Source: Methanospirillum lacunae (lineage in GTDB: Archaea; Halobacteriota; Methanomicrobia; Methanomicrobiales; Methanospirillaceae). Taken from it: a DNA stretch of 62,186 nt. The position numbers and the translations under genes were made by a program. The DNA lies in contig NZ_QGMY01000005.1 of NCBI RefSeq assembly GCF_003173355.1, forward strand, positions 1 through 62,186, read 5' to 3'. The notes under the pieces are model-generated. The model was not told where the DNA came from and searched no databases. It saw only the letters and a list, made by a program, of their open reading frames with translations. Shown here piece by piece: positions 1 through 62,186 of this stretch. How positions within the stretch are numbered: position 1 is the first letter of the stretch; the number at the start of each line of letters is the position of its first letter.

Positions 1-1
1 T

Positions 2-2176
2 AATAGTACTGGCTCAAATGTTGCTGATCCAGTTCATACGTTCAATCGAAGCGGTCTTTATTCAGTCAATCTGACTGCCGGTAATAGTTGTGATAATTAT
101 TCTAGTGTATTTCACACAATTTCTGTTGAAAATGAACCTTGTCCAACGGTTGTAGCAAATTTCAGTTCAGATGTAAGTAGTGGTTATGCTCCGTTGACGG
201 TGTCGTTTACGAATCGTTCAACCGGTGGGAACATAACCAGTTGGCAATGGGACTTTGGAGATGGTAGTAGTTACATAAACACTGCTAATGCCGTTCACAT
301 GTATACAACAAATGGGACGTATCTGGCAAATCTGACCGTGTGGAACCGTTGTGGATCTAGTGCAAGTATAAGTCATCCTGTTATAGTAATATCCACCCCT
401 GCAAATGCTCCCACAATTACAAATATTACTCCATCAACAGGTGTGAATACGAGTTCAGTGAATATTACAGCCCTTATCGGATCTAATTTTGAATCTGGTG
501 CCTCAGTGAACCTTACCCGAAATGGTTTTTCAAATATATCTGGTACCAATGTTTCCGTCATAAATTCAAAATTAATTACTTGTTCTCTTCCTATTGAAGG
601 CGTGGTGCCAGGTAATTGGACCGTTGAAGTACAGAATCCGGATGGGCAAAGGGGTCTGTTGCTTCAAGGGTTTACCGTTACTCATGATTCTTGTCCTGAT
701 CTGATTGCATCGTATACTTCAAATATCAGTGAAGGGGCTGCTCCTTTGTCAGTTCTCTTTATTGATTCTTCAAATGGTGGAGTGATTAATTCACGAACCT
801 GGAATTTTGGTGATGGAACTGAAAATGAAACCAATCATACAGTTATTCATACATTTACGAAAAATGGAACCTATTCAGTTTCTCTTCAAGCAAAGAATTC
901 CTGTGGAAACAGTGGACAATTAAGTCATAAAATACAGGTTTCCCCAACATCTGTTCCTGTAAACTATTCAATTTCTGTATTGGCTGATACAGGGGGGGAG
1001 ATCACTCCTTCCGGGGATGTGAAAGTTATATCGGGAGAGAATCAGGTGTTTAACATTAGTTCTCATTCAGGGTATTATATCTCGGATGTTCTTGTAGATG
1101 GAGTGAGTGTGGGAGCCGTTTCCAGTTATTTGTTTACAAATATTACTACAAATCATAGTATTCATGCAAAATTTGACATACATTCCGGGAATTATTCAAT
1201 TATTGCAAGTGCCGGAAGTGGTGGTCTAATTAATCCATCAGGGGTTATTGTTGTTTCTTTTGGATCAGATCAAAAATTTACATTCAGTCCTGATGCTGGA
1301 AAGTTAATATCTGATATTTTGGTTGATAATATTAGTGTGGGTGCAGTAACATCCTATACCTTTACCAATGTAACTTCAAACCATTTGATATCCTCAAAAT
1401 TCAATCAGATTCCAGGAAAATATGGAATCAATTCATCTTCAAATCAATGGGGAAAGATTATTCCAAGTGGGAACAATGCCTATCCTGAAAATTCAAATCA
1501 ATCCTTTATTATGTTGGCAAAACCCGGTACCACATTGACAAATGTGACTGTGGATTCAATAGGAATAGGTCCCATCCGAAATTGGACTTTTACAAATCTA
1601 ACTGAAGAACATTCAATTTTTTCTGAAGGAACTCCTATCCCAGGACAAATATTAGTGTCCTTTATCGCAACACCCCGGTGGGGACCTGTTCCTCTAGATG
1701 TACAGTTTAATAGTCGGTGTCTTGGTGATCCCACATCATTTTTCTGGCAATTTGGTGATGGGGGAACTAGTACAGAACCAAATCCAACTCACAGATATAA
1801 TCTGTCAGGCGTTTATTCGGTCAATCTTCATGCTTCTAATCCAAAGAGTGGGGGGGTGGGGGTATGGAATAAGTACGTTACTGTTACTGATAGTATAATT
1901 CCGGAACCTACAGCGACCCCGGTACCTGAAAGAATAACTCCAATGTTTCAGTTTTCACCCACAAATGGGACAACACCTCTTTCTGTCAGTTTTACTGATA
2001 TGAGTTCAGGATACCCTACTTCCTGGTTATGGGATTTTGGTGATGGTTCCACATCAGAGGATCAAAATCCTGTTCACAAGTATACGACCACAGGATCTTA
2101 TTCAGTTATGTTACAGGCACAAAATAGTGATTATAGTGGAACTGTTACGATCTCTGGTGCAATAACCGTCAGGTAA
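2..2176 (+). CDS. PKD/IPT repeat surface protein, 5' end outside window
   Basis: The reading frame is open from base 2, so the true start and signal peptide lie upstream of the window. The visible part (about 724 residues) is a string of extracellular beta domains: a partial PKD, a second PKD (motif WDFGDG), an IPT/TIG-like domain (about residues 135-225, with ITPSTG), another PKD (WNFGDG), three copies of a divergent InlB-type repeat (each with ISDVLVD or a similar motif, then a TN hinge), and two C-terminal PKD domains. PKD domains are rigid spacer or adhesion modules in archaeal cell-surface proteins. No C-terminal membrane anchor is seen. Codon use is strongly AT-ending, unlike the genes after 8 kb. 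The exact role (sheath, S-layer or adhesin) is not readable from sequence. Confidence 0.85.
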   Translation, partial: NSTGSNVADPVHTFNRSGLYSVNLTAGNSCDNYSSVFHTISVENEPCPTVVANFSSDVSSGYAPLTVSFTNRSTGGNITSWQWDFGDGSSYINTANAVHMYTTNGTYLANLTVWNRCGSSASISHPVIVISTPANAPTITNITPSTGVNTSSVNITALIGSNFESGASVNLTRNGFSNISGTNVSVINSKLITCSLPIEGVVPGNWTVEVQNPDGQRGLLLQGFTVTHDSCPDLIASYTSNISEGAAPLSVLFIDSSNGGVINSRTWNFGDGTENETNHTVIHTFTKNGTYSVSLQAKNSCGNSGQLSHKIQVSPTSVPVNYSISVLADTGGEITPSGDVKVISGENQVFNISSHSGYYISDVLVDGVSVGAVSSYLFTNITTNHSIHAKFDIHSGNYSIIASAGSGGLINPSGVIVVSFGSDQKFTFSPDAGKLISDILVDNISVGAVTSYTFTNVTSNHLISSKFNQIPGKYGINSSSNQWGKIIPSGNNAYPENSNQSFIMLAKPGTTLTNVTVDSIGIGPIRNWTFTNLTEEHSIFSEGTPIPGQILVSFIATPRWGPVPLDVQFNSRCLGDPTSFFWQFGDGGTSTEPNPTHRYNLSGVYSVNLHASNPKSGGVGVWNKYVTVTDSIIPEPTATPVPERITPMFQFSPTNGTTPLSVSFTDMSSGYPTSWLWDFGDGSTSEDQNPVHKYTTTGSYSVMLQAQNSDYSGTVTISGAITVR

Positions 2177-2493
2177 GTAATTTGTATTTTATTTCATACA
2201 TCTTTTGTTTTAATTTATAGTGAGGTTTCCTTTCTATTTTTACAGCTTATCAATATCTGAAACGCAGAGGAATATTAGTTTAATTATCTTGAATATCTCA
2301 CATCTTAACCTGTTCGATCCAGGATTTTTTGCATTTATTTATGATGGTAGGTGAGATTTTGGATTTATAGTGAAGGATATCAGATCTATAAAATTATTCT
2401 AGACTTAATATATATGTCTGATTTGTTTTCTATATCAGCCGTTATATTTTTAATGTTATAATAAAAATACCCCTATAGTTATTGAGGGATGTT
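2177..2493. other. AT-rich intergenic region between two PKD genes
   Basis: This is 317 bases without a credible ORF. It is very AT-rich and has several TATA-like stretches (for example around 2406-2415 and 2442-2450) that could serve as the promoter of the next gene. The GAGG at about 2483-2487 precedes the ATG at 2494 with normal spacing. No repeat, RNA gene or convincing hairpin terminator was seen; T-rich runs just after 2176 may end the upstream transcript. Confidence 0.5.
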
Positions 2494-3927
2494 ATGCGTT
2501 CATTAGGGATGGGTATTATAATTCTTGGAATTCTGCTTTTGCCGGCTCTTGTATTAGCAGGTTCTGTTGAAATTTCTCCTGATTATCTGTTTAAAGATAT
2601 GCCGGTAACAATCAGTTATCCTGCGTTTTCTAGCGGAGATCAAATTCTGGTTGGATTTGATGCTGGATTTACCCCAGAGACAACTGGGATGCAGGGACTG
2701 ACTGCAAGTAGTATTGAAGTACCCTTCTCACTAAGTCCCGGCACAATCGCTTCTGTTGAAGGTATTCTCTTTAATAATTCCACGCAGTCATTTATATCTG
2801 ACACGAATGAGACGGTTAATGCTGGAACGTATGGTGTAAGGGTGTTGAAAGCAGTCAGTACCACTGGAACGTCACTTAACCTTTCATGGATGCTTGGAGG
2901 TTACTCATCTGGAAGTGTATCTGCAGGTCAGATTATCTTTGTTCCTTCTTTTTCTCCCAAAGCAGGATTACTTAATATTACAACTAAGTTTGGAAGTGTT
3001 ACGAAAAGTAAATTAATTCCTTATAATCTGAGTGTTGCTGCACCTGCTATCTCATCAAATAATATATCTCTAATTACAGGACAGAGTGGATATGGCAATG
3101 TTACAATAACGGGCCTTACAACTGGTCTATCTCTGTACAATATTACACTCAAACTGGGTACCAGTATCGTTGGCAATTTTACAAATGTTACAACTCCAAA
3201 TGGAGTTACACTAGTATCAAACTCCACATTGCCAGCATCTGTCGTTACAGTAAACGCTACTACTTCTATGACTGGGGATGTAACTATCGCAAAGGCATTA
3301 AATTTGACATATAAGGGACTTGTTGCCGGTTCATCTCCAATCAATGTAACCATCAATAGTATGAAAGATGTAAATGGGACTGATATTAATGCGGTTCAGG
3401 TAACAAATGGAACATTTACTGTTACTTCTCCCCCTTTGCCCGGGGCTGAGTTTACCGGAACCCCGACAACAGGAATCATACCTTTTAATGTTTCATTCCT
3501 GTATACCTCGCCGGACAGTCCAATTGGGTTTAACTGGAGTTTCGATGATGGCACTATGAATAATACCCAAACAGATCCAACTCACACATACTGGGTATCA
3601 GGTTCTCACGATGTTACATTGACTGTTCTGGGTGCCACTGATAATAATACCAATGTAAAACATGATTACATTAAGGCCAGGCAGGTCCCAGTGTGGTTTA
3701 TGGGTAATGTTACTTCGGGTAAAGCATCACTTTCTGTAAGTTTTAATGGTAGTTCTATCAGTCCGATGCAATCCTGGGTCTATTACTTTGGGGATGGTGG
3801 AGTAGGTTATGAGCAGAATATGACCCATAGATACAATACAGCTGGAGTGTACACAGTTCGGGCAGAGGCGATGATAGGTAATGCACGTAACAGTGCGGTA
3901 AGAAACCAGTATATTTCTGTGACTTAA
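2494..3927 (+). CDS. Secreted protein with two C-terminal PKD domains
   Basis: About 477 residues. The ATG at 2494 is preferred over the in-frame TTG at 2482: a GAGG sits about 7 bases ahead of it, and the product then opens with a compact signal peptide (MRSLGMGIIILGILLLPALVLAG). Roughly residues 25-320 form an Asn/Thr/Ser-rich beta region of unknown family with many N-X-S/T sequons. Two PKD-like domains follow (about 325-400 with the variant FDDG, and 405-475 with FGDGG). The FDDG variant departs from the usual FGDG. It ends directly after the last PKD with no anchor. Probably a glycosylated surface protein paralogous to its neighbours; its partner is unknown. Confidence 0.8.
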   Translation: MRSLGMGIIILGILLLPALVLAGSVEISPDYLFKDMPVTISYPAFSSGDQILVGFDAGFTPETTGMQGLTASSIEVPFSLSPGTIASVEGILFNNSTQSFISDTNETVNAGTYGVRVLKAVSTTGTSLNLSWMLGGYSSGSVSAGQIIFVPSFSPKAGLLNITTKFGSVTKSKLIPYNLSVAAPAISSNNISLITGQSGYGNVTITGLTTGLSLYNITLKLGTSIVGNFTNVTTPNGVTLVSNSTLPASVVTVNATTSMTGDVTIAKALNLTYKGLVAGSSPINVTINSMKDVNGTDINAVQVTNGTFTVTSPPLPGAEFTGTPTTGIIPFNVSFLYTSPDSPIGFNWSFDDGTMNNTQTDPTHTYWVSGSHDVTLTVLGATDNNTNVKHDYIKARQVPVWFMGNVTSGKASLSVSFNGSSISPMQSWVYYFGDGGVGYEQNMTHRYNTAGVYTVRAEAMIGNARNSAVRNQYISVT

Positions 3928-4429
3928 TTAATCATAAGAAATTTATTTTCATATGTAGATCTGATATTTAAGTGTTTATTTTCTTTTGATTTTCCATTTT
4001 TGGTGATAAACCATAATAATATCAATCTACTTATTTTTAAGTTATCAAATATTTACGGGGGTTAATGTTTGAGGCAATTTATAATTATTTAAGTTGTTAT
4101 GCAGGCATACGTAGTCCTTTTATTTAACTGTTAGAAATTGCCTGAATTCATGAATGTTAAGGTTATATTCTGTCATGTTTTTGACTAAACATATATCCTT
4201 TGATTATTCATTAGGTTATTTTAAAATCTATGATAATTAGGAATATATCTTTTAATTTTTGTGTTGGGTAATTAAATACGAACATTAATATTAAATGAAT
4301 GATAAAACCCCACCATACATATATCCCAGATAGGACTCACATTTCAGGGGCTTATCTGATGGGATGCATTAGTTTTGATGTGGGGTTGCTATATGACTAC
4401 TATTTCGATTTGTTTTATTCGGTGAAATA
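3928..4429. other. 502-base AT-rich gap with probable promoter and folded leader
   Basis: No credible ORF is present. The first 350 bases are very AT-rich. A TATA-like run lies near 4283-4295 (ATTAATATTAAAT). About 20 bases further on begins a segment with nested inverted repeats (4306-4388, listed separately), followed by the GGTGA at 4421 ahead of the ATG at 4430. The arrangement suggests a promoter near 4285 and a leader of roughly 110-120 nt. T-rich stretches just after 3927 may terminate the upstream gene. Confidence 0.45.
4306..4388 (+). promoter_or_regulatory. Nested inverted repeats in the leader of a PKD gene
   Basis: An outer arm AACCCCAC (about 4306-4314) is the exact reverse complement of GTGGGGTT (about 4379-4387). 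Inside it, CCCAGATA pairs with TATCTGATGGG (CAGATA/TATCTG plus CCC/GGG with a two-base bulge). The segment lies where the 5' UTR of the gene at 4430 should be, so it could fold as an RNA leader. It matches no riboswitch class I recognise. Pairing is seen directly; function is inferred. Confidence 0.4.
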
Positions 4430-6655
4430 ATGAAAAATTCTGGTGGGAAGAGAAGTGGAGGTCTTTTTCTTGCAAAGGTCTTTAGCTGTATTGTGTGTAT
4501 AATCTGCTTTTCAGGTGTGGTATTTGGTGAGGATATCTATGCCCGTTTTGCAGCCGTTCCTGACTCTGGTCCAGCTCCTCTTAATGTTACCTTTGTTGAT
4601 CAGTCTGAAGGGAATCCAACATACTATCGCTGGGATTTGGATGGGAATGGAACATGGGATCCAGATGCTTCAGACAACCGGAATCCCTCGCATACCTATA
4701 CTACGCCCGGTATGTACGATGTCTGCATGACGGTCTGGAATGGAACATTAGTGACTAGTAATAGTACTGGAACGATACGAGTTTATGAGTCGGTGAAAGG
4801 AAATTTAAGTGCTAACTTTGCAGCTTCACCAAGGTCTGGTTATCCACCATTAAATGTATCCTTTATTGATCAGTCTTCAAGTGCTTTGAATTGGACCTGG
4901 ATATTTGATATTAACAGTTCTTCTACTTTAGATTCTGAAATGCATTTGCAGAATCCTGTACACACCTATACAAATCCGGGGTGGTATACGGTGATGTTGA
5001 ATGTTAGTGATAACTATTCTGCTGATAAGGGAAGACTTTCATCATTGTCTCAGGAGAATTTTATTCATGTTCTTCCCATTCCAAAGCCGCAACCTGATTT
5101 TGTAGCATCACCTCAATCAGGGACAAGTAATTTGACAGTAACCTTTACAGATCTGACCCCAATAACCAGTGAATTCTTTGGAAACCTTTCTCCTGATTTG
5201 TGGCAATATTCATATGATTGGGATTTTGGTGATGATTCTCTTAACTCAAGCGAAAAAAATCCAGTTCACACGTACACTAAAAAAGGACTTTTTAATGTTT
5301 CTGTTGGTGTGACAGGTCCTGGTGGAATGACTCTGATAAGTAAAAATGGATATATTGCAGTTGATACTCCCCCTGCACCTCTTGCTGATTTTACCGTTTC
5401 ACCTTCTAATGGTACTGTTCCCCTAACTGTTAACTTCATTGGTCTAGCTGAAGGAACCGGTCATCTCACATATCTGTGGAATTTCGGAGACAACTCTACC
5501 ATCGTTTCCGGACGTAATCCAGTTCATGTCTACTCAAATCCAGGTTCATATAATGTCTCACTAGAGGTGAGTGATGGTTCAAAAACAGGTTCAGTAATTA
5601 GAAATAACAGTGTCATCGCCCGTGAACCTGCTCCTCTCTCTGCGATGTTCACGGCAACTCCCAGGAATGGTACAGCTCCCCTGCAGGTCTCCTTTATTGA
5701 TCAATCCTATAGTGAAACACCATTAACTTACAATTGGTCTTTCGGTGATGGTTCACTAATTAACCATGATAAAAACCCGGTCCATATTTATACCCAGGAA
5801 GGGGTGTATGGCGTCTCGCTTCAGGTTAAAGGAGGGAACACCTCGAACGTGATAAACCAGAGTAATTTCATTACTGTGGAGAAACCAGCTCTGCATAAGG
5901 CCGATTTTACTGCGGTTCCGGTTGAAGGGCCTGTACCCCTCATCGTTTCATTTGTTGATCAATCAACAGGAACAGGGCCGTTTACGTATTTGTGGGACTT
6001 TGGTGATGGATCAGGACAAGTAACTGATAAGAATCCTAGCCATACCTATGAAATTCCTGGTTTGTATACAGTTAATGAAACCGTAAACAGTTCGGCTGGT
6101 TCAATACTTGTCTCAAAGGAGAGGTTAGTGAATGCAACAACAGCTATTGAATCACGGCCAGTCTATGCCAATTTTAGCGCAATTTCAACCAGGGGAGTGG
6201 CTCCGTTTAATGTGCAGTTTATGGATCTGTCCTCCGGACCAGTTGCAGCATGGAAATGGACATTTGGTGATGGGAGTTCTGTTACAGAACAGGGACCCAA
6301 TCACACGTATGTAAAACCTGGTGTTTATGATGTCAGCCTAGATGTCTTTAACAAGTCCGGAGTATCCAATACCATAACAAGTTCGAAATTTATTACTGCA
6401 TTGAGTCCTGCTGTAACAACAAAAATTACTCTGGTGTACGCTGATCTTTCAAACAAGAAAAAGATTCAGTTTTTTGATAATTCCGAAGGCGTTGGTATAA
6501 ACAGTTGGATATGGGACTTTGGTGATGGATCTGATGAATCAGAAATTCAAAATCCGTTCCATGAATTCGCTACTAGTGGAACCTTCCCGATCAAGTTGAC
6601 AATTTCCAACGGCTATGCTTCTGATAGCAATACATTTTATGTAAAAATCAAATAA
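4430..6655 (+). CDS. Secreted protein built of about eight PKD domains
   Basis: 741 residues, starting at an ATG behind GGTGA. An N-terminal signal sequence (hydrophobic segment about residues 15-33, ending VVFG) leads into about eight PKD repeats of 80-90 residues that fill the whole protein. The repeat signature is a DF/NF.A.P.SG.APL.V.F.DQS start and a W.FGDGS core, then NP.H.Y..PG.Y.V. The first repeat carries a Ca-binding-like DLDGNGTWDPDA variant rather than FGDG. There is no C-terminal membrane segment or sorting motif. The near-continuous PKD composition suggests an extended stalk or filament-like surface protein. It is a separate transcription unit with its own long leader. Confidence 0.85.
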   Translation: MKNSGGKRSGGLFLAKVFSCIVCIICFSGVVFGEDIYARFAAVPDSGPAPLNVTFVDQSEGNPTYYRWDLDGNGTWDPDASDNRNPSHTYTTPGMYDVCMTVWNGTLVTSNSTGTIRVYESVKGNLSANFAASPRSGYPPLNVSFIDQSSSALNWTWIFDINSSSTLDSEMHLQNPVHTYTNPGWYTVMLNVSDNYSADKGRLSSLSQENFIHVLPIPKPQPDFVASPQSGTSNLTVTFTDLTPITSEFFGNLSPDLWQYSYDWDFGDDSLNSSEKNPVHTYTKKGLFNVSVGVTGPGGMTLISKNGYIAVDTPPAPLADFTVSPSNGTVPLTVNFIGLAEGTGHLTYLWNFGDNSTIVSGRNPVHVYSNPGSYNVSLEVSDGSKTGSVIRNNSVIAREPAPLSAMFTATPRNGTAPLQVSFIDQSYSETPLTYNWSFGDGSLINHDKNPVHIYTQEGVYGVSLQVKGGNTSNVINQSNFITVEKPALHKADFTAVPVEGPVPLIVSFVDQSTGTGPFTYLWDFGDGSGQVTDKNPSHTYEIPGLYTVNETVNSSAGSILVSKERLVNATTAIESRPVYANFSAISTRGVAPFNVQFMDLSSGPVAAWKWTFGDGSSVTEQGPNHTYVKPGVYDVSLDVFNKSGVSNTITSSKFITALSPAVTTKITLVYADLSNKKKIQFFDNSEGVGINSWIWDFGDGSDESEIQNPFHEFATSGTFPIKLTISNGYASDSNTFYVKIK

Positions 6656-6702
6656 CGTAATTTTCTCTTTTTTTACTCAGAACAAATTTTTCCGGATTCC
6701 AA

Positions 6703-6735
6703 TGGAAAAATTTATATTTGAATTATTATAAATAC
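6703..6735 (+). promoter_or_regulatory. Probable promoter of the 6904 PKD gene, shared with 10630
   Basis: The 20-base block at 6703-6722 has TTTATATT at its core. It differs at only two positions from the block at 10630-10649 upstream of the next PKD gene, and both are followed by an AT-rich run and a TATTAT..GAAT.G.GGGT-like stretch. TATA-like TTTATATT and TTATAAATA would place transcription starts near 6740-6760. Confidence 0.45.
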
Positions 6736-6903
6736 AATGTCTATTATTCGGAATTGTGGGGTTAAACTGACTTCAGGTTCTGCATCGCTTTAAAATTAAA
6801 ATTTGGAGTAATATCCGGGTTTTAATGAAGAGAGGCGGGGAGCAGGGTGATCAAAGTTTTCCCGTTCGGATGGTGTTATGAAATGTTGTCAGGATGGTTT
6901 AAT

Positions 6904-9900
6904 ATGGGGAAATACATGAGATTGGGAGTTATCTCAATCATACTATTATGCATGCTGGCTGGTCTGGCATCAGCATCAGTAGCAATTGCCGGGCCTACTA
7001 CGGTCACCCGCGGTGGTGTGAGTGATGGGCAACCAAATGTGGATGGCTTTTTCAATCTCTCAATAAGTGGGAATGATTCTGCTAGTGTTCCAATGCATCT
7101 CGGGTTGGTTGTCATTCCGCAGACGATGACAGGAGATATCTGTGATCGTCCACCATATCTGATTAATAATTCTATTGTTGGAGATACTCTTGTTCTTGGT
7201 GATGATGCGAAAATATGGCCTGAAGACTATAGTAATCCATATTATTTTAGCAAGGTATCACCAAATGGAGTCGATAGTCCATCTGTAGGACCTTGGACAG
7301 TGCCTTGGAATGGAACTCATTACTATGGTGCGATAAATACGAACAACACCACCGTCATGGTTGGGACTCTCTATCCTGATGATGGTACTAATGAATTTGT
7401 ATCATCCAGCTTGAAGCCTGGAAGTTATACCTACCATTTACAATCTGATTTCAAACAGAGTGTCCCTGGAAGCGATTCACAGGACTTCAATGTGACGGTA
7501 ACCTATGGTGCTGTTACTGCTGGAGCATACAACTTTACATCCTGGAGTCAGGGCTCATTAGTTCCGATTTCTACTATTCAGTCAGGTCACACGGTTATGC
7601 TTCAGGGAACTAACACTGATACTAAAACCACATACCTATGGGTAGGGGGCGAAGGTCTTCCGAAGTGTGGTCAGTTCTTAGGTGCGTTAACTGTAGAGCC
7701 CCAGCCCACAGACAATAAAGGTGCATTCATGAATGGAACCTGGTATTATCAGTGGGAAGCCCCCTGTACCGGTGGAAATTACACCGTTTATGCTTCTAGC
7801 GTAAATTCATCTGATGTTGTTCCGCGTCTCAAAAATAAGTATGCACTTGAAAGTTGCAGTGCAAGTTGCAGCGAAGGAGGTATCTGTGGATTATATAACT
7901 GTCCTACCTGTGGACCTACACCTGCAACAATTTCAATAAAAGTAACCGAACCTGAATTTAACTTTACAGTTCCAGAGATCGTGGATCGATGTTGTTGTGC
8001 AGCTTTCCCTTGTGGTGCAACCGATCCTATGACCTCAATAAACCTGACCGGTTATACCGGAACACCACAACAGCCAGTTAGAGTCTGGTTATTTGGTAAC
8101 AGTTGGATGGGGTCAGCCCCGTACCTGGTGAGTAATTTCACTTCAGGAGTTGATTCACAAGGAACATTTGATCTGGATGTCAGGACATTATTCTCTACAA
8201 ATGGGAATCACATACCCTTCTGTGAGTTAGATGCAGGTGAATACAACCTTGTTATTCAGATACCTGGATGTAACTCGTCAGCAATTGATGTAGGTCCTTC
8301 ATATATCTCTAAGGATTTAGTTGGATACAAAGCGTATCAGGCGTTAATTACTAAACTAAATGACAGGGGTCAGGCTCTCTGCCCGGTATGTCCGAAGGTT
8401 ACTGACAAATATGTCACACTAAAGTTTACCATCAGAGACATCTGTAATGGTGGTTCCGCTGATTTTAATGGAACTCCAACTTCAGGTCTTGTAAAACTCC
8501 CGGTTCAGTTCACTGATTTATCCACTTTTATGGGTACATCCTGGTCATGGGACTTTGGTGATAATGCAACCTCAAATGAAACTAATCCTCTCCATGTTTA
8601 TACAACACCGGGCAATTACACGGTAACTCTGAAGGTTTCCAACGGGACAATCACCAAGGAGCAAAAGAAGTTTGACTATATCAAAGTCAGTGAAGTCCCT
8701 TCAAAGTACTTCGAGCCTGTAGCAAACTTCACCTATTCAATCACCCATGATACAACTGGAGAAGTTCAGTTTATCGATCAGTCATTTGGCTCAACGCCAC
8801 TGACCTACTCTTGGAACTTTGGAGATAACTCAACCAGTACCAACGTTAGTCCTTTCCACCAGTTCTTTGCCCTGGGTATCTATTCCGTCACACTTACTGT
8901 GACTGATACCCATGGAAAGGTAAGCAACATCACACAGCAGATCAACGTCAATGCAGTTCCGATCTATAGTTCACCGGTTGCGAACTTTACCTATGTTCCA
9001 AAGAATGTAGATCCGATGACCATCCAGTTCATTGATCAGTCGTTCAGCTCCACTGATCTCTGGTATCTCTGGAACTTTGGTGACGGGACAAACAGTACTG
9101 ATAAGGTTCCGGCACACACCTACACTACAGCAGCGACGTACAATGTCTCTCTGACGGTAACTGATCAGTATGACAATGCCTCGACTGCTTCACAGTCGAT
9201 TCAGGTTCCGGTGACACCAGGTGGCCTGCCAAACATCGACTTTACAGCCGATATCACAAGTGGACAGTACCCGTTAACCGTGCAGTTCCTTGATAACACC
9301 ACGACTACATGGGCCGACTCCTGGCAATGGAACTTTGGCGATGGTGCAGTGTCCTCACTCCGTAGTCCTTCTCACACCTACACCACTCCAGGTCAATACA
9401 CCGTTACCCTCAGGGCGGCGAATGTCAATGGTGAAGGGAATGAGATGACTAAGGAGAACTATATAATAGTTCAGAATCATCCACCGGTTATCGCTGCAAC
9501 AGCAGACCCGATGAGTGGTAACTTCCCGCTTAAGGTAGAATTCACTGCAAATGCAACCGTTAATAACAAGACTGTTGAGCAATCCGCTCCTTTGATCAAG
9601 ACTTGGATCTGGGAGTTTGGAGACTCTAGCACGACTTCAGAGCAGAACCCGACCCATGTCTATGAGACTCCGGGTAACTACAATGTAACTGTCCTCTGCC
9701 AGCTTGTTGATGGAGTAAGTTCGCAGATTGATGTAGGAACAATCAAAGTAGGGCCTCAACCTTATGCAAACTTCTATTGGGATTATCTGGATAAGGATGA
9801 GACCTGCTGTTACCTGGTAAAGTTCACCGACACATCAGTTGGGGCAGCCTCTTGGAACTGGGACTTTGGCGATGGTCTGACTTCCATCGAGCAGAATCCA

Positions 9901-10290
9901 ACCCACCGGTTCAAGGAAGTTGGTTCATATAATGTCACTCTGACCATCAAGGATAGCAGTAGTGCAACCAGCATTATGACTAAGACTGTTCAGATCACTT
10001 CCGGGTATACTACTCCTACCCCAACCCCGACTCCAACACCGGTGCCGGGACAGGTGATTGCAGACTTTACCTCGAAGGCCACAGCAACACGAACAATAGC
10101 ATTTACTGATGTTTCAACCGGAGAAATCAATGGTTCAACAACCTGGAGCTGGAGCTTCGGAGATGGAACCATCGCTTCTATTCAGAATCCGATTCATCTC
10201 TATCCGACTGATGGTCAGTACACAGTTGTTCTGACAGTTTCAAACGGCCAATTCAGTGATTCTGAATCCAAGACCATTGGTGTCAGATAA
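6904..10290 (+). CDS. Large Cys-rich secreted protein with seven C-terminal PKD domains
   Basis: About 1128 residues from the ATG at 6904, which gives a clean signal peptide (hydrophobic stretch ending LAGLASA). GTG 6847 and ATG 6883 are in-frame alternatives. The N-terminal half contains Ig-like beta modules with conserved cysteine motifs also found in the next two genes: CDRPP (near residue 75), a CSASC...CGLYNCPTC cluster, and RCCCAAFPCG. Each RCCC-type motif is followed by a VWLFG beta domain. The C-terminal half has seven PKD repeats (core W.FGD), with a TPTPTPTPTP hinge before the last. Family knowledge: such Methanomicrobiales proteins are cell-envelope components. The Cys clusters could form disulfides or bind metal; sequence alone does not decide. 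Confidence 0.85.
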   Translation: MGKYMRLGVISIILLCMLAGLASASVAIAGPTTVTRGGVSDGQPNVDGFFNLSISGNDSASVPMHLGLVVIPQTMTGDICDRPPYLINNSIVGDTLVLGDDAKIWPEDYSNPYYFSKVSPNGVDSPSVGPWTVPWNGTHYYGAINTNNTTVMVGTLYPDDGTNEFVSSSLKPGSYTYHLQSDFKQSVPGSDSQDFNVTVTYGAVTAGAYNFTSWSQGSLVPISTIQSGHTVMLQGTNTDTKTTYLWVGGEGLPKCGQFLGALTVEPQPTDNKGAFMNGTWYYQWEAPCTGGNYTVYASSVNSSDVVPRLKNKYALESCSASCSEGGICGLYNCPTCGPTPATISIKVTEPEFNFTVPEIVDRCCCAAFPCGATDPMTSINLTGYTGTPQQPVRVWLFGNSWMGSAPYLVSNFTSGVDSQGTFDLDVRTLFSTNGNHIPFCELDAGEYNLVIQIPGCNSSAIDVGPSYISKDLVGYKAYQALITKLNDRGQALCPVCPKVTDKYVTLKFTIRDICNGGSADFNGTPTSGLVKLPVQFTDLSTFMGTSWSWDFGDNATSNETNPLHVYTTPGNYTVTLKVSNGTITKEQKKFDYIKVSEVPSKYFEPVANFTYSITHDTTGEVQFIDQSFGSTPLTYSWNFGDNSTSTNVSPFHQFFALGIYSVTLTVTDTHGKVSNITQQINVNAVPIYSSPVANFTYVPKNVDPMTIQFIDQSFSSTDLWYLWNFGDGTNSTDKVPAHTYTTAATYNVSLTVTDQYDNASTASQSIQVPVTPGGLPNIDFTADITSGQYPLTVQFLDNTTTTWADSWQWNFGDGAVSSLRSPSHTYTTPGQYTVTLRAANVNGEGNEMTKENYIIVQNHPPVIAATADPMSGNFPLKVEFTANATVNNKTVEQSAPLIKTWIWEFGDSSTTSEQNPTHVYETPGNYNVTVLCQLVDGVSSQIDVGTIKVGPQPYANFYWDYLDKDETCCYLVKFTDTSVGAASWNWDFGDGLTSIEQNPTHRFKEVGSYNVTLTIKDSSSATSIMTKTVQITSGYTTPTPTPTPTPVPGQVIADFTSKATATRTIAFTDVSTGEINGSTTWSWSFGDGTIASIQNPIHLYPTDGQYTVVLTVSNGQFSDSESKTIGVR

Positions 10291-10365
10291 TTCTGAATTC
10301 TCATATTCTTTTTTAATATTGTAATCCTGACTGCGCACCAGCATTTTTCAGCCCGCAGCAAGGCG

Positions 10366-10373
10366 TTTTTTTT
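10366..10373 (+). terminator. Poly-T run after the 6904 gene
   Basis: Eight consecutive T on the + strand, preceded by a GC-rich segment (GCCCGCAGCAAGGCG), about 75 bases after the stop codon at 10290. Archaeal transcription commonly ends at such T-runs. No strong stem was confirmed. Confidence 0.4.
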
Positions 10374-10629
10374 AGGTAGAAAAATCCGCGATCTTATTTA
10401 GGTGGCTGCCTGATTCTGATCCTCTCTTGATAGAGAATGAATACATGCGCTGGAACTTTGGATATTCTGGTAAAATAAAACCGTCATAACACTTCTGAAA
10501 AATTAATTTATCTAAATTTTGAAATATTTTTCTATCAGGTTAAACCGATCCCTTTCTATCTCCGCTTGATGGAATATTAATCGGAGACCTGACTCGTATA
10601 GGAAAAAAACAGGTTATCCTGGATACTTA

Positions 10630-10660
10630 TGGAAATATTTATATTAGAAATAATATATAG
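10630..10660 (+). promoter_or_regulatory. Probable promoter of the four-gene surface-protein operon
   Basis: Positions 10630-10649 contain TTTATATT inside a 20-base block that is identical at 18 positions to 6703-6722. Transcription is expected to start about 25 bases after the TATA element, near 10660-10670, which would leave a leader of over 200 nt before the ATG at 10892. Confidence 0.5.
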
Positions 10661-10679
10661 GATTTTTATTATCTACGAA

Positions 10680-10891
10680 TGGGGGTCGAATACGTCACTG
10701 AACTTTCCATGATAGGTATTATCAGCAAAACCTGATTCCTCTGTGTTTCAGGGCGACGGCAGATAATGAAACCCGGTGCTGTATCTTGCCTTTGGTCGGC
10801 ATTCGGGCTGAGTGAATGGGGGTTAGCTGTGAACTAGGGTTCACCCGTTCATGGATGTGATCATGACTCGATGTGATTTGGGGTGTATGCG
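10680..10891 (+). promoter_or_regulatory. Long structured leader of the surface-protein operon
   Basis: The predicted 5' UTR is GC-richer than its flanks and holds several local inverted repeats: ACGGCA/TGCTGT (about 10754-10780), a perfect GTGAAC-TAGG-GTTCAC hairpin (10829-10844), and TCATG/CATGA close behind it. The purine-rich TGGGG at 10879-10883 lies about 8 bases ahead of the ATG and would be the ribosome binding site. No known riboswitch consensus was recognised. Regulation by RNA structure is inference. Confidence 0.4.
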
Positions 10892-13800
10892 ATGAGAGAA
10901 AAATTATTGATTGCCATGCTCCTGGCAGGATGCCTCCTGATGGCCCTTGTGCCCGGAGTCTCGGCTCAGACGTTCAATAACATCGACCAGAATGTCGTCA
11001 TTAAAGAGGTCCTTCAGGGACACACGATATTCTTCGGTGAAGAACATGTGGATGTGAGTGACTGCATGAACTATAACGGGACAGTCTTCCCGTATGCTGT
11101 TGCACTCAATGTGGTACGAAACGTTACTGATGCCATAAAGATTGAAAATCCGAAAGACTTTACGCTGCCGACTGACAAGCCGGAGAACGACTGGTATCTC
11201 TCTCCTGATGGAGTAGTACCATTCTATGCAGCTGATGGGTCTGCAGTCAAGGCATTTACCTCACAGGAGCCATCTCTCAAGTTCCATATCTGGAATGCAG
11301 ATACGGACATGAAAGTTGAGAATGTTACCTATCGTGGAAATGTTGCCAGATTCAAGTATGATGTCGAGACAAACCTTGATGACATAACAACCCGTCTGGA
11401 TTACCCGAACGTCGGGTATTATATCAACATGTCCGTGATTGCTCCTGATGGTGAACAGCTTCTTCAACTGATGACCCTTGATACCCGTAGTGGAATTTCC
11501 AAGTACCTCCCGTTGACTGGTCTGAATGTAAACCCATCAGCAGGATGGATTTGGCCTGATAACACTCAGCCGGGTGGATCAATTGGCTGGTGGACTGGAT
11601 GGCGTATTGCTGACACGGGACAAGAGTCTGATTACAGGTATGGACTTGGCACTTACTCGGTCGTAGCCCTCTGTAACGTAAATAACATGTTCAAGAATCA
11701 CCAGGTATCGACGTTTACCTGGCAGGAGAACACTCTTACACTTCAGGCCCGGCCACTGAGTATAACCAGCACCAGCCCGTCTGGTCGCGATAAATCTTTC
11801 ACCGCAACAATAACCGGCCTCCCCAACACTGCGTATCAGATCTTCATCTATGACCAGTGCCCAACCAAACTGACCGGCAAGATCTGTGATCGGCCCCCAT
11901 TTATTTCCGGAGATCGGACACAGCTTGCTACAAGCGGTATTGTTCTAGATCCTGATGGTGGAGCATATACAACCGGCCTTAAGTACGTGGTTGACTGTTG
12001 CACTCAAAATACCACAATCAGACAATTAGTCCCCTCTGGAGATGCCTTCCCATCAAAGGGTAATGCAGTTCTTGAATCAGGGACCCGGTATTATGCAAAT
12101 GTTACGACTGGCCCACAGGGAACTGCAACTGTTCCATTCTGGGTAGACACAACAGTAAACGCTAGCACCTATACCATTCAGGTTCAGGATATCAACTATC
12201 AGCAGAAGGCTGATACCACTGTGACTGTCTCCAAAGGAGCAATCAGTGCATCAGCAATGACTGTCAATGGATCTGTCTCAAGTTCCTTCTTTGTAGGAGA
12301 TGAGATCCGGATAGAAGGAACCAACACAGACAGTAACATGACGTATATCTGGCTTACTGGTCCTGGTCTGGATCCCTGTGGAGTTAACCTCTATGATCCG
12401 ACATCCTTCAATCCAGTAAGCGCTGTGGTGTTTGACTCCAAGAATGGACAGACAAATTATTGGCGTATCGATCCTAACTGGGTTACCAACAATACACCAC
12501 TCGGACCGGGAGAATATACAATCTGGGTCGCAAGTGTAAATGCAGATGGACGGTTCTGCACCTGTAATGGTAACTCTTCAGGCTCCTGCTCTATTGGTGG
12601 ATGCCTTGGAGTGGCCTGTGAGCGTGGAGTCTGTGAACTGCAGAAATGTCCGGAATGTGGTGTCATCACATCCATCCCAATCACCCTGGTCAAACCAGAT
12701 CTGACCGCAGAAGTGAACGATGTAACCCGCTGCTGCTGCCCGGGTTATCCATGTGGAACCCTTGGTGGCACTGAAGAGATCTTACTGAAAGGGCAGTCTG
12801 GTGGAAACAGCTGCAAGCAACTTCAGGTATGGCTCTTTGGGCAGAGCCAGTTTGGCACCAAGAATTACCTGCTTGCCACCACTCCACTCTACTGTGATTC
12901 AACATATTCCTTTGAACTGAATAAGGGACTGTTACAGGCGAATGGTATTGATCTCTGTCAACTGACACCTGGAACCTACGATCTGGTAGTTCAGGCTCCT
13001 GGAAACAATGGCATGTTCAATATCAGACTCGGCAATACCGAAACAAACGGTGATCGGTATGTGCTTACAACTATGCCTACACCAGACAGCAGAGCCTTCC
13101 AGATTGAAGGAAAGAATGCTCTCTATGGACGTGTTGCCCTTAAGTCACTCCTTGACACCCTGAATCAGCCTGGTGTTGACGATATCTACGTCCACACCCA
13201 GTTCAATCTGTCAGAAAAGAAGTGTGAAGGGAATTATGATTTCTCTGCTGATCGGACCGAAGGGAACTCCCCACTTACCGTTCAGTTCAATGATACATCC
13301 TACAAGCCAGGAGTTGCCTGGGCATGGTCAAGCAACGGTGTTCTCTTCTCTAACGAGCAGAAACCGAAGTATGTCTTTACCACTCCTGGAAAATACACCA
13401 TTAAGTTTGATGTTACTGATGATACAGGGGCTGTCAAATCAGTAGTGAAAGAGAGTTACATAAATGTTCTCTCATCTCCAAGTGCTGATTTCGTATACTA
13501 CCCACAGTCTCCTGCAATTAACCAGGTAGTAAACTTCACAGATCAGTCAACTGGCAGCCCAACATCCTGGATGTGGAATTTTGGTGATGGAAGCACATCT
13601 TCACTCCAGTCTCCTGGTCATGCATATGCTTCAGCTGGAGTGTACAATGTATCGCTTGAGATCAGTACCCCATTCGGAATTGGAACACCTGTCACAAAGC
13701 AGATAACAGTAGTTCATGACAAGCCTGCTGCCGACTTTGTCGGGACTCCGACGGAATCTTCGTACTATCCCGCAAGTGTGACCTTCACAGATCTTTCCAC

Positions 13801-14482
13801 CGGTGTTGTAACTGCCTGGAACTGGCAGTTTATCACAGAAGGAAAAGTAGTTGCAACATCTACTGAAAAGAATCCGAAGATTACCTTCAACAATCCTGGT
13901 GTATACACAGTAACACTTACCATCACGAATAATGGTGGAACCAGCACTGTTACAAAGAAGGATTACATTACCATCGGAACAGGCAGTTACATCTATCTCA
14001 AGCCAGGTTACAACCACGTGTCAGTTCCACGTGAGGTTACCAGCAGTTACAACACCTTAAGTAAGCTCTTTGCAGGTGTTGACAATGCAAGTGTGCCATA
14101 TGCAATCTATGGTGCAGACAACGGCATGACCAACTGGACCAATGTGAGTGGTGATTACGAAGTAATTCCACAGGTTGCATATCGTGTCTACTCAACAGCG
14201 AATGTGACAATTCAGCCTGCTTACATTGCGAACAAGACCTACTCACGTAATCTTTCTGAAGGGTGGGAAGGCATTGGTATCATGGCAATGCAGCCAACTC
14301 CAGCCAATGTAGCACTTTCCAGCATAGGAGAGAAGTGGGACAAGGTACTGGCCTTTAACCCGACAACCCAGCGTTGGGAATACCCGATTATCAGGGGTGT
14401 CGATGATGACAAGACCATGGATCCGACTGTCGGATATCTTATCCAGATGAATTCGGATGCCGTGCTTACTGGTGAGGCATAA
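10892..14482 (+). CDS. DUF3821-like, Cys-rich, PKD surface protein (first gene of operon)
   Basis: About 1196 residues. The ATG at 10892 is chosen over GTG 10883 because TGGGG precedes it and the signal peptide then runs MREKLLIAMLLAG...VSA. Domains in order: a DUF3821-like N-terminal domain (about residues 25-280, with the GHTIFFGEEHVDV opening); Ig-like modules with CDRPP and VDCCTQ motifs; a Cys-rich strip (CTCNG...CSIGGCLGVAC...CPECG); RCCCPGYPCG followed by a VWLFG beta domain; three PKD domains (about 780-1030); and a C-terminal beta domain with GYNHVSVP and GWEGIGI that is shared with the next gene. The stop at 14482 is one base before the next start, so the genes are probably co-transcribed. 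Likely a structural envelope protein, found in methanogens of this order. Confidence 0.85.
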   Translation: MREKLLIAMLLAGCLLMALVPGVSAQTFNNIDQNVVIKEVLQGHTIFFGEEHVDVSDCMNYNGTVFPYAVALNVVRNVTDAIKIENPKDFTLPTDKPENDWYLSPDGVVPFYAADGSAVKAFTSQEPSLKFHIWNADTDMKVENVTYRGNVARFKYDVETNLDDITTRLDYPNVGYYINMSVIAPDGEQLLQLMTLDTRSGISKYLPLTGLNVNPSAGWIWPDNTQPGGSIGWWTGWRIADTGQESDYRYGLGTYSVVALCNVNNMFKNHQVSTFTWQENTLTLQARPLSITSTSPSGRDKSFTATITGLPNTAYQIFIYDQCPTKLTGKICDRPPFISGDRTQLATSGIVLDPDGGAYTTGLKYVVDCCTQNTTIRQLVPSGDAFPSKGNAVLESGTRYYANVTTGPQGTATVPFWVDTTVNASTYTIQVQDINYQQKADTTVTVSKGAISASAMTVNGSVSSSFFVGDEIRIEGTNTDSNMTYIWLTGPGLDPCGVNLYDPTSFNPVSAVVFDSKNGQTNYWRIDPNWVTNNTPLGPGEYTIWVASVNADGRFCTCNGNSSGSCSIGGCLGVACERGVCELQKCPECGVITSIPITLVKPDLTAEVNDVTRCCCPGYPCGTLGGTEEILLKGQSGGNSCKQLQVWLFGQSQFGTKNYLLATTPLYCDSTYSFELNKGLLQANGIDLCQLTPGTYDLVVQAPGNNGMFNIRLGNTETNGDRYVLTTMPTPDSRAFQIEGKNALYGRVALKSLLDTLNQPGVDDIYVHTQFNLSEKKCEGNYDFSADRTEGNSPLTVQFNDTSYKPGVAWAWSSNGVLFSNEQKPKYVFTTPGKYTIKFDVTDDTGAVKSVVKESYINVLSSPSADFVYYPQSPAINQVVNFTDQSTGSPTSWMWNFGDGSTSSLQSPGHAYASAGVYNVSLEISTPFGIGTPVTKQITVVHDKPAADFVGTPTESSYYPASVTFTDLSTGVVTAWNWQFITEGKVVATSTEKNPKITFNNPGVYTVTLTITNNGGTSTVTKKDYITIGTGSYIYLKPGYNHVSVPREVTSSYNTLSKLFAGVDNASVPYAIYGADNGMTNWTNVSGDYEVIPQVAYRVYSTANVTIQPAYIANKTYSRNLSEGWEGIGIMAMQPTPANVALSSIGEKWDKVLAFNPTTQRWEYPIIRGVDDDKTMDPTVGYLIQMNSDAVLTGEA

Positions 14483-14483
14483 G

Positions 14484-17400
14484 ATGACATCCATACTCAG
14501 ACGAATTATGATCTGTGCCCTCCTCCTCCTGGTTATCGGGGGGGGAATGGCAGTATCTGCAGAGGAGATAAAGCAGGTACTCCCTGAGTTCCTTACCGGA
14601 ACTGTATATGTCGGGACTGCTACAGCATCTCCAGGTCTTGTTGTTTCTGCAGATATCAAAGGAGTAGATGCTGGAACAGCGACAGTTATGTCGAAGGGAA
14701 TTTATGGTAATGATACCATCCCGATGATGGTCCAGTCTGGTGCCAACGAGTCTCTTCGTGGATCAACTGTTACCTTCTGGCTCAATGGAGTTCAGGCAGA
14801 AGAGACTACCACCTATGAACCAGGTATCACTCTTCCGCTTGATTTACATTTTCCAAATGCAGCCCTTAATGCGTTAAACGTTATTCCTCAGGGTGGGGAT
14901 GTATTCCTTGGAGAAGAAGGCCTTGATGTTTCACTCTTCTTAAATGATGGGGATACTATTGCCTGGTTCAGTTCCACCTCTGATAAAGCCCTTACAGAAC
15001 CTTCAGCAACAGTCACTGTCGATTATGCAAAAAGTTTCTTTATTGATCCATCTCAGTTCACTGGCAAACTTGGATACTGGTGGATTTGGAGTGGTTCCAA
15101 AGCCAAACAGGTTGCCTTCATTGTAAAGGATCCAACTGTTGGAATGCGTATCTGGAATCAGAATGAGGATCAGGATATTGCCAATGACGGTAGCAAGATT
15201 ACTGCCGGCAACATGGTGAACTTCCGTATTGATTCGAACCTGTACTCCGCCATCACTCAACGTGGTGCAAACCTTTCAGACTCACAAAAGGGCATCATTA
15301 ACATTGTTGGTTCATCAAATACGACCCAGGTTACCTACCAGACCCTTCAGGGAACTCTGGCAAATGTATCTGGTCAGGATATTTCACTCAGGAAACTTGT
15401 AGTTGATAAAAACCCCTGGTTCTGGCCAAAGAACGACAAGACAACATCTGGTTGGAACACCGGGGCACGTGCAACCGATGAATCTCGCCTCTATCCGAAT
15501 GGTGAATACAAGTTCTATGCAGAAGTAAACCTGAACAACATCAAGAAGAATTATTCAGGCACGCCAATCGGTCACTCTGTTTCATCCACTATCAGTGCAA
15601 CACTTGTTGACGAGAGCATCGAGGTCGCAATCAACTCGACCACTATCACCCGTGGACACTCATTCTATGTCACAATAGGAGGAAAACCGGGCAAGAAGTA
15701 CATCATCTCGATCATGGAATGCCCGAACAGTACCACGAGTGTTACTGACTGTGGCGACCTGAAGATGAGTGGTGCAGCCTGTGAGCGCCCGCCGATGATT
15801 GAGCCAAATCAGTCTGGCGTTGCGAACGGTAAGATTGTCTTTGATCCTGAAGCCGGAGCATTCACCATTGGTAACACCGCACTTGCTCCTGACTGCTGTG
15901 GCAGAGCCAAGATCATCAGGGACACTGTGCCAACTGATGATAAGCCAAATGCAAAGGATGTACTCTACAACGGTGTGTATTACTATGCAGAGGTAACCAC
16001 TGACGGAGACAACGATCCATCACCAGGATATAGAACCGTTCAGTTCAATGCAGGTGCTGATATTGCACCAGACCGAACCTATCGTATCCATGTGCAGAAT
16101 GTGGACTCTGATCCAAGTAAGGTTCTTACTGGAGACAATCTGATCACAGTCAACAAGGGTGCCATCACTATGAGCATCAACGGTACTGCTCCGTTCTACC
16201 TTGGTGACTCGATTACTCTGTCAGGAACCAACACCGATTCGACTTATGTCTATCTCTTCATGACCGGGTCCAACTGCCAGAACAAGTGTGGTAATGATCT
16301 ACTCTACATCAAGAAGGCAGACGCAGCCAACAGTGTCGTTCAGCCATTCCTTGACTCGATCAACTATGGTTGTATTCAGGAAGCGGAGCAGTTTACAGCG
16401 ATTAAGGTCCCGGTTAATTCCGATGGAACCTGGAAGTATGTCTGGAAGACGGCTAACGTCCCGATTAACCCGGGAACGTACACCATATATGCATCCAGCC
16501 TTCCGGTCAACGCCTGCTGTGTAGAGTGTGCATGCACTGCAGTGACAACTGCTGATATCACGCTTGATGAACCGTGCTTTGCAGGAACAATCACACCAAA
16601 GGTAATTACAAAACCGATCGAGTGCTGTGCAAGCGGGTGCAAAGCAACATCACTTGATGAGGTGTTGCTCGAAGGATCAGCATGTGGGTTCCCACACACC
16701 AGTAGTGGCAATAACACTACTAGTGAACTGAACATGTGGATCTTTGGTGAAAACAAGGTTGGTAACGACAAGTACGTCAACGCCAAGATTCCGGTTTACA
16801 ATGATGACACCTTCAAGGTCAACCTGCTGAACTACGTCCAGTTCTGTGATCTCAAACCAGGTCAGTACACCGTTATACTCCAGCACCCGATGTACAACCA
16901 CAAGTTTGACCTCCTGAAAGAGACTGATGTCAGGTCACCAATTGATCCCAACCAGATCTGGATGGTTACCTCCTATCCAGTTGAGTGGAGCAAACTCTTC
17001 CCACTCGATGGTCCCGGATACTACCAGGGAAGTCAGGCTGTTAGCGAGATCAAGAAGTACGATGAACAGAATCTGATCGATGATCAGTTCCTCTACCTCA
17101 ACTTCACTCTCGTTGACAACAGAGTCCCGACTGCTGCATTCATCGGAACCCCGACATCAGGGAACAAACCACTTGAAGTCCAGTTCACTGACAAGTCAAC
17201 CGGAGACGATCTGACCTCATGGAGCTGGGACTTTGGTGACAAGACCACTTCCACAGATCAGAACCCGAAGCACACCTATAGTGAGGCTGGCAAGTACTCA
17301 GTCACACTCACCGTGATGAACAACAACGGTGACAAAGATGCGGTAACGACCACCGATTATATCACTGTTAAGGATTCGAGTATCAATGCAGACTTCTCTG

Positions 17401-18173
17401 CTGCCCCCACATCAGGGGCAGCACCTTTGAAGGTCCAGTTCACCGATAAGACAACCGGCTCTCCAAGCAACTGGTTCTGGGACTTTGGTGATGGTTCAAC
17501 CTCAACTGGTGTTCAAAATCCAGCCCACACGTATCAGTTTGGAGGCAAGTACACTGTCACTCTTACTGCAACGCTTGGTGACGAGGTAGATCGCGAGGTC
17601 AAGAAGGATTACATCCAGGTTGCTGGCGGAGTTCAACCAACTCTGACACCAGCCCCGATTGATCCAACCAACATCACCCTCTACAGTGGATGGAACTTTG
17701 TTTCAGTGGCCCGGACTCTCTCAGATTCAGCAAGTAATGCCAGCGATGTGTTCGGTAGAGTTCCAACCGGCGGACACGCAATCTGGAGTTATGAACCATC
17801 GAGCCAGTACTGGGATCAGGTTCTCACAAGCACCAAGATTGAGCCTCTCTATGGATACTGGGTCTACTCAGTGTCACCAACCACAATCAACCTGACATTT
17901 AAGAACAACGTGGTTCAGACTCCGCCAACAAGAAGTCTCCCTTCCGGTTGGGCAGCGATAGGATTTACCGGCGCAACTCCGTCAACTGCTAAAGATACCC
18001 TCAGTTCGGTTAAGAGCTCATGGATCTATGCCCGTGGATTTGATAACCAGCGGCAGCAGTGGGAACAGACCATGGTCAATGGTGGCCAGGGTGAGAACAC
18101 TTATCTCTATCCATCGAAGGGATACTGGCTCTATATGGAGACTCCCGGTACCCTTGCTGCCATCGGTGTGTGA
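14484..18173 (+). CDS. DUF3821-like, Cys-rich, PKD surface protein (second gene of operon)
   Basis: About 1229 residues. The ATG at 14484 follows GGTGAGG with correct spacing and gives a signal peptide ending AVSAEE. It begins with a compact beta domain (about 30-120) related to the N-termini of the next two genes. A DUF3821-like domain follows (GGDVFLGEEGLDV), then Ig-like modules with CERPP, APDCCG and a CCVECAC motif, and an ECCASGCKA motif with a MWIFG beta domain. Two PKD domains (WDFGDK and WDFGDG, about 905-1055) and the C-terminal domain (GWNFVSVA, GWAAIGF, GYWLYM) complete it. Architecture and Cys spacing mark it as a paralogue of the preceding gene. The stop overlaps or abuts the next start. 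Confidence 0.85.
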   Translation: MTSILRRIMICALLLLVIGGGMAVSAEEIKQVLPEFLTGTVYVGTATASPGLVVSADIKGVDAGTATVMSKGIYGNDTIPMMVQSGANESLRGSTVTFWLNGVQAEETTTYEPGITLPLDLHFPNAALNALNVIPQGGDVFLGEEGLDVSLFLNDGDTIAWFSSTSDKALTEPSATVTVDYAKSFFIDPSQFTGKLGYWWIWSGSKAKQVAFIVKDPTVGMRIWNQNEDQDIANDGSKITAGNMVNFRIDSNLYSAITQRGANLSDSQKGIINIVGSSNTTQVTYQTLQGTLANVSGQDISLRKLVVDKNPWFWPKNDKTTSGWNTGARATDESRLYPNGEYKFYAEVNLNNIKKNYSGTPIGHSVSSTISATLVDESIEVAINSTTITRGHSFYVTIGGKPGKKYIISIMECPNSTTSVTDCGDLKMSGAACERPPMIEPNQSGVANGKIVFDPEAGAFTIGNTALAPDCCGRAKIIRDTVPTDDKPNAKDVLYNGVYYYAEVTTDGDNDPSPGYRTVQFNAGADIAPDRTYRIHVQNVDSDPSKVLTGDNLITVNKGAITMSINGTAPFYLGDSITLSGTNTDSTYVYLFMTGSNCQNKCGNDLLYIKKADAANSVVQPFLDSINYGCIQEAEQFTAIKVPVNSDGTWKYVWKTANVPINPGTYTIYASSLPVNACCVECACTAVTTADITLDEPCFAGTITPKVITKPIECCASGCKATSLDEVLLEGSACGFPHTSSGNNTTSELNMWIFGENKVGNDKYVNAKIPVYNDDTFKVNLLNYVQFCDLKPGQYTVILQHPMYNHKFDLLKETDVRSPIDPNQIWMVTSYPVEWSKLFPLDGPGYYQGSQAVSEIKKYDEQNLIDDQFLYLNFTLVDNRVPTAAFIGTPTSGNKPLEVQFTDKSTGDDLTSWSWDFGDKTTSTDQNPKHTYSEAGKYSVTLTVMNNNGDKDAVTTTDYITVKDSSINADFSAAPTSGAAPLKVQFTDKTTGSPSNWFWDFGDGSTSTGVQNPAHTYQFGGKYTVTLTATLGDEVDREVKKDYIQVAGGVQPTLTPAPIDPTNITLYSGWNFVSVARTLSDSASNASDVFGRVPTGGHAIWSYEPSSQYWDQVLTSTKIEPLYGYWVYSVSPTTINLTFKNNVVQTPPTRSLPSGWAAIGFTGATPSTAKDTLSSVKSSWIYARGFDNQRQQWEQTMVNGGQGENTYLYPSKGYWLYMETPGTLAAIGV

Positions 18174-18178
18174 GAAAA

Positions 18179-20815
18179 ATGTCAGCAGTATCTGTAGCCT
18201 CACGGGCAGGCCTGGCTACAATACTCCTTTTTTCCCTGATAACAATTGCATTAGCCGGTGCTCCGGCACTTCCGTGTGAATTCTACGGAACGGTAACTAT
18301 CGGGGGTAGTCCTGCCCCTGTGGGAACTATTGTTGTAGCAAAATTGGGAGACCAGGAGCGTGGCCAGTTTGTTCTTGAAAAAGATGGGACCCTTGGAGGG
18401 TCTGGCACTTTTGACAAGCGTCTTAAAGTAGTTGCTGAAGATTCTGATCTTTCCGGGGGAACTCCGAAAGTATCATTCTGGATTGATGGCCAGAAAGCAT
18501 CACCTGAAGCGTCATTTGTTCCAGGAACAAGCAACGAAGTAACATTATCACTTGGAGGAGATTCTGCAAGTGCTAAGGTCATTGAACCTTCTGCATCTCC
18601 AGCTCCCACATCCGTAGCAAAACCTGTTCAGCAATCATCTGAACCAACAGTTAAGGTGACTGCTGTTCCGATTCCACTTTCGCCCTCACCAGATCCATCG
18701 ATTCCTGTAATGCCTTTACCGGAAAGGCAGCTAGTAACTCCTGTTGAAATATCAGCAGATTTCGGTTCTGACATTCAGTCTGGATCAGCTCCACTCACAG
18801 TTCACTTCAAAGACCGTTCATCTGGTCAACCGACGATGTGGTCATGGGACTTTGGAGATGGACAAAGTGATATGATTGCTGATCCCGTTCACACTTACGA
18901 TAAGGAGGGAACGTACACTGTCACCCTTACTGTATCTTCACAGAGTGGTGGAACTGATACCGAGACAAAATCAGGATTTATCACTGTTGTCAAACCGGGC
19001 AAATTAGTAGCAGATTTTACCGCTGATCCGACAACCGGTAAGTCTCCACTCATGGTTCATTTCAGAGACACATCAAGTGGTATGCCTGGTTCATGGAAAT
19101 GGGACTTCGGGGACGGACAGACAGATACGCAGAAGGATCCTGTTCATCAGTATGATCTGCCGGGAACGTATACTGTCTCGCTCATGGTGAAGGATGGGCA
19201 TGGTGCTGAAAGTACCAAGCAGAAAGATGCATTCATTACAGTTTTAGTTCCTGGTGGACTCGAAGCTGACTTCTCAGCTGAACCAATAAATGGTGTTGCG
19301 CCACTCAATGTGAGGTTTACTGATAAATCACAAGGTTCACCCACTCTCTGGTCATGGGATTTCGGGGATGGGAAGTCAGATCTGGTAGCAAATCCCGTTC
19401 ATGTCTTTGACAATCCGGGTAACTATACTGTTACCTTAACAGTCACCAACCAGGAAGGTGCAATCTCCACCAAAGTACTCAAAGAGTACGTAAAGGCAAT
19501 GGTGGAACCAACCCCGGTTCCCACGTTGACTGTAGTACCTGTTCCTCAGGTTCCTGAAACCTTCTATGGTACTGTTGAACTCTACGGTCAGCCGATTTCA
19601 GTTGGTGGTACCGTGGAAGCCCGGGCAACCAGTTATAACATCAGTGGTCCGTACAATCCGATCAAGACAGCAAAGGGTGTCTTTGGAAAGACCGGGACAT
19701 TCTCGCCTAAGATGCAGATTCAGGGAATTCCTGCAGGTACTGAATTAGAATTCTACGTTGCAGACGAGAGTTACAGTCAGTTACGGGCATATGTGAAATC
19801 AGAGAATGGAACACTTCTCTGGACGATTCCATATGAACCAGGGAAAGAGAAGAGTCTTGAACTGGTAGCAACAGGGCGCCAGCCTGATGTAATTCCGACG
19901 ATCCCGGTAACGCCAATTCCGACAAGCAGTTGTCCCGGTGTTCCTTCAATTCCAATGACCTTCTCCGGAGATCTTCATATTGCAACAGGCAGTGAATATC
20001 TTGAGGATAATAGTTCTTGTGAAAACTGTGATCCGAATGGAGTGGTGGACACTGTCATTGAAGCACGGATAGAGGGATACGATGTGAGTGGGTCGCAGAA
20101 CCCGATCACCATGACCTCTCCATCATACTTTGGTGGTGGAAACAGTTCATGGTCTGATAAACTTGCTCTTCAGGGCAGGTGTGTTCCTGAAGGTTCCAAC
20201 ATTACATTCTGGGTAACAACACCGAACTGGCAGGTTCCTGCACCTGCATTAATCCGTGATGGTTCAAACTTCACCAGAGATGTCACCTACGGGGCGTCAA
20301 CAGATAATGAGAACCTGCATTTATGGGTGGGAGCAGTTCCCACAGTAAAACCGACTGTCACTCCTACTCCGACTCCGGAGGCCTGGTCTCCGCAGAAGTT
20401 CTATGGGAAAGCTGAATTTAACGGCTACCCGCTCAGGGTAGGTGACCGGGTTATGGCAACTACTGAAGGTGTTGACCTTAACAGTCCGACTAACCCGATC
20501 TCATCAGTACAGTTTGGTGAGTTTGGTGACCCTAATGGCAACGAAATGCTCACTGTCGAGGTCCCTTATACAGCTCTCAACCAGAGTGATCCAATTACAT
20601 TCTGGATCAAACCCCAGGGCTTTGAGTACTGGTATAAGGCACGGGTTAAGAATCCGTTGTCAACCGACACCTGGAAACAGAGTTATCCATTTACTCCGGG
20701 TTCAATTACGAACCTGCAACTCACTTCAACGGATCGTGAAGAGTTCAGATACTTCTACGATATCGTAACAAATGTCAAAAATGTCATCATGCCTGATGAC
20801 TACACCGGATGGTAA
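18179..20815 (+). CDS. PKD surface protein with four repeated beta modules (third gene of operon)
   Basis: About 878 residues from the ATG at 18179, which has GGTG 11 bases upstream; a GTG at 18170 overlapping the previous stop is the alternative. A signal peptide (ending LAGAPA) precedes the module CEFYGTVTIGG (about 30-125), then a Pro/Ser linker and three PKD domains (each WDFGDG, about 190-435). Three more copies of the FYGT/FSGD/FYGK module follow (about 455-560, 590-700, 730-860). The repeated module typically reads FYG...G.P..VG..V.A...GV, ending with ITFWI. Its fold looks like the carboxypeptidase-regulatory-type beta sandwich, which is a guess. It contains few cysteines, unlike the two upstream genes. 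Confidence 0.82.
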   Translation: MSAVSVASRAGLATILLFSLITIALAGAPALPCEFYGTVTIGGSPAPVGTIVVAKLGDQERGQFVLEKDGTLGGSGTFDKRLKVVAEDSDLSGGTPKVSFWIDGQKASPEASFVPGTSNEVTLSLGGDSASAKVIEPSASPAPTSVAKPVQQSSEPTVKVTAVPIPLSPSPDPSIPVMPLPERQLVTPVEISADFGSDIQSGSAPLTVHFKDRSSGQPTMWSWDFGDGQSDMIADPVHTYDKEGTYTVTLTVSSQSGGTDTETKSGFITVVKPGKLVADFTADPTTGKSPLMVHFRDTSSGMPGSWKWDFGDGQTDTQKDPVHQYDLPGTYTVSLMVKDGHGAESTKQKDAFITVLVPGGLEADFSAEPINGVAPLNVRFTDKSQGSPTLWSWDFGDGKSDLVANPVHVFDNPGNYTVTLTVTNQEGAISTKVLKEYVKAMVEPTPVPTLTVVPVPQVPETFYGTVELYGQPISVGGTVEARATSYNISGPYNPIKTAKGVFGKTGTFSPKMQIQGIPAGTELEFYVADESYSQLRAYVKSENGTLLWTIPYEPGKEKSLELVATGRQPDVIPTIPVTPIPTSSCPGVPSIPMTFSGDLHIATGSEYLEDNSSCENCDPNGVVDTVIEARIEGYDVSGSQNPITMTSPSYFGGGNSSWSDKLALQGRCVPEGSNITFWVTTPNWQVPAPALIRDGSNFTRDVTYGASTDNENLHLWVGAVPTVKPTVTPTPTPEAWSPQKFYGKAEFNGYPLRVGDRVMATTEGVDLNSPTNPISSVQFGEFGDPNGNEMLTVEVPYTALNQSDPITFWIKPQGFEYWYKARVKNPLSTDTWKQSYPFTPGSITNLQLTSTDREEFRYFYDIVTNVKNVIMPDDYTGW

Positions 20816-20864
20816 ATCGGTAAAAGGCAGGGAATTAATTCCCAGTTTTTTTAGAGTGATTTTT

Positions 20865-21872
20865 ATGTCATATATTGAAAACCGCATGGGTTGGATTATG
20901 GTCATTTCAGGTCTTGTTATCCTGATGGCCTTCTGTATTGTACCTACAAGTGCATCTCCTCAGCTTCCCTGTGAATTTTATGGAAGTGCAACAAATGGGG
21001 GGACTCCAGTAGCCGTTGGAACAGAGATTACTGCGTATGTGAACGGTGTGAAACAGGGTAGCATCAAGGTGAAAGAGGCTGGCAAGTATGGAGGTACTGG
21101 AACCTTTGATGAGCGCCTGATTGTTCTTTCCGGAGAGAATGACTTTTCGGGCGGAGCACCGATGATCACCTTCAAGATTGGTGACACGGTTGCAGATCAA
21201 TCTGTTCAGTATACTCCAGGTACTAGTTCAGAAATGGCTCTGACTTCCGGAGGAACTCCTGTTGTGATAAAGACACCCGGGGGATCACCATCTCAGGGTT
21301 CATCTCCTGTTACACCGATGCAGGCACAGTCAACAGTACCTTCAACCACAACTGCTCCGGCAGGTACAACAGCACCTGTTTCAATGATGCAGGCAGGATC
21401 AACAGGAACACCAGCATCGGTCCAGACTGTTGCTCCGGTAATAACTGCTGCTCCAACATCATCAGTACCAGCGTCATCCGGCTCCCCAACAATCATGTCA
21501 ATTCCAACTACAGGCAACTCCAGTTCACCAGTAGTTTTACCAGTGGCGACATCAGCACCAACTAATAAGACTACAATACTAACTGCTCCTGTTCTTACTA
21601 CAATACCGACCGTTTCGGTTCCTGTTTCTTCTTCACCGTCAATTCTGTCAGTTTCAGCACCAGTGAATAACACTTCTGCAACATCAATACAGAAGACCGG
21701 AAATCAGACGGTATCTCCGGTAACATCAACAGCACCGGTGGTTCCCGTTAAAACAGCAGCACCCGTTGTAACCACAGTTGGGAATCTGACGAATGTAACC
21801 AAAAATGCAACAGTACCTTCAAATCTCACATCAACAGTTTCATTCCCATCTGGTCAGACTATCACCAAGTGA
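20865..21872 (+). CDS. Secreted Ser/Thr/Pro-rich protein with one beta module (fourth gene of operon)
   Basis: About 335 residues. The ATG at 20865 follows GAGTGAT and is preferred over upstream in-frame starts that overlap the previous gene. A signal segment (WIMVISGLVILMAFCIV) is followed by one CEFYG module (about 35-130), nearly the same as the N-terminus of the preceding protein. The remainder (about 140-335) is low-complexity Ser/Thr/Pro/Val/Ala, mucin-like, with several N-X-T/S sequons and no globular domain or membrane anchor. It is probably heavily glycosylated and may act as a stalk, spacer or matrix component. It lies 49 bases after gene three and ends the operon at a strong hairpin terminator. 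Confidence 0.8.
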   Translation: MSYIENRMGWIMVISGLVILMAFCIVPTSASPQLPCEFYGSATNGGTPVAVGTEITAYVNGVKQGSIKVKEAGKYGGTGTFDERLIVLSGENDFSGGAPMITFKIGDTVADQSVQYTPGTSSEMALTSGGTPVVIKTPGGSPSQGSSPVTPMQAQSTVPSTTTAPAGTTAPVSMMQAGSTGTPASVQTVAPVITAAPTSSVPASSGSPTIMSIPTTGNSSSPVVLPVATSAPTNKTTILTAPVLTTIPTVSVPVSSSPSILSVSAPVNNTSATSIQKTGNQTVSPVTSTAPVVPVKTAAPVVTTVGNLTNVTKNATVPSNLTSTVSFPSGQTITK

Positions 21873-21896
21873 AGTCCTGGAATTTCACTCTTTTTT
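21868..21896 (+). terminator. Hairpin plus T6 terminator of the surface-protein operon
   Basis: AGTGAA (21868-21873) and TTCACT (21884-21889) form a perfect 6-bp stem with a 10-base loop, followed by TTTTTT at 21891-21896. The left arm includes the stop codon of the last operon gene. Confidence 0.7.
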
Positions 21897-21946
21897 GTTA
21901 ATGCTATTCGTAAAGATAGTACCCTATATCAAAACTCTGTAATCTG

Positions 21947-21952
21947 AAAAAA
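21947..21952 (-). terminator. Poly-T terminator after rli1 on the minus strand
   Basis: Six A on the + strand (six T on the minus strand) lie 12 bases beyond the rli1 stop codon, facing the terminator of the opposite operon. The convergent pair separates the two transcription units. Confidence 0.4.
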
Positions 21953-21963
21953 GGGAGTAGTAG

Positions 21964-23733
21964 TTATTCGTCAGGGTCCTGGTAGTAGTATTCGCCCTTG
22001 CCGATCTGTTCACGGTCAAGGAATGATCCAGGTTTATTGATTCGTGGGCGTCCGCTCTTATCGCGCCTGAATGTTACATTCAATTCCTTAAGGAACCGGT
22101 TCATACCCTCACGCATATCAAATGGTCCGGTAGCACGACCTTCAACTCCCGGAGTTCCTTCAAAGACAAGCAGACGTTCACTGATAATATCAATCACGTA
22201 GATATCGTGATCAATTACCAGCACAGCAGCTTCTTTCCCTTCAATTCTCTGTCTGAATACCTTGGTAAGTTTCATCCGCTGCTCTACATCAAGGTGGGCA
22301 CTTGGCTCATCAAGCACATAGAGGTCAGCATCCCGGGAAAGACAGACAGCGATTGAGACACGCTGAAGTTCACCACCTGAAAGGGTGCTCAACGGAGACT
22401 GAAGGATTGGTTCAAGGGAGAGTGGTTCAATGATATCATGCTGGTATCTGCCAGAGTCAAATGCCTTGGTTATTTGTCGTAGAGTGAATTCTACCGTATC
22501 GGTTGAGTCAGTCTTGACATATTGAGGCTTATATGATATTCTGACTGTATCAGTCATCTCACCGGTGTCAGGTTTGACTGCACCTGCCAGAAGCTGGGCA
22601 AAGGTTGATTTTCCAATACCGTTTGCGCCAACCACTCCGATAACTTCACCAGCCCTGATATCGCCACCATTTACCTGCAGTGAAAACCGGTCAAATTTCT
22701 TTGACATGACCGGAATCTGCATAAGTTGGCTCTTTTTGGCACCCTCATCATGAGTCCTGACCTCAAAGGTTACCGGATAATCACGGATCCTGACATTTTC
22801 TTCTGCCAAAAATCCATCAAGGTACTGATTAATACCAATCCGGACTCCCTTTGGTCTGGTAATGATACCAAAGACTGCAGGTTTACCGTATGCTACATGC
22901 ACTGTATCAGCAAGCATGTCAAGAATGGCAATATCGTGTTCGATAAGCACGATCGGCTTTTGCTCTGCAAGTTCTCTGATTACCTGGGCAGCAGCCATCC
23001 TCTGGTGAATATCAAGGAAGGGAGTTACTTCATCAAGGAAGTAGAAGTCTGCTTCGCGTGCGAGGGCTGCAGTGAGTGCAACCCGCTGGAGTTCACCACC
23101 AGAAAGCAGTCGTATATTCTGATCAAGAATGCCAGTCAGAGAGAGTTTCTCAACATAGTGTGAGAGCATTTCCCGTTCATCGGTAGTCTTCAGAAGGTCT
23201 TTGACTAATCCGTTGAAGACTTTCGGAATTACATCAATGTACTGAGGCTTGACTGATACCTTCACTCCACCTTTTGAGAGCAATTGGAGGTACTCAAAAA
23301 GTTCTGTACCGGTGTACTTCTTGAGGATAGACTCCCATTTAGCCTCTTCATCGAAGAATCCCATATTCGGGATGAGCTGGCCTGAGAGGATCATCACAGA
23401 TGTTGATTTTCCAATACCGTTGGCACCAAGAACACCGGTCACCTTTCCCTGAATCGGTGCCGGCATTCCATAAAGCACGAAACTATTGGGTCCGTACCGG
23501 TGTGTCGGATACTCGAGTTCCTCAGGAAGGGTGATGATATCGATGGCTTCAAAAGGACATTTCTTTACACAGATACCGCACCCGACACAGAGTTCTTCGG
23601 AGATGAAAGCCTTTCCTTCTTCATCAAGAAGAATAGTCTCATCACCGGTTCGTACCCGGGGACAGTACAGGATACACTCGCTGCCGCATTTGCGTGAATG
23701 ACAGCGATCTTTATGAACTACCGCTATTCGCAT
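21964..23733 (-). CDS. rli1: Ribosome recycling ATPase ABCE1/Rli1
   Basis: 589 residues, the usual length for ABCE1. An N-terminal ferredoxin-like domain holds two 4Fe-4S motifs (CHSRKCGSECILYCP, CVGCGICVKKCP). Two ABC ATPase domains follow, each with a Walker A GANGIGKST and signature LSGGELQRV, and with LDEV/LDEPS at Walker B. Known role: ABCE1 splits 70S ribosomes after termination or after rescue by Pelota, using the twin ATPase and Fe-S domain. The ATG is at 23731-23733. It is followed upstream on the same strand by the EMC6-like gene, 6 bases away, so the two are likely co-transcribed. Pelota and RqcH lie just beyond on the other strand. Confidence 0.97.
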   Translation of the reverse strand: MRIAVVHKDRCHSRKCGSECILYCPRVRTGDETILLDEEGKAFISEELCVGCGICVKKCPFEAIDIITLPEELEYPTHRYGPNSFVLYGMPAPIQGKVTGVLGANGIGKSTSVMILSGQLIPNMGFFDEEAKWESILKKYTGTELFEYLQLLSKGGVKVSVKPQYIDVIPKVFNGLVKDLLKTTDEREMLSHYVEKLSLTGILDQNIRLLSGGELQRVALTAALAREADFYFLDEVTPFLDIHQRMAAAQVIRELAEQKPIVLIEHDIAILDMLADTVHVAYGKPAVFGIITRPKGVRIGINQYLDGFLAEENVRIRDYPVTFEVRTHDEGAKKSQLMQIPVMSKKFDRFSLQVNGGDIRAGEVIGVVGANGIGKSTFAQLLAGAVKPDTGEMTDTVRISYKPQYVKTDSTDTVEFTLRQITKAFDSGRYQHDIIEPLSLEPILQSPLSTLSGGELQRVSIAVCLSRDADLYVLDEPSAHLDVEQRMKLTKVFRQRIEGKEAAVLVIDHDIYVIDIISERLLVFEGTPGVEGRATGPFDMREGMNRFLKELNVTFRRDKSGRPRINKPGSFLDREQIGKGEYYYQDPDE

Positions 23734-23739
23734 ATGTTA

Positions 23740-24108
23740 TCAGGCTGCGTTCATGGCTGTGCCGGTGAGGAGGATCGTCCAGGTCACGAACCAGAATGAA
23801 AAAGTCATAAAACCCTGGTAAAACCAGTCTTTCTTTTCGAGGGTGTACCGAAGCCGCAATGCCATAAAGACATGTTTCTGTATCATAATGGCAGCGATAA
23901 GAACAAGGATTGCAAATATTCCTGAGCTTGACCCGGCTGACTGTGTTGCCATTCCTTCAAACATAAAACATATTAGACCTGCGAAGAACCCGGCAACTAC
24001 GGCGATGATTGTCCGGATAATGCGCCCGGTATAATCGTCAGGTTCAGGAACGGACACAGGCGCGGCATCTATTGATTCCGGAGCAGTCTGGAGCGATTCT
24101 TCCGTCAT
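23740..24108 (-). CDS. EMC6-like archaeal membrane protein
   Basis: About 122 residues from the ATG at 24108 (a GTG at 24120 is in frame). A polar N-terminus of about 30 residues precedes three hydrophobic segments: IIAVVAGFFAGLICFMF, GIFAILVLIAAIMIQ and GFMTFSFWFVTWTILL. The size, three-helix layout and the W.VTWTI closing segment resemble the archaeal homologues of EMC6, a subunit of the eukaryotic membrane-protein insertase. That assignment is from memory of the family and is moderate only. It probably shares a transcript with rli1 (6-base gap), which would couple a membrane-insertion factor to ribosome recycling. A generic small membrane protein remains the alternative. Confidence 0.6.
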   Translation of the reverse strand: MTEESLQTAPESIDAAPVSVPEPDDYTGRIIRTIIAVVAGFFAGLICFMFEGMATQSAGSSSGIFAILVLIAAIMIQKHVFMALRLRYTLEKKDWFYQGFMTFSFWFVTWTILLTGTAMNAA

Positions 24109-24166
24109 TCGGGTACCCACTTGTCCTACTTTTTTAGTCTTGAGTCCATATGTAAGTTAGTATTAT

Positions 24167-26062
24167 ATGGCAACTCAGCAGGGTATGAGTGGCGTGGATC
24201 TCGTTGCGGTAACTGCCGAGCTGCGGCGATTATTACCGTTATGGGTCCATAAGGTGTACTTGGGAGAAGACCGGATTGCTGGCATCCGGATGAATACAAA
24301 AGAGCGGGAGAAACGTACACTTCTGATAGAGCCTGGAAGAAGGCTTCACTTGGTCCCTGAAGTTCCTGAGTTTCCAATCATTCCTCCGGCCTTTGCCATG
24401 CTGCTGCGCAAATATCTTGTTGGTGGTAGAATTCTTGACATCAGACAGCGTGGACTACAGAGGACTGTAATCATCGATATTCAGAAATCTGACCAGGTAT
24501 ATCACCTGATCATCGAGGTTTTTGATGTCGGAAATATCATCCTCTGTAATGAGGATTACTCAATCGTCCAGCCACTGACCAGGCAGAAGTTCAAAGACCG
24601 CGATGTCCTTCCCGGTATAGTCTATTCGTTTCCCCCTCATGATGTCAGTCTACAGACCCGTGATGAATATATTGCCATGCTGAAGGCAGATGATCGCGAC
24701 ATCGTGAGGGCTCTGGCGGTCGGATCATTTCTAGGAGGAATGTATGCCGAGCAGGTATGCCGCACAGCAGGTATTCCCAAGGAAACTCCTGCTGCAGAGG
24801 TAGATGGTGGTATTGTGTATGATGCAATTCATGCTCTTTTGGCAGAGGCACAGGATCATCCTGCAGCAGTAATTACAAAGAGCGGTTGTCATCCGGTGAT
24901 CACTGCTGACCCTACATTGCAAGGTCCGTTCAAGTCATTCAGCGATGCCCTGGTTGTCTACTATCCGAAAAAAGTTAGAGAGATCAAAGAGGCAAAACCA
25001 AAGATCTCGCGAGAGGAACGGATCAGGCGTCAGCAGGAAGAGTCTGTTAAGAAGTTTGAGAGACAGATCAAGCGGTATGAAGAGATCGTAGAGAAGATCT
25101 ATGAGGAATACTCGTTTGTCCAGGAAGTTATCACTACCTTGAGTACTGCATCGAAGACGAGATCCTGGCAGGAGATTGAAGATATTCTCAAAGCTGATAA
25201 TCAGGGTGTTGGGAAACGGATAAAGCAGGTTTTTCCTGCAGAAGCTGCAGTGGATCTGGATCTCGGGATCCTGGTAAAGATCTTTGTTCATGAGACTGTT
25301 GAGCAGAATGCCGGCCGTAATTATGACCAGATCAAGAAGTTCAAGAAGAAACATACCGGTGCCAAGGCTGCAATGGAGAGGCAGATCCAGCAACCGGTAA
25401 GAAAGGCTGCCGGTTACAGTAAACCCAAGAATAAATGGTTTCACCGGTTCCGCTGGTTTTATACTTCTGATGGTATCCTGGTTATTGGAGGTCGTGATGC
25501 AGGCCAGAACGAGGACCTTGTCAAGAAGTACCTTGAAGGAGGAGACACCTTTCTCCATGCAGATATTCATGGAGCCAGTGTTGTTGTCGTGAAAGGGAAG
25601 ACTGAATGTTGGGATGAGGTCTCCCGGTTTGCAGCCGCATACTCTGGAGCATGGCGCTCCGGATTTGGTACCGCTGATGTGTATGCTGCCCGGCCTGACC
25701 AGGTCTCAAAGACAGCCGAATCCGGGGAATATCTCTCCCGTGGTTCTTTTGTGGTCAGAGGCGAGAGACAGTGGTTCAAATCTGTTCCCCTTGAAATCGC
25801 GATAGGGCTACAGAAGAAACCAGAAACCAGGATCATTGGTGGACCGGCATCTGCTGTGCAGAGTCGGACCGACTTCTTCCTGATGCTTTCACCTGGAACT
25901 TTTGAACCAAACGATGTAGCAAAAAAGGTTGTCCGTGTGCTCCGTGACCGCCTTCCCATGTCTGAACAGAAAGCACTCAAGTTTGCACTCAATACTGAAT
26001 CGATTGCTGCCTTTGTCCCACCGGGTGGTTCTGACATCAGGGAAGAGGTAAAGGATGCCTGA
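24167..26062 (+). CDS. rqcH: NFACT-family ribosome quality control protein RqcH/NEMF
   Basis: 631 residues. NFACT-N domain (about 1-250, with EKRTLLIEPGRRLHL), helix-hairpin region and coiled coil (EERIRRQQEESVKKFERQIK and beyond, about 280-345), and NFACT-R domain (about 420-520, with KWFHRFRWFYTSDG and TFLHADIHGASVVVVKG). Family role: binds 50S subunits carrying stalled peptidyl-tRNA and promotes C-terminal tailing of the nascent chain. The ATG at 24167 is used; ATG 24185 (MSGVDL) matches the typical family start better, but neither has a strong ribosome binding site. It is divergent from the EMC6-like gene across a 58-base gap, and is followed 12 bases later by pelota, which makes a two-gene rescue operon. 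Confidence 0.93.
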   Translation: MATQQGMSGVDLVAVTAELRRLLPLWVHKVYLGEDRIAGIRMNTKEREKRTLLIEPGRRLHLVPEVPEFPIIPPAFAMLLRKYLVGGRILDIRQRGLQRTVIIDIQKSDQVYHLIIEVFDVGNIILCNEDYSIVQPLTRQKFKDRDVLPGIVYSFPPHDVSLQTRDEYIAMLKADDRDIVRALAVGSFLGGMYAEQVCRTAGIPKETPAAEVDGGIVYDAIHALLAEAQDHPAAVITKSGCHPVITADPTLQGPFKSFSDALVVYYPKKVREIKEAKPKISREERIRRQQEESVKKFERQIKRYEEIVEKIYEEYSFVQEVITTLSTASKTRSWQEIEDILKADNQGVGKRIKQVFPAEAAVDLDLGILVKIFVHETVEQNAGRNYDQIKKFKKKHTGAKAAMERQIQQPVRKAAGYSKPKNKWFHRFRWFYTSDGILVIGGRDAGQNEDLVKKYLEGGDTFLHADIHGASVVVVKGKTECWDEVSRFAAAYSGAWRSGFGTADVYAARPDQVSKTAESGEYLSRGSFVVRGERQWFKSVPLEIAIGLQKKPETRIIGGPASAVQSRTDFFLMLSPGTFEPNDVAKKVVRVLRDRLPMSEQKALKFALNTESIAAFVPPGGSDIREEVKDA

Positions 26063-26074
26063 TATGAGAGGGGC

Positions 26075-27100
26075 ATGAAGGCAGATATTGGTGAACTTCA
26101 ACGCTCTTTCGGAGAGATTAAACTCTTTCCCGAGTCTTCAGACGATCTCTGGCACCTGAAACATCTCATAATCCCGGGTTGTCTTGTTTTTGCAACAACC
26201 CTTCGCAGTGTGGAAGGAGCGACCGATAAAATTCGTCCTGAAAAGCAGGAAAAGCGTCCGGTACGACTCGGTATCAGGGTAGAACAGGTCGAGTTTCATG
26301 AGTACGCGATTCGTTTGCGGGTCTTTGGTCTCATTGAACAGGGAGTAGATGAGGGATCACATCATACCCTGAATCTTGAGCCTGGGTATGAGATCTCGGT
26401 TATCAGAACCTGGTTTCAGGCCGACCTTGACCGGATAGAACGGGCAGTGAAGAGTGCAGGTGCAGAAGCTGTTCATATCCTGGCCATTGAAGAGGGTGAT
26501 GCTGAGCTCTACCGGATGCACAGTTATGGGCCTCGTCAGATCTTTTCACTCACAGCCGGGAGTGGGAAAGGTATGGAATGCAGCACCAGGCAGGATCTCT
26601 ATGATGCTGTCATTGCAGTACTTGAACCGGTGACCGGTCCGCTCGTCATCGCAGGTCCCGGTTTTATCAAAGAGGATTTTGCCCGAAGACTCAAAGCTCT
26701 GCAGCCAAGCCGGGCAGGTGCTCTTCTCGTTATTGAAACCAGGCGCAGTGGCAGAGGAGCGGTCCAGGAGGTTATCGGTCAGGGTGTGCTTGAAAAACTC
26801 ACCGGTGATCTGCAACTTGCACGGGAAGTCAGGTTTCTTGATGAACTCATGGCCAGGATTGCGAAAGGTGAGCCTACAGCGTACGGTATGCAGGAGGTCT
26901 CTGATGGTGTAAAGTTCGGGGCAGTAGAGACACTCCTCATTGCCGATACCGGACTTCATAACCAGGAAGTCACAGCCCTGGTCAGTGAAGCAGAAGATAT
27001 GAGGGCTGATGTTGTGATCCTTTCTACTGAATTTGAACCTGGTCAACGGCTGGAGAAACTTGGCGGTGTGGCTGCACTGCTCAGGTACCCGATTTCATAG
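26075..27100 (+). CDS. pelA: Pelota (Dom34 homologue), mRNA surveillance factor
   Basis: 341 residues, the expected archaeal length. The N-terminal Lsm-like domain opens with GEIKLFPESSDDLWHLKHLI, which is characteristic of Pelota. A central eRF1-like domain (about 130-255) and a C-terminal domain (about 260-340, with TLLIADTGLHN) follow. The GGQ motif of release factor 1 is absent, as expected. Role: enters the empty A site of stalled ribosomes with aEF1A and hands over to ABCE1 for splitting. The start has GAGAGGGGC just ahead. It sits 12 bases after rqcH, and the Rli1 partner is encoded 3 kb away, so the rescue pathway is clustered. Confidence 0.96.
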   Translation: MKADIGELQRSFGEIKLFPESSDDLWHLKHLIIPGCLVFATTLRSVEGATDKIRPEKQEKRPVRLGIRVEQVEFHEYAIRLRVFGLIEQGVDEGSHHTLNLEPGYEISVIRTWFQADLDRIERAVKSAGAEAVHILAIEEGDAELYRMHSYGPRQIFSLTAGSGKGMECSTRQDLYDAVIAVLEPVTGPLVIAGPGFIKEDFARRLKALQPSRAGALLVIETRRSGRGAVQEVIGQGVLEKLTGDLQLAREVRFLDELMARIAKGEPTAYGMQEVSDGVKFGAVETLLIADTGLHNQEVTALVSEAEDMRADVVILSTEFEPGQRLEKLGGVAALLRYPIS

Positions 27101-27125
27101 AGCCGCACACCAGGAAAGATGGGGC

Positions 27126-27917
27126 TTAGAATGAGAGAACAAGTTCAACAGGGCAGTGATCTGAACCCATTACATCACTTCGAATAAGAGAGGCTTCCAC
27201 ATTATTTCTCATCAATTCGTTGACAAAAAAGTAATCTATACGCCAGCCGACATTACGTGAACGCGCTTTAGTTTTATAATCCCACCAGGTGTAATGCCCC
27301 CCTTCACTTTCAAAGAGCCTGAAGGTATCAATGTACCCTGCCTGCACGAGTTCATCAAGCCATCTTCGTTCAACTGGGAGAAAGCCAGAAACGTTCTCAT
27401 TCTCTTTTGGCCTTGCAAGATCTATGGAAGTATGAGCTGTGTTCACATCTCCGCAGATGACAATTTTTTCACCGGCTGCACTGCGTTCTTTGACATGATT
27501 CAGGAAAGCGTCATAAAACCTCAGCTTGAATGCAAGCCTTTCCTCTGATGCACCGCCGTTTGGAAAATAGATTGTGTAAAGAGTGAACTCGGGGTACCTG
27601 GCAACGATCGTCCGCCCTTCGTGATCAAATTCATCGTGGCCAAATCCGTATGAGATCTCCTCTGGTTCACGTCTGGAATAGAGTGCAACCCCGCTGTATC
27701 CTTTTCGCTCTGCCGGGTTTAAATAAAAAAAGTAGCCCCCTATCCGTCCTAGTCCCGGGGGAAGGCTTTTTGCATCAACCTTGGTCTCCTGGAGCCCGCA
27801 GATATCTGGGTTGTCATGAATGAGAAAATCCTGAAATAATTTGTTATCCAGGATTTCCTTACCTGCAATAGCACGAAGTCCGTTCACATTCCATGAGAGA
27901 ATCCTGTATCTGGTCAT
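27126..27917 (-). CDS. xth: Exodeoxyribonuclease III family AP endonuclease
   Basis: About 263 residues from the ATG at 27917; the longer open frame runs into the neighbouring gene and is not used. It shows the exonuclease III signature order: ILSWNVNGLRA at the N-terminus, GLQETKVD (catalytic Glu), YSGVALYSR, ICGDVNTAH (catalytic Asp/Asn) and GSDHCPVEL (catalytic His) at the C-terminus. Role: cuts 5' to abasic sites and removes 3' blocking groups in base excision repair. The upstream TIM-barrel gene ends 22 bases before it on the same strand, so they may be co-transcribed. The last base of the stop lies 25 bases from the convergent pelota stop. Confidence 0.94.
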   Translation of the reverse strand: MTRYRILSWNVNGLRAIAGKEILDNKLFQDFLIHDNPDICGLQETKVDAKSLPPGLGRIGGYFFYLNPAERKGYSGVALYSRREPEEISYGFGHDEFDHEGRTIVARYPEFTLYTIYFPNGGASEERLAFKLRFYDAFLNHVKERSAAGEKIVICGDVNTAHTSIDLARPKENENVSGFLPVERRWLDELVQAGYIDTFRLFESEGGHYTWWDYKTKARSRNVGWRIDYFFVNELMRNNVEASLIRSDVMGSDHCPVELVLSF

Positions 27918-27939
27918 AGATATATTTAGAAAATTAATA

Positions 27940-28662
27940 TTATCCGATTCCAAACTCGCGAAGTGCTCTGACGCTGTTGTATGCACCCCGGTAGGTTGGA
28001 ACATCCACAACGCCCTGGGCACCATGGGCGTACATGGCCGTGGCAATCGTGCTGAAGTTGATAGATCCTTTCCCTATCTCCTGATGCTCTTCAGAGATAC
28101 CTTTGCAATCATACAGATACATGTACCTGCTCGCCCCGTCGTGCAGGAACTGGGGAAGACACCCGTTTACATGGGCATGCCCGATATCAAGAGCCAGAGG
28201 TACCTGGCTGACCATCCCAAGATCCTCAGGTGTTCTGAGCAGATAATGTGCCCATCGTCCGGTGTTCCTTATCAGGAACCTGACCCCGTACTCATCGGCT
28301 GCCTGAATAAGATCCCGGCTTGACCGTGAGAGTTGTTTGCGTGCCTGTGCAAACTCTGAAAGCGACGTCAGATATCCGGGGTTGACGATGACATCAGCAT
28401 TTACTTCAGCTGCTAATGTAAATCGTTCTATTACAACAGCAACGGACGCCTGCCTTACCGGCTCAAGAATACTTGACAGGTTGATATCAAACTGAGGAAG
28501 CCTGATTGAGTACCGGTACGGAAACGACTCAAGAAGGCTTACCGAGGGGATGCGATGTACTCCCCCATCAATTATCTCGACTCCCCTGGTAAGCGATCCC
28601 AGATTCTCAAGCGTAACCTCAAGCGGAGAATCCTTTAAACAACGGGTGGATATCCAGAGCAT
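27940..28662 (-). CDS. Xylose-isomerase-like TIM-barrel protein
   Basis: 240 residues, starting MLWISTRCLK. It has the pattern of the AP endonuclease 2/sugar-phosphate isomerase superfamily: short strands with RGVEIIDG, FDINLSS, DVIVNPG and LALDIGHAHVNG, the last giving a D-x-x-H metal-site motif, plus YLYDCKG and GVVDVPTY at the end. The typical family length is 250-290, so it is slightly short. Substrate cannot be named. Its placement 22 bases upstream of xth raises the possibility of a repair role like endonuclease IV. However, several of the nine zinc ligands of that enzyme are not evident, so an isomerase-like role is at least as likely. Confidence 0.7.
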   Translation of the reverse strand: MLWISTRCLKDSPLEVTLENLGSLTRGVEIIDGGVHRIPSVSLLESFPYRYSIRLPQFDINLSSILEPVRQASVAVVIERFTLAAEVNADVIVNPGYLTSLSEFAQARKQLSRSSRDLIQAADEYGVRFLIRNTGRWAHYLLRTPEDLGMVSQVPLALDIGHAHVNGCLPQFLHDGASRYMYLYDCKGISEEHQEIGKGSINFSTIATAMYAHGAQGVVDVPTYRGAYNSVRALREFGIG

Positions 28663-28826
28663 AATCTATGTACAGGTATCAGCTAGGGTGACTGCCCACC
28701 GAGTACCTTTCTCCTGATGTTTTATGTGATCTTCAGGTATCAATCTGTTTCGTATTAATTCTGATAATTGAGTCAGAGGATCCTGCACCGTATCTTTTTT
28801 CCGTAGTGATCTGCAACATAGTACAC

Positions 28827-29018
28827 ATGGCATTAAATAAGGACTCAACAATCCTTGAAGTTCTTCAGGAAAAACCTGATGCCGGTGCAGTTTTTGCACG
28901 GTTTGGCATGGGCTGCGTCGGATGTGCAATCAGCCGTGGTGAAACTGTCAGCGAGGCTGCTGCCGTTCATGGCATTCCTCTTGCAGATCTTCTCACTGCC
29001 CTCGGTATCGAGGCATAA
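28827..29018 (+). CDS. Small DUF1858 domain protein
   Basis: 63 residues starting MALNKDSTILEVL. The motif GMGCVGCAIS..ETV.EAA..HGI (about 31-54) is typical of DUF1858, a short domain found alone or attached to hybrid-cluster and ScdA-type Fe-S proteins. The CVGC pair may bind a metal or sense redox state. It is a single gene, divergent from the TIM-barrel gene, ending in a T7 run. Function unknown; the family call is fairly firm. Confidence 0.8.
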   Translation: MALNKDSTILEVLQEKPDAGAVFARFGMGCVGCAISRGETVSEAAAVHGIPLADLLTALGIEA

Positions 29019-29021
29019 CCC

Positions 29022-29028
29022 TTTTTTT
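29022..29028 (+). terminator. T7 run after the DUF1858 gene
   Basis: Seven T follow the stop codon by three bases. A matching A7 at 29083-29089 provides the poly-T end for the convergent mch gene on the minus strand. Confidence 0.45.
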
Positions 29029-29082
29029 GTTCTCTATGTGAGTTACATCTCGTTAAAGGATGACGGTTTATCTGGTGGTATC

Positions 29083-29106
29083 AAAAAAAGAGGTACCTGA
29101 AATATT
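29083..29106 (-). terminator. Terminator of mch on the minus strand
   Basis: Reading on the minus strand just after the mch stop, the palindromic AGGTACCT is followed directly by seven T (A7 at 29083-29089 on the + strand). Confidence 0.45.
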
Positions 29107-29107
29107 T

Positions 29108-30055
29108 TTACAGGTATCCGAAGGACTTGAGGACGACATCAGGATTGACTGCCCCAACATGGTACACCTTGCCTTCAGTCAGTTCATTGATAGTGACTTC
29201 GGCTGGTGAGAAGAGTGAGGTATCAATCTGGTAGAAATCAAAGTTTGCTTCCTTGAATATGTCGTAGAACGGTTTGCCGTATCCCTTTGACTTGTTGCTT
29301 GGAATCTTATCGAGGTAGTCCTTGATCTCCGGTGCCTTCATAGTCAGGTTGATCTGGCCATGGTAGATGGTTGCATCATTGGTGGTGCCCATCGCCTTGG
29401 TTGCATCTGCCTTTACCGGTGGAATAGGTGCACAGCCGATTGCTGCTGTGATCTTCTTGGTGTCAAAGCCGAGTTCATTCAGCTTGTAGATTGCAGTCTC
29501 AACACAACGTCCTGAAACCTGGATGGAACCGACAATGGATGCGGTTGGTGCGACAACTGCACAGAGGTTCTCAACCTCGATACCACATTCCTTTGCGATC
29601 TTTTCCATGACTTCACCGTTTGGCAGATGATCTGATTCGAGTGCGATGACTGCATCGTCGCTCTCATCTTCGTATCCGATGACCTCAAAGGTGTGTTTTG
29701 GCTTGAGTGCAAGTGCACGTGCAGGACCTGAACCCATAGCAAAGTAATTGTTTACCTTTACTGTCCATCCGGCCTTCTGTGCGCCAAGACAGGAGATTGC
29801 AGGAAAGTCAGTGCTGACTTCGATGAATGGCATCGGCACATCCTTGATCTGCCCCATCCTGAAGTTGACTTCTCCAAGACCTCCCATACAGATCTCGGTA
29901 AATGCCCGACCTGCTGCATAACCTCCAGCTACAGACACACCACAGTCCACAATCTTGGCACCATTGTCAAGTTCATGGTATGCGACATTAAAATCTTCAG
30001 AATAGTTTGCGAGATTATCGAATATCTCAAGAGCTAATTCATTAACACTTATCAC
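29108..30055 (-). CDS. mch: Methenyltetrahydromethanopterin cyclohydrolase
   Basis: 315 residues, the standard size. The whole sequence fits Mch: MISVNELALEIFDNL at the start, GGYAAGRAFTEICMGGLG in the first third, PAISCLGAQKAGW, GSGPARAL, and AAIGCAPIPPV near the middle of the C-terminal half. It catalyses reversible hydrolysis of methenyl-H4MPT to formyl-H4MPT, an essential cytoplasmic step in CO2 reduction to methane. It is downstream of the orc1/cdc6 gene on the same strand with a 78-base gap. A clear TATA element overlaps the end of that upstream gene, so mch probably has its own strong promoter. Confidence 0.97.
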   Translation of the reverse strand: MISVNELALEIFDNLANYSEDFNVAYHELDNGAKIVDCGVSVAGGYAAGRAFTEICMGGLGEVNFRMGQIKDVPMPFIEVSTDFPAISCLGAQKAGWTVKVNNYFAMGSGPARALALKPKHTFEVIGYEDESDDAVIALESDHLPNGEVMEKIAKECGIEVENLCAVVAPTASIVGSIQVSGRCVETAIYKLNELGFDTKKITAAIGCAPIPPVKADATKAMGTTNDATIYHGQINLTMKAPEIKDYLDKIPSNKSKGYGKPFYDIFKEANFDFYQIDTSLFSPAEVTINELTEGKVYHVGAVNPDVVLKSFGYL

Positions 30056-30130
30056 GTTCGAACCCCCATGGAGTACACTTACATCTGGGATGGAAGAGTA
30101 TTGAAGACTTCGATTCCCTCTTTGAACGCC

Positions 30131-30150
30131 CTTTTATAGATATAAAAGAA
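30131..30150 (-). promoter_or_regulatory. mch: Probable mch promoter
   Basis: On the minus strand this reads TTCTTTTATATCTATAAAAG, a strong archaeal TATA-like sequence about 75-95 bases ahead of the mch ATG. Transcription would start near 30105. It overlaps the last codons of orc1/cdc6. Confidence 0.55.
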
Positions 30151-31258
30151 TTTTATCAGGATCATACCGGAGATTGATCAGGCGTGTCCGTCCTCTTCCT
30201 TCCTTGAACTGAAGATTCAGCAGACGGAGGCTGTCCAGTTTCTGGACCATTTCATAAAATGATGTATACCCGATTTTCAGGTCCTTTTTTGCAACCTCGA
30301 AGAGATCGCCGGTTGTAAGCTGCTCATCAGCCTTTGATGCCTTTGCAATCAGTTTAATGAGATCTTTTTCTTCTGTACTTAAGGATTTGAGGCTGTACTG
30401 GAGATGGACATATTTTGAAACTTTATATGCTTCTCTGATATGCTCTCTGCTGATCTCACGTTCTGCTGCCATCTCTGCATTGAGTGCAGAGCGTTTCAGC
30501 ATGTCAATGCCTACCCTGAGATCTCCTGCAGCCATCGTATGGGCAGTGATGATCCTCAGCATATCATCAGGAAGAACACCCGGATAAAATCCCTGCAGTA
30601 CCCGTTCACGAAGGATGTTAAAGATTTCAGCCTCTGCATAAGGAGGGAAGTAGATCTCGGTTGGGGAAAATACTGACCTGACCCTGCTGTCAATTTCCCG
30701 GGAGAGATCAACCTCCATATCTGAAATGATTACGATGACCCCGACTCGCGTTCCCGGATATGCCTCATGTGACCTGAGGAGAATGTAGAGAATCTTGTTG
30801 AGTTCATTCTCAACCATCAGATAGTTTGCATCATCAAGGGCAACAACCACAACCCGGTTCTGCTCTATCATTGACTGGGCAATAGACTCAAAAACCCTTT
30901 TGAATGAATTTCCTGCAGCTGAAGGACCATGGCCTGTAAGTTTTTTATATATCTCTGAAAGAATTGAGAAGCGGGTATTTTCTATCTGACAGTTTACCTG
31001 AACCGGGACCATCATGGAATCAATGTCATCGAGATCGGAGAAGATCTTCCTCACTGATGTGGTCTTTCCAGTTCCGGGCGTTCCCTTGATGATGGCGTTG
31101 AGTGGCCTTCCTCCTTTCAGCCCTGGCCTCAGCAGGAACGAAAGTTCGCGCATCTGGTTTTCACGGTAATTAAACTGATCAGGAATATAATCTATCTCAA
31201 AAACGTCGGGGTCCCGGAAGAGGGTCTCGTCCCACATCAGTAAACTCTTCTTCGGCAT
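30134..31258 (-). CDS. Orc1/Cdc6-type DNA replication initiator
   Basis: 374 residues. AAA+ domain with Walker A GTPGTGKT (about 59-66), Walker B VVVALDDANYL (about 137-147), sensor-1 VIVIISDMEV and the arginine-finger region SRVRSVFSP, followed by a C-terminal winged helix (about 290-374). Walker B reads DD-A-N rather than the more familiar DE-x-D. Role: binds origin repeats and loads MCM. Origins often lie beside such genes, but the flanking gaps (78 and 127 bases) are short, and I saw no repeated origin-box element. Other copies may exist elsewhere in the genome. Confidence 0.93.
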   Translation of the reverse strand: MPKKSLLMWDETLFRDPDVFEIDYIPDQFNYRENQMRELSFLLRPGLKGGRPLNAIIKGTPGTGKTTSVRKIFSDLDDIDSMMVPVQVNCQIENTRFSILSEIYKKLTGHGPSAAGNSFKRVFESIAQSMIEQNRVVVVALDDANYLMVENELNKILYILLRSHEAYPGTRVGVIVIISDMEVDLSREIDSRVRSVFSPTEIYFPPYAEAEIFNILRERVLQGFYPGVLPDDMLRIITAHTMAAGDLRVGIDMLKRSALNAEMAAEREISREHIREAYKVSKYVHLQYSLKSLSTEEKDLIKLIAKASKADEQLTTGDLFEVAKKDLKIGYTSFYEMVQKLDSLRLLNLQFKEGRGRTRLINLRYDPDKILLYL

Positions 31259-31385
31259 TGCTTCCCCTTTATATAGCGGCCGGATATTTGTCTGAATAAG
31301 GCCGGTGTTGATGATGTATTGGAGGCAGGATGACTATATTCTGTCGGTTAAATCTGATTATTGGAGACTATGCTATCTGTTCTTC

Positions 31386-32552
31386 TCATGAGAGGAGCAA
31401 AGGGAGAAGGTCTGTCCCTTTCATCGTTCCAAAACCACCAGATACAGCTTCTGTCTCTGAGAATCTGGTGCATCCGTCTGTCTTTATTCCTCTGATAGCA
31501 AAGGGAACCGGATCCATGGTGTGTGTCTTCACTCGTATCGGGGTTGGATGATCAGGCAGAACTGCAATCCTTCCATCAAACTCCTCCATGATGGTGCCAA
31601 GCATGGCATCCACCCGCTCGATAGCAAGAATCTTCTCTTTTAGATCTCCCATATGGCCTGCCTCGTCAGGAGCCTCGACATGGAGATAAAGAAAGTCCAA
31701 ATGCCTGAGCGCATTTATCGTATACCGGGCCTTTGCATTATAGTCAGTGTCAAGAAATCCCGTTGCTCCCGGCACCCGTATGATCTCCATCCCTGCATAT
31801 TTTGCGATACCATTGAGGAGATCCACTGCTGATATCATCCCACCAGAAATTCCCCATCTTTCTGAAAAGTGTGAAATTTCCGGTCTCTTACCGCTACTCC
31901 AGGGCCAGATGTGTGTTACCGGTTTTTTTCCTGCAGCAATCCGCTCCCGGTTTACCGGGTGATCAGCAAAAACCCTGCTACTGATCTCCATGAGAGTGAG
32001 AATAAGTTCACAATCAGGTCCTTTTGGCAGCCAGGTCTCGATCTTCTGATCAACGATATCATGGGGAGGTGTAGACTCTACTCCGCCTCCACTCGGGATG
32101 ACCATCAGGTTCCGGTAGCTGACTCCGGGGTAAAAAATTGCAGTTTGTTGATTTGTACGTATTATTTCTTCGTTCAGGCTCTCAAGCAGTGCTGCCCCTT
32201 CTTCACTACTGATATGTCCGGCAGAGAAGTCAGTCATCACTCCGTCTGTAATGGTAACAAGGTTGCATCGGTATGCCATATCAGCAGGTCCTAGGTCGAT
32301 ACCCATACTTGCAGCCTCCAGAGCACCTCTTCCTGTATAGCAGGTTTTCACATCATACCCGAGAACACCCAGATTCGCGATGTCACTTCCCGGTTGATAT
32401 CCGTCAGGAACGGTTTTTAGCAGGCCCATCGCACCTTCCCGTGCAATCTGATCCATAAACGGGGTTTCAGCCACTTCAAGAGGTGTCTTTCCCCCGAGTT
32501 CTGCTATCGGCTCATCTGCCATACCGTCCCCGAGGACGATCAGATACTTCAT
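31386..32552 (-). CDS. apgM: 2,3-bisphosphoglycerate-independent phosphoglycerate mutase, archaeal type
   Basis: 388 residues, normal for the archaeal family. MKYLIVLGDGMADEP opens the metal-binding alkaline-phosphatase-like core; GYQPGSDIANLGVLGYD carries the catalytic Ser; HVEAPDEAGHMGDL and DHPTPI supply further metal ligands near the C-terminus. It interconverts 3- and 2-phosphoglycerate in gluconeogenesis and glycolysis. Its start overlaps the stop of the upstream epimerase gene by four bases (ATGA), so the two are translationally coupled. Pyruvate kinase and pyruvate synthase in this window serve the same segment of central carbon metabolism. Confidence 0.96.
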   Translation of the reverse strand: MKYLIVLGDGMADEPIAELGGKTPLEVAETPFMDQIAREGAMGLLKTVPDGYQPGSDIANLGVLGYDVKTCYTGRGALEAASMGIDLGPADMAYRCNLVTITDGVMTDFSAGHISSEEGAALLESLNEEIIRTNQQTAIFYPGVSYRNLMVIPSGGGVESTPPHDIVDQKIETWLPKGPDCELILTLMEISSRVFADHPVNRERIAAGKKPVTHIWPWSSGKRPEISHFSERWGISGGMISAVDLLNGIAKYAGMEIIRVPGATGFLDTDYNAKARYTINALRHLDFLYLHVEAPDEAGHMGDLKEKILAIERVDAMLGTIMEEFDGRIAVLPDHPTPIRVKTHTMDPVPFAIRGIKTDGCTRFSETEAVSGGFGTMKGTDLLPLLLS

Positions 32553-33487
32553 TCCTGCCCCGAAAGTGCTGCCCTGACTGCCAGCCTGACGCTCTCATGA
32601 CTACCAATCGTTGGTGTGTATCCGAGAGACTTGAGTTTTTCAACCGAGAGTTGCATCTTTGGAACATCTCCGACCCAGCCCCTGCTTCCTCCGGTATACT
32701 TATAGGAGACCCCTGCAAGACCTGCTTCCTTTACCAGGATATCAGCAATGGTGGTCACATCGATCCAGTCTTCTGAGCCGATATTGTATGTGTTCACCTG
32801 ATCGTTTGCATGGGCAATCACGTATGATATTGCTGCGACACAGGCAGTCACCTCAAGGTATGATTTTGTCTGTTTTCCATCCCCAAGGATCTCAAGTTCT
32901 TTCGGATTTGCCCTGAGTTTTTTGATAAAGTCAGTAATAACCCCGTGACCGCTTCTCGGACCGATGATGTTTGCGAATCTGAATATGTATCCCCTGACTC
33001 CGAAGCTGTGGCAATATGCAGATATCAAGGCTTCACATGCGAGTTTTGCTGCACCATACACTGATACCGGTTCCATGGGGGTGTAGGTTTCAGGTGTCGG
33101 GATAACGGTTGCTTCTCCGTACACGGTGGAAGTAGATGTGAAGACGATCTCAGGGATTTTGTGTAATCTGATCGCTTCGAGCACCCGGTGGGTTGCGATG
33201 ATGGTATTGTTGAGTTGTGCGTCAGGGGTTACTGCACTCTCCCGAACATCAGGATCTGCGGCGATATGCCATACCCGGTCAGCTCCTGCACATACATCCT
33301 GCCATCCGGGTTCGAGCAGATTTGCCCTGATAAATTTAACAGCTCCTGAATCGAGGTGTCTGCTAATGAAACGCAGGTCTCCGGCAAGGAGGGCATCGAT
33401 CACCACAACCTCATCTCCCTGCGCTACGAGGTGATCAACGATATGAGATCCGATGAATCCGGCTCCGCCGGTTACGATACTACGCAT
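32549..33487 (-). CDS. NAD-dependent epimerase/dehydratase (UDP-glucose 4-epimerase-like)
   Basis: 312 residues, extended short-chain dehydrogenase fold. GGAGFIGSHIVDHL is the NAD-binding glycine motif; TSTSTVYGEA supplies the Ser and YGAAKLACE the YxxxK catalytic pair. RFANIIGPRSGHGVI and YLEVTACV continue the usual epimerase order. It likely makes a nucleotide sugar for surface glycans, which would fit the many N-glycosylation sequons in the PKD proteins, but the substrate cannot be read. It is coupled to apgM by a 4-base overlap and divergent from methanogenesis marker 12 across a 39-base gap. Confidence 0.9.
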   Translation of the reverse strand: MRSIVTGGAGFIGSHIVDHLVAQGDEVVVIDALLAGDLRFISRHLDSGAVKFIRANLLEPGWQDVCAGADRVWHIAADPDVRESAVTPDAQLNNTIIATHRVLEAIRLHKIPEIVFTSTSTVYGEATVIPTPETYTPMEPVSVYGAAKLACEALISAYCHSFGVRGYIFRFANIIGPRSGHGVITDFIKKLRANPKELEILGDGKQTKSYLEVTACVAAISYVIAHANDQVNTYNIGSEDWIDVTTIADILVKEAGLAGVSYKYTGGSRGWVGDVPKMQLSVEKLKSLGYTPTIGSHESVRLAVRAALSGQE

Positions 33488-33526
33488 TCATACAAATATT
33501 CCTCTCCTTCTACCTAAGCGTAAGCC

Positions 33527-34423
33527 ATGTTCATAGGGATCGATCACGGAACAACAGCCATGCGGTTTGCAGGAGCGGATGCCTGTTTTAAAATACCGCG
33601 TAAGGAAGCGACCGGATTTAACATGACCGATCTCGCACGCCTCACTCCTCATAATACTCTGGATGATATTGAAGGGATTGCAGTAACCTACTCGATGGGA
33701 GATAACTTCTCGGCAATTACAAACATCGAGAATCTGAAAAACCGGGGCCTTGTCAGCCGGGAGGGCGCCGGTGAACATACCGGTGGTGGTACCCGGGTGT
33801 TCGATGAGATTAAGAGAAGTGGCATTTCTGCAGTAGCCATTCCCGGGCTTCACCGTGGTTCTCCCACTGATCCCAGATTCAAGGCCTATTCCCATCAGGC
33901 AAGTCCTGAAAAGATTGGGATTGCTTTTGAAGTGAGCCGGCATCTGGGGCCTGACTGCATAATCTGTGATATCAGCTCCAATACTGTTTCATTGCTGGTA
34001 AAAGACGGACGTATTGTTGGAGGACTTGATGCCTGTCTCTTTGCACCTGGCAGGGTTCATGGTGCACTTGATCTTGATGCTATCAGGGCAATTGACACCG
34101 GAACTATCTCTGCAAATGATGCCTTTCTGCAGGCAGGTGTGGGAAAGACGTTGCCAGATGATCAGCAGATCCCTGCCCTTGCCATGTTTGCAGCAATGGA
34201 ATGTGCATCTCTGGCTCTCTTATCTCCCGGAGCACCGGTTGCCCTTTGTGGAAGTCTAGCAGAGGCAGTGGAACCGGGAGTGACCCAGCTTCTTGGTACC
34301 CGGCCCCTTGTTCTTGATGAGTGGACTGCAGCACGGGGTCTTGCATCGATTGCAGAATCGGTTTTCAAAGATAAGGTATCTGATATTATTGGAATTCCGG
34401 TGGATCTAACTCCAATCAATTGA
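33527..34423 (+). CDS. Methanogenesis marker protein 12
   Basis: 298 residues. It begins MFIGIDHGTTAMRF, an ASKHA-type phosphate-binding loop, and contains GLVSREGAGEHTGGGTRVF, GLHRGSPTDPRF and CDISSNTVSLLV. These together match the marker 12 family, which occurs in nearly all methanogens. The biochemical role is not established; the ASKHA fold suggests ATP binding or kinase-like activity on an unknown substrate. A single gene, followed by a GAGGAGTTTTTTG stretch that may terminate it. Confidence 0.93.
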   Translation: MFIGIDHGTTAMRFAGADACFKIPRKEATGFNMTDLARLTPHNTLDDIEGIAVTYSMGDNFSAITNIENLKNRGLVSREGAGEHTGGGTRVFDEIKRSGISAVAIPGLHRGSPTDPRFKAYSHQASPEKIGIAFEVSRHLGPDCIICDISSNTVSLLVKDGRIVGGLDACLFAPGRVHGALDLDAIRAIDTGTISANDAFLQAGVGKTLPDDQQIPALAMFAAMECASLALLSPGAPVALCGSLAEAVEPGVTQLLGTRPLVLDEWTAARGLASIAESVFKDKVSDIIGIPVDLTPIN

Positions 34424-34519
34424 GGAGTTTTTTGTTCCCTCATGTATGGTTACTTGATAAACATTGATAACCGAAGGGGATACTGAATAAAGTGAACAAT
34501 CTATTGGTTGTGATAAGAT

Positions 34520-34723
34520 ATGATTGAGGATATTCAGTATGTGTATAATAGTACCGGTCAAAAGACTGCAGTTATTGTTCCCATAGAAATCTGGGAGAGA
34601 GTCGGAGACATCCAGCCTGGAAAAAGAACTCATGATCTAACTCGATATTATGGTGCATATCTTGATTATATCTCCGAATCTGATACTGTTGCCAAGGTGG
34701 TCAGGGAAGACTGGGAACGTTAA
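34520..34723 (+). CDS. Small antitoxin-like protein (VapB-like)
   Basis: 67 residues: a short strand (YVYNSTGQKTAVIVPIEIWERV), then a polar helical tail. This is the shape of Phd/YefM- or DUF-type antitoxins that pair with PIN toxins. The stop overlaps the ATG of the following broken PIN-domain gene (TAATG), the usual coupling in toxin-antitoxin pairs. The coding frame itself is intact, although its partner is not, so it may be a relic or may still bind DNA. The call rests on context as much as on sequence. Confidence 0.55.
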   Translation: MIEDIQYVYNSTGQKTAVIVPIEIWERVGDIQPGKRTHDLTRYYGAYLDYISESDTVAKVVREDWER

Positions 34724-35100
34724 TGGATCAGTACCTTATCAATACCAATATTCTCGTCCATATTCTCACATATGATATCCCTTCTGAAACCAATTCACGG
34801 ATGAGTGAGATTTACTCTGGCGGTTTCTCGATCTCAATTATATCAAAAACCGAATTGCTTGGATAAAGGAATAATACCCCTGATGGGCATGCAACTGCCT
34901 GAGAACTGATTCAAAAGGTTGACATCCCCTTTTGATCAGGTTGCTGATATCGCAATAAACCTACGTCAGAATTATTCTATCCGTCTTCCTGATGCGATTA
35001 TTGCCGCAACTGTAACTATATGCGGACAATTTTGGTTACTAGAAATGTGAAAGATTTCCGGGGAATTGAGGAACTCTCGATGCACAATCCTTTTGGATAA
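34723..35100 (+). pseudogene. Degenerate VapC-like PIN-domain toxin
   Basis: Reading from the ATG at 34723 gives MDQYLINTNILVHIL, the N-terminal PIN motif with the usual catalytic Asp (LIDTN) replaced by Asn. The frame reaches ISIISKTELLG and then a stop near 34866. PIN-like sequence resumes in other frames: ADIAINLRQNYSIRLPDAIIAATV (quoted only as the D-A-I-I-A-A-T hallmark near 34985-35015), then KDFRGIEELSMHNPFG up to the stop at 35100. Total length is about that of an intact VapC (120-130 codons). At least two frameshifts or stops plus the active-site change indicate an inactive toxin. Confidence 0.75.
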
Positions 35101-35272
35101 GTTTTACACTTAAGTTTTTTTGGTCGACTGCTTACTCTGACAGTCTTTGCCTTCTTATTAGATACTTTATACTTTAGCTGTGTTTAGTTACCCCTTTATC
35201 TTTCGGGATCACCTATTAACTTTCAGGAATCAGGTATCAGTTCTGAAAAGCGACATTTTGGAGATAACTGCC

Positions 35273-36241
35273 ATGTCGGGTAGATACAAATCAGGTGTCC
35301 AGAAAAAAATTTTATTATCTTTCTCTCTTCTTCTCCTCGTACTGGCACTTAGTACCCAGGTATCTAGTACAGTGCCTGATCCGGCAACAAACATGACTGT
35401 CCCCCATGCGGTAATCACCGTGGGTGTCTATGTGATTGATTTCAAGCAATTTGACATTCAGGAAGGGACATGTGAGGTCGATTTTTATCTTCACTTGGAA
35501 TCAGACACACCGGTCACCATCAATGATATCGAACTGATGAACGGGGATATCATTTCAGCAGATCTGACTCACAGCACACCAAATGACAAGTTCTACCGGG
35601 TGCATGCAACTGTGAGCACTGATCTCACTCTCCAGAATTATCCTTTTGATTATGAGACCATCAGAATTGAGATAGAACCTAAAGATCTCTATGAGAATGA
35701 AGCAATTTTTGTCATTGATACCATCAAAACAGGTATTGACCCGTCTGAAAAGATAGATGGCTGGTCTTTTGTGAACGTGAGCTCAAAAGTTGATAGCCAG
35801 ATCTTTCCGGGCGATGGGGCAGCATACTCCCGGGCTGTCTTCAATTTTACGATGAAAAGAGAAGCCCTCTCTAATGTACTGAAATTCTTTCTGCCCATAT
35901 TTCTCATTGTCCTCGTCTCCCTTTTTTCATTATTGATGAAAGTGACTTCCCGCCTGAGCCTGAATTCCTCCATGTTTCTTGCAGCCGTCCTTATTCACTG
36001 GCGTGTTGTCAGTGAGATTCCGAACCTGTCGTACGGAGTTTTTCTTGACATTTTTATGGTCATCACGTATGCGACCCTGATAATGGTGTTGATATCAGGA
36101 ATCCTCAGAATACATTTCACAGACAGTGGCAAGATAACTCAGGCTGAACTGGTGCACCGCATTTCAATATGGTTTATCCCGGCCTTTTGTCTGTTGAATT
36201 ATCTCTGGCTTTTTTATACCCTTCGCACTGTAACATCCTAA
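35273..36241 (+). CDS. Pentameric ligand-gated (Cys-loop type) ion channel homologue
   Basis: 322 residues from the ATG at 35273 (GGAG nine bases ahead; the longer frame from 35180 is less likely). A signal peptide (about 1-32) leads to a beta-rich extracellular domain with VGVYVIDF and the hallmark YPFDYE (123-128), equivalent to the FPFD of the Cys-loop without flanking disulfide cysteines, as in prokaryotic channels. Four membrane helices follow: M1 about 203-222 (with the conserved Pro), M2 about 229-248, M3 about 255-280 and M4 about 297-316. M2-M3 (HWRVVSEIPNLSYG) aligns by eye with bacterial GLIC. The WxPD motif of the ligand domain is not evident. The ligand is unknown; a lone gene. 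Confidence 0.82.
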   Translation: MSGRYKSGVQKKILLSFSLLLLVLALSTQVSSTVPDPATNMTVPHAVITVGVYVIDFKQFDIQEGTCEVDFYLHLESDTPVTINDIELMNGDIISADLTHSTPNDKFYRVHATVSTDLTLQNYPFDYETIRIEIEPKDLYENEAIFVIDTIKTGIDPSEKIDGWSFVNVSSKVDSQIFPGDGAAYSRAVFNFTMKREALSNVLKFFLPIFLIVLVSLFSLLMKVTSRLSLNSSMFLAAVLIHWRVVSEIPNLSYGVFLDIFMVITYATLIMVLISGILRIHFTDSGKITQAELVHRISIWFIPAFCLLNYLWLFYTLRTVTS

Positions 36242-36330
36242 TATCCGGTTTCTGTTAATAAATGAGCCCTTTATCACCTCTTAAATTCAAATTTGGCGAT
36301 TTTAATGTGTATCTGTACCTGAGTGACTGG

Positions 36331-36372
36331 GTTTTATATGATTAATCGTGTAAAATATACTCGGGATTTCTC
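36331..36372 (+). promoter_or_regulatory. Probable promoter of the por operon
   Basis: TTTTATATG at 36332-36340 is a good TATA candidate. Transcription would start near 36360-36365, only about 10 bases before the TTG at 36373, so the mRNA may be almost leaderless; no Shine-Dalgarno sequence is visible. Confidence 0.45.
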
Positions 36373-36915
36373 TTGAGAGAACTACGAATACACGGAAGAG
36401 GTGGTCAGGGCTCGGTCACGGCTGCCGAACTGATCGCGGTAGCGGCCTTCAAAAGTGGCGTCTACTCCCAGGCATTCCCGGCTTTTGGTGTCGAGAGACG
36501 CGGAGCTCCGGTCCAGGCATTTGTCAGGTTCTCAGATAATAAGATCAGGCTCCGGAGCCAGATCTACGAACCTGATTATGTCATTGTACAGGACAGTACT
36601 CTCATCAAGGATGTGAATGTCTTCTCCGGGATGAAAGAGGGCGGCATCGTCCTCATTAACACAGAGAAGGGTCTTGATTCACCGGTGCCTGCTGGCGTTA
36701 AGCTGATCCAGATTGATGCAACCAAGATGGCACTTGAGATTCTTGGTGTTCCAATAACCAATACCACCCTTATGGGTGCATTTGCAGCGTTAAGTGGGGA
36801 AATTTCACTTGATGCACTTGAAGAAGCAGTGCGTGAACGTTTCTCCGGATCTCTGGCAGATAAGAATGTGAATGCTGCGCGTGCAGCCTTTGATCTGATT
36901 AAGGGAGGTGCCTGA
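36373..36915 (+). CDS. porC: Pyruvate synthase (pyruvate:ferredoxin oxidoreductase) gamma subunit
   Basis: 180 residues. The start is TTG: the family begins directly with this strand (ELRIHGRGGQGSVTAAEL), and no ATG is available upstream in frame near it. The GRGGQG loop, AFPAFGVERRGAPVQAF and TNTTLMGAFAAL are standard for the gamma subunit of 2-oxoacid:ferredoxin oxidoreductases. The enzyme makes pyruvate from acetyl-CoA, CO2 and reduced ferredoxin for biosynthesis. It is first in the order gamma-delta-alpha-beta, and its stop overlaps the next start (TGATG). Pyruvate specificity is inferred from the four-subunit order. Confidence 0.93.
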   Translation: MRELRIHGRGGQGSVTAAELIAVAAFKSGVYSQAFPAFGVERRGAPVQAFVRFSDNKIRLRSQIYEPDYVIVQDSTLIKDVNVFSGMKEGGIVLINTEKGLDSPVPAGVKLIQIDATKMALEILGVPITNTTLMGAFAALSGEISLDALEEAVRERFSGSLADKNVNAARAAFDLIKGGA

Positions 36916-37172
36916 TGGCTCTTCGTATTGGGTGTGCAGCAGCACCCGGGCAGGCTCAGGAGAACAAGACCGGTTCATGGAGGGTGTTCAAGCCAGTCTA
37001 TGATCATGAGAAATGTACCGGTTGCAGTATGTGCCAGCTGGTCTGCCCTGAAGGCTGTGTTCATCCTCAAGATAAAAAGTTTGCACCAGATTATGACTTC
37101 TGTAAAGGCTGTGGTCTTTGTGCAGCAGAATGTCCTGTAAGTGCGATTACGATGATCAAGGAGGAGAAGTAA
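36915..37172 (+). CDS. porD: Pyruvate synthase delta subunit, 2x[4Fe-4S] ferredoxin
   Basis: 85 residues. Two classic cluster motifs, CTGCSMCQLVCPEGC and CKGCGLCAAECP, sit in the C-terminal two thirds; the N-terminal 30 residues are the usual PorD extension with GSWRVFKPVYDHEKC. It transfers electrons between ferredoxin and the catalytic subunits. The ATG overlaps the porC stop, and the porA ATG follows the stop with no gap. Confidence 0.95.
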   Translation: MALRIGCAAAPGQAQENKTGSWRVFKPVYDHEKCTGCSMCQLVCPEGCVHPQDKKFAPDYDFCKGCGLCAAECPVSAITMIKEEK

Positions 37173-38333
37173 ATGAAGGGAATTCTTGAAGGATCGCACG
37201 CAGCCGCTGAGGCAGCAAAGCTCTGCAGGCCTGATGTAGTTTCTGCATATCCAATCACCCCTCAGACTCATATCGTAGAGCGGCTCGCCGAGATGGTAGC
37301 CGACGGAGAACTGGACAGTGAATACATCTGTGTAGAGAGTGAGTTCTCTGCCTTGTCTGCATGTCTTGGTGCATCAGCAGCAGGCTCACGGGTGTACTCT
37401 GCAACCTCTTCACAAGGTCTGCTCCTCATGACCGAAGTCTGCTTCAACGTGGCCGGAATGCGTCAGCCAATCGTTATGTCTATCGCAAACCGTGCAGTAG
37501 GAGCACCACTCTCGATCTGGAACGATCAGCAGGACTCTATTGCTCTTCGTGACTGTGGCTGGATTCAGATCTACGCCGAGGATGCACAGGAAATTCATGA
37601 TTTCCACTACATCGCGTACAAGGTTGCAGAAGACCATGATGTTCTTCTTCCGGTCTTTATCTGCTTTGACGGGTTCATCCTCTCTCACACCTACGAGCCG
37701 GTGGATATGCCCACACAGGCTGAAGTAGATGCATTCCTGCCTCCATACAAGCCGTATAACATGCTTGATGCAAAGAATCCAATCAGCATGGGCATGTATG
37801 CAACACCTGAATACTACATGGAATTCAGGTACGAGATAGACCAGGCAATGGTCAGGTCTCTTGATGTCATCAGAAGAGTCGGCAAAGAGTTTGGCCAGAA
37901 GTTCGGACGAGATTACAGCAATCTTGTCGAGGCATACAAGCTTGAAGATGCTGAAGTGGCTATTGTCGCACTTGGGTCTGTTAGTGGAACCATCAAGGAC
38001 GCCATTGATGAGATGAGGGCTGACGGCAAGAAGGTTGGTCTTCTCAGGTTAATTGTGTTCAGACCATTTCCGGCAGAAGATGTTAAGAAGGCACTATCAG
38101 GGATCAAAAAGGTTGGTGTCTTTGAGAAGAACCTCTCAATCGGTGCCCGGATGAAAGGTGCTGTCGGGTACGAAGTCAAGGATGCAGTCAATGACTCATC
38201 AGTGTCTGTGCTCAGTTATGTTGCCGGACTTGGTGGCAGGGATATTACCATAGCGGATATTAAAAAGATGGTCGGAGAGATTGAAGCAGGAAGAGGAGAT
38301 TGCTTCTTAGGCCTTCGTGAGGAGTTGATCTGA
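37173..38333 (+). CDS. porA: Pyruvate synthase alpha subunit
   Basis: 386 residues. SHAAAEAAKLCRPDVVSAYPITPQT, given here only by its SAYPITPQT core, opens the thiamine-diphosphate-associated domain I, with ESEFSALSACLGAS and YSATSSQGLLLM following. The C-terminal part (about 260-380) is the transketolase-C-like domain with VGVFEKNLS. It binds with PorB at the active site. Start and stop abut porD and porB, so the four subunits are one operon. GGAGGAG just before the ATG is a strong ribosome binding site. Confidence 0.96.
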   Translation: MKGILEGSHAAAEAAKLCRPDVVSAYPITPQTHIVERLAEMVADGELDSEYICVESEFSALSACLGASAAGSRVYSATSSQGLLLMTEVCFNVAGMRQPIVMSIANRAVGAPLSIWNDQQDSIALRDCGWIQIYAEDAQEIHDFHYIAYKVAEDHDVLLPVFICFDGFILSHTYEPVDMPTQAEVDAFLPPYKPYNMLDAKNPISMGMYATPEYYMEFRYEIDQAMVRSLDVIRRVGKEFGQKFGRDYSNLVEAYKLEDAEVAIVALGSVSGTIKDAIDEMRADGKKVGLLRLIVFRPFPAEDVKKALSGIKKVGVFEKNLSIGARMKGAVGYEVKDAVNDSSVSVLSYVAGLGGRDITIADIKKMVGEIEAGRGDCFLGLREELI

Positions 38334-39215
38334 ATGGCAGACAAGACCTGTGAACTTGTTGACTGTGGACACCGTGCATGTGGTGGCTGTGGTCCGGCAT
38401 TCGCTGCCCGCCTGATTCTGAAAGGATCAGGTCCGGAGTCTATCGTCTGTGCATCTACCGGATGTATGGAAGTCTTCTCCACCCCATACCCACAGACTGC
38501 CTGGAAGGTTCCCTGGATTCACTCGCTCTTTGAGAACGCTGCTGCAGTGGCATCAGGGATTGAATCAGCATTAAAGAAACAGGGACGTAAAGAAAATGTT
38601 CTCTGTATCTGTGGTGACGGAGCAACCTTTGATATCGGGATTCAGTGCATCAGCGGTGCATTTGAGCGTGGCCACAATATTACATACATCTGCTACGATA
38701 ACGAAGCCTATATGAACACCGGGATTCAGCGTTCCGGTGCAACACCATATGATGCTTCAACCACCACATCTCCAGCAGGAAAACGTTCAACCGGAAACAA
38801 CCGACCCAAGAAGGATCTTCCCCAGATTCTTGCAGCCCATGGATCACCATATGTGGCAACCTGTTCGATAGCATATCCGAACGACGTCATCAAGAAGGTT
38901 GACCGTGCTGTCCAGACCGAAGGACCCTGTTATATTCAGATCCACACCCCATGCTGTACAGGCTGGGGTTTTGATGGAGCTAAAACCGTAGAACTTGCAA
39001 AGATGGCAATCGAGTGCGGACTCTGGGTCAACTACGAGATGGTCAATGGAAAGGTTGAGAAGGTCAAGAAGATCAAACGGAAACCTGTTGATGAATACCT
39101 GAAATCACAGAAACGGTTTGCCCATCTCTTCAAGCCCCAGCGTAACGATGTCGAGATCGCAAAGATCCAGGCTATCGCTGATGTAAATGCTGAAAAGTAC
39201 GGAATTGATCTGTAA
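38334..39215 (+). CDS. porB: Pyruvate synthase beta subunit, thiamine diphosphate binding
   Basis: 293 residues. [17 protein letters not shown] provides the N-terminal cysteines for the beta-subunit Fe-S cluster. [12 protein letters not shown] is the GDG of the thiamine diphosphate/Mg site, continued by [25 protein letters not shown] holds the late cysteines. It completes the pyruvate synthase complex. The T-run near 39240-39245 after the stop may end the operon. Confidence 0.96.
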
Positions 39216-39361
39216 ATAGCCGCAATACCCACTCAACCCTTTTTTGCATCCTGTACTTCTGAGCAGAGATGTTATGAGGATGAACTTCTAGGTTAATATG
39301 ATGCAAAGATGTTCACCTCTGGCGTTTTTTTCAAATCCAGCAAGGCTGAACCAGGAGAGAG

Positions 39362-41674
39362 ATGATACCGGTACTCTTCATCGACGATAATAAAGAACTC
39401 TGCACACTTTTTCAGATATATCTGGAAGAGTCTGGAGAATTTTCTGTATATACCTGTTATAGTGGTAAAGAGGCTCTCACATATCTGGAGAGTCATCAGG
39501 TAATGGCGGTGATATCTGATTATGATATGCCTGAAATGAATGGGATTGAGTTACTCAGGGAAATTAGAGAGATCTATCCCCGGCTCCCGTTCATTATGCT
39601 TACCGGCAACGATAACAAAGATACCGCAATAGCTGCCCTGAATGCCGGTGCTGATTTCTATCAGAACAAGGCAGATGACTTCGAGGTCCAGGTTCTTGAT
39701 CTCTCACATAAGGTACGTGTCCTTTCTGAAAGGCACAAAGCAGAGGATGCAGCACAGAAGAAAGGAGAAATCCTTGCAGCCATAAGTCACGCTGCAGAAC
39801 GGCTGCTCCGGGGAAGTGGCTGGCAGGAGGATATCGAAGAGGTTCTTGGTCGCCTGGGTTTTGCCACAAATGCATCATCAATTTTTGTTGCTGGAAAAGG
39901 TGATGACATGTCAGGAACCGTTGTTGACCCGGTTATCTGGCAGCGAAGTCCTGACCCGGACAATGCCCGGTCACTTGATCAGGTTCATTCATGGTGGCAG
40001 GAACCACAGAGGGTGCACCTCCTTGAAGCAAATCAGGAGATCCAAGATCTCTTTGATCCTGGTCTTTCTTCTCATGATATTTCTGGTACCATTCTTCTGA
40101 TACCAATATTTCTCGCCCGTGATTGGTGGGGCGTTCTTGGTATAACTGATCAGAGAGTTGATCGGGTCTTCAGCCCTGAAGAGGTACGTGCACTGCGAAT
40201 GGCTGCCCGGGTCATCGGCTCGGCACGGTACCGGATGTACATCGAGGAGATCTTTAGAAATCCGGTTGAAGAATCACTGGTTGGTGTGTTTATTGAGGAT
40301 AATTCCCGGTTTTTGTACACCAATCCCAAGATTAGTCACATGTTCGGGTATTCACGTGAGGAGATCCACAATATTGTGGATCCTCTCATTGTGATTCATC
40401 CTAATAGCCGCGATGAGTTTGTTGATATTGTCAGGGATATCAGAAATAAAAAGATACCATACAAGCATTTTGAAACAGCAGGGGTGAGGAAAGATGGCAG
40501 TGCTATCTGTCTTGAGGTATACCTGACCACGCTATCAGGAGACAGTCCTGACTGCCTGATTGGAAATGTGATGGATGTCTCTGATCAACATCGAGCCAGG
40601 AAGGCCCTTGCTGAGAGTGAGAAACGGTTTAGAAGTCTCTTCAGCAATATCCGTGACCTGGTGTTCCTCCACAGGATTCCCGATGAAGGATCAGAGATCA
40701 TTGAGATCAACGATTCTGTCTGTGAAACACTGGGTCTTGACCGCGATCAGGTATTATTCCGGCCTCTTCCATCCTTTGTTCCTCATGAACATGAACACAT
40801 CAAGGTTCTTTCTCATTGTGAGACTGCGGCGAGAACCGGACGGGCAGCCGATCAGACCTGTCTTCTCAAACGAGATGGATTTCCTATTCCGGTTGACCTT
40901 GTAACGCACCGGATAGTCATGGAGGGCAGGGCTGTCCTTCTTTCAGTCGCACGCGATATCACCGAGAGGATAGAGGCAGAGGCAAAGATCCGTACTGGCG
41001 AGGAACGTCTTAAACGCAACATGTTGCTCTCATTGCGTGAAAAAGAGACCCTTCTGCGTGAGATTCATCACCGGGTTAAGAACAACATGCAGATCATCAT
41101 CAGTCTGCTCAAGCTCCAGGATTTTAAAGTAGAAGACCCAAAGGTGCATGAGATTATCAGGGACTGTCGGAGCCGGATATACTCCATGGCTGTTATTCAT
41201 GAAAAGTTGTATCAGACTGACGAACTGACCTCGATACGGCTTGATGAGTACATCACGGATCTTGCAGACCGGGTGATGAACGAGTTTGAAAGTGGAGAAG
41301 ATCGTGTATCCTTTACCCTGCAGTCAGGCGACCCTGTTCTCGTGGATATCGGGACCGGGATTCCCCTTGGTCTGATCCTGAATGAACTGATCACTAACAG
41401 CATGAAATACGCTTTCTACCCGGGAGAAACCGGTGAAATAAAGGTTGCATTGCAACGAAAGAAGGAGTCGCTGGTTATTACTGTTGCAGATACCGGTCGT
41501 GGCCTTCCTGATGGATTTTCTATTGAAAATTCCTCTACTCTTGGCATCGAACTGATTCGAGGGCTGGCTTTCCAGCTTGACGGGAAGGTTGCCTGGAAGA
41601 GTGATCACGGTACCATATGTACGCTAACGATTCCGTATCCAAAACTTGAAGTTGGAGATGAGGCATCATCATGA
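39362..41674 (+). CDS. Response-regulator/PAS sensor histidine kinase with N-terminal receiver
   Basis: 770 residues. Order: receiver domain (about 1-120, phospho-acceptor Asp53 in VISDYDMPEMNG), a GAF-like domain (about 140-295, ending VIGSARYRM), two PAS domains (about 300-420 and 425-545), HisKA_2 type dimerisation helix with the acceptor His near 569-570 (REIHHRVKNNMQII), and an HATPase domain (about 650-765; NELITNSMKYAF, DTGRGLPDG). No membrane segment, so it is a cytoplasmic kinase. The start follows GGAGAGAG. It overlaps the downstream response regulator by four bases, which makes a cognate pair. The signal sensed is unknown. Confidence 0.92.
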   Translation: MIPVLFIDDNKELCTLFQIYLEESGEFSVYTCYSGKEALTYLESHQVMAVISDYDMPEMNGIELLREIREIYPRLPFIMLTGNDNKDTAIAALNAGADFYQNKADDFEVQVLDLSHKVRVLSERHKAEDAAQKKGEILAAISHAAERLLRGSGWQEDIEEVLGRLGFATNASSIFVAGKGDDMSGTVVDPVIWQRSPDPDNARSLDQVHSWWQEPQRVHLLEANQEIQDLFDPGLSSHDISGTILLIPIFLARDWWGVLGITDQRVDRVFSPEEVRALRMAARVIGSARYRMYIEEIFRNPVEESLVGVFIEDNSRFLYTNPKISHMFGYSREEIHNIVDPLIVIHPNSRDEFVDIVRDIRNKKIPYKHFETAGVRKDGSAICLEVYLTTLSGDSPDCLIGNVMDVSDQHRARKALAESEKRFRSLFSNIRDLVFLHRIPDEGSEIIEINDSVCETLGLDRDQVLFRPLPSFVPHEHEHIKVLSHCETAARTGRAADQTCLLKRDGFPIPVDLVTHRIVMEGRAVLLSVARDITERIEAEAKIRTGEERLKRNMLLSLREKETLLREIHHRVKNNMQIIISLLKLQDFKVEDPKVHEIIRDCRSRIYSMAVIHEKLYQTDELTSIRLDEYITDLADRVMNEFESGEDRVSFTLQSGDPVLVDIGTGIPLGLILNELITNSMKYAFYPGETGEIKVALQRKKESLVITVADTGRGLPDGFSIENSSTLGIELIRGLAFQLDGKVAWKSDHGTICTLTIPYPKLEVGDEASS

Positions 41675-42411
41675 TAAAAGGGAAGAAGATTCTTATCGTT
41701 GAGGACGAGATGGTCATCTCTCTTGAGATAGCCGCTACGCTCAAACGACTTGGTTACATCGTGGCAGGTCAGGCTATCACTGGCAATGACGCACTCAAAC
41801 TTGTAGAAGAGACTGATCCTGATCTTATCCTGATGGATATCAGACTGAAAGGAAATATGGATGGCATTGAAGCAGCCTGCCAGGTCAGTGACCGTTTTGA
41901 CCTTCCGGTAATCTTTCTCACTGCTCACTCAGATGAAGCAACCCTTGAACGTGCGATCGCTGTCAGTCCTTCAGGATATCTTATCAAACCGTTTAAAGAC
42001 CGGGAACTCTACTCCTCAATCGAACTTGCCCTTCACAAACATGATATCAGGCAGCGAATCCGTCCTGAACGGATCGTTCGTGAGGTTCAGTCAGATCTTG
42101 CCCATCTTTCTGATGTGAGTGCTCTGGTTATCAGCCCGCGTGGTATCATCATAAGGGCAAACCAGAAGGCATGCGATCTCTTTGAAACAGATCAGGATGA
42201 CCTTTGTGGTACCCAGATTACAACCTGGATCTGTACTGATACTCCCATACTAGATGTGCTTTCAGGGTCAGAAGGTTCCATTCTTCCGTACAATGTTGCG
42301 GTCAGAAGTCTGGGTGGAACAATAAAAAAAGTCAATATCGAGGCCGGTTTTATTGCAGGTGAGGAAGGGAGGATTCGGGGATACCTGCTGGCTATCCCTC
42401 ATGTCTGCTGA
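41671..42411 (+). CDS. Response regulator with C-terminal PAS-like domain
   Basis: 246 residues. Receiver domain (about 4-125) with acidic pair ED at 11-12, Asp56 in LILMDIRLKGNMDG, and the conserved Thr/Lys at FLTAHSDE and YLIKPFKD. A C-terminal PAS-like fold (about 145-240; VSALVISPRGIIIRANQKA) replaces a DNA-binding or enzymatic output. Output probably works through protein contacts, as is common in methanogens. The ATG overlaps the stop of the upstream kinase (ATGA). Confidence 0.9.
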   Translation: MIKGKKILIVEDEMVISLEIAATLKRLGYIVAGQAITGNDALKLVEETDPDLILMDIRLKGNMDGIEAACQVSDRFDLPVIFLTAHSDEATLERAIAVSPSGYLIKPFKDRELYSSIELALHKHDIRQRIRPERIVREVQSDLAHLSDVSALVISPRGIIIRANQKACDLFETDQDDLCGTQITTWICTDTPILDVLSGSEGSILPYNVAVRSLGGTIKKVNIEAGFIAGEEGRIRGYLLAIPHVC

Positions 42412-42452
42412 CTATCAGTTCGGTGTGTACTCTGCACATCAATTCTGTATCT

Positions 42453-42899
42453 ATGACAACAATATCAACTCTTGAAATATCTACTCCGGGTGGCATCGTT
42501 ACAGTCACAAAGGTCACTTCTGCCAGAACCGGAGATATGCGTGTCCTATATCAGGCAGGAGACTGGTGGGATGACTCATGGGATGAAACTCTCCTCTCTG
42601 CAATCGTTCAGAAGAGTTTTGCCTTTGTTGCCGCCGTTGCCCCTGATGGGAACTGGATTGGGATGGGCCGGCTGATCTCTGATGGCGTATCTGATGCATA
42701 TATGCAGGATATCGTGGTACTTCCTGAATGGGAGGGGCATGGAATCGGCTCTGCCATTGTCAAATGCCTTGTTATGATCTGTAAAGAGTGTGGGATCGAC
42801 TGGATAGGCACGATTTCTGAACCTGAAACCGAATACTTCTACCGCAGATTCGGGTTTGCACGGATGAACCGGTATACCCCGATGAGGTATGAGCGGTAG
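42453..42899 (+). CDS. GNAT-family N-acetyltransferase
   Basis: About 148 residues from the ATG at 42453 (GTG 42423 is possible). The acetyl-CoA loop region is VVLPEWEGHGIGSAIVKCL (about 87-105), a Q/R-x-x-G-x-G/A-like turn, preceded by the strand AYMQDIVV and followed by IGTISEPETEYFYRRFGF. This is the GNAT fold with its C-terminal YRRFGF motif. The substrate is unknown. It lies 41 bases after the response regulator stop and 24 bases before the DUF1848 gene, but no shared function is evident. Confidence 0.85.
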   Translation: MTTISTLEISTPGGIVTVTKVTSARTGDMRVLYQAGDWWDDSWDETLLSAIVQKSFAFVAAVAPDGNWIGMGRLISDGVSDAYMQDIVVLPEWEGHGIGSAIVKCLVMICKECGIDWIGTISEPETEYFYRRFGFARMNRYTPMRYER

Positions 42900-42923
42900 T
42901 ATTGGCTGACAGGAGTCCGGATT

Positions 42924-43925
42924 ATGGGTGACCAACAGGTAACACTCGGGGGAACACCTGCTGGTCCTTCTTCGAGTGTCATCGTCACTGATATCCACCC
43001 GGTCATCATCTCGGTGAGCCGGGCAACTGATATTCCAGGATTTTACATGGACTGGTTTTTACGCCGGTTCCATGAAGGGTCAATCATCTGGAAGAATCCA
43101 TACCGGCAGAACCGGAGACAGAGGGTTCTCTTTGATAAAACCGGGGCAGCGGTTTTCTGGACAAAGGATCCGGGTTCTCTTCTTGCAAGGGCTGATGAGA
43201 TTGATGATCTCGGCATCCACTGGTATGCCCAGGTCACCCTGAACGATTACGAAGGTCTCGGGTATGAACTCCGGGTACCTCTTTTAGAGAAACGGGTCCG
43301 GGACTTTCAGGATCTGAGTGGCCGACTCGGAAAAGAGCGAGTTATCTGGCGGTTCGATCCCCTCCTTCTCTCTGATAATCTTTCTCTCTCTTCTCTTCAA
43401 GAACGTATTGAACGCTTATTCTCTCTATTGGGGCCATACTGCGAGCGGATGGTCTTTAGTTACATTGATCTCAGGTACCGGGGGGTGATGAGGAATATGA
43501 AGCAGTATGGATTGACTGATATCAGGGAATTTTTGCCAGATGAAAAACTGCAGGTTGCAGAGGTGCTTGAGCGGTGTGCACAGAAGTATGGGGTTCTGGT
43601 TATGGCCTGCTGTCAGGAACTCGATCTCAGAAGGTATGGAATTGTCCCCGGACGCTGCGTTGATGACCGGATCTTTCGTAGAATCGCAGCACAGGATCCT
43701 GAGTTCATGGGTTGGCTTGAGCGGGATGCCCGAAAAGATACCGGGCAGCGGGCTCATTGTACCTGTATCGTCTCCAAGGATGTAGGTGAGTACTCAACCT
43801 GTCTGCATCAGTGCAGGTACTGTTACGCAAACCGGAGCGATGAGATGGTTGCCGGGCGATATCTCCTCCACCGGCAGGCAATAAATCAGGGTATCATCCC
43901 TGAGTCAATAGTGCCTGAGTTCTGA
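42924..43925 (+). CDS. DUF1848 family protein with CxxxCxxC cluster
   Basis: 333 residues. ISVSRATDIPGFYMDWFLRR near the N-terminus, VFWTKDP, HWYAQVTLNDY, VIWRFDPLLL and YIDLRYRGVMRNM are typical of DUF1848. Near the C-terminus, C293-LHQ-C297-RY-C300 gives the same CX3CX2C spacing that binds the 4Fe-4S cluster in radical SAM enzymes, preceded by HCTCI. The fold resembles SplB-like proteins in outline. Function is unknown. The ATG follows a GGAG (about 42910) with acceptable spacing. Confidence 0.82.
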   Translation: MGDQQVTLGGTPAGPSSSVIVTDIHPVIISVSRATDIPGFYMDWFLRRFHEGSIIWKNPYRQNRRQRVLFDKTGAAVFWTKDPGSLLARADEIDDLGIHWYAQVTLNDYEGLGYELRVPLLEKRVRDFQDLSGRLGKERVIWRFDPLLLSDNLSLSSLQERIERLFSLLGPYCERMVFSYIDLRYRGVMRNMKQYGLTDIREFLPDEKLQVAEVLERCAQKYGVLVMACCQELDLRRYGIVPGRCVDDRIFRRIAAQDPEFMGWLERDARKDTGQRAHCTCIVSKDVGEYSTCLHQCRYCYANRSDEMVAGRYLLHRQAINQGIIPESIVPEF

Positions 43926-43953
43926 TCATCTTTATCTGAGTGAAACCCGCATT

Positions 43954-44238
43954 ATGGATCAGATGGTGGAATGTGAGTTCTGCGGAACCGAAGTCTCTGG
44001 TGGTTCTGCTTTTACCTGCACCTATTGTCATGGGACCTTCTGTCCTGCACACAGGCTTCCCTTCAACCATGCCTGCCCGAATATTGAGGAGTGGCGTAAC
44101 TCTAAGCCCTCAGCAAAAAAAGTGAAAAAGCAAACATCCGAATCCAGGGTTCTGACTGATCAAAAAGGCCTTGTGGTTGGTGGTGTGCTGATGCTTGCCC
44201 TGATCATCGTGTTCCTTCTCCTCTTCAGGATATTGTAA
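43954..44238 (+). CDS. AN1-type zinc finger membrane protein
   Basis: 94 residues. An AN1-like finger spans about 5-50: CEFCG, then CTYCHGTFCPAHRLPFNHAC, quoted here only as its CTYC, FCPAHRLP and HAC elements, with the expected Cys/His spacing. A basic linker (KKVKKQ) leads to a single hydrophobic segment at the C-terminus (VVGGVLMLALIIVFLLLF), so it is tail-anchored. AN1 fingers bind zinc; the archaeal membrane-linked versions have no assigned function. It is convergent with the next gene and overlaps it by 14 bases. Confidence 0.82.
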   Translation: MDQMVECEFCGTEVSGGSAFTCTYCHGTFCPAHRLPFNHACPNIEEWRNSKPSAKKVKKQTSESRVLTDQKGLVVGGVLMLALIIVFLLLFRIL

Positions 44239-45190
44239 CCGGGAATCTGAGGTCCAGCTGATTACCAAGGTGGACCAGAAATTTCTTTCCGAAGGGTTCA
44301 CTCTCAAGGCAGGTCATCAGACTGACCGGCAGGTCTTTTTCTGGATGAATACATGATGCTCCCAGAGTGATTGCAGCGGTTGTATCAGTATCCCCACCGA
44401 GTAAAATTGATTCACGAAGTACCCGATAGGGGTTATCCCCATAATTCTGAAGAATGGAGATCACAGCACCAAGAAGGATCAGTGACTCTGTATATGGAAC
44501 TCCGTATCCGGCATGTTCACAGAGAATGATCTCGGGACTCCATCCTGAATCTATGATTCTTTTCAGGTATTCTTTTCCTTCAGGAGTAAGGCTGGGTATC
44601 TTTTCCGGGAGGTTCTGTACAATCTCTTGAAAAGATCTCTTCAAATAATACCGTTCATGGCAGATCAGTGCTATTCCAACCGTTGCGGCAATGGCATCTG
44701 GATGGCCATGCGTGATCCGGGCACTAAGCGTTGCACACCTGATAACCTCATCAAGGTCAGGGATAAACCCGATAGGCAGTGCCCGCATGGCCGCCCCATC
44801 GCTTTTTCGCTCTCGGATCTCATCTTCTGAAAGACTTTGCAGAAACTCGGATCCATTTTTTGAATCCTGTAGCATCCGTGTTGTAACTGGTGAATACCCG
44901 GAACGTGGATCACGTCTGTATGCAATAAGCAGGCTATCAGCAAGGTTCTCTTCTGTGAAGGGTTTTGCTGATACAAGGAGTTCAGTCACACCAATAGCCA
45001 TCTGGGTATCATCAGTATACCTGTCAGTGACGTGACATGAAATCGGATCATCAGGAAGGGTTATTTCAAAACGGCTTTTATTCTCAAACCCTGCTCCAAA
45101 TGCGTCGCCGATGGCCATGCCTACAAGAAGTCGTGCACCAGGACGTAAGTCTGGCAGTTTTTCTTGTGAGTCAGAATAATCAGGGTTCAT
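44225..45190 (-). CDS. ADP-ribosylglycohydrolase family protein
   Basis: 321 residues. GMAIGDAFGAGFE (about 24-36), TDRYTDDTQMAIGVTE with the metal-binding TDDT, and LLGGDTDTTAAITLGA with the second D-x-D metal set match the ARH/DraG family. It removes ADP-ribose from proteins or related N- or O-linked ADP-ribosyl groups in a Mg-dependent reaction. The DraG partner (DraT) is not seen here. It is likely to follow sufC on the same transcript (21-base gap). Confidence 0.9.
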   Translation of the reverse strand: MNPDYSDSQEKLPDLRPGARLLVGMAIGDAFGAGFENKSRFEITLPDDPISCHVTDRYTDDTQMAIGVTELLVSAKPFTEENLADSLLIAYRRDPRSGYSPVTTRMLQDSKNGSEFLQSLSEDEIRERKSDGAAMRALPIGFIPDLDEVIRCATLSARITHGHPDAIAATVGIALICHERYYLKRSFQEIVQNLPEKIPSLTPEGKEYLKRIIDSGWSPEIILCEHAGYGVPYTESLILLGAVISILQNYGDNPYRVLRESILLGGDTDTTAAITLGASCIHPEKDLPVSLMTCLESEPFGKKFLVHLGNQLDLRFPVTIS

Positions 45191-45211
45191 TGCAACCCGA
45201 AAAAAGAGAGA

Positions 45212-45946
45212 TTATACGATTTTGTCACAGCGCAGGCACTCGTTGTATCCTTTCTCCTTGATCAGTTTCAGAATATCGCGGGGGTTGCCATGGCATTTGA
45301 ACTCGCCGTTTATCATCACATGGCCTTTGTCAACATCAAGATAATCCATGATGTACCCGGTATGGGTGATGACAAGTCCGCTGTTTTTACGGTTAGCAAA
45401 CCGCTGGTGTTTCTGGAGGAGGAATGCAATGGACTCGCCCATGAGGTGAATATTTTCAAGATCCACACCACTCTCAGGCTCGTCAAGCATGATGAACGAG
45501 GGATCCTGCACCATCATCTGGAGGATCTCACTCCGTTTTATCTCGCCACCAGAGAATCCCTGGTTGATGTCACGTTCAAGAAAATCCACCATGTTCATCC
45601 GGGTAATGGCAGGCTGGATATCCCGGTCTTTATCAGGGTTGATGACGTTCAGCATCTTTCCAAGTTTCAGACCTGATATTGTGGGAGGGCGCTGGAACAT
45701 GATTCCCATGCCGAGTCTTGCCCGTTCATGAACCGGTTTATCTGTTACATCAACCCCGTTCATGATGATCTTTCCACTGGTCACCTTGTAGGCATCAAAG
45801 CCCATAATAGCCATCAGGAGGGTTGATTTACCAGAACCGTTCGGTCCCATGAGCACGTGGGTTTCCCCTTGCTCGATGTGCAGATTTATCCCATGAAGAA
45901 TCTCACGGTCCCCTATCGCAACATGCAGATCCTGTAACTCTAGCAT
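45212..45946 (-). CDS. sufC: SufC-type Fe-S cluster assembly ATPase
   Basis: About 244 residues from the ATG at 45946 (an in-frame ATG at 45970 has the better ribosome binding site). Walker A GPNGSGKST, signature FSGGEIKRSEI, Walker B FIMLDEPESGVDLEN and the H-loop ITHTGYI fit SufC rather than transport ATPases. The C-terminal CLRC is common in archaeal members. SufC works with SufB/SufD as the ATPase of the cluster scaffold. Neither partner is adjacent: the neighbours are a PNPOx-like protein and an ADP-ribosylglycohydrolase. Confidence 0.9.
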   Translation of the reverse strand: MLELQDLHVAIGDREILHGINLHIEQGETHVLMGPNGSGKSTLLMAIMGFDAYKVTSGKIIMNGVDVTDKPVHERARLGMGIMFQRPPTISGLKLGKMLNVINPDKDRDIQPAITRMNMVDFLERDINQGFSGGEIKRSEILQMMVQDPSFIMLDEPESGVDLENIHLMGESIAFLLQKHQRFANRKNSGLVITHTGYIMDYLDVDKGHVMINGEFKCHGNPRDILKLIKEKGYNECLRCDKIV

Positions 45947-46026
45947 AGACGGTTCTCTTATAGATTTCACTCTTCAGGCCATTTGATTGTTGTCAGTTAA
46001 ACGTGATTTTTTCTGTCTTCAGGAAT

Positions 46027-46431
46027 TTATAGCAGTTGCTTGCCCGCGTCAGTTCCGGGCATGCATTCAAAGACGCCGCTGATTTTAAGGATGAGGAGGG
46101 ATTTTGCCGGAAGACCTGGTTTTTTCTCGTGAATCATCTCTGTCATCCGGGCATGCTCTGGTCCTGATGTTTTTACTGTCACATCTGCCTTTATCTGGTA
46201 GCATCCTTTTGCACCTGCTCCATAGAGATAAATGGCTGCCTTCGGGTTTTCAAGCACATTTTTCAGGCTTTTGTGCATGAAATTGTCACCGATCCAGATC
46301 GTCTCAGGATCGATGAGAAAGACTGAGCCCATTGGAGCAACATTCGGAATGCCATCTTTTGAAGCAGTTGCGAGAGGAAAGACCTTCAGTGCTGAGAATG
46401 CCTCACAGATTTCAGGAGTTAATGTAACCAT
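46027..46431 (-). CDS. Pyridoxamine 5'-phosphate oxidase-like FMN-binding protein
   Basis: About 134 residues from the ATG at 46431 (MVTLTPEICEAF), in preference to 46461. The split-barrel pattern LATASKDGIPNVAPMGSVF, IWIGDNFMHKSLKNVLENP, KAAIYLY and a C-terminal ILKISGVFEC match the small PNPOx-like family. These bind FMN or F420; the actual substrate is unknown, and such proteins in methanogens are often flavin-dependent reductases. A single gene, divergent from nothing close. Confidence 0.85.
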   Translation of the reverse strand: MVTLTPEICEAFSALKVFPLATASKDGIPNVAPMGSVFLIDPETIWIGDNFMHKSLKNVLENPKAAIYLYGAGAKGCYQIKADVTVKTSGPEHARMTEMIHEKKPGLPAKSLLILKISGVFECMPGTDAGKQLL

Positions 46432-46632
46432 AGTAGTAACATGATGCCTTCGGTATCTCATTAATCTTCGGATTAGCTAGTCTGGGAAAAAGTGGACGAC
46501 GGTGATACTCAACCTATTCTTGAAAGATGATATGGTTCCTGGCGCTCCGTCTGTTAAGACGTACACCGGTTTTGGATGTGTATCTCATGGCCATTGTGGA
46601 TCTGACACAACGCAATTCCTGGTCCTGGTGTT

Positions 46633-46956
46633 CTACTCCTGCATTCTGACGATGTATCCCTCTATTCCGGAAATCATCAGGGGCTTTGGAAAAATTCCCT
46701 TACCAATCAGGATTCCTTCAACAACGGTCTTATCCTTGGTGACCATACTGAATTGAACAGCAAATGATCCCTCCCTGTTGATTCCATCCTGTATCTGTTG
46801 TCTGACTTGTTCACGTTCTCCCTGCTGAATCAGGTCTGGCAGGCAGACTTGCCCGGCCTCAACCAGGTCGGTTTGGGTATACCCGGTAACATGTCTGGAT
46901 CCCTCATCAACATATTCGAATCCAAGTGCAGCATCTGCCTTGCACCGAAATGCCAT
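46633..46956 (-). CDS. Stand-alone PAS-domain protein
   Basis: About 107 residues, starting at MAFRCKADAALGFEYVD (46986 is an alternative start). FEYVDEGSRHVTGYTQTDLV, VCLPDLIQQGEREQVRQQI and the C-terminal strand GIEGYIVRM give the PAS_3-type fold, with no kinase or output domain attached. It could be a remnant of a larger sensor or an independent ligand-binding module. Its product would be cytoplasmic. Confidence 0.65.
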   Translation of the reverse strand: MAFRCKADAALGFEYVDEGSRHVTGYTQTDLVEAGQVCLPDLIQQGEREQVRQQIQDGINREGSFAVQFSMVTKDKTVVEGILIGKGIFPKPLMISGIEGYIVRMQE

Positions 46957-47077
46957 TGCGGTGGTTTTTTTGTATTGTCTGTTCATAATATCATTCAGAA
47001 GGCTTACCTTCCGAGAGCAATCATTATACAGAGAAATGGGAATAAGGAAGGTAAAGCCTTATGGACTGGATCACTGT

Positions 47078-48538
47078 ATGCCTGAACCACCGGATTTCCA
47101 GGATGGCCAAAGTATGCTTCCCTATCACCGGAGGGTCTTTCTTGTTCCTGTTCTGGCATTGATCGTTCTGATTGTCATGTCAGGCGAAGCAATGCTCACT
47201 GCTGCCCTTCCCCAGATTGCCCATGATTTTGTCGCTCCTGGTGTTTTCAATTCGTGGATTCTTCCCATGGTTCTGCTCGTCGGCGCAGCAGGAGCACCGT
47301 TTATCGGAACTGCAGGAGACCGGTTTGGCAGACGCAAACTCCTTCTCCTCTGCCTTTTTATCTATATTTTCGGTCTCTTCCTCGGGCTTGTCGCAGATAC
47401 TATTGTTGTTCTTCTTCTCTCCCGGGCAATGCAGGGGATTGGGATTGCCTGTTTCCCTCTCGCCTATGCTCTTGTCAGGGACAACCTTCCAGAACGTGAA
47501 TCCGATGTCGGGATCGGTATATTGAGCGCCATGTATGGTGCCGGTATGTTCGTCGGTGTCATCATCGGTTCGTTCATGACCGAACTCTTCTCATGGAGGA
47601 CGACATACCTGGCCCTGATTCCTGCAGCACTATTTCTGATTCTTCTCACTATCAGGTTCATACCCGGAACACGACCTGAAATGCCTGACAGAATAGATAC
47701 CCAGGGCCTTGACTGGTGGGGTTTTATCACCCTTCTTTCTGCCCTGTTCCTTGGCCTCGTCTCGCTTTCTCTTCCTGATTCAGGGCAGGAAGTTCTTCGT
47801 ATAATCTGCGGGGCACTTGCTTTATGCCTGGCCCTGGTGTTTTTCCGGATAGAACTTAAGACGAAAAGACCCCTGGTTGATATCAGGATGGCAGCGAAAC
47901 GTCCTGCCCTTCTCCTGCTTGGGATAGGAACATTAACCCTGTTTTTGTTCATGATGCTTCTTCAGGAGATGCCATTCCTTATTCAGTCCTCAACCGGTCT
48001 CGGGATGAGTGCTGGATTCGTCGGTTTAGTCCTGATGCCTGGCACACTCAGTGATATGATCTCAGGTCCGCTTACCGGAAGACTTGTTCTCTCACGAGGT
48101 GTCCGTCCGGCATGCATTCTCGGATCAGTTCTCCTGGTGCTTGCATCCGGTTTCCTTCTGGCAGGTATACCCTCTCTGCTGGTTCTTGCCGTTGTCTGGA
48201 TGCTCTTTTCTGCAGGGATGTCAGTCACAACGACTGCATGCATTATCGCATACATCAGTTTCTTTCCCCCCTCCCGTACTGCAGAAGCAACCGGGCTTGT
48301 TCAGAGTGTTCAGACAATCGGTGCAATGGTCGGTCCGGTGATTACCGGAGTGGTTCTTGCACAAGCAACGGTATCTTCGATAAAGAACGGATCGGTGTGG
48401 TCTGAACCTGCCTCGTTCACGTTTACACACCTGCACGGTGTAGCCCTCGTCTTTAGTTTGATAATTCTCCTTTGTTCTGCCTTGATCAAAACCAGGTCTG
48501 AAAGGGACTCCGGGCCAGCCAATACCACCGTTCCCTGA
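47078..48538 (+). CDS. MFS drug:H+ antiporter family transporter
   Basis: About 486 residues from the ATG at 47078 (GGATCA ahead; further in-frame ATGs lie at 47036 and 47114). Twelve to fourteen hydrophobic segments are visible. The motif A equivalent is GTAGDRFGRRKLLLL in the loop after the second segment, and ALPQIAHDF precedes it. Order and length fit the DHA2 (EmrB/QacA) type. The substrate cannot be read. A perfect inverted repeat follows the stop (48551-48573). Confidence 0.88.
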   Translation: MPEPPDFQDGQSMLPYHRRVFLVPVLALIVLIVMSGEAMLTAALPQIAHDFVAPGVFNSWILPMVLLVGAAGAPFIGTAGDRFGRRKLLLLCLFIYIFGLFLGLVADTIVVLLLSRAMQGIGIACFPLAYALVRDNLPERESDVGIGILSAMYGAGMFVGVIIGSFMTELFSWRTTYLALIPAALFLILLTIRFIPGTRPEMPDRIDTQGLDWWGFITLLSALFLGLVSLSLPDSGQEVLRIICGALALCLALVFFRIELKTKRPLVDIRMAAKRPALLLLGIGTLTLFLFMMLLQEMPFLIQSSTGLGMSAGFVGLVLMPGTLSDMISGPLTGRLVLSRGVRPACILGSVLLVLASGFLLAGIPSLLVLAVVWMLFSAGMSVTTTACIIAYISFFPPSRTAEATGLVQSVQTIGAMVGPVITGVVLAQATVSSIKNGSVWSEPASFTFTHLHGVALVFSLIILLCSALIKTRSERDSGPANTTVP

Positions 48539-48550
48539 CATGGCAACAGA

Positions 48551-48573
48551 TGTCTGCATAAGGTGTGCAGACA
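48551..48573 (+). repeat. Perfect 8-bp inverted repeat between MFS gene and small Cys protein
   Basis: TGTCTGCA (48551-48558) and TGCAGACA (48566-48573) are exact reverse complements, separated by 7 bases. It lies 13 bases after the MFS stop and 13 bases before the next ATG. No T-run follows, so it is not a simple terminator; it could be an operator or an mRNA hairpin. Confidence 0.65.
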
Positions 48574-48585
48574 AGATCTGATTCC

Positions 48586-48798
48586 ATGTCTTCCTCTGAG
48601 AAACTCTGCCCGTTTGACAAGAAGCCCTGTATTACTGCTTTATGTGCTATCTGGTCACAAGATAACGGGCTCTGTGCCCTGGCCCTGATTCCTGCTGTAA
48701 TCAGCGGAAATAAACCTGCTTCGAGTGCTCCAAGGGCAAAAGAAAAGATGGCATCTTCAGGCCTGTCTGGAAAGTTTAAAGATCCGCTCTTTGACTAA
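48586..48798 (+). CDS. Small Cys-containing conserved hypothetical protein
   Basis: 70 residues. CPFDKKPCITALCAIW and NGLCALALIP supply four cysteines in a pattern that I recall from small methanogen proteins with no assigned role. A Lys/Ser-rich tail follows. The spacing CX6CX4C with a fourth Cys nine residues on could bind zinc or an Fe-S cluster. The start is the ATG at 48586. Confidence 0.6.
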   Translation: MSSSEKLCPFDKKPCITALCAIWSQDNGLCALALIPAVISGNKPASSAPRAKEKMASSGLSGKFKDPLFD

Positions 48799-48827
48799 AG
48801 TTTTATAACCCATCTCCTAAACAGGAT

Positions 48828-50279
48828 TCAGGGCACATTCTGAACTTTGATCATATTGGTTCTGCCCTGGACTCCTGCAAAATTACCGGCAATAATGATC
48901 AGGCGATCTCCTGAAGTGATCAGATCTCTCTCTTTTGCCAGTTCAAGTGCAATGAAAAAGAGCTCGTCTGCCGTATGGATTGGTGTATGAATACAGGGGA
49001 TAACACCCCATCGTATGAGAAGCCGTCTTGCGATCTGTTCATCTGGGGTGATTGCAAGGATGGGATTTCCCGGCCTGCAGCGTGAAACCCTCTCTGCGGT
49101 GATACCTGACCTGGTAAATGCCACGATTGCCCGGCTCTCCAGTTCGTTTGCCAGGTAACATGCACTGTAACTAATGATTCCGGATGGTCCGGTCTCATGC
49201 CAGAGCCTTCTCTCATCCAGGATTTTATGGTATGGAAGATGCCGCTCTGTCTCACATGCGATCTCTGCCATCATCCTGACTGCCCGTGCCGGGTCTTTTC
49301 CGATTGATGTCTCTGCAGAGAGCATGGTTGCATCGGTTCCGTCTGCAATCGCATTGGCCACATCGGCGACCTCTGCCCTGGTTGGCCTCCCATGTTCAAC
49401 CATTGACTCAAGCATCTCAGTCGCGGTTATAACCGGCTTTCCTGCCTTATTGCAGGACCTGATGATCTCTTTCTGAACATAGGGGACACAGGCAATCGGG
49501 AGTTCAACGCCCAGATCGCCTCTTGCCACCATGATTCCATCTGCTGCTGCCAGGATCTCATCAAAGAGGTCGACTGCATTTTTTGTCTCTATCTTTGCTA
49601 TCAGCGGGATTTGTACCTGTTTTTCAGAGAGGATTGAGCGAACAACAATGATATCGCCAGCTGAACCTACAAAAGACAGTGCGACAAAGTCAGGGTTGAG
49701 CTCAGCAGCAAATGAGAGGTTCTTTACAAGTTCATCGTTGGCATACGGGATATCTGGTCTGCGACCCGGAATAACCACTCCGGCGCCCATCCGGATAGAA
49801 CCGCCAGAAACCACTTCTGCGCATATGTTCTCACCGACACATGTGACCCTGAGCAGGACTGCGCCATCAGCAAGAAGAATTGCATCTCCTTCGCACACCA
49901 CCGGGATGTAGTCAGCCGGTCCGATTCCAATCTCGTCATTATGAGGGTCTGCAGAGAGAATCACCTTCTCATGAAGAGAAAGATCTCTATCTGATTCCGG
50001 AAGCGATCGCACCCTGAGTTTAGGACCGGGAATGTCAATCATGACTGCAACCTGTCTGCCTAAATCCCTGGCAACGTGTCTTATCATGGTCATTGTCGCC
50101 TGATGTTGCTCAAGAGATCCATGTGAGAGGTTAAGTCTCGCAATATCCATACCGGCGCGGATCATGTTGCTGATCGTTTCGATATCAGCAGAAGCTGGCC
50201 CGATAGTGGCGATGATCCGGGTCAACCTGACACCGGGGCCTGAAGGAGTGTCGGTACCTGTATGTATCCCGCTCATCAT
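48828..50279 (-). CDS. pyk: Pyruvate kinase
   Basis: About 483 residues. The ATG at 50279 (with GAGG 12 bases upstream) gives the normal length; the longer open frame to 50765 runs through the divergent gene and lacks homology. TRIIATIGPAS, ARLNLSHGS, IDIPGPKLRVR and the Mg/K-site motif LIAKIETKNAVD (with VARGDLGVELP) are diagnostic, followed by the C-terminal allosteric domain. It converts phosphoenolpyruvate to pyruvate with ATP formation, the reverse direction of most methanogen carbon flow, so it is probably regulated. It is divergent from the DtxR/FeoA gene. Confidence 0.95.
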   Translation of the reverse strand: MMSGIHTGTDTPSGPGVRLTRIIATIGPASADIETISNMIRAGMDIARLNLSHGSLEQHQATMTMIRHVARDLGRQVAVMIDIPGPKLRVRSLPESDRDLSLHEKVILSADPHNDEIGIGPADYIPVVCEGDAILLADGAVLLRVTCVGENICAEVVSGGSIRMGAGVVIPGRRPDIPYANDELVKNLSFAAELNPDFVALSFVGSAGDIIVVRSILSEKQVQIPLIAKIETKNAVDLFDEILAAADGIMVARGDLGVELPIACVPYVQKEIIRSCNKAGKPVITATEMLESMVEHGRPTRAEVADVANAIADGTDATMLSAETSIGKDPARAVRMMAEIACETERHLPYHKILDERRLWHETGPSGIISYSACYLANELESRAIVAFTRSGITAERVSRCRPGNPILAITPDEQIARRLLIRWGVIPCIHTPIHTADELFFIALELAKERDLITSGDRLIIIAGNFAGVQGRTNMIKVQNVP

Positions 50280-50443
50280 ACCAGTACATCCTCGTCTTTC
50301 TATATAGTTCGAATCAGTCGACCCATGACTGCCTGCTTGTGGGTCTGTCACTCTGGTTAAATCCACGAAAAAAACATTTCGTTCTTTTGATTTCTTATCA
50401 ACATGCAATGCACTATAAAAACCGGCAATGATAACCATGATCC

Positions 50444-51070
50444 ATGGATCCGGCAGAGCGTGAAGATCTCCTTCTTGCAGTCTCCCGTCTGGAGTCGAGG
50501 AATGGGAGAAAACCTGACGCTGCAGAGATAGCCGGTTTTTTACAGCGGAATATATCTGACGTTCAGGATCTCTTGCGCAAGACTGTAGCATCAGGGGAGG
50601 TTGTGGCTGATGCTGACGGTTTTGTGTCTCTGACTGCCTTGGGTGGAACAGCTGCTGAAGCAGTGATGAAGAAGCATAAGGTACTTGAGACGTTTTTTGA
50701 AGAGATGCTCGGAATGGACCGGAGCGATGCTCACAAGCAGGCCTGTACCCTTGAGCATCATGCATCTGAAGAGACCATTCGCCGCCTCAAACGTTTTATC
50801 TGTAGAGATCCGCCATCTCCGGAAACGGTACAGGCGGATGCGACTGCATTTCGCATGCTTGCAGACTGTAATGAAGGTGAGCGGGTCTGTATTGAGGCGA
50901 TGAAAGAATGCAGGCGTGCAGGACGGCTCGCCGATCTCGGGCTTATTCCAGGAGAAGAAGTGGTTGTTCTTCGCCGTATGGCTAAGACCATATTAATACA
51001 GGTGAAAGGCTGCAATGTTGCCATCAGCGCCGATATTGCACGACTGATTCTAGTCGGGATCTGCAGATGA
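50444..51070 (+). CDS. DtxR-family metal-dependent regulator fused to FeoA domain
   Basis: 208 residues. The N-terminal winged helix (about 1-65; AEIAGFLQRNISDVQDLLRKT) and helical dimerisation part (about 70-125, HKVLETFFEEMLGM, CTLEHHASEETIRRL) match DtxR/MntR. A C-terminal FeoA/SH3-like domain (about 135-208; RLADLGLIPGEEVVVLRR) completes it. The stop overlaps the feoB start by four bases, so it likely regulates iron uptake from the same operon. Metal-binding His/Glu/Cys residues are visible (C-T-L-E-H-H), and Fe(II) is the most likely co-repressor. Confidence 0.88.
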   Translation: MDPAEREDLLLAVSRLESRNGRKPDAAEIAGFLQRNISDVQDLLRKTVASGEVVADADGFVSLTALGGTAAEAVMKKHKVLETFFEEMLGMDRSDAHKQACTLEHHASEETIRRLKRFICRDPPSPETVQADATAFRMLADCNEGERVCIEAMKECRRAGRLADLGLIPGEEVVVLRRMAKTILIQVKGCNVAISADIARLILVGICR

Positions 51071-52917
51071 AGATTGGGCTAATTGGAAATCCGAATGTAG
51101 GTAAGTCACTCATCTTCTCCCAACTTACTGGAGTGGGCGTTGAGATAAGCAATTATCCCGGAACTACGGTTGATCTCTGTACCGGAACGGTCTGTCATAA
51201 TAGGACACAGATCGAGGTGGTCGATCTCCCCGGGATTTACTCTCTTGACGGGGCGAACTCAGAAGAAGAACTTGTCAGGGATACCGTTGTAAAAAGAGCA
51301 TTTGATGTATATGCTCTCATTCTCGACGCAACCCACCTGGAACGAAACCTGTACCTTCTTCTCCAGCTGATAGAGTTTGACCTGCCGGTGGTTGTGATTC
51401 TCAATATCATTGATGAAGCAGCCAAGGCGGGAATCACGATAGATATCGATCGACTCTCGTCCCTGATCGGCGTACCGGTGATTCCAACCGCTGCTTCTCT
51501 TGGGCGTAACATCGATCAGATAATTCCACTTGCAACCAGTCATGCCAGGGCCGGAACATATCCTGTCGAGTATGATCTGCATATCGAGGCAGCAGTCCGG
51601 AGTCTTGAGAGGCTTGCCGGTACCAGCCGGGCAGAGGCCCTTTTGGCCCTTCAGGGGTTTGGGACTGATCCGGTGTTGATGGAGGCTGCAGCAACAATAG
51701 TCCCTGAAATAATTGATGAACACCGGATGTCTGTTCATCAGCTGATAGCAGCGAATCGGCACCATGCAGCCTCCCGGATCGCTTCAGAGGTAGTGACCAG
51801 AAACACTCCCGGGTTGTTTTCAGATCCTGATCAGTACCTGACCCGTATCTTTCCTGGTGTACCGATTATGGTTGCCTTTCTGGCCTCGATGCTGACGATC
51901 GTCTTTGTTATAGGATCATACCTGGAAGAGATCATCGTTGATATCTTTGAGTTCCTGATTGTAAGTCCGATTAAGACTGCAGGTTTTGATCCCCTGATAT
52001 CTGAGGTACTCTTATCACTTGCGATAGCAATCCAGGCTGGTCTCGGAGTTGCCTTCCCGTATGTCTTCACATTCTACCTGTTGATCTCACTCGTAGAGGA
52101 TTCGGGATACATGACGAGGATTGCATTTCTTGCCGACCGTGTGATGCACCGGTTCGGGCTTCATGGTCAGGCGATCATTCCGATGGTCCTTGGTCTTGGG
52201 TGCAATGTACCTGCCATCATGGGCATCCGCCAGCTTGGGACACGCCGGGAGCGGACAATTGCTGCCGTTCTGATAACGATGGTGCCCTGCTCTGCCCGGA
52301 CTGTCATCATTGCAGGAATTGTTGCAGCCTTTATTGGCATTGCCGCTGCCCTCTCTCTCTATCTCATCGTCATTGTTCTGATTGTTGTAACCGGTGTTAT
52401 TCTCTCCAGGATAACTCCGGGAAACCCTCTTGGCATGGTCCTGGAACTTCCTCCGCTCCGCACTCCACGCCTTTCCCAGGTGATCACCAGATCATGGCTT
52501 CATATCAGGGAGTTTCTGGTCATCGCGATGCCTCTTCTGATGGTCAGCAGTGTCATTCTCGGACTGGCCGGATTTTACGGGATCACAGCCCTCTTTCAGA
52601 ATGCAGTCGCTCCCTTTATGGAAAATGTGCTTGGCCTTCCGGGATTTGCCTCGACAGCTTTGCTCTTTGGAATTCTTAGAAAGGAGATGGCGTTTGAGAC
52701 CCTCATTGTCCTTGCAGGAACAGCAAACCTGCCGACAGTTCTGACATCGCTTCAACTCTACATCTTTGCTCTGGTCAGTACCCTGTTTGTCCCCTGTATC
52801 TCAACGATTGCTGTTCTTTCCAGGGAGATGGGGTGGAAGACAGCATTGCTTATCGCATGTTACACCCTTGTTCTTGGCCTTGGAGCCGGTGCAGTTCTTC
52901 ATCTGATCTTTGTCTGA
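51067..52917 (+). CDS. feoB: Ferrous iron transporter FeoB
   Basis: 616 residues. N-terminal G domain with GNPNVGKS (G1), NYPGTTVD (switch), DLPGIYSL (G3) and NIIDEA (G4 region, NxxD), followed by the guanine-nucleotide-dissociation-inhibitor helices. The membrane half (about 270-616) has about nine helices with two Gate-like repeats, including SGYMTRIAFLADRVMHRFGLHG and PCSARTVIIAG. It imports Fe(II). Its ATG overlaps the stop of the DtxR/FeoA gene (ATGA). Methanogens need much iron for hydrogenases and Fe-S enzymes, which fits. Confidence 0.95.
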   Translation: MKIGLIGNPNVGKSLIFSQLTGVGVEISNYPGTTVDLCTGTVCHNRTQIEVVDLPGIYSLDGANSEEELVRDTVVKRAFDVYALILDATHLERNLYLLLQLIEFDLPVVVILNIIDEAAKAGITIDIDRLSSLIGVPVIPTAASLGRNIDQIIPLATSHARAGTYPVEYDLHIEAAVRSLERLAGTSRAEALLALQGFGTDPVLMEAAATIVPEIIDEHRMSVHQLIAANRHHAASRIASEVVTRNTPGLFSDPDQYLTRIFPGVPIMVAFLASMLTIVFVIGSYLEEIIVDIFEFLIVSPIKTAGFDPLISEVLLSLAIAIQAGLGVAFPYVFTFYLLISLVEDSGYMTRIAFLADRVMHRFGLHGQAIIPMVLGLGCNVPAIMGIRQLGTRRERTIAAVLITMVPCSARTVIIAGIVAAFIGIAAALSLYLIVIVLIVVTGVILSRITPGNPLGMVLELPPLRTPRLSQVITRSWLHIREFLVIAMPLLMVSSVILGLAGFYGITALFQNAVAPFMENVLGLPGFASTALLFGILRKEMAFETLIVLAGTANLPTVLTSLQLYIFALVSTLFVPCISTIAVLSREMGWKTALLIACYTLVLGLGAGAVLHLIFV

Positions 52918-53029
52918 TGAATCTGATGATGTATCTGGCCCATACAGTCATGGGCTCAACCTCCGGGATTCAGAGTTTTAGGACGGACATGAGCGGTGAA
53001 GATAAGAGATCTTCTTTCCCACTCTGAGC

Positions 53030-54451
53030 ATGGATGACTGGGCATGCATTGTGGGTGGAGTTGAGCGGAGGAGTGAAGACCGGTACCTGGTGGTAAATCC
53101 GTTTTCAGGGGAGGTTGTCGGTCAGGTATCCCGCTGTAGTGCTGAAGATATTGAAGAGGCCCTGCAGGCAGCAACAGCGGGTTCAACTGTAACAGCAGAA
53201 CTTGCTGCTCATCAGCGCGCTACAGTCCTTCGCAGGCTTGTAGACCTGATGACTGCTCATCGTGAGGAGTTCATCACCCTCCTCATTGCAGAGGGGGGAA
53301 AACCCCGCCGGAATGCTGAAGGAGAGACTGCCCGGGCTATCGAGACAATCCTCATCTCAGCTGAAGAAGCGGTACGGATTGGCGGCGAAGTGATTCCTCT
53401 TGACCGGACAGTGCCCGGTGAGGGCTGTATTGGAATAGTCCAGAGATTTCCCGTTGGGGTTGTTCTTGGCATCACCCCGTTTAACTTCCCGCTGAACCTG
53501 GCATGTCACAAACTCGGACCGGCCGTCGCCTCAGGTAATGCCATCATTTTAAAGCCAGCATCTGCAACCCCCCTTTCGTCCCTCCTGCTTGGCAGACTAC
53601 TTCTTGAGGCTGGATATCCTCCGGCTGCGGTGAGTGTTCTTATCTGCAGCCCGGATGATGCTGAAAGACTGGCAGCAGATCAAAGAATAGGATGCTTCTC
53701 TTTCACCGGGTCGCCTGAGGTTGGCTGGCACCTGCGATCCCGTGCCACATATGCAAAGGTGACCCTTGAACTTGGCGGGAACGGTGCCGTTATTGTCCAT
53801 GAGGATTGTGACCTCTCCCATGCTGCATCCCGGATCATCGAAGGGGGATTTTCACAGGCAGGACAGGTCTGCATCTCGGTCCAGCGTGTCTTTGTGCACC
53901 GGCCAGTATTTGAACCCCTTTTGACCCGGCTTGGTGAACTGGCTGATGGCCTGGTTGTCGGAGATCCATCAGATCCCAAAACTGATGTCGGGTCCATGAT
54001 CTCAAAAGAAGCTGCTGAACATGCCCTGAAACGAATCCAGGATGCCTGTAGTGCCGGAGCAACGCTTATAAAGGGAGGTAGTCTTTCCGGGTCATTGCTC
54101 CAGCCGACAATCCTAACCGGAACAAAGGCAGGAATGGAGGTGAACTGCAGAGAAGTTTTTGCACCAATTATTACAGTCACTCCATACGACACCTTCGAAC
54201 AAGCAGTTGCAGATGTAAATGATTCAGTATACGGACTTCAGGCAGGAGTGTTTACCCGCGATCTCCTGAGAGTCAGGTATGCGTTCTCTCATCTTAAGGT
54301 CGGCACCGTTGTCATCGGAGATATCCCCACCTTCAGAGTTGACATGATGCCATACGGTGGGGTGAAGCGTTCCGGCTCTGGACGAGAAGGGCCCAGGTAT
54401 GCAATCGAGGAGATGACAGATACCAGAATGATGATTATCCGGGATCCCTGA
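53030..54451 (+). CDS. Aldehyde dehydrogenase, lactaldehyde dehydrogenase (CofA)-like
   Basis: 473 residues. ITPFNFPLNLACHKLGPAV, SFTGSPEVGW, LELGGNGAVI (catalytic Glu) and GQVCISVQR (catalytic Cys) are the family motifs; PYGGVKRSGSGREGPRYAI is near the end. By memory it aligns throughout with the methanogen lactaldehyde dehydrogenase CofA, which makes lactate for coenzyme F420. Other NAD(P) aldehyde dehydrogenases are close, so specificity is moderate. It lies 112 bases after feoB and is probably independently transcribed. Confidence 0.8.
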   Translation: MDDWACIVGGVERRSEDRYLVVNPFSGEVVGQVSRCSAEDIEEALQAATAGSTVTAELAAHQRATVLRRLVDLMTAHREEFITLLIAEGGKPRRNAEGETARAIETILISAEEAVRIGGEVIPLDRTVPGEGCIGIVQRFPVGVVLGITPFNFPLNLACHKLGPAVASGNAIILKPASATPLSSLLLGRLLLEAGYPPAAVSVLICSPDDAERLAADQRIGCFSFTGSPEVGWHLRSRATYAKVTLELGGNGAVIVHEDCDLSHAASRIIEGGFSQAGQVCISVQRVFVHRPVFEPLLTRLGELADGLVVGDPSDPKTDVGSMISKEAAEHALKRIQDACSAGATLIKGGSLSGSLLQPTILTGTKAGMEVNCREVFAPIITVTPYDTFEQAVADVNDSVYGLQAGVFTRDLLRVRYAFSHLKVGTVVIGDIPTFRVDMMPYGGVKRSGSGREGPRYAIEEMTDTRMMIIRDP

Positions 54452-54641
54452 TTGCAGGTAATTACCATCGGGCTGTATTAATCCAGTTGTTCATCCCCTG
54501 ACCGGCCGAAGATCCGATCAGAGAACATAAATGCCGGGATTGTATAACCTACTATCAGCATACGTCTGTTTCCGGCATCAGATCATTATGATGAGATGAA
54601 GGTCGGGTTCAGTCAGCCATAATTAAAAAATCCGGGGTCGT

Positions 54642-55664
54642 ATGAAGCTGGAGAGAAATAGCATTATCGCGATCGTATTCGGAGTTACCCTTGCGATCCT
54701 GCTCCTGTTCAATGTTGTGACTTCCGGGTTTAAGGTAGAATTTAAAGGGATTCTTGTCTCTGTTTATTTTGCAATCTGGGTCGCTGCAGTAGCATTTGTT
54801 CTCTTCACCTTTGTCATCCCTTATATCAATACAAGAAAGGAAGAGAAAAAGAAAGGCAAGGCAGGCACGTCAGGTGCAACTCCTCCACCATATAAATCTC
54901 CGAGATCTGGTCTCCCGGTCAGAGAGAGGATCACTGCCTACGTTACAGAACGAAGGAAAGAGGATGGGCTTCCCGCTCCCGAACCACTCAGGCCTGCCCG
55001 CCCTGCAGCTTCAGAAGTTCCGGTTTCACCAGCCGCTGCCAAGGCTGCTGCAGCCGGCATGGTTGCTGCTTCTGCAGCTGCTGCAGTTTCTTCTGTTCAG
55101 CCTGAGAGTGCAGATACCGGAGATCTTGGAGACCTTCCACTCCCTGATGACTTTGGATCTGAAGGATCTGGTGACGAAGCAGGTGAACTTCCCGGTCTTG
55201 ATGACGATTTCGGGGATATGGATGAGTTTGGCGGTGGTGAAGAGATGCTGTCAGACTTTGGCGATGATACCTCAGGTCTTCTCACAGATGACGGAGGGGC
55301 TGTTTCTTCTGACATACCAGAGTCACCTGTAGAGTCTGGATCAACCGGGGAACTTCCCGGGTTTGATGGAGATCTGGACTCTGAAATTGGGGAGTCAGAT
55401 ATCATGGGAGATGATTCGATGATGGATCTCTCAGGTGATGATCTCCTTGTTATGGATGAAGAGCAAGCATCAGCTCCGGCAGAAGACCTCTCTGTAGAGT
55501 CAGACGGTGGCCTTTCTGAGGCCGGGCTTCCGGATCTTGATGATACCCTCTCTCTTGAGCCTGATATGATGGAGAGTGATCTGTCTGGCGGCGATGAGGA
55601 CTTTGGCGATATTGAGTTTGTGGATCTTGAACCCGAAGAGCCAAAGAAACCAGCAAAGAAATAA
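54642..55664 (+). CDS. Two-helix membrane protein with long acidic tail
   Basis: 340 residues. Two hydrophobic segments at the N-terminus (about 8-29 and 37-62) are followed by a basic patch (RKEEKKKGK) and then a Pro/Ala linker. From about 155 to the end the sequence is rich in Asp, Glu, Gly, Ser and Leu, with repeated LPGLDDDFGD/LPGFDGDL type units; the C-terminus is KKPAKK. The acidic part should be disordered and cytoplasmic, if the positive-inside rule is applied to RKEEKKK. Not recognised as a named family. Its role could be Ca/Mg buffering or protein tethering, but that is a guess. Confidence 0.7.
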   Translation: MKLERNSIIAIVFGVTLAILLLFNVVTSGFKVEFKGILVSVYFAIWVAAVAFVLFTFVIPYINTRKEEKKKGKAGTSGATPPPYKSPRSGLPVRERITAYVTERRKEDGLPAPEPLRPARPAASEVPVSPAAAKAAAAGMVAASAAAAVSSVQPESADTGDLGDLPLPDDFGSEGSGDEAGELPGLDDDFGDMDEFGGGEEMLSDFGDDTSGLLTDDGGAVSSDIPESPVESGSTGELPGFDGDLDSEIGESDIMGDDSMMDLSGDDLLVMDEEQASAPAEDLSVESDGGLSEAGLPDLDDTLSLEPDMMESDLSGGDEDFGDIEFVDLEPEEPKKPAKK

Positions 55665-55722
55665 CTCTTTTTTCAGGATCAGAAACCATCTAAATACCTG
55701 GTTATAACAGTACTGATCACAT

Positions 55723-56640
55723 ATGCGAGTGTCCTGCCTGTCCTGTTATCTCCTCCTTGTTTTTATCTTCGTTCCTGCCTGCACGACTGCAGTAATATCT
55801 CCCTGGTCTGATCTTACGGTATCAAAAATATCTGCTCCCCTGACAGCATATCCCGGGTATCCGTACCCGATCAATGTCACGGTTGAAAACCACGGGAATG
55901 CAACATCTGGCCTTATATCAGTCGGGTTTTATCTCTCAACCGACGAGCATCTCTCAAAGAATGACACGTTTATTCAGGTTACAACCGGCGATCCACTTGC
56001 ACCGGGAGCATCTGTGGAGCTCTCCTCTCTTGATACCATGCCGTTATCTGTCTCCCCGGGCAGTTACCGTCTGTTTGCCTATGTTGAGGATCATGAGGGA
56101 GATGAGCAGCATCTCCTTGATAACTCAGCACTTCTGACTGCTCCAGTGAAAGTAGAGTCCCGGACACTTCCTGATACCGGTGTTCTTGCGAGTAAAGCGG
56201 CAAAGACCATCTTTTCAATGACCAACAATTACAGGGCAGCAAACAATGCCTCTCCTCTTGTCTGGGATGATGATCTTGCAAGACTTGCAGTAAATTATTC
56301 TGACAGGATGGTTGCCCAGAAGTTTTTCAGCCACACGGACCCTGACGGGCATGATCAGTCTGACCGGGCGGCAGCAGCCGGGTACAAAGCCGTGAAAGAG
56401 ATAACAGGAGGAGAGAGGATCGGAGTTGCAGAAAATATTGCATATATCGGTACTGGTAATGTTGCCGGGTATGGGTATGTGGATCCCACTGATCCAGAAT
56501 CCATAGCCAAAGGGATCATGACCGGCTGGATAAAAAGTCCCGGACACCGTACCAACATTCTGGACCCCTTATCAAGCCATATCGGAGTCGGACTGAGTTT
56601 CAACGGAGAATATTGGTACGCAACTCAGGAATTTTATTAG
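55723..56640 (+). CDS. Secreted CARDB plus CAP-domain protein
   Basis: 305 residues. A signal peptide (about 1-23) is followed by a CARDB-like adhesion domain (about 28-145, SDLTVSKISAPLTAYPG, YPINVTVENHGNATSG) and a CAP/SCP-like domain (about 160-305; NNYRAANNASPLVWDDDLARLA, FFSHTDPDG, GVAENIAY, WIKSPGHRTNIL). The CAP catalytic-like His/Glu positions are present (SHTDP, AENI, PGHR). Role is unknown; CAP proteins are extracellular and often protease- or lipid-associated. A likely addition to the envelope proteins encoded at the start of the window. Confidence 0.88.
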   Translation: MRVSCLSCYLLLVFIFVPACTTAVISPWSDLTVSKISAPLTAYPGYPYPINVTVENHGNATSGLISVGFYLSTDEHLSKNDTFIQVTTGDPLAPGASVELSSLDTMPLSVSPGSYRLFAYVEDHEGDEQHLLDNSALLTAPVKVESRTLPDTGVLASKAAKTIFSMTNNYRAANNASPLVWDDDLARLAVNYSDRMVAQKFFSHTDPDGHDQSDRAAAAGYKAVKEITGGERIGVAENIAYIGTGNVAGYGYVDPTDPESIAKGIMTGWIKSPGHRTNILDPLSSHIGVGLSFNGEYWYATQEFY

Positions 56641-56719
56641 TCAGTGAGGATAACGTACACCATGAATATGACCGGGCCGGGCAGGAGAGAGTTTTGATTT
56701 TGGCAGATTGTGAACAGGT

Positions 56720-58090
56720 ATGAATAGATTCACGGGCTGCAAACCATCTATTCGACCAGGTGCTCTTCCTCCTGCAGGTACCATCTACCAGATCTGTTCT
56801 GATGATACAGGAACACTTGTGGTTACCGGGATAACTCCTTGTTTAGATGAATCATCGATATCCCTTCCGCAGTTACTCGATATTCTCGTCCCCCGTCAGG
56901 CAATGGACGTTATCAGGGGTCTTGTCAGCGAGGCGAGTGATCCTGGTGAGATCCTTCCCGGATATGTTCCAACCGGCCAGGAAGGGAAAGACATCAAGAT
57001 TGTTCTGACCCGTTTGTCTGATAATACAGTCTCGGTTGTATGGGGGGGCCTGGTATCATCTGCTGGCGGATCTGAACCAATTCATCTTGGACATGGTGAT
57101 ACTCCTGATGTTATTTCACGGCATGATCGGGATTTTATCTTTGGTTCTGCAACCCCGTCATCCATCTCTCTCTTTGGGCTCCGGCCGAGTGAACTCAACG
57201 GAACCTCACTCATGAGTTATATCCATCCCGAGGATCTCCCCAGAGTGTATTCCTGCAGTAAGGCACTATTGTCAGTTCCGGAAGTATGCCGCATCCGATA
57301 CCGGCTCAAAAATAGTCTTGGTGATTATCGCTGGGTTGAATCTGTTTTTACATCAACTTTTCGATCAGATGGCACATTTGGCGTTATGATGGCATCAACG
57401 AGGGAGATGGATACTATTGTCAGAGCAGAACAGGCAGCCAGGGGTGCAAATGCCAAGCTCAATCTGCTCAACGGGATTATCAGGCATGATATCATTAACC
57501 AACTGACAGGATTGATTGGGTACCTTGATATCCTCTCAGAACTTGTTGAGGGTGATGATGCACAGATGCTGATATCCAAGGAACAGGACATTGTTGCAAA
57601 TATCCAATCCCTGGTTAATCTTACCCGCGATTATCAGGGAATTGGTCTTTACCCGCCTGATTTCATCGATATAGATGCAGTTGTGTACAAAGTTCTCTCC
57701 AGGCGTGAATTTGCAGGACGGATCAGATCAGAGAGGTCTCTTGACGGGCTCTCAATATATGCTGACCGGATGCTGGAGCAGGTAATGTTTGAGATCGTCT
57801 CAAACAGTCTAGATCTTGGGGGTGATCAGGTGATGATCAGATTCAGGTATACCATCACTGATGATGGTCTTACTCTGATTATTGAAGACAACGGGCCTGG
57901 TATTGCAGATACAGAAAAGGAACGTATCTTTTCAAGGGCTGGTCAGAATTGTTTAGGCCACGGCCTCTATATGGCAACCACGATTCTTGATATCACCGGA
58001 ATTCAGATCAGGGAGACCGGGATTGCCGGCCAGGGTGCACGGTTTGAGATTCTTGTTCCCCGTGACGGGTATCGTCTTACTTCTGCCTGA
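56720..58090 (+). CDS. PAS-domain sensor histidine kinase
   Basis: 456 residues, no membrane segment. A divergent N-terminal region (1-115) precedes a PAS domain (about 125-235, SISLFGLRPSELNGTSLMSYIHPED). The dimerisation helix has IRHDIINQLTGLIGYLDIL with the likely phospho-His, and an HATPase domain (about 345-450) carries VSNSLDLGGDQ, EDNGPGIAD and GHGLYMATTIL. This layout is typical of methanogen cytoplasmic kinases. The partner regulator is not adjacent. The stop overlaps the convergent HAD gene by 14 bases. Confidence 0.9.
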   Translation: MNRFTGCKPSIRPGALPPAGTIYQICSDDTGTLVVTGITPCLDESSISLPQLLDILVPRQAMDVIRGLVSEASDPGEILPGYVPTGQEGKDIKIVLTRLSDNTVSVVWGGLVSSAGGSEPIHLGHGDTPDVISRHDRDFIFGSATPSSISLFGLRPSELNGTSLMSYIHPEDLPRVYSCSKALLSVPEVCRIRYRLKNSLGDYRWVESVFTSTFRSDGTFGVMMASTREMDTIVRAEQAARGANAKLNLLNGIIRHDIINQLTGLIGYLDILSELVEGDDAQMLISKEQDIVANIQSLVNLTRDYQGIGLYPPDFIDIDAVVYKVLSRREFAGRIRSERSLDGLSIYADRMLEQVMFEIVSNSLDLGGDQVMIRFRYTITDDGLTLIIEDNGPGIADTEKERIFSRAGQNCLGHGLYMATTILDITGIQIRETGIAGQGARFEILVPRDGYRLTSA

Positions 58091-58778
58091 TCTGCAGGTG
58101 ACTGAGCCCTGGAAGGTTCAGGAGATCACTGAACTGATCCAGGATATGGTGCGGTTTTACTTCCGGCATCTCTATCTGTATCCAGTCCCCGTATCGCGCA
58201 AACACGGTTGTCAATCCGAGTTCCAGTCCCGGAACCACTTCCCTTCTCAGTGAGTCACCAACGACCCAGGTTTCTGATGGTGTTACGTGAAGTTGCTCCA
58301 TTGCCAGAATAAAGGATGCATGACCCGGTTTTCTCTGCCCTGATATGTCAGGGGTGACAAGCACCGGGAAGCAGGAATCTATTCCGAGTTTGTGCATTCT
58401 CTCTTCTGCCTGAGAGCTGAAAGCATCAGTAACAACAGCGATCTTCACTCCGGCTTCCTTGATGGCATCTAGTGTCTCTTCAACACCGGGATACAGGGCG
58501 ATGGTATCGAGTTTCACCTCATCGTACACGATTCCGGCTTTTTTTGCCAGTTGCTCTGAGTATGCATTGATGTCGCGTAAATAATCCGTAATATGAGCGT
58601 GGTCCTCAAAGTTGTATTTGGGTCTGAGGAAGTATGAGAAGAGTTCTTCTCCTGATCCTGCCCCTGTCAGCTGAGCAACAGCGTTGCAGGCTGCCTGTTT
58701 TGCATCCACGAATGTACACAGCGTATTGTCGAGATCGAAGAGAATTGCTCCGGGAAGAGGAGGTCTGTATGCATCCAT
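58077..58778 (-). CDS. HAD-superfamily hydrolase
   Basis: 233 residues. ILFDLDNTLCTFVDA is motif I (D-x-D nucleophile), VAVVTDAFSS is motif II (Thr), KPGHASF motif III (Lys) and VVGDSLRREVVPG motif IV (acidic pair-like G-D-S). The helical cap between motifs I and II places it with the phosphoglycolate phosphatase/dehalogenase subfamily. The substrate is unknown. Its 3' end overlaps the kinase gene by 14 bases. Confidence 0.88.
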   Translation of the reverse strand: MDAYRPPLPGAILFDLDNTLCTFVDAKQAACNAVAQLTGAGSGEELFSYFLRPKYNFEDHAHITDYLRDINAYSEQLAKKAGIVYDEVKLDTIALYPGVEETLDAIKEAGVKIAVVTDAFSSQAEERMHKLGIDSCFPVLVTPDISGQRKPGHASFILAMEQLHVTPSETWVVGDSLRREVVPGLELGLTTVFARYGDWIQIEMPEVKPHHILDQFSDLLNLPGLSHLQIRQK

Positions 58779-58933
58779 GTGTACATAGATATCTGCTTTG
58801 TCTCACCATAGGGTTATGGAGAATGTAGTGTCCTTTTTATGGATTTTTATATTCCGTTAGTACTGCCTGGCAGCGGTTCATTGATTAAGTCAGCAATAGA
58901 GATTATTGGTATTGTTTATCTGATGGTGTCAAT

Positions 58934-59638
58934 ATGCAGGATGGGCCGGTTGTAATACGCGAAGATGTCACCGTTTCTCTTGATAAGGATCTGATCAACG
59001 ATCTGCTGGGGATTGCCGAGTCACGTGAGATGACATTATCTGTCCTTGTACGTGAGGTTCTTGGATCATTTTGCAGGGCGTTTCATGCCGGTTCTGACTG
59101 GACGACAGTGTCTCCGGTTGGATCTTCTTTCTCACCTGATCTGGTGCAACTGACTGATGCGGTAGGGGAAGGATCGGTTTCTCAGTTGGAGTCCAGGGTA
59201 ACTGCTCACGATCTGCTCTTTGCTGATCTCCAGAGACGGCTTTCTGTTCTTGAATATAATGCCGGGATATCCCGCATTGCTCCCCAGCATGCCACTCCTG
59301 AACCAGCAACTCTTCAGGCGACCCTTTCTCCAGGTTCAAACCCTCTGGCTGCTGTTATTGATTGTGACACGCCACTCGCAGGGTCGGTATCTGATGATGC
59401 CCTGGTCAAGATTCGAAAACCGATACCACCGGTGATGACCTCGATTGATACCAACTCCATTGGCAGAATCAATCCGGAGCAGGTGTACTCACAGACTGAG
59501 GCTGCAGCTCTGCTTCATCTTTCCATCTCGACCATCAGGAAGTATGTGAAAGAACAGCGGATAGGATTTCAGAAGATTGGCAGATCCACGGTCTTTCGAG
59601 GCCAGGATCTTCTGAACTATCTCGCCCAGTCCGGATGA
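58934..59638 (+). CDS. Putative DNA-binding protein with RHH-like N-terminus and MerR/excisionase-type HTH
   Basis: 234 residues. The N-terminal 15-55 resembles a ribbon-helix-helix: a short strand (VTVSLDKDLINDLL), then two helices. The middle (about 60-175) is low complexity with a predicted coiled-coil patch. The C-terminal 55 residues (VYSQTEAAALLHLSISTIRKYVKEQRIGFQKIGR, given by its core TEAAALLHLS and TIRKYVKEQR) are the excisionase/MerR-like helix-turn-helix, ending in FRGQDLLNYL. It probably binds DNA through two domains; targets are not known. An upstream TTTTATATT at about 58840-58855 could be its promoter. Confidence 0.75.
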   Translation: MQDGPVVIREDVTVSLDKDLINDLLGIAESREMTLSVLVREVLGSFCRAFHAGSDWTTVSPVGSSFSPDLVQLTDAVGEGSVSQLESRVTAHDLLFADLQRRLSVLEYNAGISRIAPQHATPEPATLQATLSPGSNPLAAVIDCDTPLAGSVSDDALVKIRKPIPPVMTSIDTNSIGRINPEQVYSQTEAAALLHLSISTIRKYVKEQRIGFQKIGRSTVFRGQDLLNYLAQSG

Positions 59639-59745
59639 TGGATCAGAGAGTTTTTTTCTCAAGGAAATAAGTACTGTATACCGTGGCATGCCGGGTGTTG
59701 ATGGGGGTCAACCCGGGTCCTGCCAGAATAGTACCGGGGGTCAGC

Positions 59746-60171
59746 GTGCGAATCAGCGGATGGGTTATTCTTCTTGGAATTTTGGTTTTTTTCTTTGCTT
59801 TACTGGTGGTGCCAGTTTATGCATCATCTGAGCAGCATTCTCCAACGATGATTATTCCAACCAAATATCACCTGATGTTGATAGACATGGTCGAGGAAGA
59901 GCATGCAGCATCTCCTGTGGCAACCCCGACTCCTGATATCACGACGCTATCTGCAAAATCAGAGAACTCTGCATCAGTTAGCAGCACTGATGACAGCGCT
60001 CTCCTATCTGCGGGTCTCAAGCGTGATGCCTCCCGGAGTCTCATGGGTCGGGGTTTTGTTCAGACGAATTTTGATGTGAGTTTTGATAATCAGGGCAAGA
60101 AAATTGACAATCATGAGATGTTTTCAGCCCGGGGGCTATTTGATGTTCATGTTACCCATGGGCTGAATTGA
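59746..60171 (+). CDS. Small secreted or membrane-anchored hypothetical protein
   Basis: About 141 residues if translated from the GTG at 59746, which has GGGGG 5 bases ahead and gives a compact signal anchor (VILLGILVFFFALLVVPVYA). Starts at 59683 and 59701 would add a non-hydrophobic extension. The rest has a Ser/Thr/Asp-rich linker (about 50-95) and a C-terminal part with FDVSFDNQGKKIDNHEMF. It matches no family I recognise. It is probably exported. Confidence 0.5.
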   Translation: MRISGWVILLGILVFFFALLVVPVYASSEQHSPTMIIPTKYHLMLIDMVEEEHAASPVATPTPDITTLSAKSENSASVSSTDDSALLSAGLKRDASRSLMGRGFVQTNFDVSFDNQGKKIDNHEMFSARGLFDVHVTHGLN

Positions 60172-60190
60172 TGGGTTTACAACCAACGGG

Positions 60191-60198
60191 TATAAATC
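60191..60198 (+). promoter_or_regulatory. TATA element of tRNA-Val
   Basis: TATAAATC lies 26 bases before the first base of the tRNA (33 bases from its start), the normal archaeal distance for a TBP site. Confidence 0.6.
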
Positions 60199-60223
60199 TG
60201 TATACTCTCAACATAATGAGGCA

Positions 60224-60297
60224 GGGCCTGTGGTCTAGTTGGTTATGACACCGCCTTTACACGGCGGAGGTCCGGAGTTCGAATCTCCGTGGGCCCA
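60224..60297 (+). tRNA. tRNA-Val (anticodon TAC)
   Basis: 74 bases fold as a cloverleaf. The acceptor stem GGGCCTG pairs with the TGGGCCC before discriminator A (two G-U pairs); the D arm is GTCTAGTTGGTTATGAC; the anticodon arm CCGCC-TTTACAC-GGCGG places TAC at positions 34-36; and the T arm is CGGAG-TTCGAAT-CTCCG. No encoded CCA and no intron. TAC reads GTA (and GTG by wobble), so it is tRNA-Val. Confidence 0.95.
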
Positions 60298-60306
60298 TTA
60301 AATAAG

Positions 60307-60326
60307 CCGCCTGTCGGCGGTTTTTT
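60307..60326 (+). terminator. Hairpin plus T6 terminator after tRNA-Val
   Basis: CCGCC (60307-60311) and GGCGG (60316-60320) form a perfect 5-bp stem with loop TGTC, followed by TTTTTT at 60321-60326. Confidence 0.8.
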
Positions 60327-60521
60327 AACATAATATTTTCTTGTTACCTGTATCGTTACGTTAAGGATACTCTGCTTTTTATTATGTGGTTAGTCCGCTT
60401 ATTCTTCTTCTTTAATGGCAGGAAAGAAGGTGTTAATGCATAAACTACCTGATTTCTGTTTAATCTTGTAATTCTATTTCATCAGGAACAATTTTTATCC
60501 CTGGTAAAATGAGTTTGGTAG

Positions 60522-60536
60522 CCTAACTTTGTCACT
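60522..60536 (+). repeat. Left terminal inverted repeat of the IS element
   Basis: CCTAACTTTGTCACT. Matches the reverse complement of 62115-62129 with a single mismatch. Confidence 0.75.
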
Positions 60537-60578
60537 AACAAGAAATATGTGTGTCCTTATTGGTGGTTGAATTGACTA

Positions 60579-62006
60579 AAATGAAAATAAAATTAAGAAC
60601 TAAGGAACTAGAGCCTAATGTAATATACCCTCTCCTCTCGGCACCGTTTTCCTCGTCAATAAATTGTATGAGGTTCTGAATTTTTGCGATATTTTCAGAA
60701 AACACAAGACAAGGGGTATCAATATTAATAATCTGTTTCGAGCCCTCATCAACTACAAATTGACTGATAACTTCAGCATAAAGAGATCTCACGACTGGAT
60801 CAACCGGCCTGAAGTACTTGCCGATTTTTCCCTCCCTAATTTCAGCGAAAGAATTCTGTATCGTGTCCCTGAAATCCTTGACACTAATCGGGAAGAAATC
60901 ATCTCTGACGTCCAGGATGTTCTATTGTTTGAGATACGAATTTGTGCAAAAACCAAACCAACATTAACATGGACTGGATTAGGTTTATTCTTCATAACAA
61001 TGAGGCTCATCTTGGAAAGTATGGATACAGCCGGAATCATCGTCCTGATAAAAAACAGATTACGGTTGGCGTACAGAACTTTTTGACCTGATAAATATTC
61101 CAATTGGAATGACAATCGAATACGACAATCTCTATGATCAGACTCCCTTTAAGAAGACGTATAAGCAGTCAAACCATCGGTTGAGAGAGGGCTTTTTGGT
61201 GATATTCGATAAAGAGCGAATAGTTTCACAAATACCCAAATAATCCGGGCAGATAATCTCCAGTATATCCCCGGAAAGAAACTCAACAAGGGCGATGACA
61301 AGATAATTGCCGAATTTGAAACATATAATCCTCAGGTTATTGATAAAGAATCAGAGATTGGAGGAATTAAAATAGAGAAGCCGAACATTACAAACTATCT
61401 CTACTTCTCTAAAAAGTTGTTAAGGAGCAGTTGGAATCCAGAGCCAGACAAGTCGTTCGAGAGATAATAAAAGCAAAGGTCATTCAGGAGAGTATTGATA
61501 GGAATAAGGCTCTTCCAAAACGATTCAGGATAAACAATCTTCTTGTGGACGTGGAATACTCTATCCAGACAAAACTTATTGAACTCTCCGAAGATAATGC
61601 CGTCATGTTCCTTAAAGAGAAATTCATCACAGGGAGAGAGGGATTCTTCTGCCTAAAATCGAGTAAGAATATGACACTTTCTAAAGCTCTTCTGACCTAT
61701 CGAAAAAAGAGCTCGATTGAGAAGATATTCAACTCTCTTAAAAATGTGTTTGAGATCAAACCATTACGTGTATGGGACGATAACAGTATTTACAGAGCGT
61801 TAATCATTGGGTTTATCGCATAGTTATTTGTTTTACTTATCCGATTTGATATCCCGGAACTGAAGCATACGTCAACAAAATTCATCAAAACGACTTTATC
61901 GAATTTGACAGTTTCGGTTGATTCGTGGATGAAGAAGACAAAAAAGTACATTCACTCCAATTTTGATGGCATCAAACGGTTATTTTGGACAATAATTGGG
62001 TGGTAA
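60579..62006 (+). pseudogene. Broken IS1634/IS4-type transposase
   Basis: The transposase can be followed through at least four frame changes. First comes an N-terminal piece from about 60579. Then, in a different frame, comes a stretch with LFRALINYKLTDNFSIKRSHDW (about 60739-60804; core residues NYKLTDNFS). Another frame from about 60969 gives INMDWIRF and KYGYSRNHRPDKKQITVGV, around the family's DWTS...YSRDHRPDKKQ region. A further frame from about 61088 gives INIPIGMTIEYDNLYDQTPFKKTY. The C-terminal part from 61431 contains RKKSSIEKIFNSLKN and ends at an in-frame TAG at 61821-61823, where related proteins continue; similarity resumes after it to the stop at 62004-62006 (KYIHSNFDGIKRLFW). 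It is clearly inactive. Confidence 0.8.
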
Positions 62007-62114
62007 CATGAGGTTTGAGGGAAAAATTTTCAACTGTCAAACACACTATCCCGATAAAATTCGAGAAAAATTAGATCATGATAGTGGATGATCTCATTGC
62101 CTGTCTGAAGTCAA

Positions 62115-62129
62115 AGTGGCAAAGTTAGG
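62115..62129 (-). repeat. Right terminal inverted repeat of the IS element
   Basis: AGTGGCAAAGTTAGG on the + strand, the reverse complement of the left repeat with one mismatch. Confidence 0.75.
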
Positions 62130-62186
62130 AGTGTGACAAGAGGTTGGTATTCAGATTGCGTAATGCTATTCTATCCGTTCGGAATA

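Follow-up and report, generated by a model that had tools for sequence, protein, structure and literature searches.

Pentameric ligand-gated ion channels (pLGICs) were reported from prokaryotes, including the archaeon Methanosarcina, in 2004 (Tasneem 2004, PMC549065), and a later survey describes ten more archaeal genera that carry them (Jaiteh 2016, PMC4795631). The archaeal proteins of these two studies, found in Methanosarcina, Methanobacterium and Thaumarchaeota, are Cys-less Pro-loop receptors, with the Methanosarcina type fused to MCP-N/Cache sensor domains; according to the authors of PMC4795631, none of the pLGICs of unicellular organisms has a known biological role. Bacterial members include GLIC, the proton-gated channel of Gloeobacter, as well as sTeLIC and DeCLIC, of which the latter carries extra N-terminal domains. 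Archaeal pLGICs are already known in general, and the protein described here is a variant: like those of the two surveys it is a Cys-less Pro-loop protein, but unlike the Methanosarcina fusions it consists of a bare ligand-binding domain and transmembrane domain (TMD), the former being shortened, and unlike DeCLIC it is of the short type. Possibly new is the compact, Pfam-invisible clade from methanogens with its own M2 signature, although some of its members may stand in the earlier supplementary lists. A text search combining Methanoregula with 'ligand-gated ion channel' returned no paper.

The gene lies in a stretch of 62,186 nucleotides from Methanospirillum lacunae (contig NZ_QGMY01000005.1), in the following called the window. 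The presence of mch and methanogenesis marker 12 within the window identifies the host as a methanogen, and a porCDAB operon follows downstream of the channel gene. The open reading frame at 35273-36241 on the forward strand encodes 322 amino acids plus stop; an in-frame GTG is found at 35180, upstream of the ATG at 35273. Its composition is ordinary (GC 0.43 compared with 0.465 for the window), and the gene is present as a single copy in its own genome. Very large surface proteins with PKD-like repeats, named by eye, follow one another through the first third of the window (194-20815). The features of the gene are as follows.

35260 to 35263, forward strand: Shine-Dalgarno-like GGAG, 9 bases 5' of the ATG at 35273, read from the sequence.
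35273 to 36241, forward strand: gene for a pLGIC-family subunit, based on the open reading frame and its translation, on PDB, ncbifam and fold matches and on purifying selection.
35291 to 35350, forward strand: N-terminal hydrophobic helix, probable signal peptide, residues 7-26, from the secondary structure of the model and hydrophobicity judged by eye.
35408 to 35860, forward strand: compact extracellular beta-sandwich domain (ECD) without the loop A WxPD segment, residues 46-196, from the model and the offset to GLIC.
35639 to 35650, forward strand: Pro-loop motif YPFD, residues 123-126, from the sequence and an alignment of 26 relatives.
35864 to 35938, forward strand: M1 helix, residues 198-222, with conserved Pro208, from model and alignment.
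35951 to 36019, forward strand: M2 pore helix from 0' (R227) to 22' (I249), from model and alignment.
35996 to 36004, forward strand: His15'-Trp16'-Arg17' clade signature in M2 (H 26/26, W 26/26, R 25/26).
36026 to 36124, forward strand: M3 helix, residues 252-284, from the model.
36134 to 36235, forward strand: M4 helix, residues 288-321, from the model.

Similarity to channels of known structure is significant already for the single sequence, for which phmmer against the PDB returned a GLIC-GABA receptor chimera (E 6.5e-10), DeCLIC (7e-9), sTeLIC (4e-8) and GLIC (6e-7). A profile built from 18 relatives reached the chimera at E 2e-23 and GLIC at 1e-19, and the ncbifam model TIGR00860 (LIC) matches the protein at 6e-10, a hit that stays below the curated cut-off. 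An AlphaFold2 monomer model computed from 17 sequences shows a signal helix, nine strands (46-61, 66-77, 86-88, 91-101, 105-116, 127-136, 144-148, 164-177 and 184-196) and four C-terminal helices, with M2 spanning residues 229-248. Its confidence is moderate (pLDDT 75-76, pTM 0.59) and nearly unchanged when the signal peptide is left out. Foldseek aligned the model over its full length with GLIC at E 4e-16, improving to 1e-16 once the signal peptide was left out, with a probability of 1.00, and sTeLIC was also among the matches. The TM-score is about 0.5 and the rmsd 7-12 Å across both domains; both domains match, but the interdomain angle of the monomer model is unreliable.

To judge the individual positions, we took the most conserved pLGIC residues given in Table 1 and the text of PMC4795631 as nine landmarks and scored them on 26 aligned relatives. 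All nine are found in the window protein, namely Y123, P124, D126, W164, R196, P208, R227 (0'), L236 (9') and P250; eight are kept throughout the alignment, while Leu9' is kept in 24 of the 26 sequences. The Pro-loop [F/Y]PxD at the tip of beta6-beta7 has P124 and D126 in 26/26 relatives and either Y or F at position 123 in 26/26, and the same full conservation applies to the aromatic residue of the ECD core on beta9 (W164), the pre-M1 arginine that partners the Pro-loop aspartate (R196), the proline kink of M1 (P208), the basic residue at M2 0' (R227) and the proline of the M2-M3 loop (P250). With GLIC the protein shares the domain order, the full-length fold, YPFD, the beta9 Trp, the pre-M1 Arg, the M1 Pro and the M2-M3 Pro. 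The Cys pair of metazoan Cys-loop receptors is absent around YPFD in the window protein. Other prokaryotic pLGICs likewise lack the flanking cysteines.

The initial annotation had proposed a pLGIC homologue in a methanogen from the order of signal peptide, beta-rich domain with YPFDYE and four C-terminal helices, together with a GLIC-like M2-M3 junction. Sequence, profile, fold and all nine landmarks agree with this proposal: every element of that order appears in the model, YPFDYE occupies residues 123-128, and the junction is EIPNLSY, whose proline, residue 250, is the one typical of the superfamily. At the monomer level, the structure prediction suggested as a check contains the beta sandwich as well as a helix of the M2 type, and its fold agrees with that of GLIC. 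The Pfam models Neur_chan_LBD and Neur_chan_memb, on the other hand, do not match the window protein at E<1, short of their gathering threshold, and graze only 1-3 of the 18 relatives with a best E of 0.05. This missing Pfam match is the one point in favour of an unrelated membrane protein made of a beta sandwich and four helices that came to resemble pLGICs by convergence, a reading to which we assign next to no probability in view of the significant E-values over both domains, the landmarks in their proper order and the top 50 Foldseek matches, which are exclusively pLGICs or pLGIC chimeras. Convergence is in practice refuted by the PDB phmmer, profile and Foldseek results. Annotation based on Pfam overlooks the family, so that archaeal pLGICs have probably been undercounted.

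The protein departs most clearly from GLIC in its ECD, where the stretch from beta2 to beta5 is about 26 residues shorter (residues 76 to 91 of the query against 45 to 86 of the GLIC chain), an offset for which both flanks align ungapped, the first of them matching weakly when taken by itself. All relatives share this shortening. The WxPE of GLIC loop A falls inside the gap, so loop A WxP(D/E) is missing, and the WxPD motif that had been noted as absent was indeed lost as part of this larger deletion relative to GLIC. The loop before YPFD, which had been called short, is of normal length, as the spacing from R109 to Y123 equals that from R105 to Y119 in GLIC; the shortening sits earlier, between beta2 and beta5. 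Because of this equal spacing, R109 corresponds to R105 of GLIC, which is the arginine that loop E contributes to the carboxylate pocket (PMC10859675), and this residue is common to both proteins. In contrast, E181 of GLIC loop C aligns with the aromatic Y185 in the profile alignment, and the GLIC pivot R77 is apparently replaced by E87, a position matched by motif only (FELMNG against IRFVN). Of a GLIC-type ligand site, comprising loop A WxP(D/E) and the R77/R105/E181 pocket, only the R105 equivalent is therefore kept, which bears out the earlier suspicion that the ligand site may differ.

Among the aligned relatives R109 and K106 are invariant, and E87, R109 and K106 as a group are invariant or nearly so. 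The invariant R109, the apparent change of Arg77 to Glu87 and that of Glu181 to Y185, thus three aligned positions, led us to guess, and it is only a guess from sequence, that the ligand might be small and charged, possibly a carboxylate, an amino acid or a zwitterion. A more far-reaching and rather doubtful version would see in the clade a methanogen-specific branch that lost the loop A/loop D part of the ligand site, acquired a new charged pocket from E87, R109 and K106 along with an outer Trp16'/Arg17' ring, and serves as a receptor for an external metabolite, possibly an amino acid or zwitterion.

Numbering of M2 was anchored on the M2-M3 proline 250 as 23', which gives R0', S2', S6', L9', L13', H15', W16', R17', S20', E21' and P23'. 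The HWR triplet is absent from the other aligned pLGICs, namely GLIC, the GABA receptor part of the chimera, DeCLIC, and the long archaeal and the bacterial forms. Compared with GLIC, the window protein has Arg for Asn at 0' and lacks the acidic -2' residue, and no acidic residue is present at -1' either. We deduce no charge selectivity from the M2 residues, since according to the text of PMC4795631 the M2 charge-selectivity site is not sufficient to set selectivity in prokaryotes.

Taken together, the gene product is very probably one of five identical subunits that form a ligand-gated ion channel in the cell membrane. Homology, domain order, the monomer fold match, the landmarks, purifying selection and the single copy support this directly, and because the gene is single copy a homo-oligomer fits. 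The pentamer, the outward orientation and the gating route would follow from what is general in the superfamily. By that analogy, the signal peptide would be cleaved off, leaving the beta-sandwich domain outside the cell, where a solute or protons could bind at the subunit interface. Binding would shift the Pro-loop with its YPFD motif against the region made up of pre-M1 and M2-M3, whereupon the pore, presumably lined by M2 with S6', L9', L13' and W16', would open at L9'/L13'. The compact ECD without loop A and the bulky Trp at 16' of the pore helix could also suit a pLGIC relative that has given up channel function and instead senses a ligand at the membrane or has a structural role; we consider this improbable, since the TMD is the most conserved part (between the window and G167, a second genome of the genus, dN is 0.06 and dS 1.44 for the TMD, a ratio of 0.04, against dN 0.19 and dS 1.21 for the ECD) and M2 and the gating landmarks are near-invariant in 26 sequences, as expected for a pore under selection. 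This small, bare and conserved archaeal family with its reduced binding domain would make a useful minimal model of binding-gating coupling.

Comparison with congeners places the gene within an insertion.

34424 to 36372, no strand assigned: inserted stretch carrying the channel gene, between methanogenesis marker 12 and porC.

The gap between marker 12 and porC measures 44 bp in six congeners and about 1.9 kb in the window and in G167, where the insert consists of a decayed VapBC-like pair, read from the sequence by eye, and the channel gene. The simplest reading of this lineage-specific insertion is a gain at an insertion-prone site, the alternative being loss elsewhere. The putative decayed pair at 34520-35100 of the window comprises an antitoxin-like frame (34520-34723) and a PIN-like start (MDQYLINTNILVHIL...) with an early stop, and G167 has a similar VapBC-like fragment at the same site. 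In G199 the gap holds a MntA-HepT-like toxin-antitoxin pair (L094 1499-2153), and in G200 an ECF-type transporter lies beside porC (L093 3133-6164). The channel copy of G200 sits on another small contig and falls among Methanoregula sequences in the tree, so mis-binning of that contig is possible. A conserved gene neighbourhood that might hint at a role was not found across genera; flanks are common to just the window and one further genome, the second of its genus, for which reason we propose no operon partner.

With the channel present in three of the 12 genomes of the genus, the 44 bp gap at the site in six others and the decayed VapBC-like pair next to it, the gene might be taken for a recent mobile import or a decaying gene that serves no function in this lineage. 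This seems unlikely to us, as the frame is intact in both genomes that share the insertion site and the whole-gene comparison with G167 yields dN 0.13 and dS 1.29 (dN/dS about 0.10). From the excess of dS over dN, we conclude that the channel gene was kept under selection since the two lineages split. Close relatives with and without the gene offer a natural comparison. Phages and viral contigs searched for relatives gave none, thus no viral origin is suggested.

Within Methanomicrobiales, short relatives with 37-80 % identity occur in one family, where 30 of 108 genomes gave matches at 1e-10 or better, a few of these being divergent paralogues and long forms. Named relatives belong to Methanoregula and other Methanomicrobiales. 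A wider draw across the phylum placed nearly all strong matches in the same family, with one outlier (G475, 8e-39). On genome contigs, a single-sequence scan found no relatives and an alignment-based scan found 16. The clade is patchy across Methanospirillum and Methanoregula-type Methanomicrobiales. In the tree the short family forms one clade (100/99) with the window protein and that of G167 paired, but it resolves neither the branching inside this clade nor the long branches outside it.

Upstream of the Methanoregula orthologues L003, L017/L044 and L035 we noticed a shared TATA-like box, followed about 25 nt further by GGAGANNGATACCATTTCC. These three have no ATG, GTG or TTG between the box and the signal peptide, and an ATT or ATC stands about 9 nt past GGAG, a hint at a possible AUU/AUC start codon against which L006 (stop) and L007 (frame) speak.

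Long forms of 620-690 amino acids also occur in the order Methanomicrobiales; the pLGIC-like proteins L022-L030, from other Methanomicrobiales, have large extra N-terminal domains and a DeCLIC-like size. L078 and L079, from another family of the phylum, comprise at least 702 amino acids with a pLGIC-like C-terminal half and an N-terminal half resembling Cache-type sensors, an architecture that matches the Methanosarcina fusions described in the text of PMC549065. Some Methanoregula-group genomes contain a second divergent short paralogue (L081, L021) with 26-28 % identity and YPFE instead of YPFD. Weak full-length relatives are found on Azospirillum and Streptomyces plasmids (L095-L098); they share the compact ECD and have F-E-(L/F)-(M/T)-N-(G/A) at the GLIC loop A position, but differ by their low identity of 22-25 %, a mostly longer beta2-loop stretch and the lack of HWR in M2. 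On an Azospirillum plasmid, genes for CheW and an MCP come immediately after the short pLGIC-like gene, which is annotated as hypothetical (L097 2279-5747), an arrangement that agrees with the chemotaxis idea put forward in PMC549065.
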